A stretch of DNA of 64,000 nt from Allokutzneria sp. A3M-2-11 16. Its GTDB lineage: Bacteria; Actinomycetota; Actinomycetes; Mycobacteriales; Pseudonocardiaceae. Made by a program: the position numbers and the translations under genes. The stretch spans positions 1-64,000 of the forward strand of contig NZ_JANAVO010000002.1 in NCBI RefSeq assembly GCF_024213555.1, written 5' to 3'. The notes below the pieces were generated by a model. That model was not told the DNA's origin. It was given only the letters and a program-made list of their open reading frames with translations, and made no database searches. Positions 1 through 64,000 of the stretch are shown piece after piece (within the stretch, counting starts at the first letter, position 1; each line of letters starts with the position of its first letter).

Positions 1-133
1 GCGCGTGCCATACGCTTGTCGCGAGGGCCGGGGTTTCATCCCGTGCCCCTGACAGGCCCAAGGGCACGCGCAAGGGGCCCCCAGGTCAAGCCGACCCCGC
101 CGCTGGTACCGACGCAAGCCGGAAGCCCAACCC

Positions 134-173
134 AAAAAAGAGGTGCGCGTGCCAACAGGAAGACACGCGCACC
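134..173 (-). terminator. Rho-independent terminator of the polyuronide operon
   Basis: Two perfect 10-nt arms (142-151 and 164-173, GGTGCGCGTG and its complement) flank a 12-nt loop. On the minus strand they are followed by a run of six T (134-139). It lies directly downstream of the PL7 lyase stop codon, so it closes the long minus-strand operon. The first 133 bases of the window show no gene that I can support. Confidence 0.85.
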
Positions 174-179
174 CCCACC

Positions 180-932
180 TCACCCGTGCGTCACGTTCAC
201 CCGAAACACGTGAACCTCCCCATAGTTCGAAGAACTGCACGGCGAAGACTTCGAACAGTTCGCCTGCGTATAGGCTCCAGTCTTGAAATACGCTCCCGAA
301 AAGCTCTTCGAGAGAGTCGTCTGCAGCTTCCCGTCGAAGTACGCCTTGATCTTCCCGCCGCTCACCTCGAACCGCGCGGTGAACTTCTTCCCGAGCTGGT
401 AGTCGCTCGTCACGAGGTGGTACTTGGAATTGTCCCCGTTGGTGATGTAGACCTTGTTCCCCTCGATGCGGAAGACCGACACGTCGTCATCTCCGCCGTG
501 GATCTGCGCGGCGACCACGTGGGGCTTGTCGTTGGGCAGGTGGGTGACGGCGGCCTCGACTTCGAGGGTGTGCTTCCCGGAGTTCGACGACCAGGCGGCG
601 TTGTCCTTGCCGTTGTTGGTCATCTCGCGCAGCTCGGATCGCGGGTAGCTCGACCCGCTGGTGGTCACCCCGTTCACGGCCGCGCGGAACCGGACCCCGT
701 TGCAGCCGGGCAGCGGGACGAACCAGGGGTCGGCGCTGAACGTGGCGAGTTCGGGCTGCTTGACCTCCTTGGGTTTCCCGGAGGAGCCGGTGGGCAGGGT
801 TTCCTTCCAGTTCTTCAGGTCCAGCACGTCGGCGGGGTACTTGCACTCCGCGTCAGCCGCGACCGCGGGCACCGCGGAGGCCAGGGCTCCCACGGAGAAA
901 GCCGCGCAGAGCAGGGGAATGGCACGGTTCAT
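180..932 (-). CDS. Secreted alginate lyase, polysaccharide lyase family 7
   Basis: The 250-residue protein has a Sec signal peptide (residues 1-26, hydrophobic core, AVAADA-type cleavage) and one compact PL7 jelly-roll domain. The three PL7 signature strands are visible: RSELRE (98-103), QIH (143-145, catalytic His) and YFKTGAYTQ (215-223, catalytic Tyr). PL7 enzymes cleave alginate (mannuronate/guluronate) by beta-elimination outside the cell. A QIH rather than QVH motif is usually linked to activity on G-containing blocks, so substrate choice remains an inference. It is the last gene of the operon, its start lies within the end of the upstream DUF624 gene, and a strong terminator follows. 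Confidence 0.9.
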   Translation of the reverse strand: MNRAIPLLCAAFSVGALASAVPAVAADAECKYPADVLDLKNWKETLPTGSSGKPKEVKQPELATFSADPWFVPLPGCNGVRFRAAVNGVTTSGSSYPRSELREMTNNGKDNAAWSSNSGKHTLEVEAAVTHLPNDKPHVVAAQIHGGDDDVSVFRIEGNKVYITNGDNSKYHLVTSDYQLGKKFTARFEVSGGKIKAYFDGKLQTTLSKSFSGAYFKTGAYTQANCSKSSPCSSSNYGEVHVFRVNVTHG

Positions 933-1515
933 CGGTCATGGTCCTCTCGTCGAACACCAGCACGGGAACGAATCGGAGCGCCAGCAACACGGGTGTGCCC
1001 ACACTCCACAACAACGGGGCGAAAACTCCTGCGGACGCGAGCGCCAACGCGAGCACGACCACGGCCGTCAGCCCCAAACACGGGGCGAGGGAACCGAAAG
1101 CCGTCACCAGAACGGCCTTCGGGCGTGCCTCGCCCCCAACAGCGACCTGAGCCGCCAGAACAAGGTGATACGGAATCAGCACGAGCCCGAAACCCACCTG
1201 AGCCGCGAGCAGCACGAACGCGATCTGCTCAGGTCGGTCGGCCAGGAACATCACGTTGGCGGCGAGCACCGCGATGACCGCGGTGGAGACAACGGAGTGC
1301 TGCCACAGCGAACGCCAACACGCGGGGAATGCCTTGAAGACACCCAAGAAGCATCGTGCGTCACCGTCAACCCGCCACTGCTGAAGCGCCACCGCAGCGG
1401 CTGCCAATGCGGGAAGCCACGTCACAACACCGATGCTCAACACGAAGAACGCGGCACCGGCGAGCGCCGGATAAGCAACAAACTCCAACGCGCGCAACAC
1501 GTTCCGCGTAGTCAT
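853..1515 (-). CDS. DUF624 (YesL-like) integral membrane protein
   Basis: A 220-residue protein with about five hydrophobic segments. The GDARCFLGVFKAF and CWRSLWQHS stretches resemble the F-x-x-F-x-x-N/W-W pattern of DUF624/YesL proteins, which are common members of carbohydrate uptake operons and have no settled biochemical role. Its ATG overlaps the stop of the upstream heparinase-type gene (TGATG at 1513-1517), indicating translational coupling. Its C-terminal 26 residues overlap the start of the PL7 gene by 80 bases in another frame. That is unusual and could mean a recently lost stop codon. Confidence 0.7.
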   Translation of the reverse strand: MTTRNVLRALEFVAYPALAGAAFFVLSIGVVTWLPALAAAAVALQQWRVDGDARCFLGVFKAFPACWRSLWQHSVVSTAVIAVLAANVMFLADRPEQIAFVLLAAQVGFGLVLIPYHLVLAAQVAVGGEARPKAVLVTAFGSLAPCLGLTAVVVLALALASAGVFAPLLWSVGTPVLLALRFVPVLVFDERTMTDEPCHSPALRGFLRGSPGLRGARGRG

Positions 1516-3503
1516 CAGACGATCTCCGTAACCGGACGAGCCGAATCCAGGACGACTCGACCATCCACGACAACGCGAGTCCCACCAACAACGGCCGTCC
1601 TGTCACCACTGCGAAGCACAGCTACCGCGTCAGCGGTGACATCCGGAGCCTCGATCCGTCCCTCGACCGGCGAGAGGTACACGGATTCACCGGCACCGAA
1701 CCGGACACCCCAACCGCGGGTGCAGTCCACCCGGCACGCAGCACCGGAATCCGTCGGCTCGATCGCCGTTAACAGATGCCCGGAGGAATCCATCCGAACC
1801 GTGTGCAGGGTCTTCGCTATCCGCAGGCTCGGCGTGCTCGCGGTGGGGTTGGCCTCGATCTCCGTCGTGGTCTGCGAAATTCGCGGGAGCGGGTCACCCA
1901 ACGCGCGAACCACGGCGGCACCGGGGCCCGACCGCAACAGCACGCCATCCGAGCCCACGGGCACAGCCGGCCAATCGGAGTGCAGCAACAACGTCCATGT
2001 GCGCGGCGTAACGGATTCGACGAGATCCAACAGCACGATCCGGCCGGACGGCGTCATCACGAACGTGCGGTCGAGCCGCCGCACTTCCAAGGCTTCATCG
2101 AACATCGCCGCGGTCTCGGACGTCGCGTGCACAAACCCTTCCGCGGCAAGCACATCGCGCACTCGACACAAGCGCTCCCACGGGATTCCCTTGTAGACGT
2201 GGTAGCGGTCCTCATCCGCCCAGCCCTGCCCATCCACGAGAACCAGGTTGTGGTCCCCGGCGCGCTTCCGATTGGAGTAGCCGTCATCGACGACAAGAAA
2301 GGCTCCGTGGGAAGCAAGCACAAAAGCGCCGGAGTCGGGGTGGTGATGCCCGGCGTTGAGCGTCTGCCACCCATATGCCTCGTAGAACCGGTGCGCGGTC
2401 TCCCAAGCACCGTGCCCACCACCCGGCGCCGCCTTGAAGCTCGCGAACGTTGCCCGCGGGTCCCAACTCGTGCGCGCCGTCACCTGGCCCAGATCGGGGA
2501 AGTACGCCGTAGTAGGAACGGATGTAGCCGGATCGACGGCGGCAACTGAGGGATCGAACCACAGGTACTCAAGGAAAGCCTCGGGCATCACACCCGGTTT
2601 CACCCCGGACGCGTAAGCCTCGCGCCAGAAGAACTCGCCTGACACCTTCTCGGCCAACCACTGCGCCTCGCCGATGCGATAAGCCGAGGCCAGCTTGTAG
2701 TACAGGGACACGCTGTGCCCACTGCGCCGGTCATGGCAGTCGCCGTGGTCGACGTTCTCCTCGAAGCCCGGCGCGCACTGGTGCAGCCGCCAGTGGAAAG
2801 TGTTGCGCAGGAACGAACCCCGGTTCCACCAGTCGATCCCTTCCTGCTGCTGGAGCAGGTCGGTGTAGATCGCCAGCCACGGAACCCCGTAGCGCCAGTA
2901 CACAACGCCCTCGGAGTCCGATCCGTCCGACGGCATCAGCTCCAGGACCCGCGCGAAGTTCGCCTTCGCCCGCTCCGTCCACTCCGGACGGTCGAGCGCG
3001 TAGCCCACCGCGGCCAGGCCGGTGTAGCAGATCCAGTTGTGGTTCTGCCAGAAGCTCGAAGACCACCAGGTCCCCTCGGACTCGACGGCGAACTTGTACA
3101 GCCGTTCGCCCTGGAGCGTCAGCTTCTCCCGCAGTTCAGCCTCCTGCGCGGGCTCCAGGTCATCCGCGATCCACGAGTAGGCCAGGGAAAGCCCGTGCAG
3201 CAGCCACCCCGCGTCGAGGTCGTGATCGGGGAGGTTCGCCTTGCCCCAGTGCGGATAGCCGATGCACGTGGAAATCCACCGCCACGCCTCGTCCAGGTAG
3301 CCCCGCTGGCCGCTCAGCACGTAGGCGAGCGCGAGATTCGCCGCCGCGGGGCCGAAGTACGTGATGCTCGCGGTGGGGTGCTCGCTGGGCGGGTGCTGCG
3401 TCCGATACCAGTCGCACTGCTCGTACAACCGCTTCCACTGCCGCGCGCGATCACCGCGCATGTCCGCGCGAAGCGAGTCCAGGCGATCGCCGATCAGGAT
3501 CAC
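1515..3503 (-). CDS. Heparinase II/III-family lyase, candidate oligo-alginate/polyuronide exolyase
   Basis: A 662-residue cytoplasmic protein with no signal peptide. The N-terminal half is an alpha/alpha-toroid with the conserved QNHNW segment. The C-terminal half is a beta-sandwich with AGHHHPDSGAF and VVDDGYSN, matching the His/Tyr region of heparinase II/III polysaccharide lyases (PL15/PL17/PL21-like). In alginate pathways these enzymes convert oligo-uronates to unsaturated monosaccharides. GTG start at 3503, overlapping the stop of the previous gene (GTGA). The exact PL family cannot be fixed by eye, and a glycosaminoglycan-like substrate is an alternative. Confidence 0.78.
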   Translation of the reverse strand: MILIGDRLDSLRADMRGDRARQWKRLYEQCDWYRTQHPPSEHPTASITYFGPAAANLALAYVLSGQRGYLDEAWRWISTCIGYPHWGKANLPDHDLDAGWLLHGLSLAYSWIADDLEPAQEAELREKLTLQGERLYKFAVESEGTWWSSSFWQNHNWICYTGLAAVGYALDRPEWTERAKANFARVLELMPSDGSDSEGVVYWRYGVPWLAIYTDLLQQQEGIDWWNRGSFLRNTFHWRLHQCAPGFEENVDHGDCHDRRSGHSVSLYYKLASAYRIGEAQWLAEKVSGEFFWREAYASGVKPGVMPEAFLEYLWFDPSVAAVDPATSVPTTAYFPDLGQVTARTSWDPRATFASFKAAPGGGHGAWETAHRFYEAYGWQTLNAGHHHPDSGAFVLASHGAFLVVDDGYSNRKRAGDHNLVLVDGQGWADEDRYHVYKGIPWERLCRVRDVLAAEGFVHATSETAAMFDEALEVRRLDRTFVMTPSGRIVLLDLVESVTPRTWTLLLHSDWPAVPVGSDGVLLRSGPGAAVVRALGDPLPRISQTTTEIEANPTASTPSLRIAKTLHTVRMDSSGHLLTAIEPTDSGAACRVDCTRGWGVRFGAGESVYLSPVEGRIEAPDVTADAVAVLRSGDRTAVVGGTRVVVDGRVVLDSARPVTEIV

Positions 3504-5104
3504 AGTTCGCCCCCAACTACCCGGTACACCGACCGGAACGTGACGTCCGCGGTCGGCTCGCTGGTCCAGTCGATGTGCACCCGAGTGCGGTTCGGGTCGT
3601 CAGCGGGCGCCCTGCCCGGCCGTACGAGAAAGCACGCGGGCGCACCGCGAACCGTGTGCTCGCCGTGCAGGCGTTGGCCGCCGATCCACTCAGTGGTGCG
3701 CGCATTCCCCTGCGCCCGCGCTACCAACGGAACATCTGGTCGCAAGTGGACAGTCACGACGCTGGGCCGATCGCAGCGCACAGTCAGCTCGTCGACGAGG
3801 CACCCGTCCCGCAAGGACACCCGCCGCGTCGCGGTGACACCGGGATAAGCCTCGTACACCGCAACAGTGATCTCATCCGGTTCCGCCGAGATCAACCGCC
3901 CGGCGCACTCCGCCTGGTCCTTACCGTCCACAGTGAACGTCGGATGAGCGGCGGTACTCGCGTAGTAGGCGCGCATCGCGCGGTGTCCGTAGGGGACCTG
4001 GCCGGGGTCGGGCTGCCACGGCGTGCGCGCTCCGTACAGGTACAGGGAGAGCTTGTCGCGGTGTCCGTGCGGCCCCCCGTGCGGACCGAAATCAACGATC
4101 GCGTGGATGCCGAAGCCCTTCAGCACCGCGTGCCCGGCGTCGGGGAACACTCGGACCACAGCATCGTTGGGGGCACCCGTCAGACCGAATTCCTCCACCA
4201 GGGATTGCACTTCGGCGTACTCGGCGGCGGTGTCCGAGCGCTCGTAGGGACTGTCGTGCAGGGCCGGAACCAGGCCGCCGGAGGTCTTGATCGTGGCGAA
4301 CACGCTTGCCATCGCGGAAATACGCGCGTGCACCGTGGCAGGCATGTCGCGGTATCCGCTGTGCCGCAACGCGAGCAGGTACGCCCGCAGCACGAAGGCG
4401 TGGTAGTAGGTGCTGCCTTCCCATTCCCACCCGTCCAGGTGGGTGGAGGCCAGCACGTGCTCGTACACGCCGCTCTCATCGGTCAGCCAGCTCCTGTCGG
4501 CACTCGTGTGCTGGATCTGGGCGACCGCCGAGGAGCACACGGCGCCGGCCGCGTTCAGCCACGCCGTGTAGTTGGAGTGGAACTTCCCCTCCCCCACCAG
4601 AATCGCCCGCGCGCTCCGCGCGGCATCGACCACGCCCTTCAGCAAGGGAAGGAGATCCGCCAGACCATCCACTTTGGACATTGCGAGGGCACGCGCCGCC
4701 TGTCCGACGGTGACCGCCCAGATCGCCTCCGTCAGCGCCTGCTGGAAGAGCCGTCCGCGCAGCATCCATGACTGCGCGCCCTCGTGCGCGTCGGTCCCGA
4801 GCGAGACGTAGAGCCGGTTGTAGTCCAACAGCATTGCCAGGGCGCGATTCTGGCTCACGGACGAGCTGCTGCGCGCGAGAATGAGAATCTGCCGAGCGCA
4901 CGCCTGGTGCGCGAGGACGGTCCACGCCCCGCGCACCTCCGGGGAGTCGACGCGGCAGCCGTGCACGCACGAGACACCCCCGTCCGGGAATCGCCCTTCC
5001 AGCAAGCCTTCGTGGATCAGCTCGCCGCCGTGGATCGGGCACACGTAGTTGTGCCACCAGCCGCCGCGCTCGGTGGGAACGGTCACCATGGCCGCACTGG
5101 TCAC
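3500..5104 (-). CDS. Second heparinase II/III-family protein, candidate polyuronide lyase
   Basis: About 534 residues. The N-terminus carries GGWWHNYVCPIHGGEL followed by a second Cys/His pair (SCVHGC), a metal-binding-like feature seen at the start of PL15/PL21-type lyases. The C-terminal half has HGGPHGHRDKLSLYLYG and a following Tyr-rich stretch, the heparinase catalytic region. I chose GTG 5104 because it gives the GTGA overlap with the upstream SDR stop that this operon uses elsewhere. GTG 5113 and ATG 5089 are also in frame. It is paralogous in fold to the next gene, so the pair may split substrates (for example saturated versus unsaturated ends, or M versus G). Confidence 0.75.
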   Translation of the reverse strand: MTSAAMVTVPTERGGWWHNYVCPIHGGELIHEGLLEGRFPDGGVSCVHGCRVDSPEVRGAWTVLAHQACARQILILARSSSSVSQNRALAMLLDYNRLYVSLGTDAHEGAQSWMLRGRLFQQALTEAIWAVTVGQAARALAMSKVDGLADLLPLLKGVVDAARSARAILVGEGKFHSNYTAWLNAAGAVCSSAVAQIQHTSADRSWLTDESGVYEHVLASTHLDGWEWEGSTYYHAFVLRAYLLALRHSGYRDMPATVHARISAMASVFATIKTSGGLVPALHDSPYERSDTAAEYAEVQSLVEEFGLTGAPNDAVVRVFPDAGHAVLKGFGIHAIVDFGPHGGPHGHRDKLSLYLYGARTPWQPDPGQVPYGHRAMRAYYASTAAHPTFTVDGKDQAECAGRLISAEPDEITVAVYEAYPGVTATRRVSLRDGCLVDELTVRCDRPSVVTVHLRPDVPLVARAQGNARTTEWIGGQRLHGEHTVRGAPACFLVRPGRAPADDPNRTRVHIDWTSEPTADVTFRSVYRVVGGEL

Positions 5105-5865
5105 CGGAACCACGCCCCGCCGTCGATGTCGATCGTGGCACCGGTCAGGTACCCCGCCTCGGGCGAGGCCAGGAACAGCGCCGCGGCCGCCACCTCGTGG
5201 GCGGTTCCCGCCCGCTTGAGCGGAATCCCGGCGACGATGGCGCGCTGCGAGTCCTCCGGGGTGAACGTGCCGTGGAACTCGGTCCCGCCGATGAACCCCG
5301 GGGCCAACGCGTTCACCGTGATCGCGGATGGGGCCAGCTCCTTGGCGAGCGCACGGGTGAAGCCCGCGACCCCGGCCTTGGCCGCGGAGTACGCCGCGGC
5401 GCCCGGCCCTCCGCCGTTGCTCGCGGCGAGCGAGGACATCGTGACGATCCGCCCACCGCCCGCGGCCTTCAGGTACGGGATGGCCGCGCGGCAGGTGCGG
5501 AAGGTCGCCGTCAGGTTGACCGCGACGACCCGCTCGAAGTGCTCATCGGTCATGTCCTCTGTAGACACTCGTCCGACCAGGTGGCCCGCGTTGCAGACCA
5601 CGATGTCGAGCCCGCCGAGGAATGTCGCCGACTCGCTGAGCAGCCGGTCCACCTCGGCGCTCACGGTGACGTCCGCGCCGAGCGCCAGTGCCTTGCGCCC
5701 CAGCAGCTCCACCTCGGCGGCGACCTCAACGGCCCGCGCCTCGGACCGTCCATAGTGGATGATCACATCGGCTCCGGCCCCCGCGAGGGCGAGCGCCACC
5801 GCCGCACCGATGCCGTGCCCGGCGCCGGTCACCAGCGCGCGCTTTCCGGTCAGGTCGAAAGACAT
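5101..5865 (-). CDS. SDR-family NAD(P)-dependent oxidoreductase, candidate DEH reductase
   Basis: A 254-residue classical short-chain dehydrogenase: TGAGHGIG cofactor loop (13-20), NAG (92-94), catalytic Ser about 145, and YSAAK (Tyr159, Lys163). It resembles FabG-type reductases. In alginate utilisation an SDR reduces 4-deoxy-L-erythro-5-hexoseulose uronate (DEH) to 2-keto-3-deoxygluconate. That role is inferred here from the operon, because the fold alone does not set the substrate. The start ATG at 5865 follows the permease stop by 8 bases. Confidence 0.8.
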   Translation of the reverse strand: MSFDLTGKRALVTGAGHGIGAAVALALAGAGADVIIHYGRSEARAVEVAAEVELLGRKALALGADVTVSAEVDRLLSESATFLGGLDIVVCNAGHLVGRVSTEDMTDEHFERVVAVNLTATFRTCRAAIPYLKAAGGGRIVTMSSLAASNGGGPGAAAYSAAKAGVAGFTRALAKELAPSAITVNALAPGFIGGTEFHGTFTPEDSQRAIVAGIPLKRAGTAHEVAAAALFLASPEAGYLTGATIDIDGGAWFR

Positions 5866-5873
5866 GCCAAACC

Positions 5874-6746
5874 TCACTTGATTCCCGCTGTCGCGAAGCC
5901 CTGGACGAAGTACCGCTGGGTGAACAGGAAGAGCACGATCATCGGCAGCGTCGCCAGCGCGGACCCCGCCATCAGGTAGGCCCACTCGGTCCGCTCGGCC
6001 TGCTGGAACGCGGCGAGGCCGACCTGGACCACGCGCAGCTCGTCGCTGGTGGTGACCAGCAGCGGCCAGAGGAAGTTGTTCCAGCTGCCCTCGAAGGTCA
6101 GCAGCGCGACCGTGGCGATGGCCGGTTTCACCAGCGGCGTCATCACCCTGGCGAAGATGCCGAACTCGCCCATGCCGTCGATGCGCGCCGCCTCCTCCAG
6201 CTCCTTGGGCAGCGCCAGGTAGAACTGGCGGAACAGGAAGATGGCGAACGGGGTGAGCGCGCCGGGGATGATCAGCGCCCACCACGAGTCCAGCCAGCCC
6301 GTCCCACCGCGGCCGAGCCAGTCGTTGCCGCCGAAGAACGGCACCGACTTGGCGATCAGGTACTGCGGGACGATCTTGGTGTAGGTCGGGATCATCATCA
6401 TCGTCATCACGCCGAAGAAGATCAGCGTGCGGCCCCGGAAAGCGATGCGCGCCAAGGCGTATCCGGCCATGGACGCGACGACCAGGTTCAGCGCGGTGTG
6501 CCCGACCGCGATGGTGAGGCTGTTGCGGAAGTAGGTGCCGAACGGTGCGAAGCCCATCGCCTCCGGGTAGTTGCTCCACAACCACTCCGTCGGCAGGATC
6601 TTCGGCGGGTACGCCGCGATGTCCGCGCGGTTCTTCACCGAACTCAGCAGCATCCACACGAACGGCACGATCATCAGCAGCGACCCGGCGCCGAGCACGA
6701 GGTGCAGCAGGAAGCGCCCGCTACGCTCCGTTCTAAGAGGAGACAT
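5874..6746 (-). CDS. Carbohydrate ABC transporter permease, MalG type
   Basis: 290 residues with six predicted membrane segments. The EAA loop is visible (EEAARIDGMGEFGIFARVMTP), which docks on the ATPase. It forms the inner-membrane channel with the MalF-type partner encoded just upstream, and the two genes overlap by 14 bases. No ATPase gene is present in the operon, as is common in actinomycetes where a shared MsiK-like ATPase elsewhere serves many sugar importers (established for Streptomyces, inferred here). The likely cargo is oligo-uronides. Confidence 0.9.
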   Translation of the reverse strand: MSPLRTERSGRFLLHLVLGAGSLLMIVPFVWMLLSSVKNRADIAAYPPKILPTEWLWSNYPEAMGFAPFGTYFRNSLTIAVGHTALNLVVASMAGYALARIAFRGRTLIFFGVMTMMMIPTYTKIVPQYLIAKSVPFFGGNDWLGRGGTGWLDSWWALIIPGALTPFAIFLFRQFYLALPKELEEAARIDGMGEFGIFARVMTPLVKPAIATVALLTFEGSWNNFLWPLLVTTSDELRVVQVGLAAFQQAERTEWAYLMAGSALATLPMIVLFLFTQRYFVQGFATAGIK

Positions 6747-7653
6747 GACTGTCGTCCTTCCCGGTGAGCCTGCGGCTGATCACCGTCAGCACCATCAGGA
6801 AGCCGAAGAGCACGACGCTCTGCGCGGAGGCGGTGCTGATGTCGAAGCGGCCGAACGCCGCCTGGTAGATCTCGTAGGTCATCACCGTGGTGGAGTTCGC
6901 CGGGCCGCCGTCCGGGGTCAGGATGTAGACCTGGTCGAAGACCTGGAACGCGTCGATCATCGAGACCACGAAGACGAAGAACGTCGCGGGTTTCAGCAGC
7001 GGCAACGTGATCGAGAAGAACTTGCGCGGGCCGCTCGCCCCGTCGAGGTCGGCCGCCTCGTACAGCTCGTGCGGGATGCTCTGCAGCGCGGCGAGGTAGA
7101 TGAGCATCTTCACGCCGATGCCCTTCCAGATGCTCACCACGATCACCGACGTCATCGCCCAGTCCGGGTCGGCCAGCCACGCGGGCCCGGTGACGCCGAC
7201 CATCTCCAGCAGCGCGTTGAACAACCCGATGCGCGGCTCGAACATCCACATCCACACCAGCGCGATCGCCACGGTCGCGGTGACGTGCGGCAGGAAGAAC
7301 GCCGCGCGGTACCACGCCCGCGCCCGCATCTTCACGTTGAGCAGCACCGCGACCACGGCGGCGATGACCATGGCGACCGGGACGGTGAAGAACGTGTAGA
7401 CCAGCGTGTGCCAGATCGAGGCGTTCCACACGTCATCGGAGAAGATCCGCGCGAAGTTGTCGAAGCCGACCCACTCCGCGGTCCCGGCGAAGATGTCGTA
7501 CTGGAGGAAGGCCAGCACGAACGTGGAGACGACCGGGATGCCGATCCACCACACCAGGTGGATCACGGCGGGCGCGAGCATCAGGGCGGCCACCCTGCGT
7601 CGGCCGCGATCCTTGCGGCGCAGCGCCTTCCGGCGTTCCAGGACTGCCGTCAT
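6733..7653 (-). CDS. Carbohydrate ABC transporter permease, MalF type
   Basis: 306 residues with a basic cytoplasmic N-terminus (ALRRKDRGRRR), six predicted membrane helices and the EAA loop EAADLDGASGPRKFFSITLP near residue 190. It pairs with the MalG-type permease. Its start overlaps the stop of the binding-protein gene (TGATG at 7649-7653), so the importer genes are translationally coupled. Substrate is assigned only through the flanking lyases. Confidence 0.9.
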   Translation of the reverse strand: MTAVLERRKALRRKDRGRRRVAALMLAPAVIHLVWWIGIPVVSTFVLAFLQYDIFAGTAEWVGFDNFARIFSDDVWNASIWHTLVYTFFTVPVAMVIAAVVAVLLNVKMRARAWYRAAFFLPHVTATVAIALVWMWMFEPRIGLFNALLEMVGVTGPAWLADPDWAMTSVIVVSIWKGIGVKMLIYLAALQSIPHELYEAADLDGASGPRKFFSITLPLLKPATFFVFVVSMIDAFQVFDQVYILTPDGGPANSTTVMTYEIYQAAFGRFDISTASAQSVVLFGFLMVLTVISRRLTGKDDSHVSS

Positions 7654-8918
7654 CGCCCGGAGACCTGGGTGGCGGCGCGTGCGGCGAGCTCGTCGAGCGC
7701 TTCCTTCGGCGACTTCTGGCCGAGCAGCGCCGACTCGATGGCGGCCTTGAAGTCGTTGCGGATGTTCAGCCAGCCCGGCACCCCGCCCTCGGAGAACGCG
7801 GAGTCCATATTGGACATGGCGAACCGGACGAACGCGTTCTCCTTGACGTAGCTGGAGGATTCCAGCGACCTGACGGCGGGAACGTTGCCGCGCTGGCTGC
7901 TCGCGGCGAGCGAGGCGTCCGCGGAGGCGAGGAACTTGACCAGCGCGAGCGCGGCGGGCTTGTTCTTGCCGCTCGCCGACATCGAGGCGAGCGTGCCGCC
8001 CTGGAACATCGCGGGCCGTTCGTCGGTGATGACGAACGTGCCGATCTTGTCCTGGGCGATCAGCTCGGGCCGCTGCGCCTGGATCTCCAACCAGAGGTTG
8101 TTGTGCCCCAAGGCCATCGCGGCGCGGTCGGTGATGATCGGGATACTGGTGTCGCCGACCTTGGTGAACCCGATGTCCAGCGCGCGGTCGGTGCGGATGA
8201 GATCGGTCATCAGCTCAAGGCCGCGCACCGCGTTGGGGCTGTTGAACGCGACCTTGCCGTCCGGGGTGAACAGGTCCCCGCCCGCCGCCCACAGCAGCGT
8301 CTCGTAGACCTGGCGCGGATCGGTGGACAGCACGTCCATCCCGGCGCGCTGGAGCTTGCCCGAGGCGTCGCGCACGGTCAGCCTGCGCGCGTGGTCCCGC
8401 AGTTCGGCGAAGGTGCGCGGGGGCGCGGTGATGCCCGCGGCGGCGAAGAGGTCCTTGCGGTAGATGCCGAAGCGCATGTCGAGCATCACGGGCAACGCGT
8501 AGACCTTGCCGTCGTGCACCCCCGCGTCCACCGCCCGCGGCGAGTAGGTCTTCGCCAGCTCGGCGCGGTCCATGCCCAGGTCGGCCAGCAGCCTCCCGGC
8601 GAACGGCGGCACCCAGCCGATGCCCAGGAGCATCACGTCGTAGGCGCGGCCGCTGACCATCGAGGTGGTCAGCTTCTCGTTCAGCTTGGCGTAGTTCGTG
8701 TAGTCCGGCCGCACCCTGACCTTCGGGTACTGCTTGCGGAAGGCGGCCAGCTGCTCCTCGAGCACGCGCTGCCCGTCCGAACCCTCGAAGATCGGCGTGA
8801 CGAGGCTGATCTCACCCTGCGGCTCACCGCCGGTGCCCTGGCCGGAGGACGGAGCGGGGCCCCCGCACCCCGACGCCAGGACGGCGACGGCCAGTACTGC
8901 TGCTGCGGCGGTTCTCAT
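7650..8918 (-). CDS. Sugar ABC transporter substrate-binding lipoprotein
   Basis: About 422 residues. A short signal peptide ends in the lipobox LASGC, so the mature protein is lipid-anchored to the outer face of the membrane. The body is a family 1 extracellular solute-binding protein (LVTPIFEGSDGQRVLEEQLAAF, later GIYRKDLF). First gene of the operon. ATG 8918 was chosen because GAGG lies 5 bases upstream; an upstream GTG at 8936 would add six residues. It should capture the oligosaccharides released by the secreted lyase. Confidence 0.88.
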   Translation of the reverse strand: MRTAAAAVLAVAVLASGCGGPAPSSGQGTGGEPQGEISLVTPIFEGSDGQRVLEEQLAAFRKQYPKVRVRPDYTNYAKLNEKLTTSMVSGRAYDVMLLGIGWVPPFAGRLLADLGMDRAELAKTYSPRAVDAGVHDGKVYALPVMLDMRFGIYRKDLFAAAGITAPPRTFAELRDHARRLTVRDASGKLQRAGMDVLSTDPRQVYETLLWAAGGDLFTPDGKVAFNSPNAVRGLELMTDLIRTDRALDIGFTKVGDTSIPIITDRAAMALGHNNLWLEIQAQRPELIAQDKIGTFVITDERPAMFQGGTLASMSASGKNKPAALALVKFLASADASLAASSQRGNVPAVRSLESSSYVKENAFVRFAMSNMDSAFSEGGVPGWLNIRNDFKAAIESALLGQKSPKEALDELAARAATQVSGR

Positions 8919-8936
8919 CGTGACCTCGTTCTCCAC

Positions 8937-9077
8937 GGCGACGGGGAAGAGAGTGGTGCATCGATTTACTGTTCAGCGGTGCCCGAAGGGTAGGTGCGGG
9001 GTAGGACGCCGTCAACGCCCGCTCGCGAAAACATGTCTCTGGTACGGTCTCATCAGGTGATTGGGAGGGGTCCCGAA
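8937..9077. promoter_or_regulatory. Divergent promoter region between the binding-protein gene and the LacI regulator
   Basis: This 141-base gap must hold both promoters. An ATCGAT palindrome at 8960-8965 sits in an AT-richer patch (CAGTAAATCGATGCA on the minus strand), a plausible LacI-family half-site core close to the minus-strand -10 region. TACGGT near 9040 is a possible -10 for the regulator. GGGAGGGG (9063-9070) is the regulator ribosome binding site. No long symmetric operator is obvious, so the operator call is weak. Confidence 0.35.
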
Positions 9078-10133
9078 GTGCGCAACGGCAGCAGTGTGAC
9101 GATTTACCAGGTCGCCCGAGCCGCAGGGGTCTCACCGAGCACGGTGTCCAACCTGCTCAACGGTCGGCCCGGTCGCATGCTGCCCGCGACCAAGCAGCGG
9201 GTGGAGGAGGCGATCGAACGCCTCGGCTACCGCCCCAACCGCACCGCGCGCCAGCTGCGGACCGGCCGCACGCAGGCGATCGGCTTGGTCGTGCCCTCGG
9301 TGGCGAACCCGTTCTGGGGGACATTCGCCCGGCACCTGGAGGGCTCGGCGCTCGCCGAGGACTACCACGTGCTGCTGTGCAACAGCGAGCGCGAGCCGGA
9401 GCGGGAGCGCCGCTACCTCGAACAGCTCTGGGACGACGGCATCCGCGGCGTCGTGCTGTGCTCGTCGCTGCCCTCGCTCGACCACGTCAAGCCGCTGCTG
9501 GAGGCGGGCCTGACCGTCGTCGCCTTCGACCGCACCGCCCAGGCGGGCGACCCCGAGACGCTGGTGAACATCAGCGTGGACAACGTCGTCGGCGCGCACC
9601 TGGTCACGCAGCACCTGCTGGGCCTGGGACACCGGCGGCTGGCCTACGTCTCCGGTTCGCTGCGCGCGGTGAACCGGCAGGAGCGCTACCGCGGCTACCT
9701 CTCCGCGATCGCCGAGGCGGGCCTGGACATGGCCGCGGCCAACGCCGAACTGTCCACTTCGGACGACCGCTACGGCGACCGGGACGCCGCCGAACTGGGC
9801 CGCGCCCGCACGGTGGAGCTGCTGAACTCGCCCAACCCGCCGACCGCGCTCGTCGCGATGAACGACATGTGCGCGCTCGGCGTCTGCGCGGGCGTCCGCG
9901 ACACCGGCCGCCAGGTCGGCGAGGACGTCTCGGTGGTCGGTTTCGACGACATCCTGCTCGCCGAACTGTGCGCGCCCGCGCTGACGACGGTGCGACAGCC
10001 CTTGGAGCGCATGGCGGCCGAGGCTTTCCAGCACCTGCGCACCGGCATCGAGGGCGGCGCGCCCGTCGCGGGCCGGTCGCTGCTCATCCGGCCGGAGCTG
10101 GTCGTGCGCGCCTCCACCGCTCCCCCGCGCTGA
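9078..10133 (+). CDS. LacI-family transcriptional regulator of the polyuronide locus
   Basis: About 351 residues from the GTG at 9078, chosen because GGGAGGGG lies 7 bases upstream and the LacI helix-turn-helix (TIYQVARAAGVSPSTVSNLL) then begins at residue 8. The hinge and a periplasmic-binding-protein-like effector domain follow (GLVVPSVANPFWG; VSVVGFDDILLAELCAPALT at the end). It is divergent from the transporter/lyase operon, so it most likely represses that operon until a uronide effector binds. This is the usual arrangement, inferred from position. Confidence 0.9.
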   Translation: MRNGSSVTIYQVARAAGVSPSTVSNLLNGRPGRMLPATKQRVEEAIERLGYRPNRTARQLRTGRTQAIGLVVPSVANPFWGTFARHLEGSALAEDYHVLLCNSEREPERERRYLEQLWDDGIRGVVLCSSLPSLDHVKPLLEAGLTVVAFDRTAQAGDPETLVNISVDNVVGAHLVTQHLLGLGHRRLAYVSGSLRAVNRQERYRGYLSAIAEAGLDMAAANAELSTSDDRYGDRDAAELGRARTVELLNSPNPPTALVAMNDMCALGVCAGVRDTGRQVGEDVSVVGFDDILLAELCAPALTTVRQPLERMAAEAFQHLRTGIEGGAPVAGRSLLIRPELVVRASTAPPR

Positions 10134-10266
10134 CGCTGGTCATGGCCCGGCTCCAATGGGCTTACGAGATGGGAACGGAGCACGGCGTTCCCGGCCCGGG
10201 CGGCGCACGCTGATCTCCTGACTCCAGACGGGTGACTCGGTTGCCGGTCCGACGGGAGGAGCTGCG

Positions 10267-11124
10267 ATGACGCCGTTCTGGGAGGCCACGTCCGGCAGGC
10301 TCCGCGACCGCGTGGCGCACGCCGGCGCGCCCGCGGTGATCTTCTGGCTCGGCGGGCTCGCGCTCGTCCCCGGCGGGCCCGCGTGGCTGGCCACCGTTCC
10401 CGGCGCCTTCCTGTTCGCGGGCGCGCTCGTCGGCTCGGCGGTGCTGGTGAACCAGGTGGCGCCGTTGGCGTTGCAAGTGCTCCAAGGCCCGTGGCCGGGG
10501 CCGCTGAAGGAGTTGTCCCGCAAGCGAACCGCGGAGCTGAGCGCGCGCGTGGAGGCCGACGAGCTGAAGTGGCACGAGCTGACCGCGGCGGTGAAGTCCG
10601 ATCTCGCCACCGACGAGGAACGCGCCGAGTACGTGGAGCTGGCGCGGCGGCTCAGCCGGTGCTCGGCCGATGTGGCCCAGCACCAGCCGACTCGGGTGGG
10701 CAACCTGCTCAGCGCGGCGCAGGCGCGGGTCGGCGAGAAGTACGGGCTGGACGCGGTGATCACCTGGCCCCGGCTGTGGCTGGTGCTGCCGAAGGCGGCG
10801 CGGGAGGAGCTCGCGGCGGCGCGCGCGGCGCTGCACTCCTCGGCGGCGACCCTGGTGTGGGCGGCGTTGTTCTGCGGCTTCACCTGGTGGTCGTGGTGGG
10901 CGCTGCCGATCGGCCTCGCGCTGATCGGGGTGACCGCGTGGTTCTGGGTGCCCTCGCGCGCGGCGAACTTCGCGGCGCTGTTCGAGTCCACCTACGACCT
11001 GCACCGGGCCGCGCTCTACGAACAGCTGCGCTGGCCGATGCCCCAGTCCTCTGTGGACGAACGCGAACAGGGCCGCGCGCTGACGAAGTACCTGCTCCGC
11101 GGCACCCGCCCCAGCTTCACCTGA
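10267..11124 (+). CDS. Conserved hypothetical membrane protein
   Basis: 285 residues, no named family recognised. Two hydrophobic hairpins are visible: residues about 20-62 (FWLGGLALVP ... FLFAGALVGSAVLV) and 198-222 (LVWAALFCGFTWWSWWALP). Between them lies a charged, largely helical cytoplasmic stretch (KRTAELSARVEADELKWHEL) and a VGNLLSAAQARVGEKYGLD segment. The latter recurs in uncharacterised actinobacterial membrane proteins, as far as I recall. GGAGG lies just before the ATG. It ends 14 bases before a long inverted repeat shared with the convergent regulator. Confidence 0.65.
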   Translation: MTPFWEATSGRLRDRVAHAGAPAVIFWLGGLALVPGGPAWLATVPGAFLFAGALVGSAVLVNQVAPLALQVLQGPWPGPLKELSRKRTAELSARVEADELKWHELTAAVKSDLATDEERAEYVELARRLSRCSADVAQHQPTRVGNLLSAAQARVGEKYGLDAVITWPRLWLVLPKAAREELAAARAALHSSAATLVWAALFCGFTWWSWWALPIGLALIGVTAWFWVPSRAANFAALFESTYDLHRAALYEQLRWPMPQSSVDEREQGRALTKYLLRGTRPSFT

Positions 11125-11137
11125 CCTCCCAGCCGGG

Positions 11138-11197
11138 TACGTACCCAATGCGGCATTCGTTACGTCTGACGAAACAAATGCCACATTGGGTACGTAA
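11138..11197. terminator. Long inverted repeat, probable bidirectional terminator
   Basis: Two arms of about 25 nt (11138-11162 and 11173-11197) pair with three C/T or G/T differences, each G:U compatible on one strand, around a 10-nt loop. The core is TACCCAATG...CATTGGGTA, with TACGTA at each outer end. It sits exactly between the convergent 3' ends of the membrane-protein gene and the AfsR-like gene. It is AT-richer than its surroundings. I found no second copy in the window. Confidence 0.7.
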
Positions 11198-11208
11198 GCG
11201 CTGCGGGA

Positions 11209-13041
11209 TCAGTGCTGGGCACCGATCGGGTCGGCCTCCGCCATGGCCTGGGCGGTCAGGCGCAGCAGCGGCGGGAAGCGGTAGCGGAACCAGCCCGCGA
11301 AGTCCGCGGCGCCGCCGGTTTCGGGGATCGCCAGGTGGAACTCGACCAAGCGCTCCAGCACCGACTCCGCGTGGTACTCGTCGAGGTTGAGCAGCTTCGC
11401 CGCGTCCTCCAGCGGCAACGGCTCCTTGGCGTGCGGGGCGAGCGCGAGGAACGCGGCGCGGGCGTCGGCGTCCAGCTCGGCGACGCTGGCCTCCACGCTC
11501 GCGCGCACGTCCAGCTTGCCGCTGGTCAGCTCGCGCAACCGCTGGTCCTCCGCGGCCAGCCGCTCCACCAGCCGGGCCACCGACCAGTGCGGGCGCAGCG
11601 CCAGCCGGGTCGCGGCCGCGAGGATCGCCAGCGGGGACCCGCCGCACAGCCGCAGCAACGCCGCGGCGGCCGCGTCGTCCCGGCCCGCCCTGGGCTGGCC
11701 GATCACCGAGACCAGCAGGTCGGTGCTCTCGCCAGGGCTCAGCGGCGGCAGGTCGAGCATCAGCCCGACGCTGCGCCAGTGCAGCCTGCGGCGGCAGCTG
11801 ACGATCACCGCGCAGCGCTGGCCGGTCGGCACCAGCGGCGCGACCTGGCCGGTGCTGGTGGCGTTGTCCAGCACCACCAGCAGCTTGCGCTGCGCCGTCC
11901 AGCTGCGGAAGAGCTGGCTGCGTTCCTCCAGCGTCGCGGGCAGCGGGATGTGCGGGCCGCGCAGCGCGCGCAGGAACCCCGCGAGCACCTCGGCGGGCTC
12001 AGTGGTCGCCAGGTCCGCGTAGAGCTGGCCCTGGGAGAACCGCGCCCGCACCCGGTTGGCGGCGTGGATGCAGAACGCCGACTTGCCCGAGCCGGGGGGC
12101 CCGGTCACCGTCACCACGGGCGGCGCGGAGGACGGCGGGCGCAGCATCAGCGCCTCCACCTTGCCCAGCTCGTCGGACCGGCCGATGAAGGCGGGCAGGT
12201 CCGGCGGGAGCTGCGCGGGCGGTTCGCCCCAGCCGGCGTCCCGGCCGCTCTCCCGGACCACGGTCAGCCCGCTCGGCGTGGACTCGGTGTGGTCCGCCCC
12301 GCCCGCCAGCAGCGAGCGGTGCAACTTCTGCAGTTCGGGGCCGGGCTCGATGCCGAGCTTGGCGACCAGGGTGGAGCGGATGGTCTGGAACACCCGCAGC
12401 GCCTCGGAGCGGCGGCCCGCGCGGTGCAGCGCGAGCATCAGCTTGCCGTGCAGGCCCTCGTGCGTGGGGTACTGCCGGACGAGCGTGCCCAGCTCGGCGA
12501 TCAGCTGGTGGTGCCGCCCGAGCAGCAGGTCCACCTCCATGCGCTGCTCGGTGACGCTGCTGCGGCTCTCCTCGAGCCGGGCGATGTGCGTCTTGAGCAC
12601 CGGCCCCGGCTGGACGTCGCTGAGCGCGGAACCGCGCCACACCGCGAGCGCCGAGCGCAGCGAGTCGGCCGCGTTCTCGTACATCCCGCTCTCCAGCTCG
12701 GCCCGCCCGCGCTGGGCCAGCTCGGCGAAGTGCTGGACGTCCAGCGACTCCGACGGCAGGTCGAGGGAGTACCCGACGCGGTGCGTGCGCAGCACCGAGT
12801 CGGCCAGCTCGGCCCGCTCGGAGCTGGCCAGGATCTTGCGCAGGTGCGAGACGTAGGTCTGCAGCGTGGTGTTCGCCTTGGACGGCGGCCGAGGTCCCCA
12901 CAGCTCCTCCATGAAGGACTCGGTCCGGACCACGCTGTTGGCGTTGACCGCGAGGAGGGCGAAGACCTGACGCATCTTCGGCGGGGTCGGCGTGATGGCG
13001 ACGCCACCACGCAGGACCTCGAACTGGCCGAGCACGCGCAC
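11209..13041 (-). CDS. AfsR/SARP-family regulator with BTAD and NB-ARC domains
   Basis: 610 residues. Residues 1-95 form an OmpR-type winged helix (PPKMRQVFALLAVNANSVV ... LQTYVSHLRKIL). Residues 100-245 are the bacterial transcriptional activation domain. An NB-ARC ATPase follows with Walker A GPPGSGKSA (about 320) and a KLLVVLDN Walker B. The C-terminal TPR array of full AfsR is missing, the protein ending soon after the NB-ARC winged helix. Such proteins activate specialised-metabolite genes, but no biosynthetic cluster is adjacent, so the target is unknown. GTG start; the best GGAGG lies 14 bases upstream, which leaves the start uncertain. Confidence 0.85.
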   Translation of the reverse strand: MRVLGQFEVLRGGVAITPTPPKMRQVFALLAVNANSVVRTESFMEELWGPRPPSKANTTLQTYVSHLRKILASSERAELADSVLRTHRVGYSLDLPSESLDVQHFAELAQRGRAELESGMYENAADSLRSALAVWRGSALSDVQPGPVLKTHIARLEESRSSVTEQRMEVDLLLGRHHQLIAELGTLVRQYPTHEGLHGKLMLALHRAGRRSEALRVFQTIRSTLVAKLGIEPGPELQKLHRSLLAGGADHTESTPSGLTVVRESGRDAGWGEPPAQLPPDLPAFIGRSDELGKVEALMLRPPSSAPPVVTVTGPPGSGKSAFCIHAANRVRARFSQGQLYADLATTEPAEVLAGFLRALRGPHIPLPATLEERSQLFRSWTAQRKLLVVLDNATSTGQVAPLVPTGQRCAVIVSCRRRLHWRSVGLMLDLPPLSPGESTDLLVSVIGQPRAGRDDAAAAALLRLCGGSPLAILAAATRLALRPHWSVARLVERLAAEDQRLRELTSGKLDVRASVEASVAELDADARAAFLALAPHAKEPLPLEDAAKLLNLDEYHAESVLERLVEFHLAIPETGGAADFAGWFRYRFPPLLRLTAQAMAEADPIGAQH

Positions 13042-13441
13042 TTCGATGATCTCAACCTCCGCTCAGCAGGATCGCACTTGGTATACCGCAGAGTCCTCCC
13101 ACCGTAGAAGGAGAAGATGGAGAAGAATCAACGCGGGGTAAACAGTTCGTCGGACGTGCGATGGCAGTCGACGAACGGTGTCCAGGGACTTTAATACCCT
13201 AACTCCATCGGGTGAAAACCGGCCCCTGACCAGCAGTAATTCCGTTACTCCACCGATCGTGTCGGCATGCGCCCGGCTGTAGCCGCCCGCTCGCTTGCCG
13301 CACAACCACGGCCCTTTGTCCCCAACAACTTGAAATCGCTTGGCCCGGTCCTGGCCGGCAGTAAGGGCCACCCGTGTATCGAACTAATCTGTTTTGTCGT
13401 TCGTTGGAGCGACGCAAAACGGCGGGGACGAGACTTCGGTC
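13042..13441. other. 400-base non-coding gap: promoter of the AfsR-like gene and 3' region of the hydrolase gene
   Basis: I see no supported gene. It is AT-richer than its surroundings. An 8-bp inverted repeat (GTTCGTCG, 13145-13152, and CGACGAAC, 13169-13176) lies about 105 bases upstream of the regulator start and could be an operator. Near the right end, GTTTTG...CAAAAC (13391-13420) and a 5-bp stem with a TTCG loop (13430-13443, reaching into the hydrolase stop codon) look like 3'-end structures for the gene on the right. Confidence 0.4.
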
Positions 13442-14278
13442 TCAACCCGTGATCGTTCCCGCCATTCGGGACAGCACCGCGTGCGCGACGGCCTCGGGGG
13501 CCTCGTCCGGGATCCAGTGGCTGATCCCGTCCAGCACGCGCAGCTCGTAGGGCGCGTCGACGAACTCCGCGCACTTGCGCGCGCCGGCCTCGCCCAGCGC
13601 GATGTCCGCGGTGCTCCAGATGTAGGTGGTCGGCACCCGCGCGGGCGGCACCGCGGCGCGCTCGCCGGGCACCGCGGCCCGGTACCAGTTCAACGCGGCG
13701 GTGAGCACGCCCGGCTCGGTCATCGCGCGCACGTGGATCTCGGTGTCCTCCAACGGCAACGCCGTGCCGAAGACCTTGTACAGCGACTCGGCTTCGTTGG
13801 CCAGCAACACCTCTTCCGCCTTGCCCGCCGTGCGGAACAGGTGGATGTACTCCGAGCGCTTGGCCTGGTCCGGGTCGTTGGCGCGGGCCCAGGCGAAGGC
13901 GGCGGGATGCGGCACCGACACCGCCGTCAGCGTCCGCACGCGCTCCGGGTGCCCGATCGCGGTCGACCACGCGACGATGGCGCCCCAGTCGTGCCCGACG
14001 AGGTGGAAGGAGCCCAGCCCGAGCGCGTCGGCGATCCCGATCACGTCGCGGACCAGGTTCGGCACCGCGTAGTCGGCGACGTCCGCGGGCCGCGCGCCCG
14101 GGGAGTACCCGCGCTGGTTGGGCGCGTACGTGCGCAACCCGGCCGCGTTGAGCAGCGCGGTGACCCGGTGCCAGCTGTGCGCGGTCTGCGGGAAGCCGTG
14201 CAGCAGCAGCACGGGCTCGCCCGACTCGGGCCCGGAGGCGACGACGTCGAAGGTGAGCTCGCCGAGTTGGATCTCCAT
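13442..14278 (-). CDS. Alpha/beta hydrolase, epoxide-hydrolase-like
   Basis: 278 residues from ATG 14278. The oxyanion HGFPQT motif, the nucleophile elbow GHDWGA (Asp nucleophile) and a late GISHW His are the pattern of soluble epoxide hydrolases and haloalkane dehalogenases. The Asp nucleophile argues against a simple esterase. It is followed 10 bases upstream by the stop of an HxlR regulator, so the two probably share a transcript. Natural substrate unknown; detoxification is a reasonable guess. Confidence 0.8.
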   Translation of the reverse strand: MEIQLGELTFDVVASGPESGEPVLLLHGFPQTAHSWHRVTALLNAAGLRTYAPNQRGYSPGARPADVADYAVPNLVRDVIGIADALGLGSFHLVGHDWGAIVAWSTAIGHPERVRTLTAVSVPHPAAFAWARANDPDQAKRSEYIHLFRTAGKAEEVLLANEAESLYKVFGTALPLEDTEIHVRAMTEPGVLTAALNWYRAAVPGERAAVPPARVPTTYIWSTADIALGEAGARKCAEFVDAPYELRVLDGISHWIPDEAPEAVAHAVLSRMAGTITG

Positions 14279-14288
14279 GCGCCCCAAG

Positions 14289-14744
14289 CTATCGGTTGGA
14301 GCCCGGCCCCGGGAGTAGCTCGATGTCGGTGGCGCGCATCGGCTCGCCGCAAGCGGAGCAGCACGGTTCGACGTGGGCGATCTCGCCGCACGCGCGGTGG
14401 CGGTAGAGCACCGGCGGCCCGGCCTCACCCGCGGTCCACTTGTCGCCCCAGCGCACCATCACCGTGAGCAGATCGCAGAGTTCGGCGCCCTTCCCGGTGA
14501 GCACGTACTCGTACCGCGGCGGGCGGCTGGAGTACTCGCGCCGCTCCAGCACCTCCTGGTCGACCAACCACTTCAGCCGCTCGGCCAGCACCTTGCGGGA
14601 GATGCCGAGGTCCTGCTGGATCTGCTCGAACCGGGTCATGCCCACGTAGACGTCGCGCAGGATCAGCGGCGACCACGGTTCCCCAATCACGTCGAGGGTG
14701 CGCGCGATCGAGCACGCCATGTCGCCGAACCGGGTCCGTTGCAC
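14289..14744 (-). CDS. HxlR-family transcriptional regulator
   Basis: About 151 residues. I chose GTG 14744 because it gives VQRTRFGDMACSIARTLDVI, matching the usual N-terminus of this family, including the conserved Cys that senses oxidants or electrophiles in HxlR/HypR-type proteins. The winged helix (GMTRFEQIQQDLGISRKVLAERL) follows. The C-terminus carries a four-Cys zinc-ribbon-like tail (YRHRACGEIAHVEPCCSACG). It is divergent from a DUF899 gene with two palindromes in between, and it leads the hydrolase gene. Confidence 0.85.
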   Translation of the reverse strand: MQRTRFGDMACSIARTLDVIGEPWSPLILRDVYVGMTRFEQIQQDLGISRKVLAERLKWLVDQEVLERREYSSRPPRYEYVLTGKGAELCDLLTVMVRWGDKWTAGEAGPPVLYRHRACGEIAHVEPCCSACGEPMRATDIELLPGPGSNR

Positions 14745-14756
14745 CACACGATCATA

Positions 14757-14804
14757 GTTCCCTAAGGGAACGTTCTGCGCTACAGTCAGTTCCCTCAAGG
14801 AACT
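14757..14804. promoter_or_regulatory. Paired palindromic operators for the HxlR regulator
   Basis: Site 1 (14757-14771) is GTTCCCTAAGGGAAC, seven matching bases on each side of one central base. Site 2 (14788-14804) is AGTTCC-ctcaa-GGAACT. Both share the half-site GTTCC/GGAAC, and their centres are 32 bases apart, close to three helical turns. The pair fills the divergent HxlR/DUF899 promoter gap, and site 2 abuts the GGAGG of the DUF899 gene. This is the geometry expected of a redox-responsive autorepressor. Confidence 0.7.
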
Positions 14805-14815
14805 TGGAGGTTGTG

Positions 14816-15469
14816 ATGAGCCGTCCCGCCGTGGTCTCGGTCCAGGAGTGGCGCGCCGCCCGCGACGCCCTGCTGGTGAAGGAGAAGGAGCACACCCGCG
14901 CCCTCGACGCACTCGCGGCCGAACGGCGCAGGCTGCCGATGGTCCGCCTCGACCCCGGCTACCGGTTCACCGCGCCGGACGGCTCAGGCGTCGACTTCGC
15001 CGACCTGTTCGACGGCCGCCGCCAGCTGGTCGTCTACCACTTCATGCTGCACCCCGGCAGCGACCACGTCTGCGACGGCTGCTCGTCGTTCACCGACAAC
15101 CTCGCGGACCAGTCGCACCTCAACGCCCGCGACACCACGCTCGCCCTGATGTCACCCGCGTCGCAGGAGCAGATCTCGTTGGTGCGCAAGCGGTTCGGCT
15201 GGACCACGCCCTGGTACTCGGCCTTCGGCAGCACGTTCTACGACGACCTGGAGCTGGGCGGGGGCTTCGGGGTGAGCGTCTTCCTCCGCGACGGCGACGA
15301 GATCTTCCGCAGCTACTACACCTCCGGCCGCGGCGTGGACCGCCTCCGCATGGACTTCAACCTGCTGGACCTCACCCCGTACGGCAGGCAGGAGACGTGG
15401 GAGGACTCCCCGGAAGGCTGGCCCCAGACGCCCACCATGCAATGGCTCCGCCACCGCGACGAGTACTGA
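14816..15469 (+). CDS. DUF899 thioredoxin-like protein
   Basis: 217 residues from ATG 14816, with GGAGG six bases upstream. Typical DUF899 features: SVQEWRAARDALLVKEKEHT at the start, LVVYHFMLHPGSDHVCDGCS with a C-x-x-C pair (about residues 82-85) in a thioredoxin-like fold, and DLTPYGRQETWEDSP near the end. The family is predicted to be a dithiol oxidoreductase, but its reaction is not established to my knowledge. Control by an adjacent HxlR protein suggests induction by oxidants or electrophiles. Confidence 0.85.
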   Translation: MSRPAVVSVQEWRAARDALLVKEKEHTRALDALAAERRRLPMVRLDPGYRFTAPDGSGVDFADLFDGRRQLVVYHFMLHPGSDHVCDGCSSFTDNLADQSHLNARDTTLALMSPASQEQISLVRKRFGWTTPWYSAFGSTFYDDLELGGGFGVSVFLRDGDEIFRSYYTSGRGVDRLRMDFNLLDLTPYGRQETWEDSPEGWPQTPTMQWLRHRDEY

Positions 15470-15498
15470 GCCCCATCCCCACCCACCACCGTCGCTTT

Positions 15499-15563
15499 TC
15501 CCGTTTCGTACTCTTGCCGGGATTTGGGAGCGCTCTCTTCCCCGCTAAGAGTACGAAACGGGA
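15499..15563. repeat. Type B intergenic inverted-repeat element, copy 1
   Basis: Perfect 17-bp arms at 15499-15515 and 15547-15563 (TCCCGTTTCGTACTCTT and its complement) surround a core with a central GAGCGCTC. It lies between the convergent ends of the DUF899 and DHOD-like genes, so it may terminate both. A second copy at 42987-43048 has the same arms and the same immediate flanks, but its core (15522-15539 here) is in reverse orientation. Confidence 0.8.
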
Positions 15564-15625
15564 TTGGTTTGGACCACCTCAGCCGATGTGGAGGGGAGCA
15601 GGGGCGGGGTGGGCACGAGGGGAGT

Positions 15626-16590
15626 TTAGCGCGGGGGCGGGGTGTAGCTCTCGATTTTGGTGAGCAGGCGGCGGATGCGGAGCGCGTGCAAGGGCGAGAG
15701 GGCGTAGCCGGGGTAGCTGGCGAACCACGACGCGCTGCCGAGGCTCACCGCGTCCGCGCCCGCCCAGAAGTACTCCCGGCAGTCGTCGAAGGTGCGGATG
15801 CCCCCGGTCGCGATGATCGGCAGCGTCACCCCGGCCTCGCGCAGCTCGGACACCACGCGCAGCCCGATCGGCTTGATCGCGCGGCCGGAGACGCCGCCGT
15901 AGCGGTTGGCCAGCCACGGCTTGCCCGTGCGAGGGTCCAGCCGCAGACCCTTCACGGTGTTGATCGCGGTCAGCCCGGAGACCCCGTGCTCGGCAGCCAA
16001 CCTGGCGTGGCCGAGGTAGTCGTAGTCGGGCGACAGCTTGAGGATCACCGGGTGGGTGCTGCGCGGAACGGCCTCGGCCAGCACCGCGCCGATGATCTTG
16101 TTGAAGTCGAAGTTCACGTTGTGGCAGGACACGTTGAGCTCGACGGCGGCGATCTCGCCCGCGGGGACGGCGGCGTTCACCTTGTCCACCAGGGTGACGA
16201 ACTCCTCCGCGGAGAACCCGCCGAGCGAGATGATCGTGCGCTGCCCCCGGGTGCGCGGGAAGTAGTCGCGGAGGTAGGCGTCGATGCCGACGTTGCACCA
16301 GCCGAAAGCGTTGAGCCAGCCGGTGTCGGTCTGCCGCAGCACCGTGCCGTAGCGCTTCAGCAGACCGGGCAGCTCGCGCACCGGCCACACGTCGCGGGTG
16401 GTGAAGTGCCCCTCGCGCGGCTCGACGGTGACGGTCCGCGCGGTGACGGCGCCGAAACGCTCCAGCGGGACGAACTTCGAGATCGGGCTCATCCCGTACG
16501 GCACGAGCGAGGAGTTGGACACGCCGTAGCCCAGCAGGCTCGACGACGTCACCAACCGGTTGCGCAGAACGATATCGCCGAGCCGGACAG

Positions 16591-16594
<4 letters not shown>
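15626..16594 (-). CDS. Dihydroorotate-dehydrogenase-like flavoprotein
   Basis: 322 residues from GTG 16594, which overlaps the upstream stop as GTGA. A TIM-barrel FMN enzyme of the class 1 DHOD/PreA type: ELNVSCHNVNFDFN, VILKLSPDYDYLGH, YGGVSGRAIKP and IIATGGIRTFDDCREYFWAGADAVSLGS (phosphate loop). No pyrD is present among the pyr genes of this window. However, this gene rides at the end of the riboflavin operon and its substrate is not evident, so I do not call it pyrD. It may use FMN supplied by the pathway encoded upstream. Confidence 0.7.
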
Positions 16595-18712
<2,118 letters not shown>

Positions 18713-18777
18713 CGGGCCTCCTTGCTCAGTGCTGCCCATTGTCCCCCACTCAGCGGTGCCCATCGGGGCGGTGTTCG

Positions 18778-19371
18778 TCACTTGGACGACAGGTGCGGGG
18801 CGGCGAGGCGCTCGACGTACTTGGCGACCACGTCGACCTCCAGGTTCACCACGTCACCGGGCTCGCGGCGGCCGAGCGTGGTCAGCTCCAGGGTGGTCGG
18901 GATCAGCGCGATGCTGAACTCGTCGGTGCCCGCGCGCACCACGGTCAGCGAGACGCCGTCCACCGCGATCGAGCCCTTCTCCACCACGTACCTGGCCAGG
19001 TTCTCCGGCATCGCGAACCGGGTCAGCCCGGAGGCGTCGCGGGAGAGCAGCGTCCCGGTGCCGTCGACGTGGCCCTGCATGATGTGGCCGCCGAGGCGCT
19101 GACCCGCGGCGACCGCGCGTTCGAGGTTGACGACCTGGCCCGCCTCGGCCTTGGCCAGGCTGGAGCGCTGCAACGTCTCGTGCACGACGTCGACGGTGAA
19201 CGCGCCGTCGGTGACGTCGACGACCGTGAGGCACACGCCGTTCACCGCGATCGAGTCACCGTGCTTGGCGTCGGAGGTCACCAGCGGCCCGTGCACGGTC
19301 AGGCGCGCGGAGTTCGCGGCGTGCTCCACCGCGGTGATCCTGCCCAGTTCCTCGACGATTCCGGTGAACAT
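18778..19371 (-). CDS. ribE: Riboflavin synthase alpha chain
   Basis: 197 residues built from two lumazine-binding repeats, each with a G-D-S-I-A-V-N/D-G-V-S/C-L-T-V core ([34 protein letters not shown]) and the start [10 protein letters not shown]. It dismutates two lumazines to riboflavin. It lies 7 bases after ribD and 65 bases before ribBA. No FMN riboswitch-like structure is evident in that 65-base gap. Confidence 0.95.
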
Positions 19372-19378
19372 GGTCCTC

Positions 19379-20404
19379 CTACTCAGGTGCCGGGACGGCG
19401 CTGATGCGCACGTCCGGGCCGATCATGGTGGCGCTCTCGAACGCCAGCGGCAGCGCGTCGCCGATGGTGCCGACGCCGATCCCGCCCAGTACGGGGGTAC
19501 CCGCTCCGAGCAGCATCGGCGCCATGTACACCAACGCCCGGTCGACGAGCCCTGATTCCCAGAACGCGCCCGCGAGCCGCGGACCGCCCTCCAGCAGCAC
19601 GTCGACCACGCCCCGCGCGGTGAGGGCGTCCATGACCTCCATCGGGTCCCGGGTGCGCAGGTGCACCGTCTCCGCCGCGTCGTCGAGCACCCGCGAACCC
19701 GGGGGGATGTCGCGCTCACCGACCACGACGCGCAGCGGCTGCCGGGTCGCGGACTCGTTCGCGGGCGGGCGGGCGATCAGCTGCGGGTCGTCGACGAGCA
19801 CCGTGCCGATGCCGACGATCACCGCGTCGACCTTGAGCCGGAGCTCGTGCACCTCGGCGCGGGCTTCCGGGGAGCTGATCCAGCGGCTCGTCCCGTCCTC
19901 CGCGGCCGTCCTTCCGTCCACAGTGGACGCGAACTTCCACGTCACGTGCGGCCGCCCGGTGCGCACGTGGTGCAGCCACGCGCGCAGCGGCCCGGTGCGG
20001 ACCTGGTCGGCGAGCAGTCCTGAGTGGACGGTCACGCCCGCATCGCGAAGTCGTCGCGCCCCACCGGAAGCAGCCGGGAACGGATCGTCGACCGCGTAGT
20101 ACACCTGGGCGATCCCGGCGTCCAGCAACGCGTCCACGCACGGCGGGGTGCGACCGTGGTGCGCGCAGGGCTCCAGGGTGACGAAGGCGGTCCCGCCCCT
20201 GGCCGCCGTCCCGGCCATCCGCAGCGCGACCACCTCGGCGTGCGCCTGGCCGGGCGGGGAGGTGCCGCCGAACCCGACGGGTTTGCCCGCCGCGTCGACG
20301 ATCATGCAGCCAACGGGCGGGTTCGGGCTGGTGAAGCCGCGTACGCCCTCGCTGACCGCGATCGCCGACCGCATCGCGAGTTCGAGCCCCGATTCCGAGG
20401 ACAT
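19379..20404 (-). CDS. ribD: Bifunctional diaminohydroxyphosphoribosylaminopyrimidine deaminase / uracil reductase
   Basis: 341 residues. The N-terminal zinc deaminase has HAEV and PCAHHGRTPPC. The C-terminal reductase has WKFASTVDGRTA and a VLLEGGPRLAGAF nucleotide-binding segment. It performs the second and third steps of the pyrimidine branch. The ATG at 20404 overlaps the rpe stop (TGATG). In M. tuberculosis two unrelated genes (P55 and lprG) separate ribG from ribC; here ribD and ribE are adjacent. It carries an exact GTCCACAGTGGAC 13-mer (19916-19928). Confidence 0.95.
   Translation of the reverse strand: MSSESGLELAMRSAIAVSEGVRGFTSPNPPVGCMIVDAAGKPVGFGGTSPPGQAHAEVVALRMAGTAARGGTAFVTLEPCAHHGRTPPCVDALLDAGIAQVYYAVDDPFPAASGGARRLRDAGVTVHSGLLADQVRTGPLRAWLHHVRTGRPHVTWKFASTVDGRTAAEDGTSRWISSPEARAEVHELRLKVDAVIVGIGTVLVDDPQLIARPPANESATRQPLRVVVGERDIPPGSRVLDDAAETVHLRTRDPMEVMDALTARGVVDVLLEGGPRLAGAFWESGLVDRALVYMAPMLLGAGTPVLGGIGVGTIGDALPLAFESATMIGPDVRISAVPAPE
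19916..19928. repeat. Representative copy of the dispersed GTCC-N5-GGAC 13-mer
   Basis: GTCCACAGTGGAC here, exact again at 31978 and 52612. One-base variants at 3926, 40655, 53470 and 62429. The related GTCCACTTCGGAC occurs at 9752, 31292, 56034 and, on the other strand, 63090. Most copies are inside genes, often encoding Ser-Thr/Glu-Val-Asp with codon ACT, which is otherwise avoided in this GC-rich DNA. Confidence 0.7.
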
Positions 20405-21081
20405 CAGCGCCGCGCGTCGAGGACCTGGCGGCGCAGGGCCCGCACGGCCTTGCCGGGGTCCTTGCCGTCGTAGACCGCCGAGCCCGCGACGAAGCAGTCG
20501 ACGCCCGCCTCCGCGGCCTGCTCGACGGTGTCGGCGTTGATCCCGCCGTCGATCTCCACCACGAGCGTCAGGTGCCCGGTGTCGACCAGCCGCCGCGCGG
20601 TGCGCACCTTGTCCAGCACCTCGGGCATGAACGACTGCCCGCCGAAGCCCGGCTCCACCGACATCACCAGCAGCGTGTCGTAGTGCTTGAGAACGTCCAC
20701 ATAGGACTCCAGCGGGGTGCCGGGCTTGACCGACAGACCCGCCTTGGCCCCGGCCGCGCGCAGGTCCTTCGCGATCTTCACCGGGTCCCCGGCCGCCTCG
20801 GCGTGCACGGTCACGTTGTAGGCGCCCGCCTCGGCGTAGCCGATCGCCCACCGGTCCGGGTTCTCGATCATGAGGTGGCAGTCCAGCGGGATCTCGGTCG
20901 CCTTGCGCAGCGACTTCACCACCGGCAGGCCGAGCGTCAGGTTCGGCACGAAGTGCGCGTCCATGACGTCGACGTGCAACCAGTCGGCGCCGTCGGGACC
21001 GCCGACGGCGGCGGCCTCCTCGGCGAGACGGGCGAAGTCCGCGGACAGGATGGAGGGGGCGATCAGCGCCTGACGAGCCAC
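20404..21081 (-). CDS. rpe: Ribulose-phosphate 3-epimerase
   Basis: 225 residues from GTG 21081 ([19 protein letters not shown]). TIM-barrel epimerase of the pentose phosphate pathway: [20 protein letters not shown] (metal ligands His and Asp), [10 protein letters not shown] and [11 protein letters not shown]. It interconverts ribulose-5-P and xylulose-5-P and so supplies the ribulose-5-P used by RibB. It starts 11 bases after the permease stop and is coupled to ribD, matching the conserved rsmB-rpe-ribD order apart from the permease insertion. Confidence 0.95.
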
Positions 21082-21092
21082 GGAACAGCAGT

Positions 21093-22481
21093 CTAGGTGG
21101 CCTGTTCGGCCGCACGCGCGGCGGCCCGGCGGCGCACCGGCAGGTACGCGAGCACGAGCAGCAGCAGGAACGGCGGCCCGGCCAGCCACGCCACGAAGAA
21201 CTGGTCGGTGAAGCCGGTGGTGACCAGGACCGCGACGAGCACGAGCGCGGCGAGGCCGGAGGTCACCGGCGCTCCCGGCAGCCGGATCGGCGACGGCGGC
21301 GCCCCCTCGCGCTCCCGGGCGCGCCGGAACGCGAAGTGCGTGGCGAAGATGATGATCCACGCCGCGAGGCCGCTGAACAGCGCGGCGCCGATCAGCAGCG
21401 GGAACGCCTGCTGCGGTGAGAACACCGAGGCCAGCACGGCGATCACCAGGCCGACCGCGCACAGCCCGAGCGAGCGCGTCGGCACTCCGCGCGAGCTGAT
21501 CTTCAGCAGTGACCGCGGGGCGTGCCCGACGATCGCCAGCGAGTGCGCCATCCGCGAGCTGAGGTAGAGGTTGGTGTTCATCGCCGACAGCGCGGCGGTC
21601 AGCACCACGAAGTTCATCACCCCGGCAGCGGCGGGAACGCCCGCGTACTCGAACAGCCGGACGAAGGGGCTCTGCGTGATGCCCTCGTTGCCCGCCGCCT
21701 CCGACCACGGCACGACCAGCACCAGGACGGCCGTGCCCAGCACGTAGAACAGGCCCAGCCGCAGCACCATGCTCCGCGCGGCCCTCGGCACGTCGCGCTC
21801 GGGGTCGCGCGACTCGGCGGCGGTGAGCGTGACCGCCTCGGTGCCCAGGTAGCTGAAGGTCACCACGCTCAGCGCCAGCCACGCCGCGCCGAGCCCGTTC
21901 GGCAGGAACCCGCCGTGGTCGGTGACCGCGGACAGGCCGGGCGAGGGGTGCCCGGGGAAGCCGAAGAGCAGGAAGTACACGCCGATCCCGATGAACACCA
22001 CGATGGTGGCGACCTTGATCATCGCGAACCAGTACTCGAACTCGCCGAAGAAGCGGACCGAGAGCGTGTTCACCGTCAGGATCAGCACGGAGAAGCCGAC
22101 GACGGGCACCCACAGCGGCACGTCCGGCCACCAGAACCGGATGTAGAGCCCGGCCGCGACGACCTCGCTGCCGATGTTCACGATCTGCGCGACCACGTAG
22201 AGCCACCGCTGCACGAAGCCGGCCAGCGGACCGAGGTAGCGGTGCGAGATCGCCCCGAAGCCGCCCGCCTCCGGGTGCACGACGGTCATCTCCGCGAGCG
22301 CGTAGGCGAGGGTGAGCGCGACCACCGCGGCCAGGGCGTAGACCACGACCACCGCGGGCCCGGCCATCGAGATCGCCAGCCCGGAGCCGAGGAACAGCCC
22401 GGTGCCGATCGCGCCGCCGAGGGCGATCATGCCGACCTGACGACCTGACAGCTCCCGCCGCAGGCCCGTCCCCTCGTCCAC
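21093..22481 (-). CDS. Amino acid permease, APC superfamily
   Basis: About 462 residues from GTG 22481 with AAGGGGG upstream. The first helix has the APC hallmark [19 protein letters not shown], and about twelve membrane segments follow. The [16 protein letters not shown] segment is typical of the AAT branch (GABA/aromatic/proline permeases). Substrate not assignable. It is inserted directly before rpe, so the rib genes may now be read from its promoter. Confidence 0.88.
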
Positions 22482-22574
22482 ACCAGCCCCCTTCGCTCGG
22501 ATGATCGCCGAGTGTGCCCGGCGCACGCAGCGTGATCACCACCGGGCCCTGGGGTTTCCGTTACAACGCCCCAG

Positions 22575-23426
22575 CTAAATGGCCCCGGCGAGGAAGGCGC
22601 GCAGTTCGGCGAGCACCTCGGCCGGGCGCTCCTCCGGCAGGAAGTGGCCGCAGTCCGGGATCGCGCGGCCGCGGACGTCGTCGGCGTACTCGCGCCAGAT
22701 GTCCAGAGCGGGTTGCGAACCGAGCAGCCCCGCCGCGCCCCACAACGCCAGCACCGGCATCTCCAGGCGGCGGCCCGCGGCGAAGTCGGCGTCGTCCAGC
22801 TCCGCGTCGTCGGGGATCGAGGCGCGGTAGTCGTCGAACCCCGCCCGCAGTGCTCCGGGGGCGGAGAACGCGCGGACGTACTCCGCGATCGCCGAGGGTT
22901 CGAGGCCGTGGCGGTTCACCGTCCACCTCTCGAAGAAGTACCCGAGGTAACCGGCGACGTCGTTGCCCACGAGGCGCTCCGGCAGGTCCGGCTGGAGGTG
23001 GAACAGCATGTGCCAGTACGCCGCGCCGACCTTCGCGTCCATGCGCTGCCACATCGCCCGCATCGGCACCACGTCCAGCACCGCGAGCCGTTCCACCTGG
23101 TCCGGGCGGTCCAGCGCCCAGCGGTGGGCGACGCGCGCACCCCGGTCGTGCCCCACCACGACCGCGCGCTCGAAGCCGAGAGTTTCAATCAACACTGAAA
23201 CGTCGGAGGCCATCGTGCGCTTGTCGTAGCCGGTCCTCGCCTTGTCCGTCAGACCGTATCCGCGCAGGTCCGGGGCGATGACCGTGTGATCGCGGGCCAG
23301 CTCCGGCACCAGGAACCGCCAGCAGTGGCTGGTCTGCGGCCACCCGTGCAACAGCACCACGAGCGGCCCCTCGCCCTCGCGGCGGTAGTGCATCCGCAGC
23401 CCGTTCACCAGCGCGACCTCATCCAT
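22575..23426 (-). CDS. Alpha/beta hydrolase resembling haloacetate (fluoroacetate) dehalogenase
   Basis: 283 residues. Motifs match fluoroacetate dehalogenases: HGWPQT, nucleophile elbow GHDRGARVAHR (Asp plus the two Arg that bind carboxylate), VLDVVPMRAMW with the acid, AAYWHM, DDYRAS (Tyr) and GHF (His). In characterised fluoroacetate dehalogenases the halide pocket is His-Trp-Tyr with WHW. Here the Trp position reads Met (WHM), so defluorination may be lost or altered. Divergent from a CGNR regulator with a shared palindrome. Confidence 0.78.
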   Translation of the reverse strand: MDEVALVNGLRMHYRREGEGPLVVLLHGWPQTSHCWRFLVPELARDHTVIAPDLRGYGLTDKARTGYDKRTMASDVSVLIETLGFERAVVVGHDRGARVAHRWALDRPDQVERLAVLDVVPMRAMWQRMDAKVGAAYWHMLFHLQPDLPERLVGNDVAGYLGYFFERWTVNRHGLEPSAIAEYVRAFSAPGALRAGFDDYRASIPDDAELDDADFAAGRRLEMPVLALWGAAGLLGSQPALDIWREYADDVRGRAIPDCGHFLPEERPAEVLAELRAFLAGAI

Positions 23427-23435
23427 GACCGCCTC

Positions 23436-23456
23436 CTAACCCTCTAAGGTGGTTAG
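23436..23456. promoter_or_regulatory. Candidate operator between the dehalogenase-like gene and the CGNR regulator
   Basis: CTAACC (23436-23441) and GGTTAG (23451-23456) form a dyad with a 9-base centre in the 71-base divergent gap, only 10 bases from the hydrolase start codon. An inner CCTCTAAGG is also symmetric. Binding by the adjacent regulator would control both directions. This is inferred from symmetry and position. Confidence 0.5.
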
Positions 23457-23497
23457 AGACGGTAGCGTGCGGCACACTCTCCGGACAAGGAGGGACG

Positions 23498-24052
23498 ATG
23501 GCCAAGCGGGACTGGATCTGGGACGGCGGGCGACCGAGCGTCGACCTGGTGAACACGCTGCGCGACCGCAAGACCGGCCATCGGGAGCTGCTCGACGACG
23601 CCGACGCGCTCGCGGAGTGGCTGCGCCTGGCCGAGCTCGCCGACGTCGGCGCGGCGCAGGCGGAGCCCTACCTCGACGCGGCGCGGGACCTGCGCGAGGT
23701 GATCGACCGGGTCACCCGCGGCGACCTGGCCGAGGCCGACGTCACCGCGCTCAACGCGTGGGCGGCACGGCAGCACCGGCCGCCGGTCCAGGTGCGCCTG
23801 ACGGAGCGGCGCGAGCCGGTCGCCCACGTCCCCGCCCCCGACGACCCGGTGGCCTCGGCACTGGGCGCCGCGGCGGTGGACGCGATCACGCTGCTCCTGG
23901 AGTCCTCGGCATTGCGGATCTGCGCCTCGGAGACCTGCGGCCTGCGCTTCGTGGACCGTTCCCCGGCCAGGAACCGGCAATGGTGCTCAATGGCCCGGTG
24001 CGGCAACAGGGCGAAAGCGCGGCAGCACTACGCGCGGCACAAAACCACGTAG
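23498..24052 (+). CDS. CGNR zinc-finger transcriptional regulator (ABATE domain)
   Basis: 184 residues. The N-terminal ABATE-like domain (DGGRPSVDLVNTLRDR) precedes a C-terminal treble-clef zinc finger: ICASETCGLRFVD ... RNRQWCSMARCGNRAKARQH, with the CGNR signature intact and four Cys ligands. Such proteins bind DNA through the finger and usually regulate neighbouring genes. AAGGAGG lies before the ATG. It is divergent from the dehalogenase-like gene and 12 bases upstream of a thioesterase gene. Confidence 0.88.
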   Translation: MAKRDWIWDGGRPSVDLVNTLRDRKTGHRELLDDADALAEWLRLAELADVGAAQAEPYLDAARDLREVIDRVTRGDLAEADVTALNAWAARQHRPPVQVRLTERREPVAHVPAPDDPVASALGAAAVDAITLLLESSALRICASETCGLRFVDRSPARNRQWCSMARCGNRAKARQHYARHKTT

Positions 24053-24064
24053 AAAGGGGAAAGC

Positions 24065-24472
24065 GTGAGCTACGCCCACTGGCAGGATGTGCCGACGCGG
24101 TGGAAGGACAACGACATCTACGGCCACGTGAACAACGCGGCCTATTACTCGTTCATGGACACCGCGATCAACACCTGGCTCATCGAGATCGGCGGACTGG
24201 ACATCCACAACGGAAAGACGATCGGCCTCTGCGTGGAATCGCATTGTTCCTACAAGGCACCCGCGGCATTCCCCGAGACGATCGCGGTAGGAATGCGGGT
24301 GGGGCACCTCGGCAGGTCGAGCGTGCGCTACGAACTGGGGCTCTACCGTGATGACGACCTGCTGGCCGAGGGCCACTTCGTCCACGTCTTCGTCGAACGC
24401 GAGACGCGGCGACCTCGGGAGATCGCCGCGCCTCTGCGTCCCGCCCTGGAATCACTGCTCGTGATTCCCTGA
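24065..24472 (+). CDS. Acyl-CoA thioesterase, 4HBT hotdog family
   Basis: 135 residues from GTG 24065 with AAAGGGGA upstream. The hotdog signature RWKDNDIYGHVNNAAYY contains the catalytic Asp, and SSVRYELGLY is a typical strand. Members hydrolyse acyl-CoA or 4-hydroxybenzoyl-CoA thioesters. Cotranscribed with the CGNR gene and followed by a strong terminator. Confidence 0.88.
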   Translation: MSYAHWQDVPTRWKDNDIYGHVNNAAYYSFMDTAINTWLIEIGGLDIHNGKTIGLCVESHCSYKAPAAFPETIAVGMRVGHLGRSSVRYELGLYRDDDLLAEGHFVHVFVERETRRPREIAAPLRPALESLLVIP

Positions 24473-24522
24473 GCCGCTGCGGGGTCCCTGAGTCCCCCAG
24501 ACCCCCAAGACCCCGCAGCGGC
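24473..24522 (+). terminator. Terminator of the CGNR-thioesterase operon
   Basis: Perfect 14-bp arms (24473-24486, GCCGCTGCGGGGTC, and 24509-24522) around a 22-nt loop, starting one base after the thioesterase stop. No T-run follows, as is common for actinomycete terminators. The rest of the gap to the nSTAND gene (24523-24702) shows nothing else clear. Confidence 0.75.
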
Positions 24523-24702
24523 CGTTGGTGGACGCCCTCCCCGGGCTCTCCCCCAGGACCTGCCCGGCGAGTGCGTCTGGAACAAGAGTTGCCGCCGCCA
24601 CGGCCACATCGAAACCCCGTGATCCGGAGTACTGGACAAAAGACCAGTTCACAGGCCGTCCCCGGCTTTCCGGTCCGGAACTCCGGCCGTTAGGGTCACC
24701 TC

Positions 24703-27700
24703 ATGAGCACTGGTGACCCGCGCGGGGCGTTCATGGAGCGGTTCACGCTTCTGTACGCGGAGGCGGGTGACCCACCGCTGAAGCGGGTGGCGGAGACGAT
24801 CGCCAGGGCCCGCCGGGTCGACGCGGACGGCAGGCCGGTGCGCGTCACCGTCCAGCGGCTCAGCGACTGGCGGCGCGGGCGCAGCGTCCCGGCGCGGTTC
24901 CCCGGGCTCGCCGCCGTGCTGGAGATCCTCATCGGCGAGGCGCGCAAGCGGCGGTCCGCTCCTCGCGTCCCGGGTTTGTACGACCTGAGCTCCTGGCGCT
25001 CCCTGTGGGAAGTGGCGGTGGCGGGCACCGCGCGCACCGAACCGGACATCAATGTGTGCCCCTATCGCGGACTGGCGTCTTTCCGCCAGGAAGACTCGGA
25101 TTGGTACTTCGGCCGGGAAGAGGCCACCCAGGACCTTTTCCGCATGGTGGAGACCGCTCGCGAGAACGGCGGGATCGTCATGGTCGTCGGCGCTTCCGGG
25201 GCGGGCAAGTCCTCGCTCCTCAAAGCCGGACTGATGCCGATTCTCGGTGATTCCGCCGAGTACGTGACGCCCGGTACCGAACTCGAACTGGCCGAGGCTC
25301 CCGTGCTCATCGTGGACCAGTTCGAGGAGCTGTTCACCCTCACCGCGGACCAGGACGCGCGGCAGGATTTCGTGGCGCGGCTGCGAAAGGCCAGCGAGGA
25401 CGCCGTCGTCGTCATCGGAATCCGCGCGGACTTCTACGGCCACTGCCTGGCCCACCCGGAACTGGTGGAGGCGTTGCAGGATCGGCAGCTCGTTCTCGGG
25501 CCGATGGCGCAGAAGCAGCTCCGGGAAGCGATCACGGCGCCCGCCAAGGCCGTCGGACTGCACCTGGAGCCGGGTCTCGTCGAGGTGCTCCAGCGCGATC
25601 TCGGCACCGACGCCAGGGCGCTGCCGCTGTTGTCGCACGCGCTGCTCGGAACGTGGAAGCGCCGCCAGGGCAACCGCCTCACCATCGCCGGTTACCGGGC
25701 GACGGGCGGTATCCACGGCGCGGTCGCGGCCACCGCCGAGCGGGCGTGGACGCGGCTGGACGAGCCGGGGCAGCGGGCGGCGCGGGCGCTGCTGCTGCGG
25801 CTCGTGCGCATCGACAAGGACGGCAACGACACCCGCAGGCGGACCACGCGCGATGAGCTCACCGGCTGCGAGGCCGAGGCGGCGGCGCTGGAGAGCCTGG
25901 CGGCCTCGCGGCTGGTGACGCTGGACGCGGGTTCGGTGGAGATCACCCACGAGGCCCTGCTGCGGGCCTGGCCGAGGCTGCGGAACTGGCTCGACGAGGA
26001 CCGCGAGGCGGTCCTGGCGCGGCAGCGGGTCGACGAGGACGCCGAGGCGTGGACCCGCGCCGGGCACGACCCCTCCCTGCTCTACCGGGGCGCGCGGCTG
26101 GCCACCGCGCGGGGGTGGGTGTCGGCGGACGCCGCGGAGGCGACGCGGGCTTTCCTCGCCCGGTCGGAGCGGCAGGACCGGCGGGTGCGGTGGGCGCGCC
26201 GGAGCGGGGTCGCGGTCGTCGTCGTGTTCGCGCTCATCGCCGCACTGTCCACCGTGGTCGTTCTCCAGCAGCGGGACGAGGCGCGGTACGACCAGCTGGT
26301 GTCGGCCGTCGAGCGGGTCACCGACACCGACCCCTCGCTGGCGGCCCGGCTCAACCTCGCGGCCGCCGCGCTGCGCCCGGAGGACAGCAGCGCCTACTCG
26401 CGGACGATCTCCGCCCAGCACGCGATGTTCACCACCAGGCTGGACGGCCACCGGGGCACGATCAGGGCGCTCACCACCAGCGGCGACGGCAGGCTCATCG
26501 CGACGGCGAGCGAGGACAAGACGGTCCGGCTCTGGGACGCCGTCACCCGCACCCCCCTCGGCGAGCCGCTGACCGGCCACGGTGACGCCGTCATGTCCGC
26601 CTCGCTCAGCCGGGACGGCCGCCTGCTCGCGACCGGTGGCGCGGACCGGGCGATCCGGTTGTGGGACGTCAGCGACCCGACCCGCGCACGCCTCCGAGGC
26701 GCACCCCTGCCCGCACACGCGGGGACCGTGCACTCGGTCGCGCTCTCCCCCGATGGCAAGACGCTGGTCAGCACGGCCGACATCACCAGGATCTGGGATC
26801 TGACGGGCCCGGTCCCGGTCTCCCGTGAGCTGTCGAGCCACGCCGACTCGATCCGGGCGGTGACCATCAGCCCGGACGGCCGCCTCCTCGCGAGCGCGAG
26901 CACGGACGGAACCGCGCGGCTGTGGGACCTCGCCACCGCCACCCCGCTCGGCAAACCGCTGGCCGGTCACACGGGCAGGCTGTGGTCGGTCGCGTTCAGC
27001 GCGGATTCGACGATGCTGGCGACGGGCAGCGACGACGAGACCGCGCGGCTGTGGGACACCCGCGAGTTCCGGCAGATCGGCCAGCCGCTCGGCGGCCACT
27101 CCAGCGCGGTGATGTCGCTGGCGTTCAGCCCCGACAACGGGCACCTCATCACGTCCAGTCCGGACAAGAAGCTGCGGCGGTGGGACATCAGCGATCCGCA
27201 GAAGCCCAGGGGTGAAGTGCTCGCGGGCAGCAGCGGCGTGGTGTACGCCGTCGCCACCCAGGCGAACGGCAACTCCCTGGTGACCGGCGGCGAGGACACC
27301 GCGCTGCGCTTCTGGGTCACGCCTCCCGGCCTGCTCGCCGGGCACAGCGCCAGCGTGCACACCTCGGCCTTCCGCTCGACGGACCACACGCTCGCCACGG
27401 CCGGTGAGGACCGGACGGTGCGCCTGTGGGACACGCGGGACCCGTTGCGCCCCAAGCCCTGGGGCCCGCCGCTCGTCGGCCACACGAGCGCCGTCCGGTC
27501 GGTGGCCTTCGTCCCGGGCGGCCGCATGCTCGCCAGCTGCGGCGATGACCGCAAGGTGGTGTTCTGGGACGTGACCGACCCCGCGAAGGCCACGATGGCC
27601 GGGCAGCTGGACGTCGGCACCGGCGACACCCTGTGGAAGGTCACGTTCAGCCCGGACGGGCTCGTGATGGCGACCGTGAACTACAGCAGGGAAGTGCGGC

Positions 27701-28347
27701 TGTGGGACACCAGCGACCTGCTGCGCCCCCGGCAGCTCGGCAGCGCGCACCCCGGAGCCGTGTGGGCCGAGTTCGCCCCGCAGGGCAGAACCCTGGTCAC
27801 CGGCGGCCCTGACCGGACGGTGCGGTTGTGGGACGTCGCCGATCCCGCCGCGCCGAAGCAGCTCGGGCAGCCGCTCACCGACCACGCCGGGATCGTGTGG
27901 ACGGGGGCGTTCAGCCCGGACGGCCGGTCACTGGCGACGTCGGGCAGCGACCGGACGATCCGGCTGTGGGACATCAGCGACCGCGCCCGCCCCCGGCCGG
28001 GCCGGGTGCTGACCAAGGACAACGAGACCACCACCGGGCTGGCGTTCAGCCCGGACGGCCGCCGCCTCGCCAGCTCCAGCTCGCACCGCACGGTCCGGCT
28101 CTGGGACCTGGCCACCGGCGACGGGCTCACCCTCACCGGCCACCACGACCTGATCTGGTCGGTCGCCTTCAGCCCGGACGGGCAGGGACTGGCCACGACC
28201 AGCTCCGACCGCTCGGTGCGGCTGTGGACGCTGGACGCGGCGCGGGTCACCGAGCGGGTGTGCGAGCAGGCCCGGGGAGTGCTCACCCCCGAGCTGTGGC
28301 GGCAGAACGTGCCACAACTCCCCTACACCGACCCCTGCGCACACTGA
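24703..28347 (+). CDS. HTH-nSTAND1-WD40 repeat signalling protein
   Basis: 1214 residues. Residues 1-95 look like a helical HTH-type module (TVQRLSDWRRGRSVPARFPGLA). Residues 117-500 are an nSTAND1 NTPase: CPYRGLASF, Walker A GASGAGKSS (about 163-171), Walker B VLIVDQFEELF (about 201-211). A single membrane helix lies near 500-523. Fourteen WD40 blades follow (each ending near D-x-x-V-R-L-W-D), enough for two seven-bladed propellers. STAND proteins act as ligand-triggered switches or scaffolds. No catalytic effector domain is visible, so it may be regulatory rather than an Avs-type defence effector. No linked partner gene. Confidence 0.85.
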   Translation: MSTGDPRGAFMERFTLLYAEAGDPPLKRVAETIARARRVDADGRPVRVTVQRLSDWRRGRSVPARFPGLAAVLEILIGEARKRRSAPRVPGLYDLSSWRSLWEVAVAGTARTEPDINVCPYRGLASFRQEDSDWYFGREEATQDLFRMVETARENGGIVMVVGASGAGKSSLLKAGLMPILGDSAEYVTPGTELELAEAPVLIVDQFEELFTLTADQDARQDFVARLRKASEDAVVVIGIRADFYGHCLAHPELVEALQDRQLVLGPMAQKQLREAITAPAKAVGLHLEPGLVEVLQRDLGTDARALPLLSHALLGTWKRRQGNRLTIAGYRATGGIHGAVAATAERAWTRLDEPGQRAARALLLRLVRIDKDGNDTRRRTTRDELTGCEAEAAALESLAASRLVTLDAGSVEITHEALLRAWPRLRNWLDEDREAVLARQRVDEDAEAWTRAGHDPSLLYRGARLATARGWVSADAAEATRAFLARSERQDRRVRWARRSGVAVVVVFALIAALSTVVVLQQRDEARYDQLVSAVERVTDTDPSLAARLNLAAAALRPEDSSAYSRTISAQHAMFTTRLDGHRGTIRALTTSGDGRLIATASEDKTVRLWDAVTRTPLGEPLTGHGDAVMSASLSRDGRLLATGGADRAIRLWDVSDPTRARLRGAPLPAHAGTVHSVALSPDGKTLVSTADITRIWDLTGPVPVSRELSSHADSIRAVTISPDGRLLASASTDGTARLWDLATATPLGKPLAGHTGRLWSVAFSADSTMLATGSDDETARLWDTREFRQIGQPLGGHSSAVMSLAFSPDNGHLITSSPDKKLRRWDISDPQKPRGEVLAGSSGVVYAVATQANGNSLVTGGEDTALRFWVTPPGLLAGHSASVHTSAFRSTDHTLATAGEDRTVRLWDTRDPLRPKPWGPPLVGHTSAVRSVAFVPGGRMLASCGDDRKVVFWDVTDPAKATMAGQLDVGTGDTLWKVTFSPDGLVMATVNYSREVRLWDTSDLLRPRQLGSAHPGAVWAEFAPQGRTLVTGGPDRTVRLWDVADPAAPKQLGQPLTDHAGIVWTGAFSPDGRSLATSGSDRTIRLWDISDRARPRPGRVLTKDNETTTGLAFSPDGRRLASSSSHRTVRLWDLATGDGLTLTGHHDLIWSVAFSPDGQGLATTSSDRSVRLWTLDAARVTERVCEQARGVLTPELWRQNVPQLPYTDPCAH

Positions 28348-28380
28348 CCGCCATCGAACCACCCGACCGCACCCGAGGTT

Positions 28381-28478
28381 GGGCGGTCTTCAAGTACCCC
28401 GCACCCCCCTCACAGCAGTCGCAAACCGCCCCCAACCCCGCCGCGCGCGCCAGGGTTAGCAGGTCTTGAAGACCGCCC
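28381..28478. repeat. Type A nested inverted-repeat element, copy 1 (internally shortened)
   Basis: Outer arms GGGCGGTCTTCAAG (28381-28394) and its perfect complement (28465-28478). The inner left arm (28418-28439) aligns with the 22-nt inner arms of copies 2 and 3 and begins at the same 32-base offset from GTCTTC. The matching right inner arm is mostly missing (only GGGTTAGC remains at 28453-28460), so this copy appears deleted internally. It sits between convergent gene ends. Confidence 0.75.
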
Positions 28479-28482
28479 GACG

Positions 28483-28860
28483 CTAGAGCCGGTCGCGCAG
28501 CCAGTCGGCGCACTCGGCGTCGGTGGCGAAGACCGCGAGCGGGAACGGCACCAGCTTGTTCATGCCCGCGACCCGCTGCGACTGCCACTCGACCTCCTCG
28601 GCCGCCACGACCGAGGCCCAGCCGACCACGAGGCCGCGCAGCCGGTCCGCGTGCTCGGTGGCCCATTCGACCTGCCGCTTCGCCGTGCCGGACTCGGTCC
28701 GGGACACGCCGGTGGTGGTGCTGATCAACCCGAAGCGCTCGCCCCGGTCGAGGTAGGAGCCGATGCGGTCCAGGGTGGCCTGCACGTCGGCCATGGACTG
28801 GCCGCCCGTCACGTGGTTGCGCAGGATCGGCCACCCGGACTCGTCCCAGGTCGTCGGCAT
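28483..28860 (-). CDS. Uncharacterised protein in an iron-box operon
   Basis: 125 residues from ATG 28860, two bases after the stop of the second acyltransferase gene. No family is recognised with confidence. A single alpha/beta domain with no signal peptide, ending in DAECADWLRDRL; the MADVQATLDRIGSYLDRGERFGLISTTTG layout recalls SpoIIAA/STAS-like proteins. It is the last gene of the operon that starts at the iron box, so it should be expressed under iron limitation. Its stop codon is only 4 bases from the type A repeat. Confidence 0.6.
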   Translation of the reverse strand: MPTTWDESGWPILRNHVTGGQSMADVQATLDRIGSYLDRGERFGLISTTTGVSRTESGTAKRQVEWATEHADRLRGLVVGWASVVAAEEVEWQSQRVAGMNKLVPFPLAVFATDAECADWLRDRL

Positions 28861-28862
28861 GG

Positions 28863-29450
28863 TCAGCTCCTCAGCAGCAGGTCGGGGGTGATGGTGTCCT
28901 CCGGTGTCCTCGGGCGCACCATCAGCTCGGCCGTCTTGTCCGGCAGGGTGATCCGGCCGACCGGGGTGAAGCCGAACGCCGCGGCGCTGCGCACGGCGGC
29001 CGCGTTGGTGGCGTTGGGCTCGCCGATGATGCGCCTGCACTCCGGGTCGGCGGCGAAGAGCGCGTCGATGATCGCCGGGGCGACGTCCTCCATCAGCCCG
29101 GCGCCGATGCTGCCGGGGTCGACGGTCACGTGCACGCCGAGGTCGTGCGGGTGGTAGCGGTAGAACTCGCCGATCCGGTCCAGCGCGACGCGGTAGACCT
29201 GCGTGTACACCAACGGAATCCCGTTGCGGGAGAACAACAACGGGATGGTGTGGCTACCGGAGAGGTGTCTGCGGACCTTCTCCGACCACTCCTCGAGGGT
29301 CCAGGTCTGCTTCCAGAACCGGGCGATCGCGGGGTGGTGCATCCACCCGTGCACGATCGCGACGTCCGCGCTGTCCGGCTCGACGACGCGGACCGACCAC
29401 GGAGGCGGCATGGTCGGCAGGGGCGGCGCGGGAACGGCGAGACCGGTCAC
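28863..29450 (-). CDS. GNAT acyltransferase, siderophore type (IucB/AlcB/MbtK-like), second of a pair
   Basis: 195 residues from GTG 29450, overlapping the previous stop (GTGA). Family features: HGWMHHPAIARFWKQTW, LVYTQVYRVALDRIGEFY, HDLGVHVTVDPGSIGAGL, and the acyl-CoA loop region ECRRIIGEPNATNAAAVRSA. These enzymes acylate N6-hydroxylysine or related hydroxylamines to make hydroxamates. It is about 35-40% similar by eye to the gene immediately upstream, suggesting duplication with different acyl or amine specificity. No hydroxylase or NIS/NRPS gene is present in the window. Confidence 0.8.
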   Translation of the reverse strand: MTGLAVPAPPLPTMPPPWSVRVVEPDSADVAIVHGWMHHPAIARFWKQTWTLEEWSEKVRRHLSGSHTIPLLFSRNGIPLVYTQVYRVALDRIGEFYRYHPHDLGVHVTVDPGSIGAGLMEDVAPAIIDALFAADPECRRIIGEPNATNAAAVRSAAAFGFTPVGRITLPDKTAELMVRPRTPEDTITPDLLLRS

Positions 29451-30070
29451 GGCGCGGCCTCGGAGACCGCGGGCCTGCGCAGCGGCGAATCGGCTTCACC
29501 GCGCGGAAAAGCCATCAGCAGCCCGGTCTTCTCCGGCAGCTCGATGGTGTACTCGGACCGGAACCCGGCGGCTTCGAAGGCCCGCACGGACATGACGTTG
29601 TCCGCGTCGGGCTCGGCAACCACGCGGCGGCACTCGGGGTCCGCGGCGAACAACCCCAGGCAGGTGTCGCGCAGGATCGAGCGGCCCAGCTTCCGGTTGG
29701 TCTTCGCCTCGTCACCGATGGCGATGTGCACGCCGAGGTCGTGCTCCTCGTAGGAGTAGAACGGCCGGACCCGGTCCAGCGGCACGCGGTAGACCTGGAG
29801 GAACGCGACCGCGCCCATCGACTCCGACAGGGCGAGGACGGGCAGCGTGTGCAGGGCGTGCTTGGTCGCCCGGAAGGCGTGCACGACCTCGGCCCACTTC
29901 TGCCTCGGCCACGCCTCGTGCCACCACCGCTCGACGTGCGGCTCGTGCATCCACGCGTGGACCAGGTCGACGTCCGGCGAGCGGCGGCCGTCACCGGCGT
30001 CCGGCTCCGCCGCCCGGAACGTCCAGGTCCGGCTGGACACGGGCAGCGGCGGGGGTAAGCCCTCGATCAC
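29447..30070 (-). CDS. GNAT acyltransferase, siderophore type (IucB/AlcB/MbtK-like), first of a pair
   Basis: 207 residues from GTG 30070, chosen because GGAGG lies five bases upstream. Same fold and motifs as its neighbour: VHAWMHEPHVERWWHEAWP, AFLQVYRVPLDRVRPFY, HDLGVHIAIGDEAKTNRKLG and ECRRVVAEPDADNVMSVRA. The start lies 20 bases downstream of an iron box, so transcription is probably repressed by an IdeR/DmdR protein when iron is plentiful. Likely role: acylation of a hydroxylated amine in hydroxamate siderophore assembly. Confidence 0.82.
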   Translation of the reverse strand: MIEGLPPPLPVSSRTWTFRAAEPDAGDGRRSPDVDLVHAWMHEPHVERWWHEAWPRQKWAEVVHAFRATKHALHTLPVLALSESMGAVAFLQVYRVPLDRVRPFYSYEEHDLGVHIAIGDEAKTNRKLGRSILRDTCLGLFAADPECRRVVAEPDADNVMSVRAFEAAGFRSEYTIELPEKTGLLMAFPRGEADSPLRRPAVSEAAP

Positions 30071-30089
30071 GACATCCTCCGTTACATAC

Positions 30090-30124
30090 CTAGGCAAGGC
30101 TCGCCTACATTAGGAGAGCCTTAC
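30090..30124 (-). promoter_or_regulatory. IdeR/DmdR-type iron box upstream of the acyltransferase operon
   Basis: CTAGGCAAGGCTCGCCTAC (30090-30108) matches the 19-bp actinobacterial iron box TTAGGTTAGGCTCACCTAA at 14 positions. TTAGGAGAGCCTTAC (30110-30124) looks like a second, weaker half-overlapping site. The box lies 20 bases before the GTG start, within the expected promoter. IdeR/DmdR1 dimers binding such boxes repress siderophore genes when Fe2+ is bound. Confidence 0.72.
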
Positions 30125-30169
30125 CCGTCGGTAGGTGACGGGGCGGTCACGAGTACCGCTCGAAACGCC

Positions 30170-31600
30170 CTACTGCTCCGGACGGCGGAACAGCGCGCAG
30201 AACATCGCGTCGGTGCCGTGCCGGTGCGGCCACAGCTGCACGTACGGCCCCTCGCCCAGCTCGGGCACGCCGGGGAAGTACTCCCGCGCGTCCACCACCT
30301 CGAACTTGGCCCGGCGGGCGGCGTCCACGGCGATGCCGACCGTCTCGGACAGGTGCGGCGAGCAGACCACGTAGCCGACCACACCACCCGGCCGGACCAG
30401 GCGGAACGCCGAGCGCAGCAGCTCGCGCTGGATCTTGGTCAGCCCGCCGACGTCCTCGGGCTTGCGGCGCCAGCGGGCTTCCGGGCGCCTGCGGAGCGCG
30501 CCCAGGCCGGTGCACGGGGCGTCCACCAGCACGCGGTCGAACGCGCCCTCCGGCAGGTCGGGCTCGCGGCCGTCGCCCACGTGCACCGTGACCGGAAGGC
30601 CCTCGGTGGCCTGGCGGACCAGCTTCGCGCGGTGCTCGGCCTGCTCGACGGCGTCGAGGGTGCCGCCCTGGATCGCCACCAGGGCGCCGAGCACGTTCGC
30701 CTTGCCGCCGGGACCGGCGCACAGGTCGAGCCAGCGCTCGTCGGTCCCGGTGACCGGGACGCGGCTGAGCGCGACCGCGACCAGCTGGCTGCCCTCGTCC
30801 TGCACGGCGGCCAGGTGCTGGCGGATGGGCTCCAGCTCACCGGGGTCACCGGAGTCCAGGTGCACGCCATAGGGCGAGTACGGGGCGGGCTCGCCGCCGG
30901 TGATCGCGGCGAGCTCGTCGGCGCTGATCTCGCCGGGCCGGGCGACCAGGTGCACACCGGGGCGGGCGTCGTCGGCGGCGAGGGCGTCGGCCAGCTCACC
31001 GTGGGCGCCGCCGAGCGCGTCGGCGAAGGACTGCGCGATCCACTTCGGGTGCGCCGTGCGCAGCGCCAGGTTGCCGATCGGGTCGGTCTCGGCGGACGGG
31101 GCGAGCTGCTCCACCCACGCCGCCTCGTCCTGCTGGGACACCTTGCGCAGCACGGCGTTGGCGAAGCCGCCCGCGCCGCCACCGGCCTCGACCCGGACCA
31201 TGTCCACACTGGACGCGACGGCCGCGTGCGCGGGAATCCTGGTGCGCAGCAACTGGTACGCGCCCAACCGCAGCACGTCGAGCACTCGTCCGTCCACTTC
31301 GGACAGAGGGCGGTCGGCGCAGGCCGCGAGCACCGCGTCGAGCAGGCCCTGCGCCCGGCTGGTGCCGTAGCCCAGCTCGGTGGCCAGCGCCGCGTCCCGG
31401 CCGGTGATCTTGCGCTCCCGCAACAGCTTCGGCAGCACCAGGTTGGCGTAGGCGTCGCGTTCGCGCACCGCCCGCAGCGTCTCCAGCGCGGCCACCCGCG
31501 CCGGGTCCAGCTCGGGCGGGCGCCGCGGCGCCTCCGAGCGCCCACGCGGCGGCCCCGAGTTCCGCGAGCCGCCCCGCCTGCGTGGCTGGTTGAAAGTCAT
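30170..31600 (-). CDS. rsmB: 16S rRNA (cytosine-967-C5)-methyltransferase, RsmB/Fmu family
   Basis: 476 residues. A basic N-terminal tail precedes an NusB-like RNA-binding domain (about 30-170). The SAM-dependent m5C methyltransferase domain has [10 protein letters not shown] (SAM loop), DAPCTGLG (motif IV Cys) and VCSPHLSE (motif VI Cys), the two Cys of RNA m5C enzymes. ATG 31600 overlaps the fmt stop (TGATG). Part of def-fmt-rsmB, matching Rv1406-Rv1407 order. It contains two of the GTCC-N5-GGAC 13-mers (31202 and 31292). Confidence 0.93.
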
Positions 31601-32523
31601 CCGAGTCGTTCTCCAGCTTCGATACGGCTGCCGCGGGCCCAGTCGGTGGCGGCCATCCTCTTCTTGCCCTGCGCCTGAACCTCGCCGAGTTGCACCGCGG
31701 TCGTCGCGGTCCCGACGAGCACGCGGCGCTTCTCCACGCGCAGCTCGCCCGGCGCCAGGCCAGTCTCGTCCGTCGGCAGCACCGGAGCCAACTTGAGCCG
31801 TTCCTCCCGGAACACCGCCCAGGCGCCGGGGTCCGGCGTCACCCCGCGCACCAGGCGGTCGACCGCGGCGGCGGGCGCGGTGAAGTCCACCCGCGCGTCG
31901 TCGACGGTGACCTTCGGGGCCAGGCTGACGCCCTCGGCGGGTTGTTCGACGGCCACCAGCGTGCCGTCCTCGATTCCGTCCACAGTGGACAACAGCAGGT
32001 CCGCACCGGAGACCGACAACCGCTCCAGCAGCTCGCCCGCGGTGTCCCGCTCGCGCACCTTCTCCGTCACCACACCGAAAACCGGCCCCGCGTCGAGCTC
32101 CCGCACGATGCGGAACGTGCTCGCGCCGGTGATCTCGTCGCCGTGCCGCACGGCGGCCTGCACCGGCGCCGCGCCGCGCCACGCGGGCAGCAGCGAGAAG
32201 TGCAGGTTGACCCACCCGTGCCTGGGGATGTCCAGCGACCGCTGCGGCAGCAGGGCGCCGTAGGCCACCACCGGGCAGCAGTCCGGCTCCAGCTCGGCGA
32301 GCCGGGCCAGGAACTCGGGGTCACCGGCCTTGGCGGGGGTCAGCACCTCGATGCCGTGCTCGTCGGCGAGCTCGCCCACCGGGGAGCGGCGCACCTTCTT
32401 GCCGCGACCGGCTGGCGCGTCCGGGCGGGTCACCACGGCAACCACCTCGTGCCGCGGCGAGTCGATCAGCGCGCGCAGCGAAGGCAGCGCGACCTCCGGG
32501 GTCCCGGCGAAGACCAGCCTCAT
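31597..32523 (-). CDS. fmt: Methionyl-tRNA formyltransferase
   Basis: 308 residues. [16 protein letters not shown] start, [33 protein letters not shown] (the SLLP-x-x-x-G formyl-folate motif) and [17 protein letters not shown]. It formylates initiator Met-tRNA, and the adjacent def product removes the formyl group after translation. It overlaps both neighbours by 4 bases, so def-fmt-rsmB is one coupled unit. An exact GTCCACAGTGGAC 13-mer lies at 31978-31990. Confidence 0.95.
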
Positions 32524-33074
32524 CGCGCGCCCCCCTGGCCGAAGAACGGGTGCGGGCTCTCCTTGATCACGGGCACCCCACCATCGAACCACTCCGCCGC
32601 GCGGATCTCCCGCAGCGCCCGCTTCCGGGTCTCGGCGTCGAGCCGGTCGACGAAGAGCACCCCGTCGAGGTGATCGCTCTCGTGCTGGATGCACCGGGCC
32701 AGCAGGTCGCTGCCCTCCACCTCGATCGGCTCGCCGTGCATGTTCCAGCCCTTGGCCACCACGTGCAGGTGCCTGCGGCAGTCCCAGCTCATCCCCGGGA
32801 TGGACAGGCAGCCCTCCGGCCCGTCCTGCTCCTCGTCGCCGACCACGTCGAAGGTGGGGTTGATCAGGTGCCCGGCGAACCCGTCGCAGTGGTAGGTGAA
32901 CACCCGTTGGCTCACCCCGATCTGCGGGGCGGCGATCCCCGCGCCACCCTTGGCCTCCATGGTGTCCCAGAGGTCCCGCACGAGACCGCGCAGCTCCTTG
33001 TCGAAGTCCACCACCTCGGCGGCCCTGGTGCGCAGCACAGGATCGCCGAACAAGCGGACGGGCTGAACGGTCAC
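32520..33074 (-). CDS. def: Peptide deformylase
   Basis: 184 residues from GTG 33074. All three deformylase motifs are present: [20 protein letters not shown] (metal-ligand Cys) and QHESDHLDG (two His ligands and the catalytic Glu). The C-terminal extension is that of actinobacterial type 1/3 enzymes. First gene of the def-fmt-rsmB operon. The 84-base gap to the divergent sigma-factor gene must contain both promoters. Confidence 0.95.
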
Positions 33075-33158
33075 GGGGCTCCTCTCAGAACGGGTCCCGT
33101 CAGTCTACGAAGCTGAACTCGACGCAACGGCGGTGGGCGGACCGGCCACTCCCCGGGT

Positions 33159-33770
33159 ATGACGACTGCGACGAGGCTGCTCGCGGTGACGGAACGGAGC
33201 GTGCTGGTGACCGAACCCCCCGGCGACCGCGAACTGTGGCTGCGCTCGGCCAACGGTGACCGCGACGCCTTCGGTGAGCTGTTCGAACGGCACGCCGAGG
33301 CCGTGTGGAACCACGCGTACCGGCTGACCGGCTCGTGGGCCACCGCCGAGGACCTGGCCTCGAGCACGTTCCTGACCGCATGGCGCAAGTGCGGGGAGCT
33401 GGTCCTGGTCTCCGAGAGCGCGCTGCCCTGGCTGTTCACGGTGGCGGGCAACCTGGCCCGCACGGAGTCCCGCAGGCTGCGGCGCTTCCGGCGCGCGGTC
33501 GACCGGCTGCCGGAACCCGCGGCCGTGCGCGACCACGCCGACGGGGTCGCCCAGCGGGTGGACGACGACCGCAGGCTGCGCGAGGTGCTGGCCGCAGTCG
33601 CCCGGCTGCCCAGGGGTGAGCGCGAGGCCGTGCAGCTGTGCCTGCTCGGCGAACTGTCCTTCGCGGACGCCGCGACCGCGCTCGGCATCGCCGAGTCCAG
33701 CGTGCGCGCCCGCATCTTCCGCGCCAGAGCGAAACTGCGTGCCGTCCTCCCCGAGGGAGCCTCCCGATGA
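33159..33770 (+). CDS. ECF-type RNA polymerase sigma factor
   Basis: 203 residues. Sigma region 2 (DRDAFGELFERHAEAVWNHAYRL ... AEDLASSTFLTAW) and region 4 (RLPRGEREAVQLCLLGELSF with ALGIAESSVRARIFRARAKL helix-turn-helix). No C-terminal extension. The stop overlaps the ATG of the next gene (ATGA), which encodes a single-span protein and may be its regulator. The exact ECF group and target promoters cannot be told from sequence alone; the RsgA-like actinobacterial SigE/SigJ types are possible. Confidence 0.88.
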   Translation: MTTATRLLAVTERSVLVTEPPGDRELWLRSANGDRDAFGELFERHAEAVWNHAYRLTGSWATAEDLASSTFLTAWRKCGELVLVSESALPWLFTVAGNLARTESRRLRRFRRAVDRLPEPAAVRDHADGVAQRVDDDRRLREVLAAVARLPRGEREAVQLCLLGELSFADAATALGIAESSVRARIFRARAKLRAVLPEGASR

Positions 33771-35074
33771 GCGACTTCGACCTGCCCCCGAAGCGCACGC
33801 TGCCGTTCGAGGTGCGCATGAGCATGCGCGGCAAGCTCAACGACGGGATGAACTCCCCGCGCCGCCCCCGCGTCTCCTTCGGCGCCCTGTTCGCCACCAT
33901 GACCCTGGTCGCGGGCACCGCGGTGGGCGGCCCGCTGCTGTTCGGGGCGGCCGACGAGGGGCCGCTGCCCGGCGGTGAACCGAACTTCAACGAGAAGGAC
34001 CACGAGCGGATCGTCGCGAGCATGGTCAAGCACAAGGACGCGGACCTGGACCGCTGCCGTCAGGCCGGTGGCGACCGGTTCGGCGACCGATCCCGTTGGC
34101 GCGCGGTGTTCCGGACATCCCAGAACGGCGGGGACGTCACCGCCATCCGCACCGATGGCAGGCCGCTGTTCTGCCACACCACCAGGACCCAGGTGCACCT
34201 GTTGCACTCTGATGTTCCCGACGCCACCAACGACCACGCCGTCCAGCTGCACGCCGTCTCCCGGTTCGGCTTCCTCGCGGGCAGCACGAGCCGCGACAGC
34301 GTGACGGTCACCGTGACCGCCGAGGAGTACTTGGTCCGCGACGGAGTCCCGAAAACGTCGTACCACAGGGAGGGAACGACCGTCGTCGACGGCCTCTTCG
34401 TGCTACCGACGTTGACGAGTCCGGGCGCACTTTCCTTGACCTCCAACGGGATGAGGCGGCACCGGGTGACCAAGCTCGGCCATCGCCGCCCCGCGCTGAC
34501 CCCGGTCCTCACCGTCACCGACCGGCCGATCCGGGCGAACCGGGACTCCGCGCTCGGCCAGGAGCTGTCCGCGTGCGTCGCCGCCGCCGCGAACACCGGT
34601 CGTCCCGCCCCCGATCCGGAGTCGTGGGAACCCGCGTTGGCGCTGGACCTCGGAAAGCACGGCAGGACGCTGGTCGCCCGGTCCGGGGAGCAGATCGGCG
34701 TGTGCCGGACCGCGGGCGCGGCGCCGGGGTTCTGGTCCATCCCGCCCAGGGACCTGGACGAACAGCGGCCCGCGCCGTCGGCGGACCGCCCGGTGGTGCC
34801 GGGCTACCTCGGCACCCCGGAGCTGGAGATCAGCACGCGCGCCGGCCGGGTGCTGCCGGAGGTGACCAAGCTGACGCTGATCGACAAGAGGTCCGGCGAA
34901 CGCCTGCCCACCGTGCTGGGCAACGGGATTTTCGTCGTCCAGCCCCTCGACCCGAGAACGGTCACCGGGGGCCGTGGCTCCTCCACCCTCAGCGGGCCGT
35001 TGCAGGCCGAGATCACCGAACGGACCCCGAAGGGCGGCGAGAGCACCAGAACGGTGGTGGTGACCTACCTCTGA
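33767..35074 (+). CDS. Single-span membrane protein coupled to the ECF sigma gene
   Basis: 435 residues. Basic cytoplasmic N-terminus of about 33 residues, one membrane helix (about 36-55, FGALFATMTLVAGTAVGGPL) and a long extracytoplasmic part with several Cys (CRQAGGD, LFCHTT, LSACVAAAAN, GVCRTAGA). Its place and coupling suggest an anti-sigma or sensor partner. No HxxxCxxC zinc anti-sigma motif is visible, and the cytoplasmic segment is short. I do not recognise a family for the outer part. Confidence 0.65.
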   Translation: MSDFDLPPKRTLPFEVRMSMRGKLNDGMNSPRRPRVSFGALFATMTLVAGTAVGGPLLFGAADEGPLPGGEPNFNEKDHERIVASMVKHKDADLDRCRQAGGDRFGDRSRWRAVFRTSQNGGDVTAIRTDGRPLFCHTTRTQVHLLHSDVPDATNDHAVQLHAVSRFGFLAGSTSRDSVTVTVTAEEYLVRDGVPKTSYHREGTTVVDGLFVLPTLTSPGALSLTSNGMRRHRVTKLGHRRPALTPVLTVTDRPIRANRDSALGQELSACVAAAANTGRPAPDPESWEPALALDLGKHGRTLVARSGEQIGVCRTAGAAPGFWSIPPRDLDEQRPAPSADRPVVPGYLGTPELEISTRAGRVLPEVTKLTLIDKRSGERLPTVLGNGIFVVQPLDPRTVTGGRGSSTLSGPLQAEITERTPKGGESTRTVVVTYL

Positions 35075-35305
35075 GCAGGTCAAGCACACGAACGGGCGTC
35101 GGAGGCGAATGGTCCGGCGCCCGTCCTTCGCCGTACATCCCGAAGCGATGCTGTGGCTACCCCGAAGAAACCCTGGGGGGTGATCCTCAGGTGCCACTGA
35201 GAGTCCCTCAGCCATCCCCCGAAATGGTTGCGGGGTGATTCCGGGTAGTCCGGGAGTATTCCCTGATGGTTCCGAACGACGGCGCGCACAAGAGTTGGTC
35301 GTGTG
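35075..35305. other. 231-base gap with tandem GC hairpins
   Basis: Two similar stem-loops follow the sigma-partner gene: CCCCGAAG...GGGG near 35160-35180 and CCCCCGAAATGG...GGGG at 35216-35235, both continuing as GGGTGAT(T/C)C. A GGGAGTATTCCC palindrome lies at 35252-35263. The stems could terminate the sigma operon, while the last palindrome could be a regulatory site for the transporter gene 43 bases downstream. No gene is supported here. Confidence 0.4.
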
Positions 35306-36250
35306 ATGGAACTGACCGTGCCGGCCGTGGTGCTGGCCGCGCTCGGCGCCTGCTGTTATGCGGGAGCGGCGCGGTTGCAGCACAGCGCCGTCCGTGCGGC
35401 GGGCACCGGCGAGACGCTGAAAATGGCCTCCCTGCTGGGTTTGCTGCGCGACCGGCGCTGGCTGCTCGGCCTGTCGCTGCTCGTCGGCGGCACCGCGCTG
35501 CACGCGGTCGCCGTCGCGATCGGTCCGCTGATCGTGGTGCAGCCGGTGGGGGTGCTCGCCCTGGTGCTCGCCGCCGTGCTCGACGCCCGCCAGTCCGGCG
35601 AATCCCTTACCCTGCAACGACTCGCGCCCGTCCTGACGGCGACGCTCGGCATGGGTGTGTTCGTCGTGCTCGCCGCGGGCAACACCGGCTCGGTGCTCGC
35701 GCCGCTCACCGCGGTCACCGACGCGCTGCTGATCAGCGCGGGCCTGCTCGCGGTGCTCGGCCTGCTCGGCGCGCTGAGCTCCGGCGGCCGCCGCTGCCTC
35801 GCCCTCGGTGTCGCGGGTGGTGTCTCCTATGGACTGATCTCGGTCCTCATTCGTCTTGTGTCCCAACGCTTCCAGCTCAGCGGCGAGGTCGATCCGCTCG
35901 CCCTGCTCGGCATTGTCGCCGCGCTGCTGGTCGGCGGCTGGTGCGTCCAGCAGGCCTACGCCAGCGGCCCGCCGCACATGGTGGTCGCCTGCCTGACCGT
36001 GGTCGATCCGCTCGTCGCGGTGGGAATGGGCGTCGGCCTGCTCGGCGAGGCCGCGGGCACCGGCCCGGCCATCGCCGTCCTCGAACTGGCCTGCGCGGCC
36101 GTCGCGCTCGCCGGAGTCACCCTGATCGCCTTGCGCGACAACAAGAACTCCGCACCACCGGGCGGGCCCGACAGCGGCGCTCCCGATCACGAGCGGGTGC
36201 TCGCCGCCGCTCACGCCACGTCACCCCTCACGGACAGGACCGAACCATGA
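35306..36250 (+). CDS. DMT-family (EamA-like) membrane transporter
   Basis: 314 residues with about nine to ten hydrophobic segments. The N-terminal LAALGACCYAGAARLQHSAVR segment and GPLIVVQPVGVLALVLAAVLDAR are typical of actinobacterial DMT proteins that precede a glycosyltransferase gene. A GTG at 35303 is an alternative start. Its stop overlaps the ATG of the glycosyltransferase, so the two are probably made together, perhaps for lipid or polyol glycosylation and export (inference). Substrate unknown. Confidence 0.78.
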   Translation: MELTVPAVVLAALGACCYAGAARLQHSAVRAAGTGETLKMASLLGLLRDRRWLLGLSLLVGGTALHAVAVAIGPLIVVQPVGVLALVLAAVLDARQSGESLTLQRLAPVLTATLGMGVFVVLAAGNTGSVLAPLTAVTDALLISAGLLAVLGLLGALSSGGRRCLALGVAGGVSYGLISVLIRLVSQRFQLSGEVDPLALLGIVAALLVGGWCVQQAYASGPPHMVVACLTVVDPLVAVGMGVGLLGEAAGTGPAIAVLELACAAVALAGVTLIALRDNKNSAPPGGPDSGAPDHERVLAAAHATSPLTDRTEP

Positions 36251-37500
36251 CCAGCAACCGTCCCCTGCGGATCGTCATCGGCGCCGACACCTTCCCGCCG
36301 GACGTCAACGGCGCGGCCAACTTCGCCCACCGGCTCGCGGTCGGCCTCGCCTCGGTCGGTCACGAGGTGCACGTGCTGTGCCCGGCGCCCGCCGCGGGCG
36401 CGCCCATGCTCGCCGGGGTGAACGCCGTCGACGGCATCACCGTGCACCACCTGAAGTCCTACCGCTGGCCGTTCTACGACGACTTCCGGTTCTCGGTGCC
36501 GTGGAAGGCGAAGGCGGAGACCGAGGAGCTGCTGTGGCAGATCCGCCCGGACCTGGTGCACGTGCAGGCGCACTTCGTCGTCGGCCGCGCGCTGTCGAAA
36601 ACCGCGCCGGCGCTGGGAATTCCGCTCGTGGCCACCAACCACTTCATGCCGGAGAACCTCTTCGCCCACGCCAAGGTCCCGCGCTGGCTGCGCAGCACCG
36701 CCGCGAAGCTGGCGTGGCGCGACCTCGCCAAGGTCTTCGGCCGCGCGCAGATGGTCACCGCCCCGACGCCCAGAGCCGTGGAGCTGTTGCACGCCAACAA
36801 GCTCGGCCAGGAGGCGCTGGCGATCTCCTGCGGGATCGACATCGAGAAGTACCGGGGCGGCACGCCCGTCGCGCGGACCCCGGGCGCGGCCAAGACCGTG
36901 CTGTTCGTCGGCCGCCTCGACGAGGAGAAGCGCGTCGACGAGCTGCTGCGCGCGCTGGCGAAGCTGCCGGAGCACGTCGACGTCCGCGCGGAGATCGTCG
37001 GCGGCGGCAGCTGCGAGAAGTCCCTCGCCGACCTGGCGGGCAAGCTCGGCATCGCCGACCGCGTACGCTTCCTCGGCCGGATCAGCGACGAGGAGCTGGT
37101 GCAGGCGTACGCGCGCTGCGACCTGTTCTGCATGCCGGGCATCGCCGAACTGCAGAGCCTGGTCACGATGGAGGCGATGGCCGCGGGCAAGCCGGTGATC
37201 GCCGCCGACGCGATGGCCCTGCCGCACCTGGTGCGCCCCGGCCACAACGGCTGGTTGTTCCCGCCCGGCAACGTGCTCGTGCTCGCCGCGCGGCTGGCGC
37301 AGACCCTCGGCGACGAGGAGATGCTCCGCCGGATGGGCGCGGCCAGCGCGGACATGATCACCGAGCACGCGCTCGCCGCCACCCTGGAGCGCTTCGAGTC
37401 CCTGTACCGCAAGGTGATCGCGGACGCGCAGGGCAGGCTCCGCCTGGTGCCGAAGATCGAGGCGACGGAGCGCCCTGCCGACCTACCCCGCTCCGCGTGA
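36247..37500 (+). CDS. GT4-family glycosyltransferase
   Basis: 417 residues with two Rossmann lobes (GT-B). Acceptor lobe start: IVIGADTFPPDVNGAANFAHRL. Donor lobe: TVLFVGRLDEEKRVDELLRAL, DRVRFLGRISDEEL and an FCMPGIAELQSLVTMEAMAAGKP region matching the E-x7-E nucleotide-sugar motif. Resembles PimB/MshA-type retaining enzymes. No signal peptide, so it acts at the cytoplasmic membrane face. Coupled to the DMT transporter gene upstream. Sugar and acceptor unknown. Confidence 0.85.
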   Translation: MTSNRPLRIVIGADTFPPDVNGAANFAHRLAVGLASVGHEVHVLCPAPAAGAPMLAGVNAVDGITVHHLKSYRWPFYDDFRFSVPWKAKAETEELLWQIRPDLVHVQAHFVVGRALSKTAPALGIPLVATNHFMPENLFAHAKVPRWLRSTAAKLAWRDLAKVFGRAQMVTAPTPRAVELLHANKLGQEALAISCGIDIEKYRGGTPVARTPGAAKTVLFVGRLDEEKRVDELLRALAKLPEHVDVRAEIVGGGSCEKSLADLAGKLGIADRVRFLGRISDEELVQAYARCDLFCMPGIAELQSLVTMEAMAAGKPVIAADAMALPHLVRPGHNGWLFPPGNVLVLAARLAQTLGDEEMLRRMGAASADMITEHALAATLERFESLYRKVIADAQGRLRLVPKIEATERPADLPRSA

Positions 37501-37529
37501 CCGCCCACCTCCGCCGCCCAGGTACGTAG

Positions 37530-37648
37530 GTCTTCAAGTACCCCCAACCCCACCTCAAATAGTCGCTAACCGCAGCAAACCCCTGACGTGCCACGGGGTT
37601 TGCTGCGGTTAGCGACGCCGGGAGCCGGGGTGGGGTGTACTTGAAGAC
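37530..37648. repeat. Type A nested inverted-repeat element, copy 2
   Basis: The outer 12-nt arms GTCTTCAAGTAC (37530-37541) and complement (37637-37648) enclose a perfect 22-bp inner stem (37562-37583 and 37595-37616) with an 11-nt loop. Each inner arm is separated from its outer arm by exactly 20 bases. It lies between the convergent ends of the glycosyltransferase and priA genes. The inner hairpin alone is strong enough to act as a bidirectional terminator. Confidence 0.88.
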
Positions 37649-37674
37649 GGGGGGACCCGCGCTGGGAGCCGGGG

Positions 37675-39705
37675 TCAGACGAGTTCGGGTGGGTCGAAGC
37701 GGACGCGGACGGGGTCGGGTTCCTTGCGCGCGGTGCGCACGCCCTGCGCCTCCGCCAACGCCGACGCCAGCACCCTGCCGTCGCGGCGCGGAACCCGGAT
37801 CAGCGCGCGTTCCCGCTCCGCGAGGCCGTCCGCGCCCTCGGGGCCGAGCGGGACCGGGCCGAGCACCTCGGCCGATTCGGGCAGCCGCACCGTCTCCAGG
37901 AACTTCGCGACGGCATCGGGAGTGCCGTCGACCGTCCCCATGCGCACCGCGGGCGGGAAACCGAGCTCCTGCCGCCCGGCCAGCTCCTGGCGGGCGTGCC
38001 ACACCGGGTCCCACCGGACCAGCGCCTGCACCGGGGCGAGCGCGGACTCCGCGATCACCACGACCTTCCCGCCATCGGAACCCGGCCGCACCAGTGCGGC
38101 CGCGGTGATCCACTTGCGGTACGCCTCCTCCGTGGCGCGCAGGTCGGCCCGGTTCAGCAACGCCCAGCCGTCCAGCAGCAGCGCCGCGCCGTAGCCGCCC
38201 TCCGCGACCGGCTCCGCCCCGGGGGTGGCCACCACGAGCGCGGGTTTGCCCGGCACCGTGGCCAGCACCTCGTCGGCCCCGGAGGTGCGGACGACGACGC
38301 CGGAGAACGCGCGCCCCAGCTCCTCCGCCGTCCGCTTGGCGCCGATCACCGCGGCACGCATGCGGCGCGATGAGCAGGCAGGGCAGACGAACGACGCCTC
38401 GCTGACGCCGCACCACCGGCACGCGGCCGGTCTCGGCTGGTCGTCCCGCGATCCCCCGGGCAGCGCCAACGGCCCGGCGCAGCGGCGACAGCGCGCGGGC
38501 TCGCGACAGTTCGCACAGGTCAGCGACGGCACGTAGCCCCGTCGTGGGACCTGGATCAGCACGGGGGCACCCGCTGCCAACGCTGAGCGCGCGGCGTCGA
38601 AGGCGATCGACGGCAGCCGGGCGCCGCGCGCGGCGGGATCACGGGCGAGCTGCGTATCGGTCTCCCCGATCGACGCCACCCTCGGCGCGGCCGCTCGGAC
38701 CTGCTCGCGCGTGCCGATGATCTCGTGCGCCCACCCCGTGTCGACGAGCAGCTGCGCCTCGGTGGTGCGCGCGAAACCCGCCACGAGCAGTGCGGCTCCG
38801 TTGGCGTGCGCGCGCTGCGCGAGGACTTCACGGGCATGCGGATAGGGCGAGCGCTGTTCGGCGTGCAGATCGTCGCCGTCGTCCCAGATCACCAGCAGCC
38901 CCGGATCGTGCACGGGCGCGAACGCCGCGGCGCGAGTGCCGACGACCACGCGAACGGCTCCGCGCAGCACGGCGAGCCAACGCCGGTAGCGCTCAGCCGG
39001 GCCGAGATCGGCCGACAGCGCCACAACGCCTTCGGCGCCCATCAGTGCTTCGCAGGCCCTGTGCACACGGGTGAGGTCGCGGTGGTCGGGAACAACGATC
39101 ACCGCGCCGCGCCCCGTCGAGGCGACCGTCGCCGCGGCTTCGGCGAGGCGGGCGGGCCAGTCCTCCCCCGGCAGCGCCTGCCACACCGCGTGCGCCGCCC
39201 GGCCCGCGAGCGCAGCCTCCAGGAATGCCTTGCCGCGCGGATAGCCGTGCCACACCTCGGCGGTGGGCGCCTCGGGCACGGGAGCGGGGGCGCGCGGCGG
39301 CTCGGCCTCCACCTTGGCGTGCCTCGGCGGGATCGCCAGCCGCAGCACGTCGATCATCATGCCCGCGCCCCGGTCGGCGACCGCGCGGGCCAGCTTCATG
39401 ATCTCCGGCGCCAGCACGGGTTCCGCGGACACCACTCTGTCCAGATAGGACAGTCGCCCGCCGAACTCCGAGGACTCCACCCGCTCCAGGACGTAGCCGT
39501 CCACCAGCTGCCCGGCGAAGCGCACCCGCACCCGCGCCCCAGGGACCGCGGCGGCGTCGTCGTCGCTGGGCACCAGGTAGTCGAAGGGCCGGTCCAGGTG
39601 CGCCAGCGGCACGTCCACGCAGATTCGCGCGAACGGCAGCGACTCGGCGGGTTGGCGTTCCCCCTTGCGCTTCGCCCGCGGTTTCCCACCCGGTTTTCCA
39701 GCCAC
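37675..39705 (-). CDS. priA: Primosomal protein N' (PriA), actinobacterial form lacking helicase motifs
   Basis: About 676 residues from GTG 39705; a start at 39732 would add nine residues. The 3'-DNA-binding domain (ARICVDVPLAHLDRPFDYLVP) and the eight-Cys zinc-binding insert (CANCREPARCRRCAG ... CRWCGVSE ... CPACSSRR) are intact. The helicase motifs are not: no GxGKT Walker A is seen where expected (HGYPRGKAFLE instead), and the DEAH box reads WDDGDD. Actinobacterial PriA proteins are known to lack these motifs, so it probably works in replication restart as a structural loader without ATP-driven unwinding. Confidence 0.85.
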   Translation of the reverse strand: MAGKPGGKPRAKRKGERQPAESLPFARICVDVPLAHLDRPFDYLVPSDDDAAAVPGARVRVRFAGQLVDGYVLERVESSEFGGRLSYLDRVVSAEPVLAPEIMKLARAVADRGAGMMIDVLRLAIPPRHAKVEAEPPRAPAPVPEAPTAEVWHGYPRGKAFLEAALAGRAAHAVWQALPGEDWPARLAEAAATVASTGRGAVIVVPDHRDLTRVHRACEALMGAEGVVALSADLGPAERYRRWLAVLRGAVRVVVGTRAAAFAPVHDPGLLVIWDDGDDLHAEQRSPYPHAREVLAQRAHANGAALLVAGFARTTEAQLLVDTGWAHEIIGTREQVRAAAPRVASIGETDTQLARDPAARGARLPSIAFDAARSALAAGAPVLIQVPRRGYVPSLTCANCREPARCRRCAGPLALPGGSRDDQPRPAACRWCGVSEASFVCPACSSRRMRAAVIGAKRTAEELGRAFSGVVVRTSGADEVLATVPGKPALVVATPGAEPVAEGGYGAALLLDGWALLNRADLRATEEAYRKWITAAALVRPGSDGGKVVVIAESALAPVQALVRWDPVWHARQELAGRQELGFPPAVRMGTVDGTPDAVAKFLETVRLPESAEVLGPVPLGPEGADGLAERERALIRVPRRDGRVLASALAEAQGVRTARKEPDPVRVRFDPPELV

Positions 39706-39772
39706 TCCGCTGGTGTACCAGAGACCACCCACGCCCGCCGCAACAAGGCCCTCCTACCCCGCACGCTAGTTG

Positions 39773-39912
39773 GCCGGTCTTCAAGTACCACCAACCCCCG
39801 TCAGAAAAGTCTTTAACCGCCCCTAACCCCCTGCGCCACCACCCGGGCACCGCGGGGGTTGGGGGCGGTTTGCGATCGCTGGGAAGGGGGTTCGGTGTAC
39901 TTGAAGACCGGC
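39773..39912. repeat. Type A nested inverted-repeat element, copy 3
   Basis: Outer arms are 16 bp and perfect (39773-39788 and 39897-39912, GCCGGTCTTCAAGTAC and complement). The inner arms (39809-39830 and 39855-39876) pair over a 16-bp G:U-tolerant core with a 24-nt loop. The 20-base spacers between outer and inner arms equal those of copy 2. It lies 3' of the response-regulator gene and 5' of priA, so it is not restricted to convergent junctions. Confidence 0.85.
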
Positions 39913-39941
39913 GAACCCCGGTGGGGGTGATTGGGCGTCGG

Positions 39942-40586
39942 TTAGAGGTCGCCGACGTCGATGAGGCCGTCCTGGATCGCGCGCGCCACCAGTGCCGCCT
40001 TGGTCGGGGCGCCGCGCCCGGCGTTGGCGTACTTCACCCGCACCCGGTCGATGTAGGAGTTCACCGTGCGCACCGACAGCGAGAGCTTGCGGGCCACCAT
40101 CTCCTTGGACTCGCAGTGGAACCACTCGATCAGCACGTCCACCTCGCGCGGGGCGAGCTTCGGCCGCTGCGCCCGAGTGTCGGTGCCGAGCGCCCCGGCC
40201 AGCGCGGGCGTGGTGTACGGCTGGTCGTGCGCGGCCGCCCGGATCGCCGCGACCAGGTGCCGCTCGCCCTCCGCCTTGGTCACATACCCGCTCGCGCCGA
40301 TGTCCAGGCAGGTCAGCGCCGTGTCGGGATCGTCGCGCATGGTGTAGACGACCACCTTGCGCCCGTCGTCGACCAGCCGCCGCAGGTCGCCGTAGGAGGG
40401 CGTGCCGCCGGAGAGCTGGAGGTCGAAGACCACCACGTCGGCCAGCGAGCCCGGCTCCAGCCAGGCCGTGCGCACGTTCGCCCCCGCGCCCAGCACCTTG
40501 ATCGGCGGGTTCGCCGACGCGCACCACACCCGCACACCGGCCGCGATGGCCGGGTGGTCGTCGATCACCACCACCGTGATGCTCAT
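39942..40586 (-). CDS. NarL/LuxR-family response regulator
   Basis: 214 residues. Receiver domain with VVVIDDHPAIAAG acidic pocket, phospho-acceptor Asp in DVVVFDLQLSG (about 55), Thr in VVYTMRD and the KAEGE Lys region. LuxR HTH: LAPREVDVLIEWFHCESKEM ... LSVRTVNSYIDRVRVKYA. ATG 40586 overlaps the stop of the upstream kinase-like gene. Its partner kinase is probably the catalytic kinase two genes upstream. The type A repeat follows 30 bases after its stop. Confidence 0.9.
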   Translation of the reverse strand: MSITVVVIDDHPAIAAGVRVWCASANPPIKVLGAGANVRTAWLEPGSLADVVVFDLQLSGGTPSYGDLRRLVDDGRKVVVYTMRDDPDTALTCLDIGASGYVTKAEGERHLVAAIRAAAHDQPYTTPALAGALGTDTRAQRPKLAPREVDVLIEWFHCESKEMVARKLSLSVRTVNSYIDRVRVKYANAGRGAPTKAALVARAIQDGLIDVGDL

Positions 40587-41731
40587 GCCCGCCACGTCAC
40601 CTCGACCCACACCCGGCCCTCTGCCTCCATCGTCGTCGTCGCGACGCCTGGACATTCCACAGTGGACAGTTCCGCGGTCGCGGTGTTGTCGGCGACGACG
40701 CTCACCGAGACCCGGTCCGGCCACCCCGCCACGGTCACCCGCGCCGAGCGGACAGTCGCGACCAGCACCGCCAGCATCGGTTCGGTGAGCGCCCGGCGCA
40801 CCTGCTTGCTCAGCGCCGGGCGCTCCCCGCGCACCGCGAGCGATACCGTGATCCCGTTGCGCTCCACCAGGTCGATGCACGCCTGGAGCTGGTGCACCAA
40901 CGGGTCCGGCACGTCGTCGCCCTCGGCGAACAACCGCCGCATCCTGGCCGCCTCCAGCGCGCACGACCGCCGCACCCGCTCGTCCTCGGGGTTGAGCGCC
41001 CCGGTCGCCAGCCCGGCCAGCAGCGGCGCGGTGGTCGTGGCCAGCGCCGTGTACCGCAGCCGCTGCTCGGCGTGCAGCCGCTCGGCCACCGCCTCTTCCG
41101 TGCGCAACTTCTCCTCCTGCTCGGCGACCCGCGCGGCGTCCACGGCGATCCACCGCATCAGCGTCGCGGCGTGCCCGACCGCGAGCTGGAAACCCCACAC
41201 GATGACGGTCTGCACGGCCATCCCGACCAGGGTGGCGCGATCGGTCTGACCGGCGATGGCCAGCTGCGCCAAGGTGATCGCGTAGTGCGTCACCAGCAGC
41301 GTCGCGAGCGGGCGCACGCCGAGGTCCAGCGTCAGCAGCACGGCCAGCCAGCCGAGCGGCCCGAACGACCAGTGCGCCTGCCCGATCAGGTGCGGGGCGG
41401 GGATCGCGGCCGTCGCGGCGATCGAGATGCCGAAGACCAGCCCCGCCAACGGCCATCGCCACCGGCCGGGCGTGATCTCCAGCCAGGCCAGCGCGCCGAA
41501 GCCGCAGGCGATCAGCGCGAACGCCGTGAACGCGACCGACTGCACCCACGCCGGGCGGTAGAGGTCCATGTGCACCAACAACATCGGCAGGCTCAGTCCA
41601 CAAAGGACGGCCAGCGTGATGGCGACGACGGCCAGGCGCAGCCCGCGCAGGATGTGCGCCGCAGTCGGCTCCGGCGCGGTGCCCTCGGGCTCGGCCGTCA
41701 CGGGCCGTGCGGGCGCGGCGACATCAAGCAT
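40583..41731 (-). CDS. Membrane kinase-like protein without visible catalytic motifs
   Basis: 382 residues from ATG 41731 (8-base overlap with the upstream kinase gene). About six N-terminal membrane helices (LRLAVVAITLAVLCGLSLPM, then four or five more) lead into a coiled region (ARVAEQEEKLRTEEAVAERLHAE) and a C-terminal domain. That domain matches the position of a histidine-kinase core, but no phospho-acceptor His, N box or G box can be found. It looks like a pseudo-kinase or sensor partner of the true kinase. Confidence 0.65.
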   Translation of the reverse strand: MLDVAAPARPVTAEPEGTAPEPTAAHILRGLRLAVVAITLAVLCGLSLPMLLVHMDLYRPAWVQSVAFTAFALIACGFGALAWLEITPGRWRWPLAGLVFGISIAATAAIPAPHLIGQAHWSFGPLGWLAVLLTLDLGVRPLATLLVTHYAITLAQLAIAGQTDRATLVGMAVQTVIVWGFQLAVGHAATLMRWIAVDAARVAEQEEKLRTEEAVAERLHAEQRLRYTALATTTAPLLAGLATGALNPEDERVRRSCALEAARMRRLFAEGDDVPDPLVHQLQACIDLVERNGITVSLAVRGERPALSKQVRRALTEPMLAVLVATVRSARVTVAGWPDRVSVSVVADNTATAELSTVECPGVATTTMEAEGRVWVEVTWRA

Positions 41732-42845
41732 GGGGCCACTCCAGCCGCACGCTCGTGCCCGCACCCGGGCTGCTCGCGATCACGGCTCGCCCGCCGACCG
41801 CCGTCAGCCGCTCCACCAGCGAGTAGGCCAGCCCGCGCCGCTGCGGCGGCACGTGGTCGGGCTCGAAACCACGTCCGCTGTCGAGCACTTCGACGACCAC
41901 CCCGCCGTTGCGCCGCGACGACACCCGGACGAGCGCGTTCAGCACGCCGGAGTGCCTGGCCACATTGGTCAGCGCTTCCCTGGTGGCCCGGCACATCGCC
42001 ACCGCGACCACGGCGGGCACCGCCAGGCCGGAGGTACCGCGCCAGTCCACCCGCAACGGACACTGCTCGATGACGTCCTCCAGCAACCGCACGAGATCCA
42101 CATCGCCCGCGGTGCTGCTCGGCAGCCCGGAGCCGCTGAGCACGTCGAGATCCCGCGCGGCCTGCTCCGCCAACCACGTCGCCCGCCCATCGAGCACCCC
42201 CGCCCCGACCATCAGCAGCGTCGCCGCCGCGGTGTCGTGCAGCGTGGCCAAGTGAGCACGCTCATCGGCTCGAACGGCCGCGGCGATCGCCGACTGCCTG
42301 CGCGCCAGCTCCTGAGCCGCGGAGGCGCGGTCCGCACGCCGCCCACCCCGCCGCACGAGCACGTACAGGCCGTAGGACAACGCCGCCTCGACGAGCATCC
42401 ACAACGCCAGCGGCAGCGCTTCCGGCCAGCGCGTCGGGGCGGCAAGGGCCGCGCCGGAGAGATACGCGGCCACCATGAACACGGTTGCCGCCGCGGAAAC
42501 CACAGGGGGCACGTGCCACTGGTGCGTGACCACCACGATGGAGATGACCACGAGCACCCAGCTCGTGCCGTTGTACAGGGCTTCGCCCGGGACCACCCAC
42601 GGCTGCGCCAGGCACACCCCGGCCAGCACCACCGCATCCGCCGCGATCACCAAGGGCCCGCGCGACAACCGCACGTACACGGCGTTCCACGCGTTCAGCC
42701 CCACCGCCACCGCAAGGGTCACCGGCACCGCGTCCGGGGCGACAGCCAACAACGACAGCACACTGCACGTCGCGATCACGACCGTGCGAACGACCCCTGC
42801 GTAGCGCAGTCCGAGCCGCCGCAGTTCCCGCTCCGCTGGCCCCAA
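41724..42845 (-). CDS. Sensor histidine kinase, HisKA_3/NarX-like
   Basis: About 373 residues from a TTG at 42845 (a start close by cannot be excluded). Five or so membrane helices occupy the first 150 residues. The dimerisation/phospho-transfer segment ERAHLATLHDTAAATLL contains the candidate His. The HATPase domain has REALTNVARHS (N box), LDSGRGFEPD (G1) and SSPGAGTSVRLEW (G2). First gene of the kinase, kinase-like, regulator operon. Signal unknown. Confidence 0.82.
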   Translation of the reverse strand: MGPAERELRRLGLRYAGVVRTVVIATCSVLSLLAVAPDAVPVTLAVAVGLNAWNAVYVRLSRGPLVIAADAVVLAGVCLAQPWVVPGEALYNGTSWVLVVISIVVVTHQWHVPPVVSAAATVFMVAAYLSGAALAAPTRWPEALPLALWMLVEAALSYGLYVLVRRGGRRADRASAAQELARRQSAIAAAVRADERAHLATLHDTAAATLLMVGAGVLDGRATWLAEQAARDLDVLSGSGLPSSTAGDVDLVRLLEDVIEQCPLRVDWRGTSGLAVPAVVAVAMCRATREALTNVARHSGVLNALVRVSSRRNGGVVVEVLDSGRGFEPDHVPPQRRGLAYSLVERLTAVGGRAVIASSPGAGTSVRLEWPHA

Positions 42846-42986
42846 CGTCCACCCGCCCCGGCTCCTCGTGACGCACCACCGTAGCGATCAAGCTCGCCCG
42901 TGTGGAGCGTCCAGCCCCCGAACCTCCCAGGCCGATGCACAACTCTCCGCCCACGCCCGAATACCCGGCTCACCGTGGTCGAACAG

Positions 42987-43048
42987 TCCGTTTCGTACTC
43001 TTGCCGGGAAAGAGAGCGCTCCCAAATCCCGCTATGAGTACGAAACGG
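42987..43048. repeat. Type B intergenic inverted-repeat element, copy 2 (inverted core)
   Basis: Perfect 13-bp arms CCGTTTCGTACTC (42988-43000) and complement (43036-43048) match copy 1. The bases just inside the arms (TTGCCGGG on the left, CCCGCTA on the right) are the same and in the same orientation in both copies. The 18-19-base core, however, is the reverse complement of that in copy 1 (here AAAGAGAGCGCTCCCAAAT). It lies 5 bases after the methyltransferase stop codon and upstream of the sensor-kinase gene. Confidence 0.8.
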
Positions 43049-43053
43049 GAAAA

Positions 43054-43758
43054 TCAGGGGTGGCGGAAGATGAGGTAGCGGATGGTGCGGGGTTGGGGGA
43101 CGGGGGTGTCGGCGGGGAGACCGCTGCTCGCGAGGACGTCGTCGCCCAGGGAGGGCAACGAGCCCCGGTCCTGGCCGGGGCGCCAGCGGTCGGCCACGGC
43201 GACGCAGTCGGCGATCACCTCGCGCGGGGTGATCATCAGTGAACCGGAGACCTCGATGGGGTCCTCGGCGATGAGACCCAGGTCTGTCAGCGAAGCGGCG
43301 ATCTGGTCTGGACCGGAGATGTCGGCGCGCACGTCGTCGCGCGGCAGCCCGGCCTCCGAAGCGCGGTCGTAGAAGGCGTTGGACAGCTCGCGCAGCGCGC
43401 CGGTGTAGAGCGGCCAGCCCAACGACAGGCACAACCGGCCACCGGGCGCGAGCACACGGGCGATCTCCGCCAGCGCGGTCCGCCACTCGGCGATGTGGAA
43501 CAGCACGCGCGCGATGTGCACACCGCCCACGGAGCCCGAGGCGTGCGGCAGCGCGGTCGCGCTCGCCACGGTGAAGGTCGAGCCGGGAATGGACACCTGC
43601 CGCCAGTCCTCGACGTCGGTCAGCTCGAAGCGGACCCCGCGCGCGGCGATCTCCGCGGCCAGGAAACCCGAGCCGGAGCCGATGTCGAGAGCGGACGGGC
43701 CCAGGCACGCCGCGAGGCGGCCGAACAGGAGTTCGGCCGCCTCGGCGGGAAGCATCAT
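43054..43758 (-). CDS. Class I SAM-dependent methyltransferase
   Basis: 234 residues. SAM-binding motif I LDIGSGSGFLA (about 24-34), motif II FELTDVED, motif IV-like VHIARVLFHIAEW and RVLAPGGRLCLSLG. Substrate not assignable. It sits between metK, which makes SAM, and the two-component operon. It is transcribed in the same direction as metK with a 34-base gap, so it may be read through from metK. Confidence 0.78.
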   Translation of the reverse strand: MMLPAEAAELLFGRLAACLGPSALDIGSGSGFLAAEIAARGVRFELTDVEDWRQVSIPGSTFTVASATALPHASGSVGGVHIARVLFHIAEWRTALAEIARVLAPGGRLCLSLGWPLYTGALRELSNAFYDRASEAGLPRDDVRADISGPDQIAASLTDLGLIAEDPIEVSGSLMITPREVIADCVAVADRWRPGQDRGSLPSLGDDVLASSGLPADTPVPQPRTIRYLIFRHP

Positions 43759-43792
43759 GCTCGACCCCGCAAGCGGGTCTTCGGAACAGGGA

Positions 43793-44995
43793 TCACACCC
43801 CTGCGGCGTTCTTGAGGGCCTCGACCCGGTCCAGGCGCTCCCACGGGAGGTCCAGCTCGGGACGGCCGAAGTGGCCGTAGGCGGCGGTCTGCGCGTAGAT
43901 CGGGCGCAGCAGCTCCAGGTCCCGGATGATCGCGGCCGGGCGCAGGTCGAAGACCTGGCTGATGGCGGCCTGGATCTTGGCCGGGTCGATGTTCTCGGTG
44001 CCGAAGGTCTCCACGAACAGGCCGACCGGGGCCGCCTTGCCGATGGCGTAGGCGACCTGGACCTCCATCCGGGTGGCCAGACCCGCGGCGACGGCGTTCT
44101 TGGCGACCCAGCGCATGGCGTAGGCGGCCGAGCGGTCCACCTTCGACGGGTCCTTGCCGGAGAACGCGCCGCCGCCGTGGCGGGCCATGCCGCCGTAGGT
44201 GTCGACGATGATCTTGCGGCCGGTCAGGCCCGCGTCGCCCATGGGGCCGCCGATGACGAACCGGCCGGTCGGGTTGACCAGCACGCGCACGTCGCTGGTG
44301 TCCAGCTTCAGCTCGTTGATCTCCGGGGAGATCACGTGCTCGCGGACGTCGACGGCGAGCATCTGCTCCAGGTCGATGTCGGCGGCGTGCTGGCTGGAGA
44401 GCACCACGGTGTCCAGGCGGACCGGCTGGTCGCCCGCGTACTCGATGGTGACCTGCGTCTTGCCGTCCGGGCGCAGGTACGGCAGCGTGCCGTTCTTGCG
44501 CACCTCGGTCAGCCGCTTGGACAGCCGGTGCGCCAGCGCGATCGGCAGCGGCATCAGCTCGGGGGTGTCGGTGGACGCGTAGCCGAACATCAGGCCCTGG
44601 TCGCCGGCGCCCTGCTTGTCGATGTCGTCCTCGGCGCCCTCGACCCGGGTCTCGTGCGCGGTGTCCACGCCCTGGGCGATGTCCGCGGACTGCGAGCCGA
44701 TCGCGACGTTGACGCCGCAGGAGTGGCCGTCGAAGCCCTTGGCCGAGGAGTCGTAGCCGATCTCCAGGATCTTCTCGCGGACGATCGAGGGGATGTCGGC
44801 GTAGGCCTCGGTGGTCACCTCACCGGCGACGTGCACCTGGCCGGTGGTGATCAGGGTCTCCACCGCGACGCGGGAGCGCGCGTCCTTGGCGAGCAGCGCG
44901 TCCAGGATCGAGTCGCTGATGGCGTCGCAGATCTTGTCCGGATGACCCTCGGTCACGGACTCACTGGTGAAGAGTCTGCGGCTCTGCTGCGTCAC
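43793..44995 (-). CDS. metK: S-adenosylmethionine synthetase
   Basis: 400 residues from GTG 44995, chosen because GGGGAG lies four bases upstream and the ATG at 45007 would overlap that site. Motifs: [12 protein letters not shown] (ATP/Met binding), [31 protein letters not shown] (P-loop-like) and FGRPE near the C-terminus. Makes SAM from Met and ATP. The 43-base gap to coaBC is too short for a SAM riboswitch, so metK is probably read from the mihF or coaBC promoter. Confidence 0.96.
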
Positions 44996-45038
44996 GGTGC
45001 TCCCCATTAGATGTGTTCTGGTGCCAGGAAAAACTGCG

Positions 45039-46316
45039 TCAGCGTACTTCGCCGCCGGACGCGCCAGGTCGGACGTATTCAAGCTTCTTGCTCACAGCGT
45101 CCCAGAGCAGCGCCGCGAGTTCAGCTTTCCCACCAAGTGGGAGCTCGGTGGTACTCGCGCCACCGTCGCCGGAGGCCAGCAGCCAGCCCGAGTTGTGCTC
45201 CACCTCGAAAGCCCGCCCGTCCCCGACCGCGTTGACAACCAGCAGGTCACAGCCCTTTCGCCGGAGCTTGGCGCGGCCGTGCTCCAGCGGGGTGCCGTCG
45301 GCGTCGCCGGTCTCGGCGGCGAAACCGACCACGAGCTGTCCAGGGAAACGATGTACAACCAGCTCGGCCAGGACGTCCGGGTTGCGGGTCAGTTCCACAG
45401 CCGGGTCCGGGCGGTCATCGGACTTCTTGATCTTGTGTTCGGCGGTGGTGACCGGGCGGAAGTCGGCGACCGCCGCGGCCATCACCACCACGTCGGCGGT
45501 CTTGGCGGCCTCGCGCATGGCCTCGCGCAGCTCCAGCGCCGTGCCCACCCGCACCAGGTCCACCCCGGCGGGCGTGGCCAGGTCCGCGGTGTGCGCCGCG
45601 ACCAGCGTCACGGTGGCGCCGCGCTGCGCGGCGACCCGCGCGAGCGCGAAGCCCTGCCGCCCCGACGAGCGGTTGCCGAGGAAGCGCACGGGGTCCAGGG
45701 GCTCGCGGGTGCCGCCCGCGGAGATCGCGACGTGCGTGCCTTCGAGATCGCGGGGCAGCGCGTCGCGGCGGGCCAGCAGCAGGCGGCACAGGTCGGCGAT
45801 CTCGGCGGGCTCCGGCAGCCTGCCCTTGCCGGTGTCCTTGCCGGTCAGCCGCCCGCTCGCGGGTTCGGCGACGATCACCCCGCGCTCGCGCAGCAACGCC
45901 ACGTTGGCCCTGGTCGCCGGGTGCTCCCACATCTCGGTGTGCATCGCCGGGACCAGCAGCACCGGGCAGCGCGCGGTGAGCAGGGTGTTGGTCAGCAGGT
46001 CGTCGGCCAGCCCGTGCGCGGCCTTGGCCAGCAGGTCCGCGGTGGCGGGGGCGACCACGACCAGGTCGGCGGTCTGCCCCAGGCGCACGTGCGGGACCTC
46101 GGGCACGTCGGCGAAGACCCCGGTGTGCACGGGGTTGCCGGACAGCGCCTCGAAGGTGGCGGCGCCGACGAAGTTCAGCGCGGCCGAGGTCGGAACGACC
46201 CGCACCTCGTGCCCGGTCTCGGTCAGCCGTCGCAGCAGGTCGCACGCCTTGAAGGCGGCGATCCCACCGGCGACGCCGAGAACGACCCGAGGGCGGGTGC
46301 CGTCCGTGTTACTCAC
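45039..46316 (-). CDS. coaBC: Bifunctional phosphopantothenoylcysteine decarboxylase / phosphopantothenate-cysteine ligase
   Basis: 425 residues. CoaC domain: [21 protein letters not shown]-binding and [17 protein letters not shown], active-site [12 protein letters not shown]. CoaB domain from about 190: [23 protein letters not shown] (nucleotide binding) and [10 protein letters not shown] ... KIKK. Carries out two consecutive coenzyme A steps. It overlaps rpoZ by 4 bases, so gmk-rpoZ-coaBC are coupled. Confidence 0.95.
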
Positions 46317-46600
46317 TCGCCTTCGGTGTGCTCAAGCATCCCGGAGTGGATCTCGCGCAGCGCGATCGACAGCGGCTTCTCGCGCGGACCCGGCTCCACC
46401 AGCGGGCCGACGTACTCCAGCAGGCCCTCGCCGAGCTGGGCGTAGTAGTCGTTGATCTGCCGCGCGCGCTTGGCGGAGTAGATCACCAGGGCGTACTTCG
46501 AGCTGACCTTCTCGAGCAGGTCGTCGATCGGGGGGTTGGTGATGCCCTCGGCGCCGGTGATCGGCTGCGCGAGCGCGCCCAGCTCTGCGGGGATCGTCAC
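46313..46600 (-). CDS. rpoZ: RNA polymerase omega subunit
   Basis: 95 residues from GTG 46600, which overlaps the gmk stop as GTGA. The conserved omega core is seen in [20 protein letters not shown] and [15 protein letters not shown], with the acidic C-terminal tail. It stabilises the beta' subunit during RNA polymerase assembly. The gmk-rpoZ order is conserved across bacteria. Confidence 0.95.
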
Positions 46601-47262
46601 TGAGATTGCTCCAAAGTCGAAAGATGGCCCTGAGGGTTCGTCAGCTCGGGCTTCGTCAGCTCGCCTGAGGCGGGGCCGACCATCAAGTCTACCAAGTCGG
46701 CGGCGGCCTGCCGCACGTCGGCGTTGACGACGTGGTGGTCGAACTCCTCGGCGGCCGCCAGTTCCTCGCGGGCCACCTGGAGCCTGCGCTCCACCACGGC
46801 CGGGTCCTCGGTGCCGCGCCCGGTGAGCCGGTCGACGAGCACCTCCCAGGACGGGGGCATCAGCATCACCAGCCGGGCCTCGGGCATCGCCCGCCGCACC
46901 AGCCGGGCGCCCTGGAGCTCGATCTCCAGGACGGCGGGTCTGCCCGCGTCGAGCGCGGTCAGCACCGGTCCTCGGGGGGTTCCGTAGTGGTTGCCCGCGT
47001 ACTCGGCGTGCTCCAGGATCTCGCCCGCCTCGATCATGCGCTGGAACCAGTCCCGGTCGACGAAGTGGTAGTGCGTCCCGTCGATCTCGCCGGGCCGCGG
47101 GGACCTCGTGGTCGCCGAGACGCTGAAGTACAGGTCCGGGGCCATCCGGCGGACCTCGGCCAGCACGCTGGATTTGCCGACGCCGGAAGGGCCCGAGACG
47201 ACGGTGAGCCGGGGCCGGACGACGGTGGTGCTGTCGTCCGACCCCGGCCGCTCCGTGGTCAC
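46597..47262 (-). CDS. gmk: Guanylate kinase
   Basis: 221 residues from GTG 47262. P-loop [18 protein letters not shown]-binding [31 protein letters not shown] and lid [10 protein letters not shown] are all present. Phosphorylates GMP to GDP. The C-terminus has an acidic/polar extension of about 20 residues. Start overlaps the mihF stop by 4 bases. Length is near the upper end for the family. Confidence 0.95.
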
Positions 47263-47576
47263 TCTGCGCTGAACTCCGCGAGCAGCGCCTTGCGCTGACG
47301 GTCGCCGAGACCACGAAGACGACGGCTGTTGGCGATCTCCAGGCGCTCCATGATCTGGGCGGCGCGGACCTTGCCGACGCCGGGCAGCGCCTCGAGCAGA
47401 GCCGAGACCTTCATCTTGCCCAGGATCTCGTCGCTCTCCGCCTTGGTCAGCACCTCCTTGAGGTTGGTGCCACCGCGCTTCAGGCGCTCCTTGAGCTCAG
47501 CGCGAACGCGACGAGCAGCAGCCGCCTTCTCCAACGCTGCAGCCCGCTGCTCCTCGGTCAGCTGGGGAAGGGCCAC
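47259..47576 (-). CDS. mihF: Integration host factor, actinobacterial type
   Basis: 105 residues. GTG 47576 is chosen because GGAGG ends six bases upstream, while the ATG at 47582 would directly abut it. The family core is [20 protein letters not shown] followed by an H2TH-like DNA-binding helix pair ([20 protein letters not shown]). This nucleoid protein binds duplex DNA and supports integration, recombination and, in Streptomyces (sIHF), development. First gene of mihF-gmk-rpoZ-coaBC-metK. Confidence 0.94.
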
Positions 47577-47992
47577 GATCATCCTCCGTGGGGTGGGGGT
47601 TTATCCAGTAGGAACGGTGCGGCGACCGTACCGACCGGGTCTGACACAAGACAACGCGGGTCGAACATCCGAACACTTCTCAAGCGAGAGCGTGTCCGTG
47701 AGTCCCGCATTCGACATCAGTCCTGAGGATGACTACCCATTCGGGTTGTCCTCCTCCTGGCGGACGGTCTGCGAACGTTAGCCGTGAATGACGTTGAAAG
47801 CGGTATCACCGCACGACATTCGCGCCTAACCCTCGGCACCGGCCGCAAGTACTACCAGTACCGGCGCCTTCACCGCTACTGACCCGCTACAAGGCCCCCG
47901 ATCTCCTACATCACACATTTCGTACGCGAGCCGAAACAACCCCACTTGCCGGAGGGGTCCTGACACCGTTTTCCGCGACCCTTTCGGGGGCC
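47577..47992. promoter_or_regulatory. 416-base gap: pyrF 3' end and mihF promoter region
   Basis: No gene is supported. Near the pyrF end, ACCCC (47939-47943) and GGGGT (47954-47958) can form a weak minus-strand hairpin followed by TTGTTT, a possible terminator. Closer to mihF, TTGTCT (47649-47654) and TACGGT (47625-47630), read on the minus strand with an 18-base spacer, fit a housekeeping promoter. The resulting mihF leader would be about 40 bases. GGAGG precedes the GTG start. Confidence 0.45.
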
Positions 47993-48831
47993 TCAGACGC
48001 GCAGCGAAGCGGCTATCGACTCACTCGCGCGCAAAGCCGCCGAGCGCACTTCCGCGACCCCGGGACCGTGCCGCAGAACGTCGCGGGAAGTGGTCGGCAG
48101 AACGTGCGCGAGCCGATCTCCGAAGACCGTTCTCAGGTCCTGCCCCGTTGCGCCCTGCGCACCGATGCCCGGGGCCAGCAAAGGCCCGTTGACCTGCGAG
48201 AAGTCCAGGCCGGTCGCCCCGACTGTCGCCCCGACGACGAGCCCGACGGAGCCGAGCGGATCGGCGCCGGCGTTGCGCGCGGCGGCCTCGTCGATCATGG
48301 CCTGGGCGACGCTGCGGCCCTCGCCGGACAGCGTCGCGGTCTGCACCTGCGGACCCTCCGGATTGGACGTTCTGGCGAGCACGAAGACGCCGCGGCCGGT
48401 GCGCTCGGCGAGGCTCAGCGCGGGGTCGAGCGAGCCGAAGCCGAGGAACGGTGAGAGCGTTACCGCGTCCGCGGCCAACGGCGAGGAATCGTCCAAGTAG
48501 GCGTTGGCGTACGCCGACATGGTTGACCCGATGTCTCCCCGTTTGACGTCCAGCAGGACCAGGGCGCCCGCCTGTCGCGACTCCGCGATGACCCGTTCCA
48601 GGACGGCGACACCGCGCGATCCGTGCGCCTCGAAGAACGCCGACTGGGGCTTGAGCACGGAGACGGTCCCCGCCAGCGCCTCGACGGCGGTCAGCGCGAA
48701 CCGCTCCAGTCCTCCGATGTCCGTTTCCAGGCCCCACGCCTCCAGCAGCGCGGGGTGCGGGTCGATGCCCACGCACAGCGGTCCCCTCTCGGAGACCGCT
48801 GTGACGAGCCGGGCCCCGAAGGAACGGGGGC

Positions 48832-48835
<4 letters not shown>
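47993..48835 (-). CDS. pyrF: Orotidine 5'-phosphate decarboxylase, subfamily 2
   Basis: 280 residues from GTG 48835 (GTGA overlap with carB). The larger PyrF type used by mycobacteria: [16 protein letters not shown], catalytic [15 protein letters not shown] (Asp-Lys-Asp network), SPFLGFGSL and [12 protein letters not shown]. Converts OMP to UMP, the last step of the pyr operon. The 400-base non-coding gap follows. Confidence 0.95.
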
Positions 48836-52134
<3,299 letters not shown>

Positions 52135-53256
52135 CTACTTCTTCCCGTCCATGAGCTCGACGAACCGGTCGAACAGGGGCGCGGCGTCGTGCGGACCCGC
52201 CGCGGCCTCCGGGTGGTACTGCACGCTGAACGCCGGAACGTCCAGGCAGCGCAGGCCTTCGACCGTGTCGTCGTTGGGGCAGTAGTGGCTGACCTGGGCG
52301 GCGCCGAACTCGGAGTCGAAGCGCTCCCCCGGCGTGCCCTCGACGGCGAAGCCGTGGTTCTGGGCGGTGATGGCGACCTTGCCGGTGGCCACGTCGATCA
52401 CCGGGATGTTGATGCCCCGGTGGCCGTAGCGCATCTTGTAGGTCCCGCGGCCCAGCGCGCGGCCGAGCACCTGGTTGCCGAAGCAGATGCCGAACAGCGG
52501 GACGCGGCGGGTCAGGAACTCCCGGGTGAGCGCGACCGCGTGGTCCTGGGTGGCCGGGTCGCCCGGCCCGTTGGACAGGAACACGCCGTCCGGCTCGACG
52601 GCCAGTACATCGTCCACAGTGGACCCGAGCGGCAGCACGTGCGCCTCGATGCCGCGCGCGGCCATCATCCTCGGGGTGTTGGACTTGATGCCCAGGTCCA
52701 GCGCGGCCACCCGGAACCGAGTCTCGCCGTCCGCGCGCACCACGTAGGGCTTCTTGGTCGTGACGTCACCGGCGAGGTCGGAGCCCGCCATCTCCGGCGC
52801 CTGCCGCACCTCGTCGACCAACCGGTCAACCTCGGCGACGGCGTCCCCGGAGAAGATCCCGGCGCGCATGGCCCCCTGCTCGCGGATGTGCCTCGTCAGG
52901 GTGCGGGTGTCCACGCCGGAGATGCCGACGACGCCCTGGTCGAGGAGTTCCGCGTCCAGGGACCGGACCGAGCGCCAGTTGGACGGCACGCGCGCGGGGT
53001 CTCGCACCACGTAGCCCGCGACCCAGATCCGATCGGACTCGTCGTCCTCGTCGTTCCAGCCGGTGTTGCCGATCTGCGGCGCGGTCTGCACCACGATCTG
53101 GCGGTGGTAGGAGGGATCGGTCAGGGTCTCCTGGTAGCCGGTCATGCCGGTGGAGAACACCACCTCGCCGAGGCTGCGGCCGAGCGCCCCGTAGGACTCG
53201 CCACGGAAGCTTCTGCCGTCCTCGAGCACCAGGACAGCGGGGGTGCGAGAACTCAT
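52135..53256 (-). CDS. carA: Carbamoyl-phosphate synthase small subunit
   Basis: 373 residues. N-terminal domain (LVLEDGRSFRGESYGA, GVDTRTLTRHIRE) and a class I glutamine amidotransferase with the nucleophile Cys in FGICFGNQVLG, later His-x-Glu in QYHPEAAAGPHD. It hydrolyses glutamine and channels ammonia to CarB. The ATG overlaps the stop of the PH-like gene (ATGA). An exact GTCCACAGTGGAC 13-mer lies at 52612-52624. Confidence 0.96.
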   Translation of the reverse strand: MSSRTPAVLVLEDGRSFRGESYGALGRSLGEVVFSTGMTGYQETLTDPSYHRQIVVQTAPQIGNTGWNDEDDESDRIWVAGYVVRDPARVPSNWRSVRSLDAELLDQGVVGISGVDTRTLTRHIREQGAMRAGIFSGDAVAEVDRLVDEVRQAPEMAGSDLAGDVTTKKPYVVRADGETRFRVAALDLGIKSNTPRMMAARGIEAHVLPLGSTVDDVLAVEPDGVFLSNGPGDPATQDHAVALTREFLTRRVPLFGICFGNQVLGRALGRGTYKMRYGHRGINIPVIDVATGKVAITAQNHGFAVEGTPGERFDSEFGAAQVSHYCPNDDTVEGLRCLDVPAFSVQYHPEAAAGPHDAAPLFDRFVELMDGKK

Positions 53257-53774
53257 CGCGCAGAGTTCCTCTCGGAGTCGTTATTCGGAGCCATAGTCTG
53301 CAAGGCGGCCTCCCACTGGGGGTAAACCGAACGGTCATCGCCGCGGAACCCGGTGTCCAGCAGCCAGTTCTCGTCGAGCGCCCAGGTGAGGACAAGGACG
53401 CCCTTGATCCCCATGGCCTTGCCCGCCAGCCCGCGTGCGGAGCGGGCGCCCCGGACGGTCTGCGCGGGAATCCACAGTGGACTGGCACCGACGCGCTCGA
53501 CGTACAACCCCTCGGCGGTCAGCCGTGCGGTCGCCTCGGCCCGGAAGCCGATGTCGCCGATGGCGATCCGGTCGTGCCAGTCCCTGGCGTCCACGGTGCC
53601 GACGTAGACGCCCTTCAGCGGCGGCAGCAGGTCGGCCCCGAGGGTCGCGGGCGGGGCGAAGAAACCGGGCATCTCGGCCGACTGGCGGCGGGCCCGGTAG
53701 CGCCAGCCGCGCAGCATCGCCAGCAGGCTCAGCACCAGCAGGCCGACCACGATCAGGGTGAGCAGGGTGCGCAT
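53253..53774 (-). CDS. PH-like membrane protein between pyrC and carA (Rv1382-like)
   Basis: 173 residues. One N-terminal membrane helix (LLTLIVVGLLVLSLLAML), a basic patch (RGWRYRARRQS), and a beta-rich domain of about 130 residues (YVGTVDARDWHDRIAIGDIGF ... LYVERVGASPLWIPAQTVRGA). A membrane protein of unknown function occupies the same place in mycobacteria (Rv1382). It is coupled to both pyr neighbours by stop/start overlaps, which suggests a conserved link, perhaps membrane tethering, but no function is known. Confidence 0.72.
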   Translation of the reverse strand: MRTLLTLIVVGLLVLSLLAMLRGWRYRARRQSAEMPGFFAPPATLGADLLPPLKGVYVGTVDARDWHDRIAIGDIGFRAEATARLTAEGLYVERVGASPLWIPAQTVRGARSARGLAGKAMGIKGVLVLTWALDENWLLDTGFRGDDRSVYPQWEAALQTMAPNNDSERNSAR

Positions 53775-55059
53775 CAGCCGCACACCTTTCCCTCGTGCGC
53801 GGTGATCCGCCCGCGCAGCATGGTGAGGACCACCCGGGCGGGCAGTTCCATGCCCTCGAAAGGGGTGTTGTCGGAGATGCTGGCGAAGTCCGCGCCGCGC
53901 ACGGTCCACCGCGCGTCCGGGTCGACCAGCGCCAGGTTGGCGGGCTCGCCCTCGGCCAGCGGTCGGCCCTGGTCGGGCAGCCCGGCGATCTGCGCGGGCC
54001 GCTCGCTCATGACCCGCGCCACGCCGCGCCAGTCCAGCAGCTCGGTGATCACCATCGTTTGTGCGACAACCGAAAGCGCGGTCTGGAGCCCCAGCATGCC
54101 CGGCCGGGCGCTGGACCACTCGCAGTCCTTGTCCTGCGGGGCGTGCGGCGCGTGGTCGGTGGCCACGCAGTCGACGATGCCCTCCGCGAGCGCGGCCCGC
54201 AGCGCCTGCACGTCCACCGACGTCCGCAGCGGTGGGTTGACCTTGTTGACCGGGTCGTAGCTCGCCAGCAGCTCATCGGTCAGCAACAGGTGGTGCGGCG
54301 TGACCTCCGCCGAAACCCCGGTGCCACGTGCCTTCGCCCAGCGCAGCACGTCGACCGTGCCCGTGGTGGAGACGTGGCAGACGTGCAGCCGGCCGCCGGT
54401 GTGCTTGGCCAGCAAGCAGTCCCGCGCGACGATCGACTCCTCGGCGACCGCGGGCCAGCCCGCGAGCCCGAGCCGCGAGGCGACCTCGCCCTCGTTCGCT
54501 TGCGCGCCAACGGTCAGCCGCGGCTCTTCGGCGTGCTGCGCGATCACCGCGTCCAGGGCCTTGCTGTACTCCAGCGCGCGCCGCATCAGCAGCGGGTCGT
54601 GCACGCAGTGCCCGTCGTCGCTGAAAACCCTGACGCCCGCGGCGGATCGGGCCATCGTGCCCAGCTCGGCGAGCTTCTCGCCCTTGAGCCCCACGGTGAC
54701 CGCGCCGACCGGGTGCACGTCGACGAGCCCGGCCTCCTGGCCCCTGCGCCACACGTGCTCGACGACCAGCTGGGTGTCGGCGACGGGATCGGTGTTGGCC
54801 ATGGCGAACACGGCGGTGTAGCCACCGAGCGCGGCCGCGGCCGACCCGGTCGCGATCGTCTCGGTGTCCTCGCGCCCCGGCTCGCGCAGGTGCGTGTGCA
54901 GGTCCACGAAGCCCGGCAGCAGGACTTTCCCTTGCGCCTCAATGACTTCGACGCCTTCAGCTGGCAGATCGGCGCCGATCCGCGCGATCACGCCGTCTTC
55001 CACGAGAACGTCAACGGGGTCGCCCTCGCCGTAGAGGAGCACTCCCCTCAGCAGCGCGC

Positions 55060-55063
<4 letters not shown>
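53774..55063 (-). CDS. pyrC: Dihydroorotase
   Basis: 429 residues from GTG 55063 (GTGA overlap with pyrB). Metal site [26 protein letters not shown], and ATDHAPH with the catalytic Asp: a class I (type 1) dihydroorotase. Closes carbamoyl-aspartate to dihydroorotate. Coupled to the small PH-like membrane gene downstream. Confidence 0.95.
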
Positions 55064-56627
<1,564 letters not shown>

Positions 56628-56836
56628 CTAGCAGGGCTTTTGCCCAGCCACCGGAGACCGTATCAAGAACTCGCGATCAGCCGTCCGAGTGGTGTGTCAC
56701 TACTCGCCCGCCTGCCGCAGTGAAGTCAGCTTGACCTGGTGAGTTCGAGCAGCAACCATTACTCTCCGTATTGGATGTGATGTTCCCTGCGGCAACTGGT
56801 GCCTGCCGACGGGGCGAACGAACGGAGAACCGCCAC

Positions 56837-57325
56837 ATGGGCGATTACGCCAAGGCGCTGGGCGCCAAGCTCCGCGCGATCCGCCAGCAGCAGGGCCTGT
56901 CGCTGCACGGCGTCGAGCAGAAGTCCGGCGGCCGCTGGAAGGCGGTCGTCGTCGGCTCCTATGAGCGCGGCGACCGTGCGGTGACCGTCCAGAAGCTGGC
57001 GGAGCTCGCCGACTTCTACGGCGTGCCGGTGGCGGAACTGCTGCCCGAGGGCCGGGTCCCGTCGGGGGCCGAACCGGCGACGAAGATCGTCATCAACCTC
57101 GAACGGCTCCAGCAGCTACCGGCGGACAAGGTGGGCCCACTGGCCCGCTACGCGGCGACGATCCAGAGCCAGCGCGGCGACTACAACGGCAAGGTGCTCT
57201 CGATCCGCACCGAGGACCTGCGTTCGCTGGCGATCATCTACGACATGACCCCCGGCGAGCTGACCGAGCAGCTCATCGACTGGGGCGTGCTCCCGCCCGA
57301 GGCCAGGCCTTCGAAAGAGGACTGA
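56837..57325 (+). CDS. bldD: BldD, developmental transcription regulator
   Basis: 162 residues from ATG 56837 with GGAG nine bases upstream. N-terminal XRE-type HTH (GAKLRAIRQQQGLSLHGVEQ ... VVVGSYERGDRAVTVQKL) and a C-terminal domain carrying RGD (residues 117-119) and RTED (129-132). In Streptomyces BldD an R-x-D-x8-R-x-x-D signature binds c-di-GMP; here R117, D119, R129 and D132 satisfy it with a nine-residue spacer. It represses sporulation genes during growth. Divergent from pyrR; located next to nusB-efp as in Streptomyces. Confidence 0.92.
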   Translation: MGDYAKALGAKLRAIRQQQGLSLHGVEQKSGGRWKAVVVGSYERGDRAVTVQKLAELADFYGVPVAELLPEGRVPSGAEPATKIVINLERLQQLPADKVGPLARYAATIQSQRGDYNGKVLSIRTEDLRSLAIIYDMTPGELTEQLIDWGVLPPEARPSKED

Positions 57326-57353
57326 GTGGACTGACCCTCCTCCGGCACCACGA

Positions 57354-57390
57354 CGAGGCACCCGCGAGCCAGTGGCTCACGGGTGCCTCG
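57354..57390. terminator. Bidirectional terminator between bldD and nusB
   Basis: Arms CGAGGCACCCGCGAGCCA (57354-57371) and TGGCTCACGGGTGCCTCG (57373-57390) pair with one G:U-compatible mismatch, leaving a small loop. It is followed on the plus strand by TGGGTTT. It serves the convergent ends of bldD and nusB. Confidence 0.85.
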
Positions 57391-57401
57391 TGGGTTTGGT
57401 A

Positions 57402-57827
57402 CTAGCCGTTGAGGGAGGCCCGCAGGTGTCCGGCGATCCCGGCGATGCGGCCGAGGACCCCGTTGACGAAGCGCGGGGAGTCGTCCGTGGACAGCGTCTT
57501 GGCCAGTTCGATCGCCTCGTCGATGGCGACCGCGTCCGGCACGTCGGCGGCCCAGAGCAGCTCGTAGAGGCCGATCCGCAGGATGGCGCGGTCCACCGCG
57601 GGCATCCGGTTGAGGTTCCAGCCCTCGGCGTGCTCGGAGATCAGCTGGTCGATCCGCGCGGCGTTGTCGCGCACGCCCTCGACCAGGGCGATCGTGTAGT
57701 CGTTGACCGGGGCGACCTCGGTGGACCCGACCCGCTCGGAGATCAGCGTGACGGGGTCGACCTCGCGGGCCTCGGCCTCGTAGAGGACGTCGACCGCCCG
57801 TTTCCTGGCTTTGCTGCGCGCACCCAT
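57402..57827 (-). CDS. nusB: Transcription antitermination protein NusB
   Basis: 141 residues. Typical all-helical NusB: ARKRAVDVLYEAEAR, VEGVRDNAARID, MPAVDRAILRIGLYELL and the DDSPRFVNGVLGRIA C-terminal helix. Binds boxA RNA in rRNA leaders. Starts one base after the efp stop. Part of pepQ-efp-nusB. Confidence 0.95.
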   Translation of the reverse strand: MGARSKARKRAVDVLYEAEAREVDPVTLISERVGSTEVAPVNDYTIALVEGVRDNAARIDQLISEHAEGWNLNRMPAVDRAILRIGLYELLWAADVPDAVAIDEAIELAKTLSTDDSPRFVNGVLGRIAGIAGHLRASLNG

Positions 57828-57828
57828 G

Positions 57829-58395
57829 TCAGCTGTTGACGCGGCCGAGGTAGCGGGCGTCGCGGGTGTCCACCTTGACCTTGTCGCCGGTGTTGACGAA
57901 CAGCGGGACCTGGATCTCGGCGCCGGTCTCCAGGGTGGCGGGCTTGGTGCCGCCGGTGGAGCGGTCGCCCTGCAGGCCCGGGTCGGTGTGCTGGATCAGC
58001 AGCTCGACCGACGCGGAGAGCTCGACGAACAGCGGGGCGCCCTCGTGCGTGGCGACCATCGCGGAGGTGTTCTCCAGCATGTACTTGGCGGCGTCGCCGA
58101 CGACGTCACCGGAGACCGTGAGCTGGTCGTAGGTGTCGCCGTCCATGAAGATGAAGTCGTCGCCGTCCTTGTACAGGTAGGTCATCTCCCGCTTGTCCAC
58201 GGTGGCGGTCTCGACCTTGGTGCCCGCGTTGAAGGTCTTGTCCACGACCTTGCCGGAGAGCACGTGCTTGAGCTTGGTGCGCACGAACGCGCCGCCCTTG
58301 CCCGGCTTGACGTGCTGGAACTCGATGACGGTCCAGAGCTGGCTGCCGTCGAGCTTGAGCACCAGTCCGTTCTTGAGGTCGTTGGTGGTGGCCAC
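57829..58395 (-). CDS. efp: Elongation factor P
   Basis: 188 residues from GTG 58395 with GGAGA upstream. Three beta-domains. The acceptor-stem loop KPGKGGAFV in domain I carries the conserved Lys. Helps the ribosome through polyproline stretches. In many actinobacteria this Lys is unmodified; no epmA/earP or ymfI gene is in the window. Confidence 0.95.
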
Positions 58396-58429
58396 GGTGG
58401 TGGTCTCTCCTGAGGGTGATGTCGGAGGG

Positions 58430-59506
58430 TCAGACGACCACGAGATCCTTCGTGGTCAGGGTGAGGAGTTCGGGTGCGCCCGCGCGCACGACGAGGGTGT
58501 CCTCGATGCGGACCCCGCCCCGCCCGGCCAGGTACACCCCGGGCTCGACGGTGACCGCCATACCGGCGGCAAGTGTACCGACCCCCACCTTGGACAACGC
58601 CGGAGCCTCGTGGACCTGCAGGCCCACGCCGTGGCCGAGCCCGTGCAGGAAGTGCTCCCCGTGCCCGGCCGCCTCGATCACCGCGCGGGCCGCCGCGTCC
58701 ACGTCGGAGACCTTCGTCCCCACCGCCAGCGCGCCCCGCCCGGCGGCCTGGGCGGCGGCGACCAGCTCGTAGATCTCCCGCTGCCAGTCGGCCGCGTCGC
58801 CGATCACGAAGGTCCTCGTCATGTCGGAGTGGTAGCCGTCGACGAGCGCGCCGAAGTCGAGCTTCACGAAGTCCCCGGTCCGCAGCACCGCGGCGGTGGG
58901 CCGGTGGTGCGGCACCGCCGAGTTCGCCCCGGCGGCCACGATCGTCTCGAACGCGGGCCCGGCGGCGCCGTGCTCCAGCATCCGGTTCTCCAGATCGCGG
59001 GCGACCTCCAGTTCCGTGCGGCCCGGCCGCAGCCCGCCGTGCTCGACCAGCGCCGCCAGCGCCCGGTCGGCGGCGGCGCAGGCCATCCGCAGCGCCTCGA
59101 CCTCGTCCTCGTCCTTGATCAGCCGCAGCTGCTCCACCAGCCCGGCCGCCCGCACCAGCTCGGCGTCCGCTGCTTCTTCGAGGAGGTCCAGGCCGTCCAC
59201 CGTGACCTTGTGGCTCTCGAATCCCAGGCGCCCGTTCGCCTTCTTCGCCAGCGCCGCGTCGCACGGCCGGTCGATCACCCGCTCCAGGTCCGGCACCTGG
59301 GTCTCGGACTGCGTCAGGTACCGGCCGTCGGTGCAGAACAGGCTGCGCGCGTCGTCCTCCGCGTTCACCAGCAGGGCCCCATTGGACCCGGTGAACCCGG
59401 TCAGGTAGCGGAGGTTCAGCAGGTCGGTCACCAGCAGCGCGTCGAGCTCCTTCGCGCGGAGTTCCGCGCGCAGCAGTGATCGCCTCCGGGCGTGGGTTTC
59501 TGGCAT
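58430..59506 (-). CDS. pepQ: Xaa-Pro dipeptidase/aminopeptidase, M24 family
   Basis: 358 residues from ATG 59506. N-terminal creatinase-like domain ([20 protein letters not shown]) and the M24 pita-bread fold with metal ligands in [16 protein letters not shown] (two Asp), LGHGVG (His), TVEPG (Glu) and RIEDT (Glu). Cleaves X-Pro bonds. Starts the pepQ-efp-nusB operon; adjacency to efp is conserved in actinomycetes. Confidence 0.92.
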
Positions 59507-59570
59507 ATCCGCAGCGTACGTGGGCCCTGTCGGCGCGGTCGAGCCGTAGGCCTTACGTAGGCTGGCGCGG

Positions 59571-59948
59571 GTGCGAACCTGGATGACGCGGGGCCTAGCC
59601 CTCGGCGCGCTGCACGCGGTGGCCCACGTGGCCGTCGCCGCTGTGCGGGTGCACTCCCCCGAGACGCTCACGCTGCCCCGCACCGTCGCGCTCGCCGTGC
59701 TCGTCCTGACCGCCGCTGCCTGGGCTTTTCTGGACCGTTCCCGCACCGATTGGCTGCCCGCCGCCGTGGTGGCGGGTCTCGTGGCGGGCTTGCTAGGGGT
59801 CGCCGGTCAGGCCCTGCTCGTGGACGCCACGTCGTTCTCCACGCTCGGCGTCGCGTTGACCGGCGGCGCCGCGTTCACCGCGCTCCTGGTGCTCGTCCCC
59901 GCCACGATCGGCAGGTTGCTGGGGCGCCGCCGGGTCACGGAACCCTGA
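59571..59948 (+). CDS. Small four-helix membrane protein (B-4DMT family)
   Basis: 125 residues, GTG start, four predicted membrane helices and little else (LALGALHAVAHVAVAAV; TVALAVLVLTAAAWAFL; VVAGLVAGLLGVAGQALL; GGAAFTALLVLVPATIG). It fits the half-size B-4DMT proteins of actinobacteria that occur beside pepQ. Transport role is predicted only. The 187-base convergent gap after it contains a CAACC/GGTTG dyad (about 60041-60060) as a possible terminator, nothing more. Confidence 0.72.
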   Translation: MRTWMTRGLALGALHAVAHVAVAAVRVHSPETLTLPRTVALAVLVLTAAAWAFLDRSRTDWLPAAVVAGLVAGLLGVAGQALLVDATSFSTLGVALTGGAAFTALLVLVPATIGRLLGRRRVTEP

Positions 59949-60135
59949 CCGCGCCTGACGGCACTCGCATCAACCAGCGCGTGAGACAAATTCCCCCCAA
60001 GCCCCTCCGCACAGCCCGCGGAACTGGCATTTCCACCACAACCGCGCCACCCTGGTTGAGGGGTGCCCCCGGGTGGGTGGGGGCTGTCATTACGCGCGCG
60101 AGAGCGAAGAGAACTTCGCGGGTGGGAACAGCTGC

Positions 60136-61653
60136 TCAGCCGCCGAGGGTGGAACCGGCGCGGTAGGAGTCCCAGCGGGCGACGGGGACGTCGACGATCG
60201 GGGACTCGTTGGCAATGGCGGCGGACTCGGAGCCGACGCGCCAGAGCCTGCCGTCGTCGAGCAGGAACGCGAAGGGGCGGCCGGGGGCGCGGATCGCCGG
60301 GGCGCCGGGGCGGAGACGGGCCAGGACCGGCAGGCGCAGCAGCGCGGGCACGGACGTCGGCAGCAGACGAACGGCCAGGCGCTCGGCGACGGACTTGCGC
60401 TCGACGCGGACCCGGTTGCCGCCGATGACCACGTCGATGGTGCGGTCCGGGGCGGGCAGGGCGAAGCCCTCGAGGACCTTGCGGGCCCGGGTGGTGTCGG
60501 CGCAGCCGTCGAAGCCGCGCACATCCATGCCGAAGTGCTGGAGATCGGTGGGCGCGCGGGGCTCGCGGGTCGCGCGGACGACGTCGAAGGAAGCGCGGCC
60601 GCAGGGGTCCTCGGCGGAGATCATCGCGTGGCCCTCGGCGGTGCGGACCAGGCCGGGGCCCTCCTGCCAGGGGCCGGGGACGTGCACCGGCCGGTACGGG
60701 TGCCTGGCGAAGGCGCGGTCCCAGAACGTGAGCGTGGTGCCCTCGGCGGTCTCGTGGGCGATGGCCACCGCGTTCAGCGCGGGCACCCACATCCAGTCCG
60801 CGCTGAAGGCGTCGACGATCGAGCGCGTGCGGGTGGCCTGCGTCGAGCCGACGGGAACGAAGCCGTCCCTGGTCAGGGCCTGCACCTGCTCGGCGAACAG
60901 CGGGTCCTTGGCGCGCAGGACGAACTGGCCCGCCCCGTTTGGCCCGGCCCCGGCCGCGGTGGTGTCGGTGAACATCAGGTGGAACCAGCCGTCGAGGTGG
61001 AACACGGCGGGCTGCCCGACTCCGTAGGTATTGGCGCGGCGCACCTCGCCCGAGGCCCGCACGATGGGCCCGCCCCCGGCCAGCCTGCGCCAGCGGACGC
61101 CGTCGTCGCTGGCCGCGACGCCGATGCTGTTGTCGTGGGTGTGATCACTGGGCGCGCCGGTGTAGTAGAGGTAGTAGGTCCCGCTGACCTTGATCACCGA
61201 CGGGTCGCAGGTGTGCATGGCGTCGAACCCGCCCCCGCTGCCGCTGAACACGGCGCCGACCGCCTGGAACGGTCCGGCCGGGGTGGCGGCGTCGCCGTGC
61301 ACGATGTCATCGCCCGGCGGGCCCGCGCCGATGAGCTGGCTGCACCACCACATGCGGACGCGGCCGTTCTCCTGGAGCAGGGTGGGGCCGTAGTTGTAGG
61401 GCGCCCGCGGTCCGCCCGCCGCGACGACGCCACCGCTCTGCCGAGGGCGGTCGGTGCCCAGGATGCCGGGGACCAGGTCCGCGGTGCCGCCCTTGGCGCC
61501 CCGGTTCGGCGCGACGGCGGCTGGCCCGGTCATGGCGGGCGGGGGCGGCTCGGGCGGCGGGGCGGAGGTCGTGCACGCGGTAAAGATCAACACCGTCAGG
61601 ACGAGCACGCAGAGCAACGCCGCGAGCAGTTCCCGAGGCCGCCGCAGTCCCAC
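60136..61653 (-). CDS. Secreted lipoprotein with GH43-like beta-propeller
   Basis: 505 residues. Signal peptide ends in lipobox IFTAC, and a Pro-rich linker (SAPPPEPPPPA) follows. From about 60 the sequence shows a five-bladed propeller pattern of glycoside hydrolase family 43/32 clans: DAMHTCDPSVIKVSGTYYLY with the conserved Asp, then TYGVGQPAVFHLDGWFHLMF. A separate 110-residue C-terminal region follows. The catalytic triad cannot be confirmed by eye, so it may be a binding protein. Substrate unknown. Confidence 0.65.
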   Translation of the reverse strand: MGLRRPRELLAALLCVLVLTVLIFTACTTSAPPPEPPPPAMTGPAAVAPNRGAKGGTADLVPGILGTDRPRQSGGVVAAGGPRAPYNYGPTLLQENGRVRMWWCSQLIGAGPPGDDIVHGDAATPAGPFQAVGAVFSGSGGGFDAMHTCDPSVIKVSGTYYLYYTGAPSDHTHDNSIGVAASDDGVRWRRLAGGGPIVRASGEVRRANTYGVGQPAVFHLDGWFHLMFTDTTAAGAGPNGAGQFVLRAKDPLFAEQVQALTRDGFVPVGSTQATRTRSIVDAFSADWMWVPALNAVAIAHETAEGTTLTFWDRAFARHPYRPVHVPGPWQEGPGLVRTAEGHAMISAEDPCGRASFDVVRATREPRAPTDLQHFGMDVRGFDGCADTTRARKVLEGFALPAPDRTIDVVIGGNRVRVERKSVAERLAVRLLPTSVPALLRLPVLARLRPGAPAIRAPGRPFAFLLDDGRLWRVGSESAAIANESPIVDVPVARWDSYRAGSTLGG

Positions 61654-61735
61654 CGCTCACCTACTTAGTGCGACGACAAGGCCGGCACAGTCTAAGCAGG
61701 CTCACCCGCACGGGTTAGAGCAAGGGAGCGCAGCG

Positions 61736-62640
61736 TCACACCTCGGCGGGCGCGGCCACCAACTCCACCTGGAAGCCATCAGCGTTTTCCAAGTAGGCCG
61801 CGTAGTGGTGCTCGCCGCCGGCGTGCGGGTGCCGCTCGCCGAACATCAACCGCCAGCCGTGCTCGCGCGACTGCTCGGTCAGCCGGTCGACCTCGGCCCG
61901 GTCCCCCGCGTGCAGCGCGAGGTGGTTGAGGCCGGGCAGGAGGCGGTCGTGCACATCGCTGCCGCGCGCGGGCGAGCGCTCGGCGACGACGTAGGTCGGG
62001 CCCAGTCGCCAGCTGATCCCGTTCTCCCACAACTGGTACTGCCGGAAACCGAGTTCGGTGAGCAGCCAGCCGAAGGTGTCGCGGGCGTGGTCGAGGTCGC
62101 CGACCCACAGCTCGACGTGGTGCAGTCCAGTCCTTTGTGGACGTTGAAGGACCTGCACGCGGTGCGCGGCCCCGTAGGCGAAGCGCTCACCGACGTCGAG
62201 GAAGCCCAGCCGTTCGGAGAGCTTGAGGCTGCCGGTGTTCTCCGGGTGCACCAGCGCCCACACCGTCGGCAGGGCGAGGTCGTCGAAAGCGTGCCGCAGC
62301 AAGGCTTCCGTGGCTTCCCTGGCCAGCCCCGAACCCCAGTGCGGGCGGGCGAGGAACCAGCCGATCTCGGGCAGCCCGCCCGGCAGCTCACCCGAGGGCC
62401 GGAGGTGGCCGATGCCGACCGCCGCACCGTCCACAGTGAACAGGAAGTGCCCCATGCCGTCCGGGTAGTCACCGCTGACCCGGTCGTAGACGTTGACGAA
62501 AGCGGCCTCGCGGTTGCTCAGGTCGCTGCCGAGCCACTTGCTCGTCTCCGGATCGGCGAAGATCCCCGCGACCGCCTCGGCGTCGGAGGCGCGCAGCTCG
62601 CGCAGGACCATCCGCTCGGTGACTAACTCGGGGACCTTCA

Positions 62641-62641
<1 letters not shown>
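61736..62641 (-). CDS. GNAT acetyltransferase fused to a VOC/glyoxalase domain
   Basis: 301 residues. Residues 1-165 are a RimJ/RimL-type N-acetyltransferase (ERMVLRELRASDAEAVAGIF; GSGLAREATEALLRHAF acetyl-CoA loop; NTGSLKLSERLGF). From about 170, HHVELWVGDLDHARDTFGWL ... LNHLALHAGDRAEVDRL ... YLENADGFQVELV is a glyoxalase/VOC metal-binding domain. The frame is open across the joint, which lies near a GTCCTTTGTGGAC 13-mer (62130-62142). ATG 62641 overlaps the aroQ stop (TGATG). The fusion is uncommon; a resistance role against a natural product is one possibility. Confidence 0.8.

Positions 62642-64000
<1,359 letters not shown>

Follow-up and report, generated by a model that had tools for sequence, protein, structure and literature searches.

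A large family of palindromic elements, found mainly at gene 3' ends, in the genome of Allokutzneria sp. A3M-2-11 16

What are the three intergenic sequences with shared inverted ends in this window, the whole stretch of 64,000 nucleotides that was analyzed, and what keeps them there? A first-pass annotation of the DNA had named a non-autonomous mobile element, a bidirectional terminator and a structured RNA as possibilities. The first is still alive because of the high copy number and because distant copies resemble each other within the element only. The second is still alive because of the position just past stop codons, mainly between convergent genes. The case for selection acting on both stems together became weaker.

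The three copies in the window

The shared inverted-end architecture of the three copies proved to be real (Table 1), and the inner arm begins 32 bases past the outer start in all of them, as first described. Other details of that description held in part. The ends are common overall, except for the right end of copy 1, which is GTCTTCAAGACC and differs from GTCTTCAAGTAC at two bases. The 20-base right spacer attributed to copies 2 and 3 is common in length but differs in sequence. The right inner arm of copy 1, thought to have been lost, is absent, but the three-module form recurs, with lengths of 87-88 bp in five of 90 elements.

Table 1. Positions of the three copies and their modules in the window
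Copy	Form	Model span	Core	Core length	Strand	Left outer	Left inner	Loop	Right inner	Right outer	Basis
1	3-module element	28377..28482	28386-28473		.	28386-28407	28418-28439		absent	28452-28473	sequence and covariance model; modules read from sequence
2	full 4-module element	37521..37657	37530-37648	119 bp	.	37530-37551	37562-37583	11 bases	37595-37616	37627-37648	sequence and covariance model
3	full 4-module element	39768..39917	39777-39908	132 bp	.	39777-39798	39809-39830	24 bases	39855-39876	39887-39908	sequence and covariance model

Copies 1 and 2 are located between convergent 3' ends. Copy 1 is 38 nt from a plus-strand gene (STAND NTPase/WD40) and 9 nt from a minus-strand gene, and copy 2 is 29 nt from a plus-strand glycosyltransferase gene and 26 nt from a minus-strand gene with a PriA 3'BD domain. 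Copy 3 follows the stop of a minus-strand response-regulator gene by 33 nt and precedes the next minus-strand gene, as called, by 158 nt. With up to two mismatches allowed, the 12-mer end motif matched nine times in the window (shuffled mean 1.17; 0 of 100 shuffles reached nine). Rfam gave no window match at the gathering score.

Family size and architecture

The covariance model did not match these three loci only, the outcome that had been set beforehand as refuting; it matched at least 150 candidates in the same genome, every one that was scored, both strands counted. The exact 12-mer was present in 449 copies (222+227), compared to 2 (1+1) for the reversed control, and a strict pattern for inverted pairs (doublets) gave 98, with none in the control. 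The three window copies are members of a large palindromic family of hundreds of elements, called family A here.

About 29 bp long, the end module M1 is a dyad with the pattern GGTT-N5-GTCTTcAAGAC-N5-AACC; its spelling in this species is GTCTTCAAGTAC. Its core dyad is GTT-N5-GTCTTcAAGAC-N5-AAC, with TAC on one side in this species. Each M1 end is a dyad of its own, more than the outer part of a single RNA stem. A full element consists of two inverted M1 copies enclosing two inner modules, M2 (GTCnnnAACCGCnnCnAACCCC), and M1 and M2 start 32 bp apart. The ends are nearly invariant and the interiors diverse. The base before GTC is not fixed (C in 30 and G in 36 of 79 arms), GTAG is not in the consensus, and no fixed GTAG or CGTC tag was found at the element ends. 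In the 1.66 Mb examined for partners, half of which had been picked for its closeness to known elements, a strong inverted partner was present at 164 of 193 strong M1 sites; ten of the other 29 had a loose partner and 19 had none. The length of elements increases in steps of about 11 bp. Loop lengths of 0-5, 10-15 and 22-24 were observed, with none at 6-9 or 16-21 and a Rayleigh maximum near 10.5 bp.

Paired changes in both stems had been reported at the outset. In 83 full elements these were confirmed for the inner arms, where pairing was above chance (0.578 vs 0.428; 0.683 vs 0.524) and positions 36-38 (z 4.7) and 42-49 (z 8.5) covaried. At the variable positions of the outer modules left and right vary independently (matching 0.455 vs 0.443 shuffled), and the 10-base spacers pair below chance (0.354 vs 0.430 shuffled). 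Excess pairing is confined to the inner arms, which weakens the case for selection on the two stems together. A single long RNA stem under selection was rejected for the outer part, whose variable positions do not covary.

Position at gene ends

According to the calls of a simple gene finder, family A occupies 26 of 70 convergent spacers vs 3 of 124 divergent ones (p 1.3e-10). An unrelated family, B, fills 16 further convergent spacers, which gives 42 of 70 for A and B together, and the two co-occur in only two convergent spacers (p 0.01). A stop codon was found within 60 nt of the element in 20 of 22 convergent pairs, and in 864 kb only two exact-core marks are found deeper than 30 nt within a called gene. 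One locus first called divergent (C2:14506) sits between two minus-strand genes, and a LysR frame ends within the element. A DNA-uptake sequence was also considered and was set aside because the sites are mostly paired and rarely in genes. In the related genome G141 at least one stop codon lies within 6 nt at all eight sampled loci. The context in G068 was mixed; nine sampled loci comprised four called divergent, two convergent, one tandem and two open.

Distribution and age

The dyad GTTN5GTCTTNAAGACN5AAC was found in 7 of 297 genomes of the Pseudonocardiaceae, with 0 for the reversed control among the matches listed. It was counted 22 times in the present genome (G000), 27 times in G006, 24 in G008, 21 in G068, three each in G130 and G141, and once in G034. 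A dyad with a wider core was restricted to the present genome among 394 genomes class-wide. Covariance-model matches were obtained in 17 of 180 genomes; those in G014, G045 and G057 (about 31 bits) were plain hairpins and were dropped, leaving 14 genomes in seven genera. Two 29-bp dyads are separated by 3 bp in G006, and four modules stand in tandem in G130, where one array has them in non-mirror order. The spelling of M1 differs between species: TAC is present at 159 of 199 M1 sites in G000, ACC is the commonest form in G068 (11 of 29 sites, with TAC at 4), and G141 has GTCTCCAAGACC at 13 of 21 sites. The difference was also seen at two shared sites.

The sister species (G034, about 92% identity) is without nearly all elements. 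Several sites have sister remnants or an outgroup copy, so that the element predates the species split; C11:108862 was not counted among the remnants, the G034 element there being about 2 kb off. G068 keeps a decayed inner part of element C1:82578, and three of the five G000 elements with both flanks present in the G068 DNA examined have no recognisable counterpart there. Intact M1 at old G000 sites is as compatible with selection as with copying, an observation that is biased because detection required M1. The orthologous convergent spacers of the sister species are short: the median is 69 nt for A sites (11 of 14 were compared) and 7 nt for B sites (6 of 7). Some hold a different inverted repeat and several hold nothing, which shows that convergent junctions can do without the element.

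Comparison with known systems

No description of the family was found in the open-access literature searched. PMC3116915 and PMC3733652 describe REPIN, REP and BIME sequences as pairs of one short conserved sequence in inverted orientation, separated by a less conserved spacer that can form a hairpin and has compensatory changes. They occur in many copies outside genes, in convergent and tandem spacers, and lie near stop codons or supply them. Family A likewise has a conserved short motif in high copy outside genes (449 vs 2; 864 kb), inverted doublets with preferred spacing (98 doublets; 164/193 strong sites paired) and a variable interior with compensatory changes, these at inner positions only. 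What sets it apart is the end dyad of about 29 bp, the two module types 32 bp apart, the length steps of about 11 bp and the lack of a fixed GTAG or CGTC tag.

REPINs have been described together with RAYT transposases. A search for Y1/RAYT (PF01797), which gave signals in 5 of 14 control genomes, found none in G000, G034, G068, G141, G006, G008 and G179, and one in G155. The elements were not classed as REPINs because this transposase was not found in their own genome or in six of seven relatives tested.

ERIC, Correia/NEMIS and similar elements are palindromic, intergenic and about 100-150 bp. By description, family A resembles them in size, palindromy and intergenic place; module arrays with a 32-bp register are not known for them. 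Integron attC sites have two paired boxes per arm and an unpaired spacer, as does family A in its paired boxes and spacer, but family A is mirror-symmetric and no cassette array was seen. A butenolide receptor operator contains ACTTGAAGAC, according to PMC7347384.

Origin and function

A REPIN-like population of non-autonomous palindromic elements, with ends read by a protein in trans, was considered the best explanation, at about an even chance of being correct. A sequence-specific protein would recognise M1, either as phased duplex DNA or as an extruded hairpin, and would copy or maintain the element. Elements may settle at gene 3' ends because they are harmless only there, or because they help to bound transcription in both directions. 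The sister species could have lost the factor or the selection, with copies then deleted or decayed. This reading is supported by the copy number, the mostly paired M1 sites, the dyad in related genomes, the covarying inner arms, the species spellings and the age of the elements. Similarity confined to the element is seen in L170 and L177, which are 90% identical with flanks at 0.22 and 0.37, and L149 and L151 have one half in common, out to the AACC boundary. The negative Y1/RAYT search in G000, the failure to find a convincing target-site duplication, the mixed context in G068 and the G000 elements without a G068 counterpart speak against it. No gene-sized insert flanked by unpaired M1 ends was found in the 1.66 Mb examined, nor was a helper or autonomous partner identified among the unpaired ends looked at there. 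The inverted ends, high copy number, intergenic position and element-only likeness of distant copies would also suit a classical MITE of a cut-and-paste DDE transposon. This is very improbable, as no convincing target-site duplication was found in 88 elements (282 tests; best z 3.4, within the N5 region inside the element), and a diverse interior between nearly invariant ends is unlike a burst from one master copy.

The elements could instead be gene-end punctuation, in which a dimeric DNA-binding host protein on phased M1 (and M2) forms a roadblock, terminator or topological insulator that acts both ways between neighbouring, mainly convergent units, with a spelling that co-evolves with the protein. 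This is possible but doubtful. It is supported by the preference for convergent over divergent spacers, the filling of further ones by family B with little co-occurrence, the closeness of stop codons here and in G141, the loop-length classes, the outer modules without covariation and the species spellings, also at shared sites. On the other hand, the short and partly empty junctions of the sister species can do without the element, pure duplex binding does not predict covariation in the inner arms, common loop lengths may be inherited, and REPs, which are thought to be mobile, have the same 3' bias according to PMC3733652. Covarying inner arms fit ordinary two-way intrinsic terminators, in which transcripts of both strands would form the double stem and stop transcription, with sequence likeness being incidental. 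Stable folds on both strands (z -9 to -11.5 for copies 2 and 3, about -5 for copy 1) and the position at gene 3' ends fit as well. Such terminators are nevertheless improbable: no T run was seen by eye 3' of the stems in copies 1-3, the outer stem is not selected for pairing and the spacers pair below chance, an intrinsic terminator does not require one species spelling across hundreds of loci, and one G130 array is in non-mirror order.

Implications

A broader but unlikely reading is that several Pseudonocardiaceae carry protein-read gene-end punctuation, in which hundreds of helically phased operator arrays (A, beside the unrelated B) would label some 60% of convergent junctions (42 of the 70 sampled). 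The spelling would change genome-wide between species together with the reading protein, and the system would be losable within about 8% divergence. The genome, in which a RAYT was searched for and not found, holds a population comparable to REPINs: its ends hardly vary, its spelling is particular to the species and it strongly favours gene 3' ends. Within one genus it becomes testable what mobilises or maintains such elements when there is no RAYT, and whether repeats at gene ends are of any use to the host, since junctions that have the element can be compared with their counterparts that lack it.

Structure of the family A element

The three copies of the repeated palindromic element, family A, were re-read from the sequence at the positions where the first-pass annotation had placed them, and the 32-base register that it described between outer and inner modules was exact in all three. 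With two mismatches or fewer allowed, the conserved 12-base end motif (12-mer) matched nine times in the window, where shuffled sequences averaged 1.17 matches, and copies 2 and 3 gave fold z-scores of -9 to -11.5, which together exclude chance as an explanation for the copies. The arm consensus, built from 104 arms and 90 elements, was GGTT-N5-GTCTTCAAGTAC-NNC-NN-ACCCC, a 10-base spacer with weak conservation, GTCnnnAACCGCnnCnAACCCC and a loop, followed by the mirror image. The end module (M1) has dyad symmetry around CTTCAAG. In the Pseudonocardiaceae genome G006, M1 forms a perfect core palindrome, with two 29-bp dyads separated by 3 bp, and G130 has a run of four modules at intervals of 32-33 bp in a non-mirror order. 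Most of the 90 elements were 118-123 bp (55) or 109-113 bp (15) long; the remainder measured 108 bp (nine), 87-88 bp (five), 130-132 bp (four), 59 bp (one) and 154 bp (one). Loops of 6-9 or 16-21 bases were absent among the elements measured, and the Rayleigh value for loop length peaked near 10.5. This pattern is consistent with helical phasing, and shared descent of loop lengths may also explain it.

The annotation had further claimed paired changes in both stems. Of the cells in an alignment of 29 elements, 83.7% paired, versus 82.2% after shuffling, so most of the pairing stems from two copies of one consensus. Among 83 elements, the claim failed for the outer variable positions (match 0.455 versus 0.443 shuffled, z 0.5) and the spacers matched less than shuffled ones (0.354 versus 0.430, z -4.3), but it held for inner positions 36-38 (0.578 versus 0.428, z 4.7) and 42-49 (0.683 versus 0.524, z 8.5). 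Genuine paired change is confined to the inner module, and reflects either selection on a hairpin or one arm being copied from its partner.

Repeat families in Allokutzneria sp. A3M-2-11 16 (C11, contig of the genome)
Feature	Position	Description
Family A, copy 1 (core)	window 28386-28473	three-module form; right end GTCTTCAAGACC
Family A, copy 2 (core)	window 37530-37648	
Family A, copy 3 (core)	window 39777-39908	
Family B	window 15500-15562 and 42988-43049	CCGTTTCGTACTC...GAGCGCTC...GAGTACGAAACGG
Family C	C11:22539, 251518, 298552 and others	

Number and distribution

The exact 12-mer was found 222 + 227 times in the 8.81 Mb (43 contigs) of the strain's own genome, compared to 1 + 1 for the same pattern read backwards. 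Inverted 12-mer pairs with 65-95 bases between them occurred at 98 places, and with small changes tolerated 34 family A pairs were present in an 864-kb sample, consisting of the window and 800 kb picked irrespective of elements. Among 249 family genomes this genome alone was rich in the 12-mer; the congeners G034 and G068 had 7 and 12, and the other genomes listed had at most four, close to their backwards controls. GTTN5GTCTTNAAGACN5AAC was present in 7 of 297 family genomes. A slightly wider dyad pattern was found in one of 394 genomes of a class-wide sample (391 outside the family), namely the strain's own. A covariance model gave at least 39 matches in G034 and at least 47 in G068 (both strands, 150 candidates scored per genome). 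Model matches occurred in 17 of 180 family genomes, or 14 genomes in seven genera once three were discarded as plain hairpins.

Other repeats were observed in the genus. Family C consists of palindrome arrays of the CCCTGAATGAGTCATTCAGGGC or AACGACCCGTT type with a period of about 30 bp and GTTCAAGTAC-like linkers; CCCTGAATGAGTCATTCAGGGC is over-represented in G034 as well, and the linker GTTCAAGTAC is similar to the family A core. The short palindrome GTCCACTGTGGAC is over-represented at many places in both the strain and G034.

Position relative to genes

Genes were called with a simple codon-based finder, and only spacers of at least 60 bp were counted. In the 864-kb sample family A occupied 26 of the 70 convergent spacers, 19 of the 231 tandem spacers and 3 of the 124 divergent ones (convergent versus divergent, p 1.3e-10), and in 15 of the 19 tandem spacers the upstream stop was closer to it than the downstream start. 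A stop codon was within 6 bases of the element at all eight loci sampled in G141, which were picked as strong model hits. A divergent call at four of nine sampled loci in G068 counts against the convergent preference. Family B, a separate palindrome centred on GAGCGCTC, occupied 16 of the 70 convergent spacers without A, 11 tandem and none of the 124 divergent spacers. Both families shared two convergent spacers, below the expectation for independence (p 0.01). At C2:14506-14635 a LysR-type frame on the minus strand terminates within an element, which supplies its last codons and stop. G068 carries further elements with the GAGCGCTC centre and different outer arms, CGCGTTTTGGCAACG, and its locus L108 has family A beside a gene whose window counterpart (15466) adjoins family B, a one-sided match.

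History in the genus

Identities across a single stretch of about 20 kb were 91.6 between the strain and G034, 87.9 between the strain and G068 and 86.9 between the congeners, making the strain and G034 sisters. The median spacer at convergent A sites was 178 nt in the strain versus 69 in G034 (11 of 14 with a counterpart), and at B sites 140 versus 7 (6 of 7); element-free divergent spacers had medians of 206 versus 195 nt (48 of 54). A different inverted repeat occupies some counterpart spacers in G034. Remnants of A were found there at the counterparts of C11:5772, C11:256411 and C11:393889, and L110, a decayed G034 element, corresponds to C2:52880. For C11:108862 an element of G034 is about 2 kb away, and this case is uncertain. 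About 38 kb (C11:323867-361607) lacked any long match in the syntenic region of G034 and is perhaps an island.

Five of the strain's elements had both flanks in the compared DNA of G068, the outgroup: C11:239397 has a clear counterpart, C1:82578 has a decayed inner part left in G068, and C1:84506, C11:233559 and C39:163144 have no counterpart. C11:267993 has a counterpart with a single flank matched. Two of the 23 model sites in G068 had both flanks in the compared DNA of the strain, and both carry an element there, although these stretches were chosen for containing elements and are biased towards sharing. From the comparison of G034 and G068, A at C11:239397 and B at C11:246513 predate the split and were lost in G034. 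Gain as well as loss of elements is likely.

Possible movement and mode of working

The most similar equal-length pair at separate sites was 90% identical over 119 bp, with 0.22 and 0.37 in the flanks, and a second pair had one half in common up to the AACC boundary. In these pairs the element was copied without its surroundings, via transposition or inter-element conversion. Two elements 0.7 kb apart (C11:176674-177482), one of them an 87-bp form, match exactly over some 60 bases of their left halves and differ in the remainder. No convincing target duplication was seen among the elements tested, and no unpaired ends flanked a gene-sized insert across the 1.66 Mb examined. A Y1/RAYT gene was found in one of eight genomes tested (G155) and was absent from the result for the strain.

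The main rival explanation is a role for the host, in which a protein would read the element as a two-way boundary; against this, the sister species has such junctions without the element. REPINs and REPs, as outlined in two accounts (PMC3733652, PMC3116915), are like family A in design and number, in their ends and interior, and in 3' placement. However, family A was found without a tag and without a RAYT, and it is therefore termed REPIN-like in its probable working and not classed as a REPIN. A REPIN-like mode of working is the most likely for family A, and its nearly invariant ends together with the species spellings suggest that a trans-acting protein would act on it.
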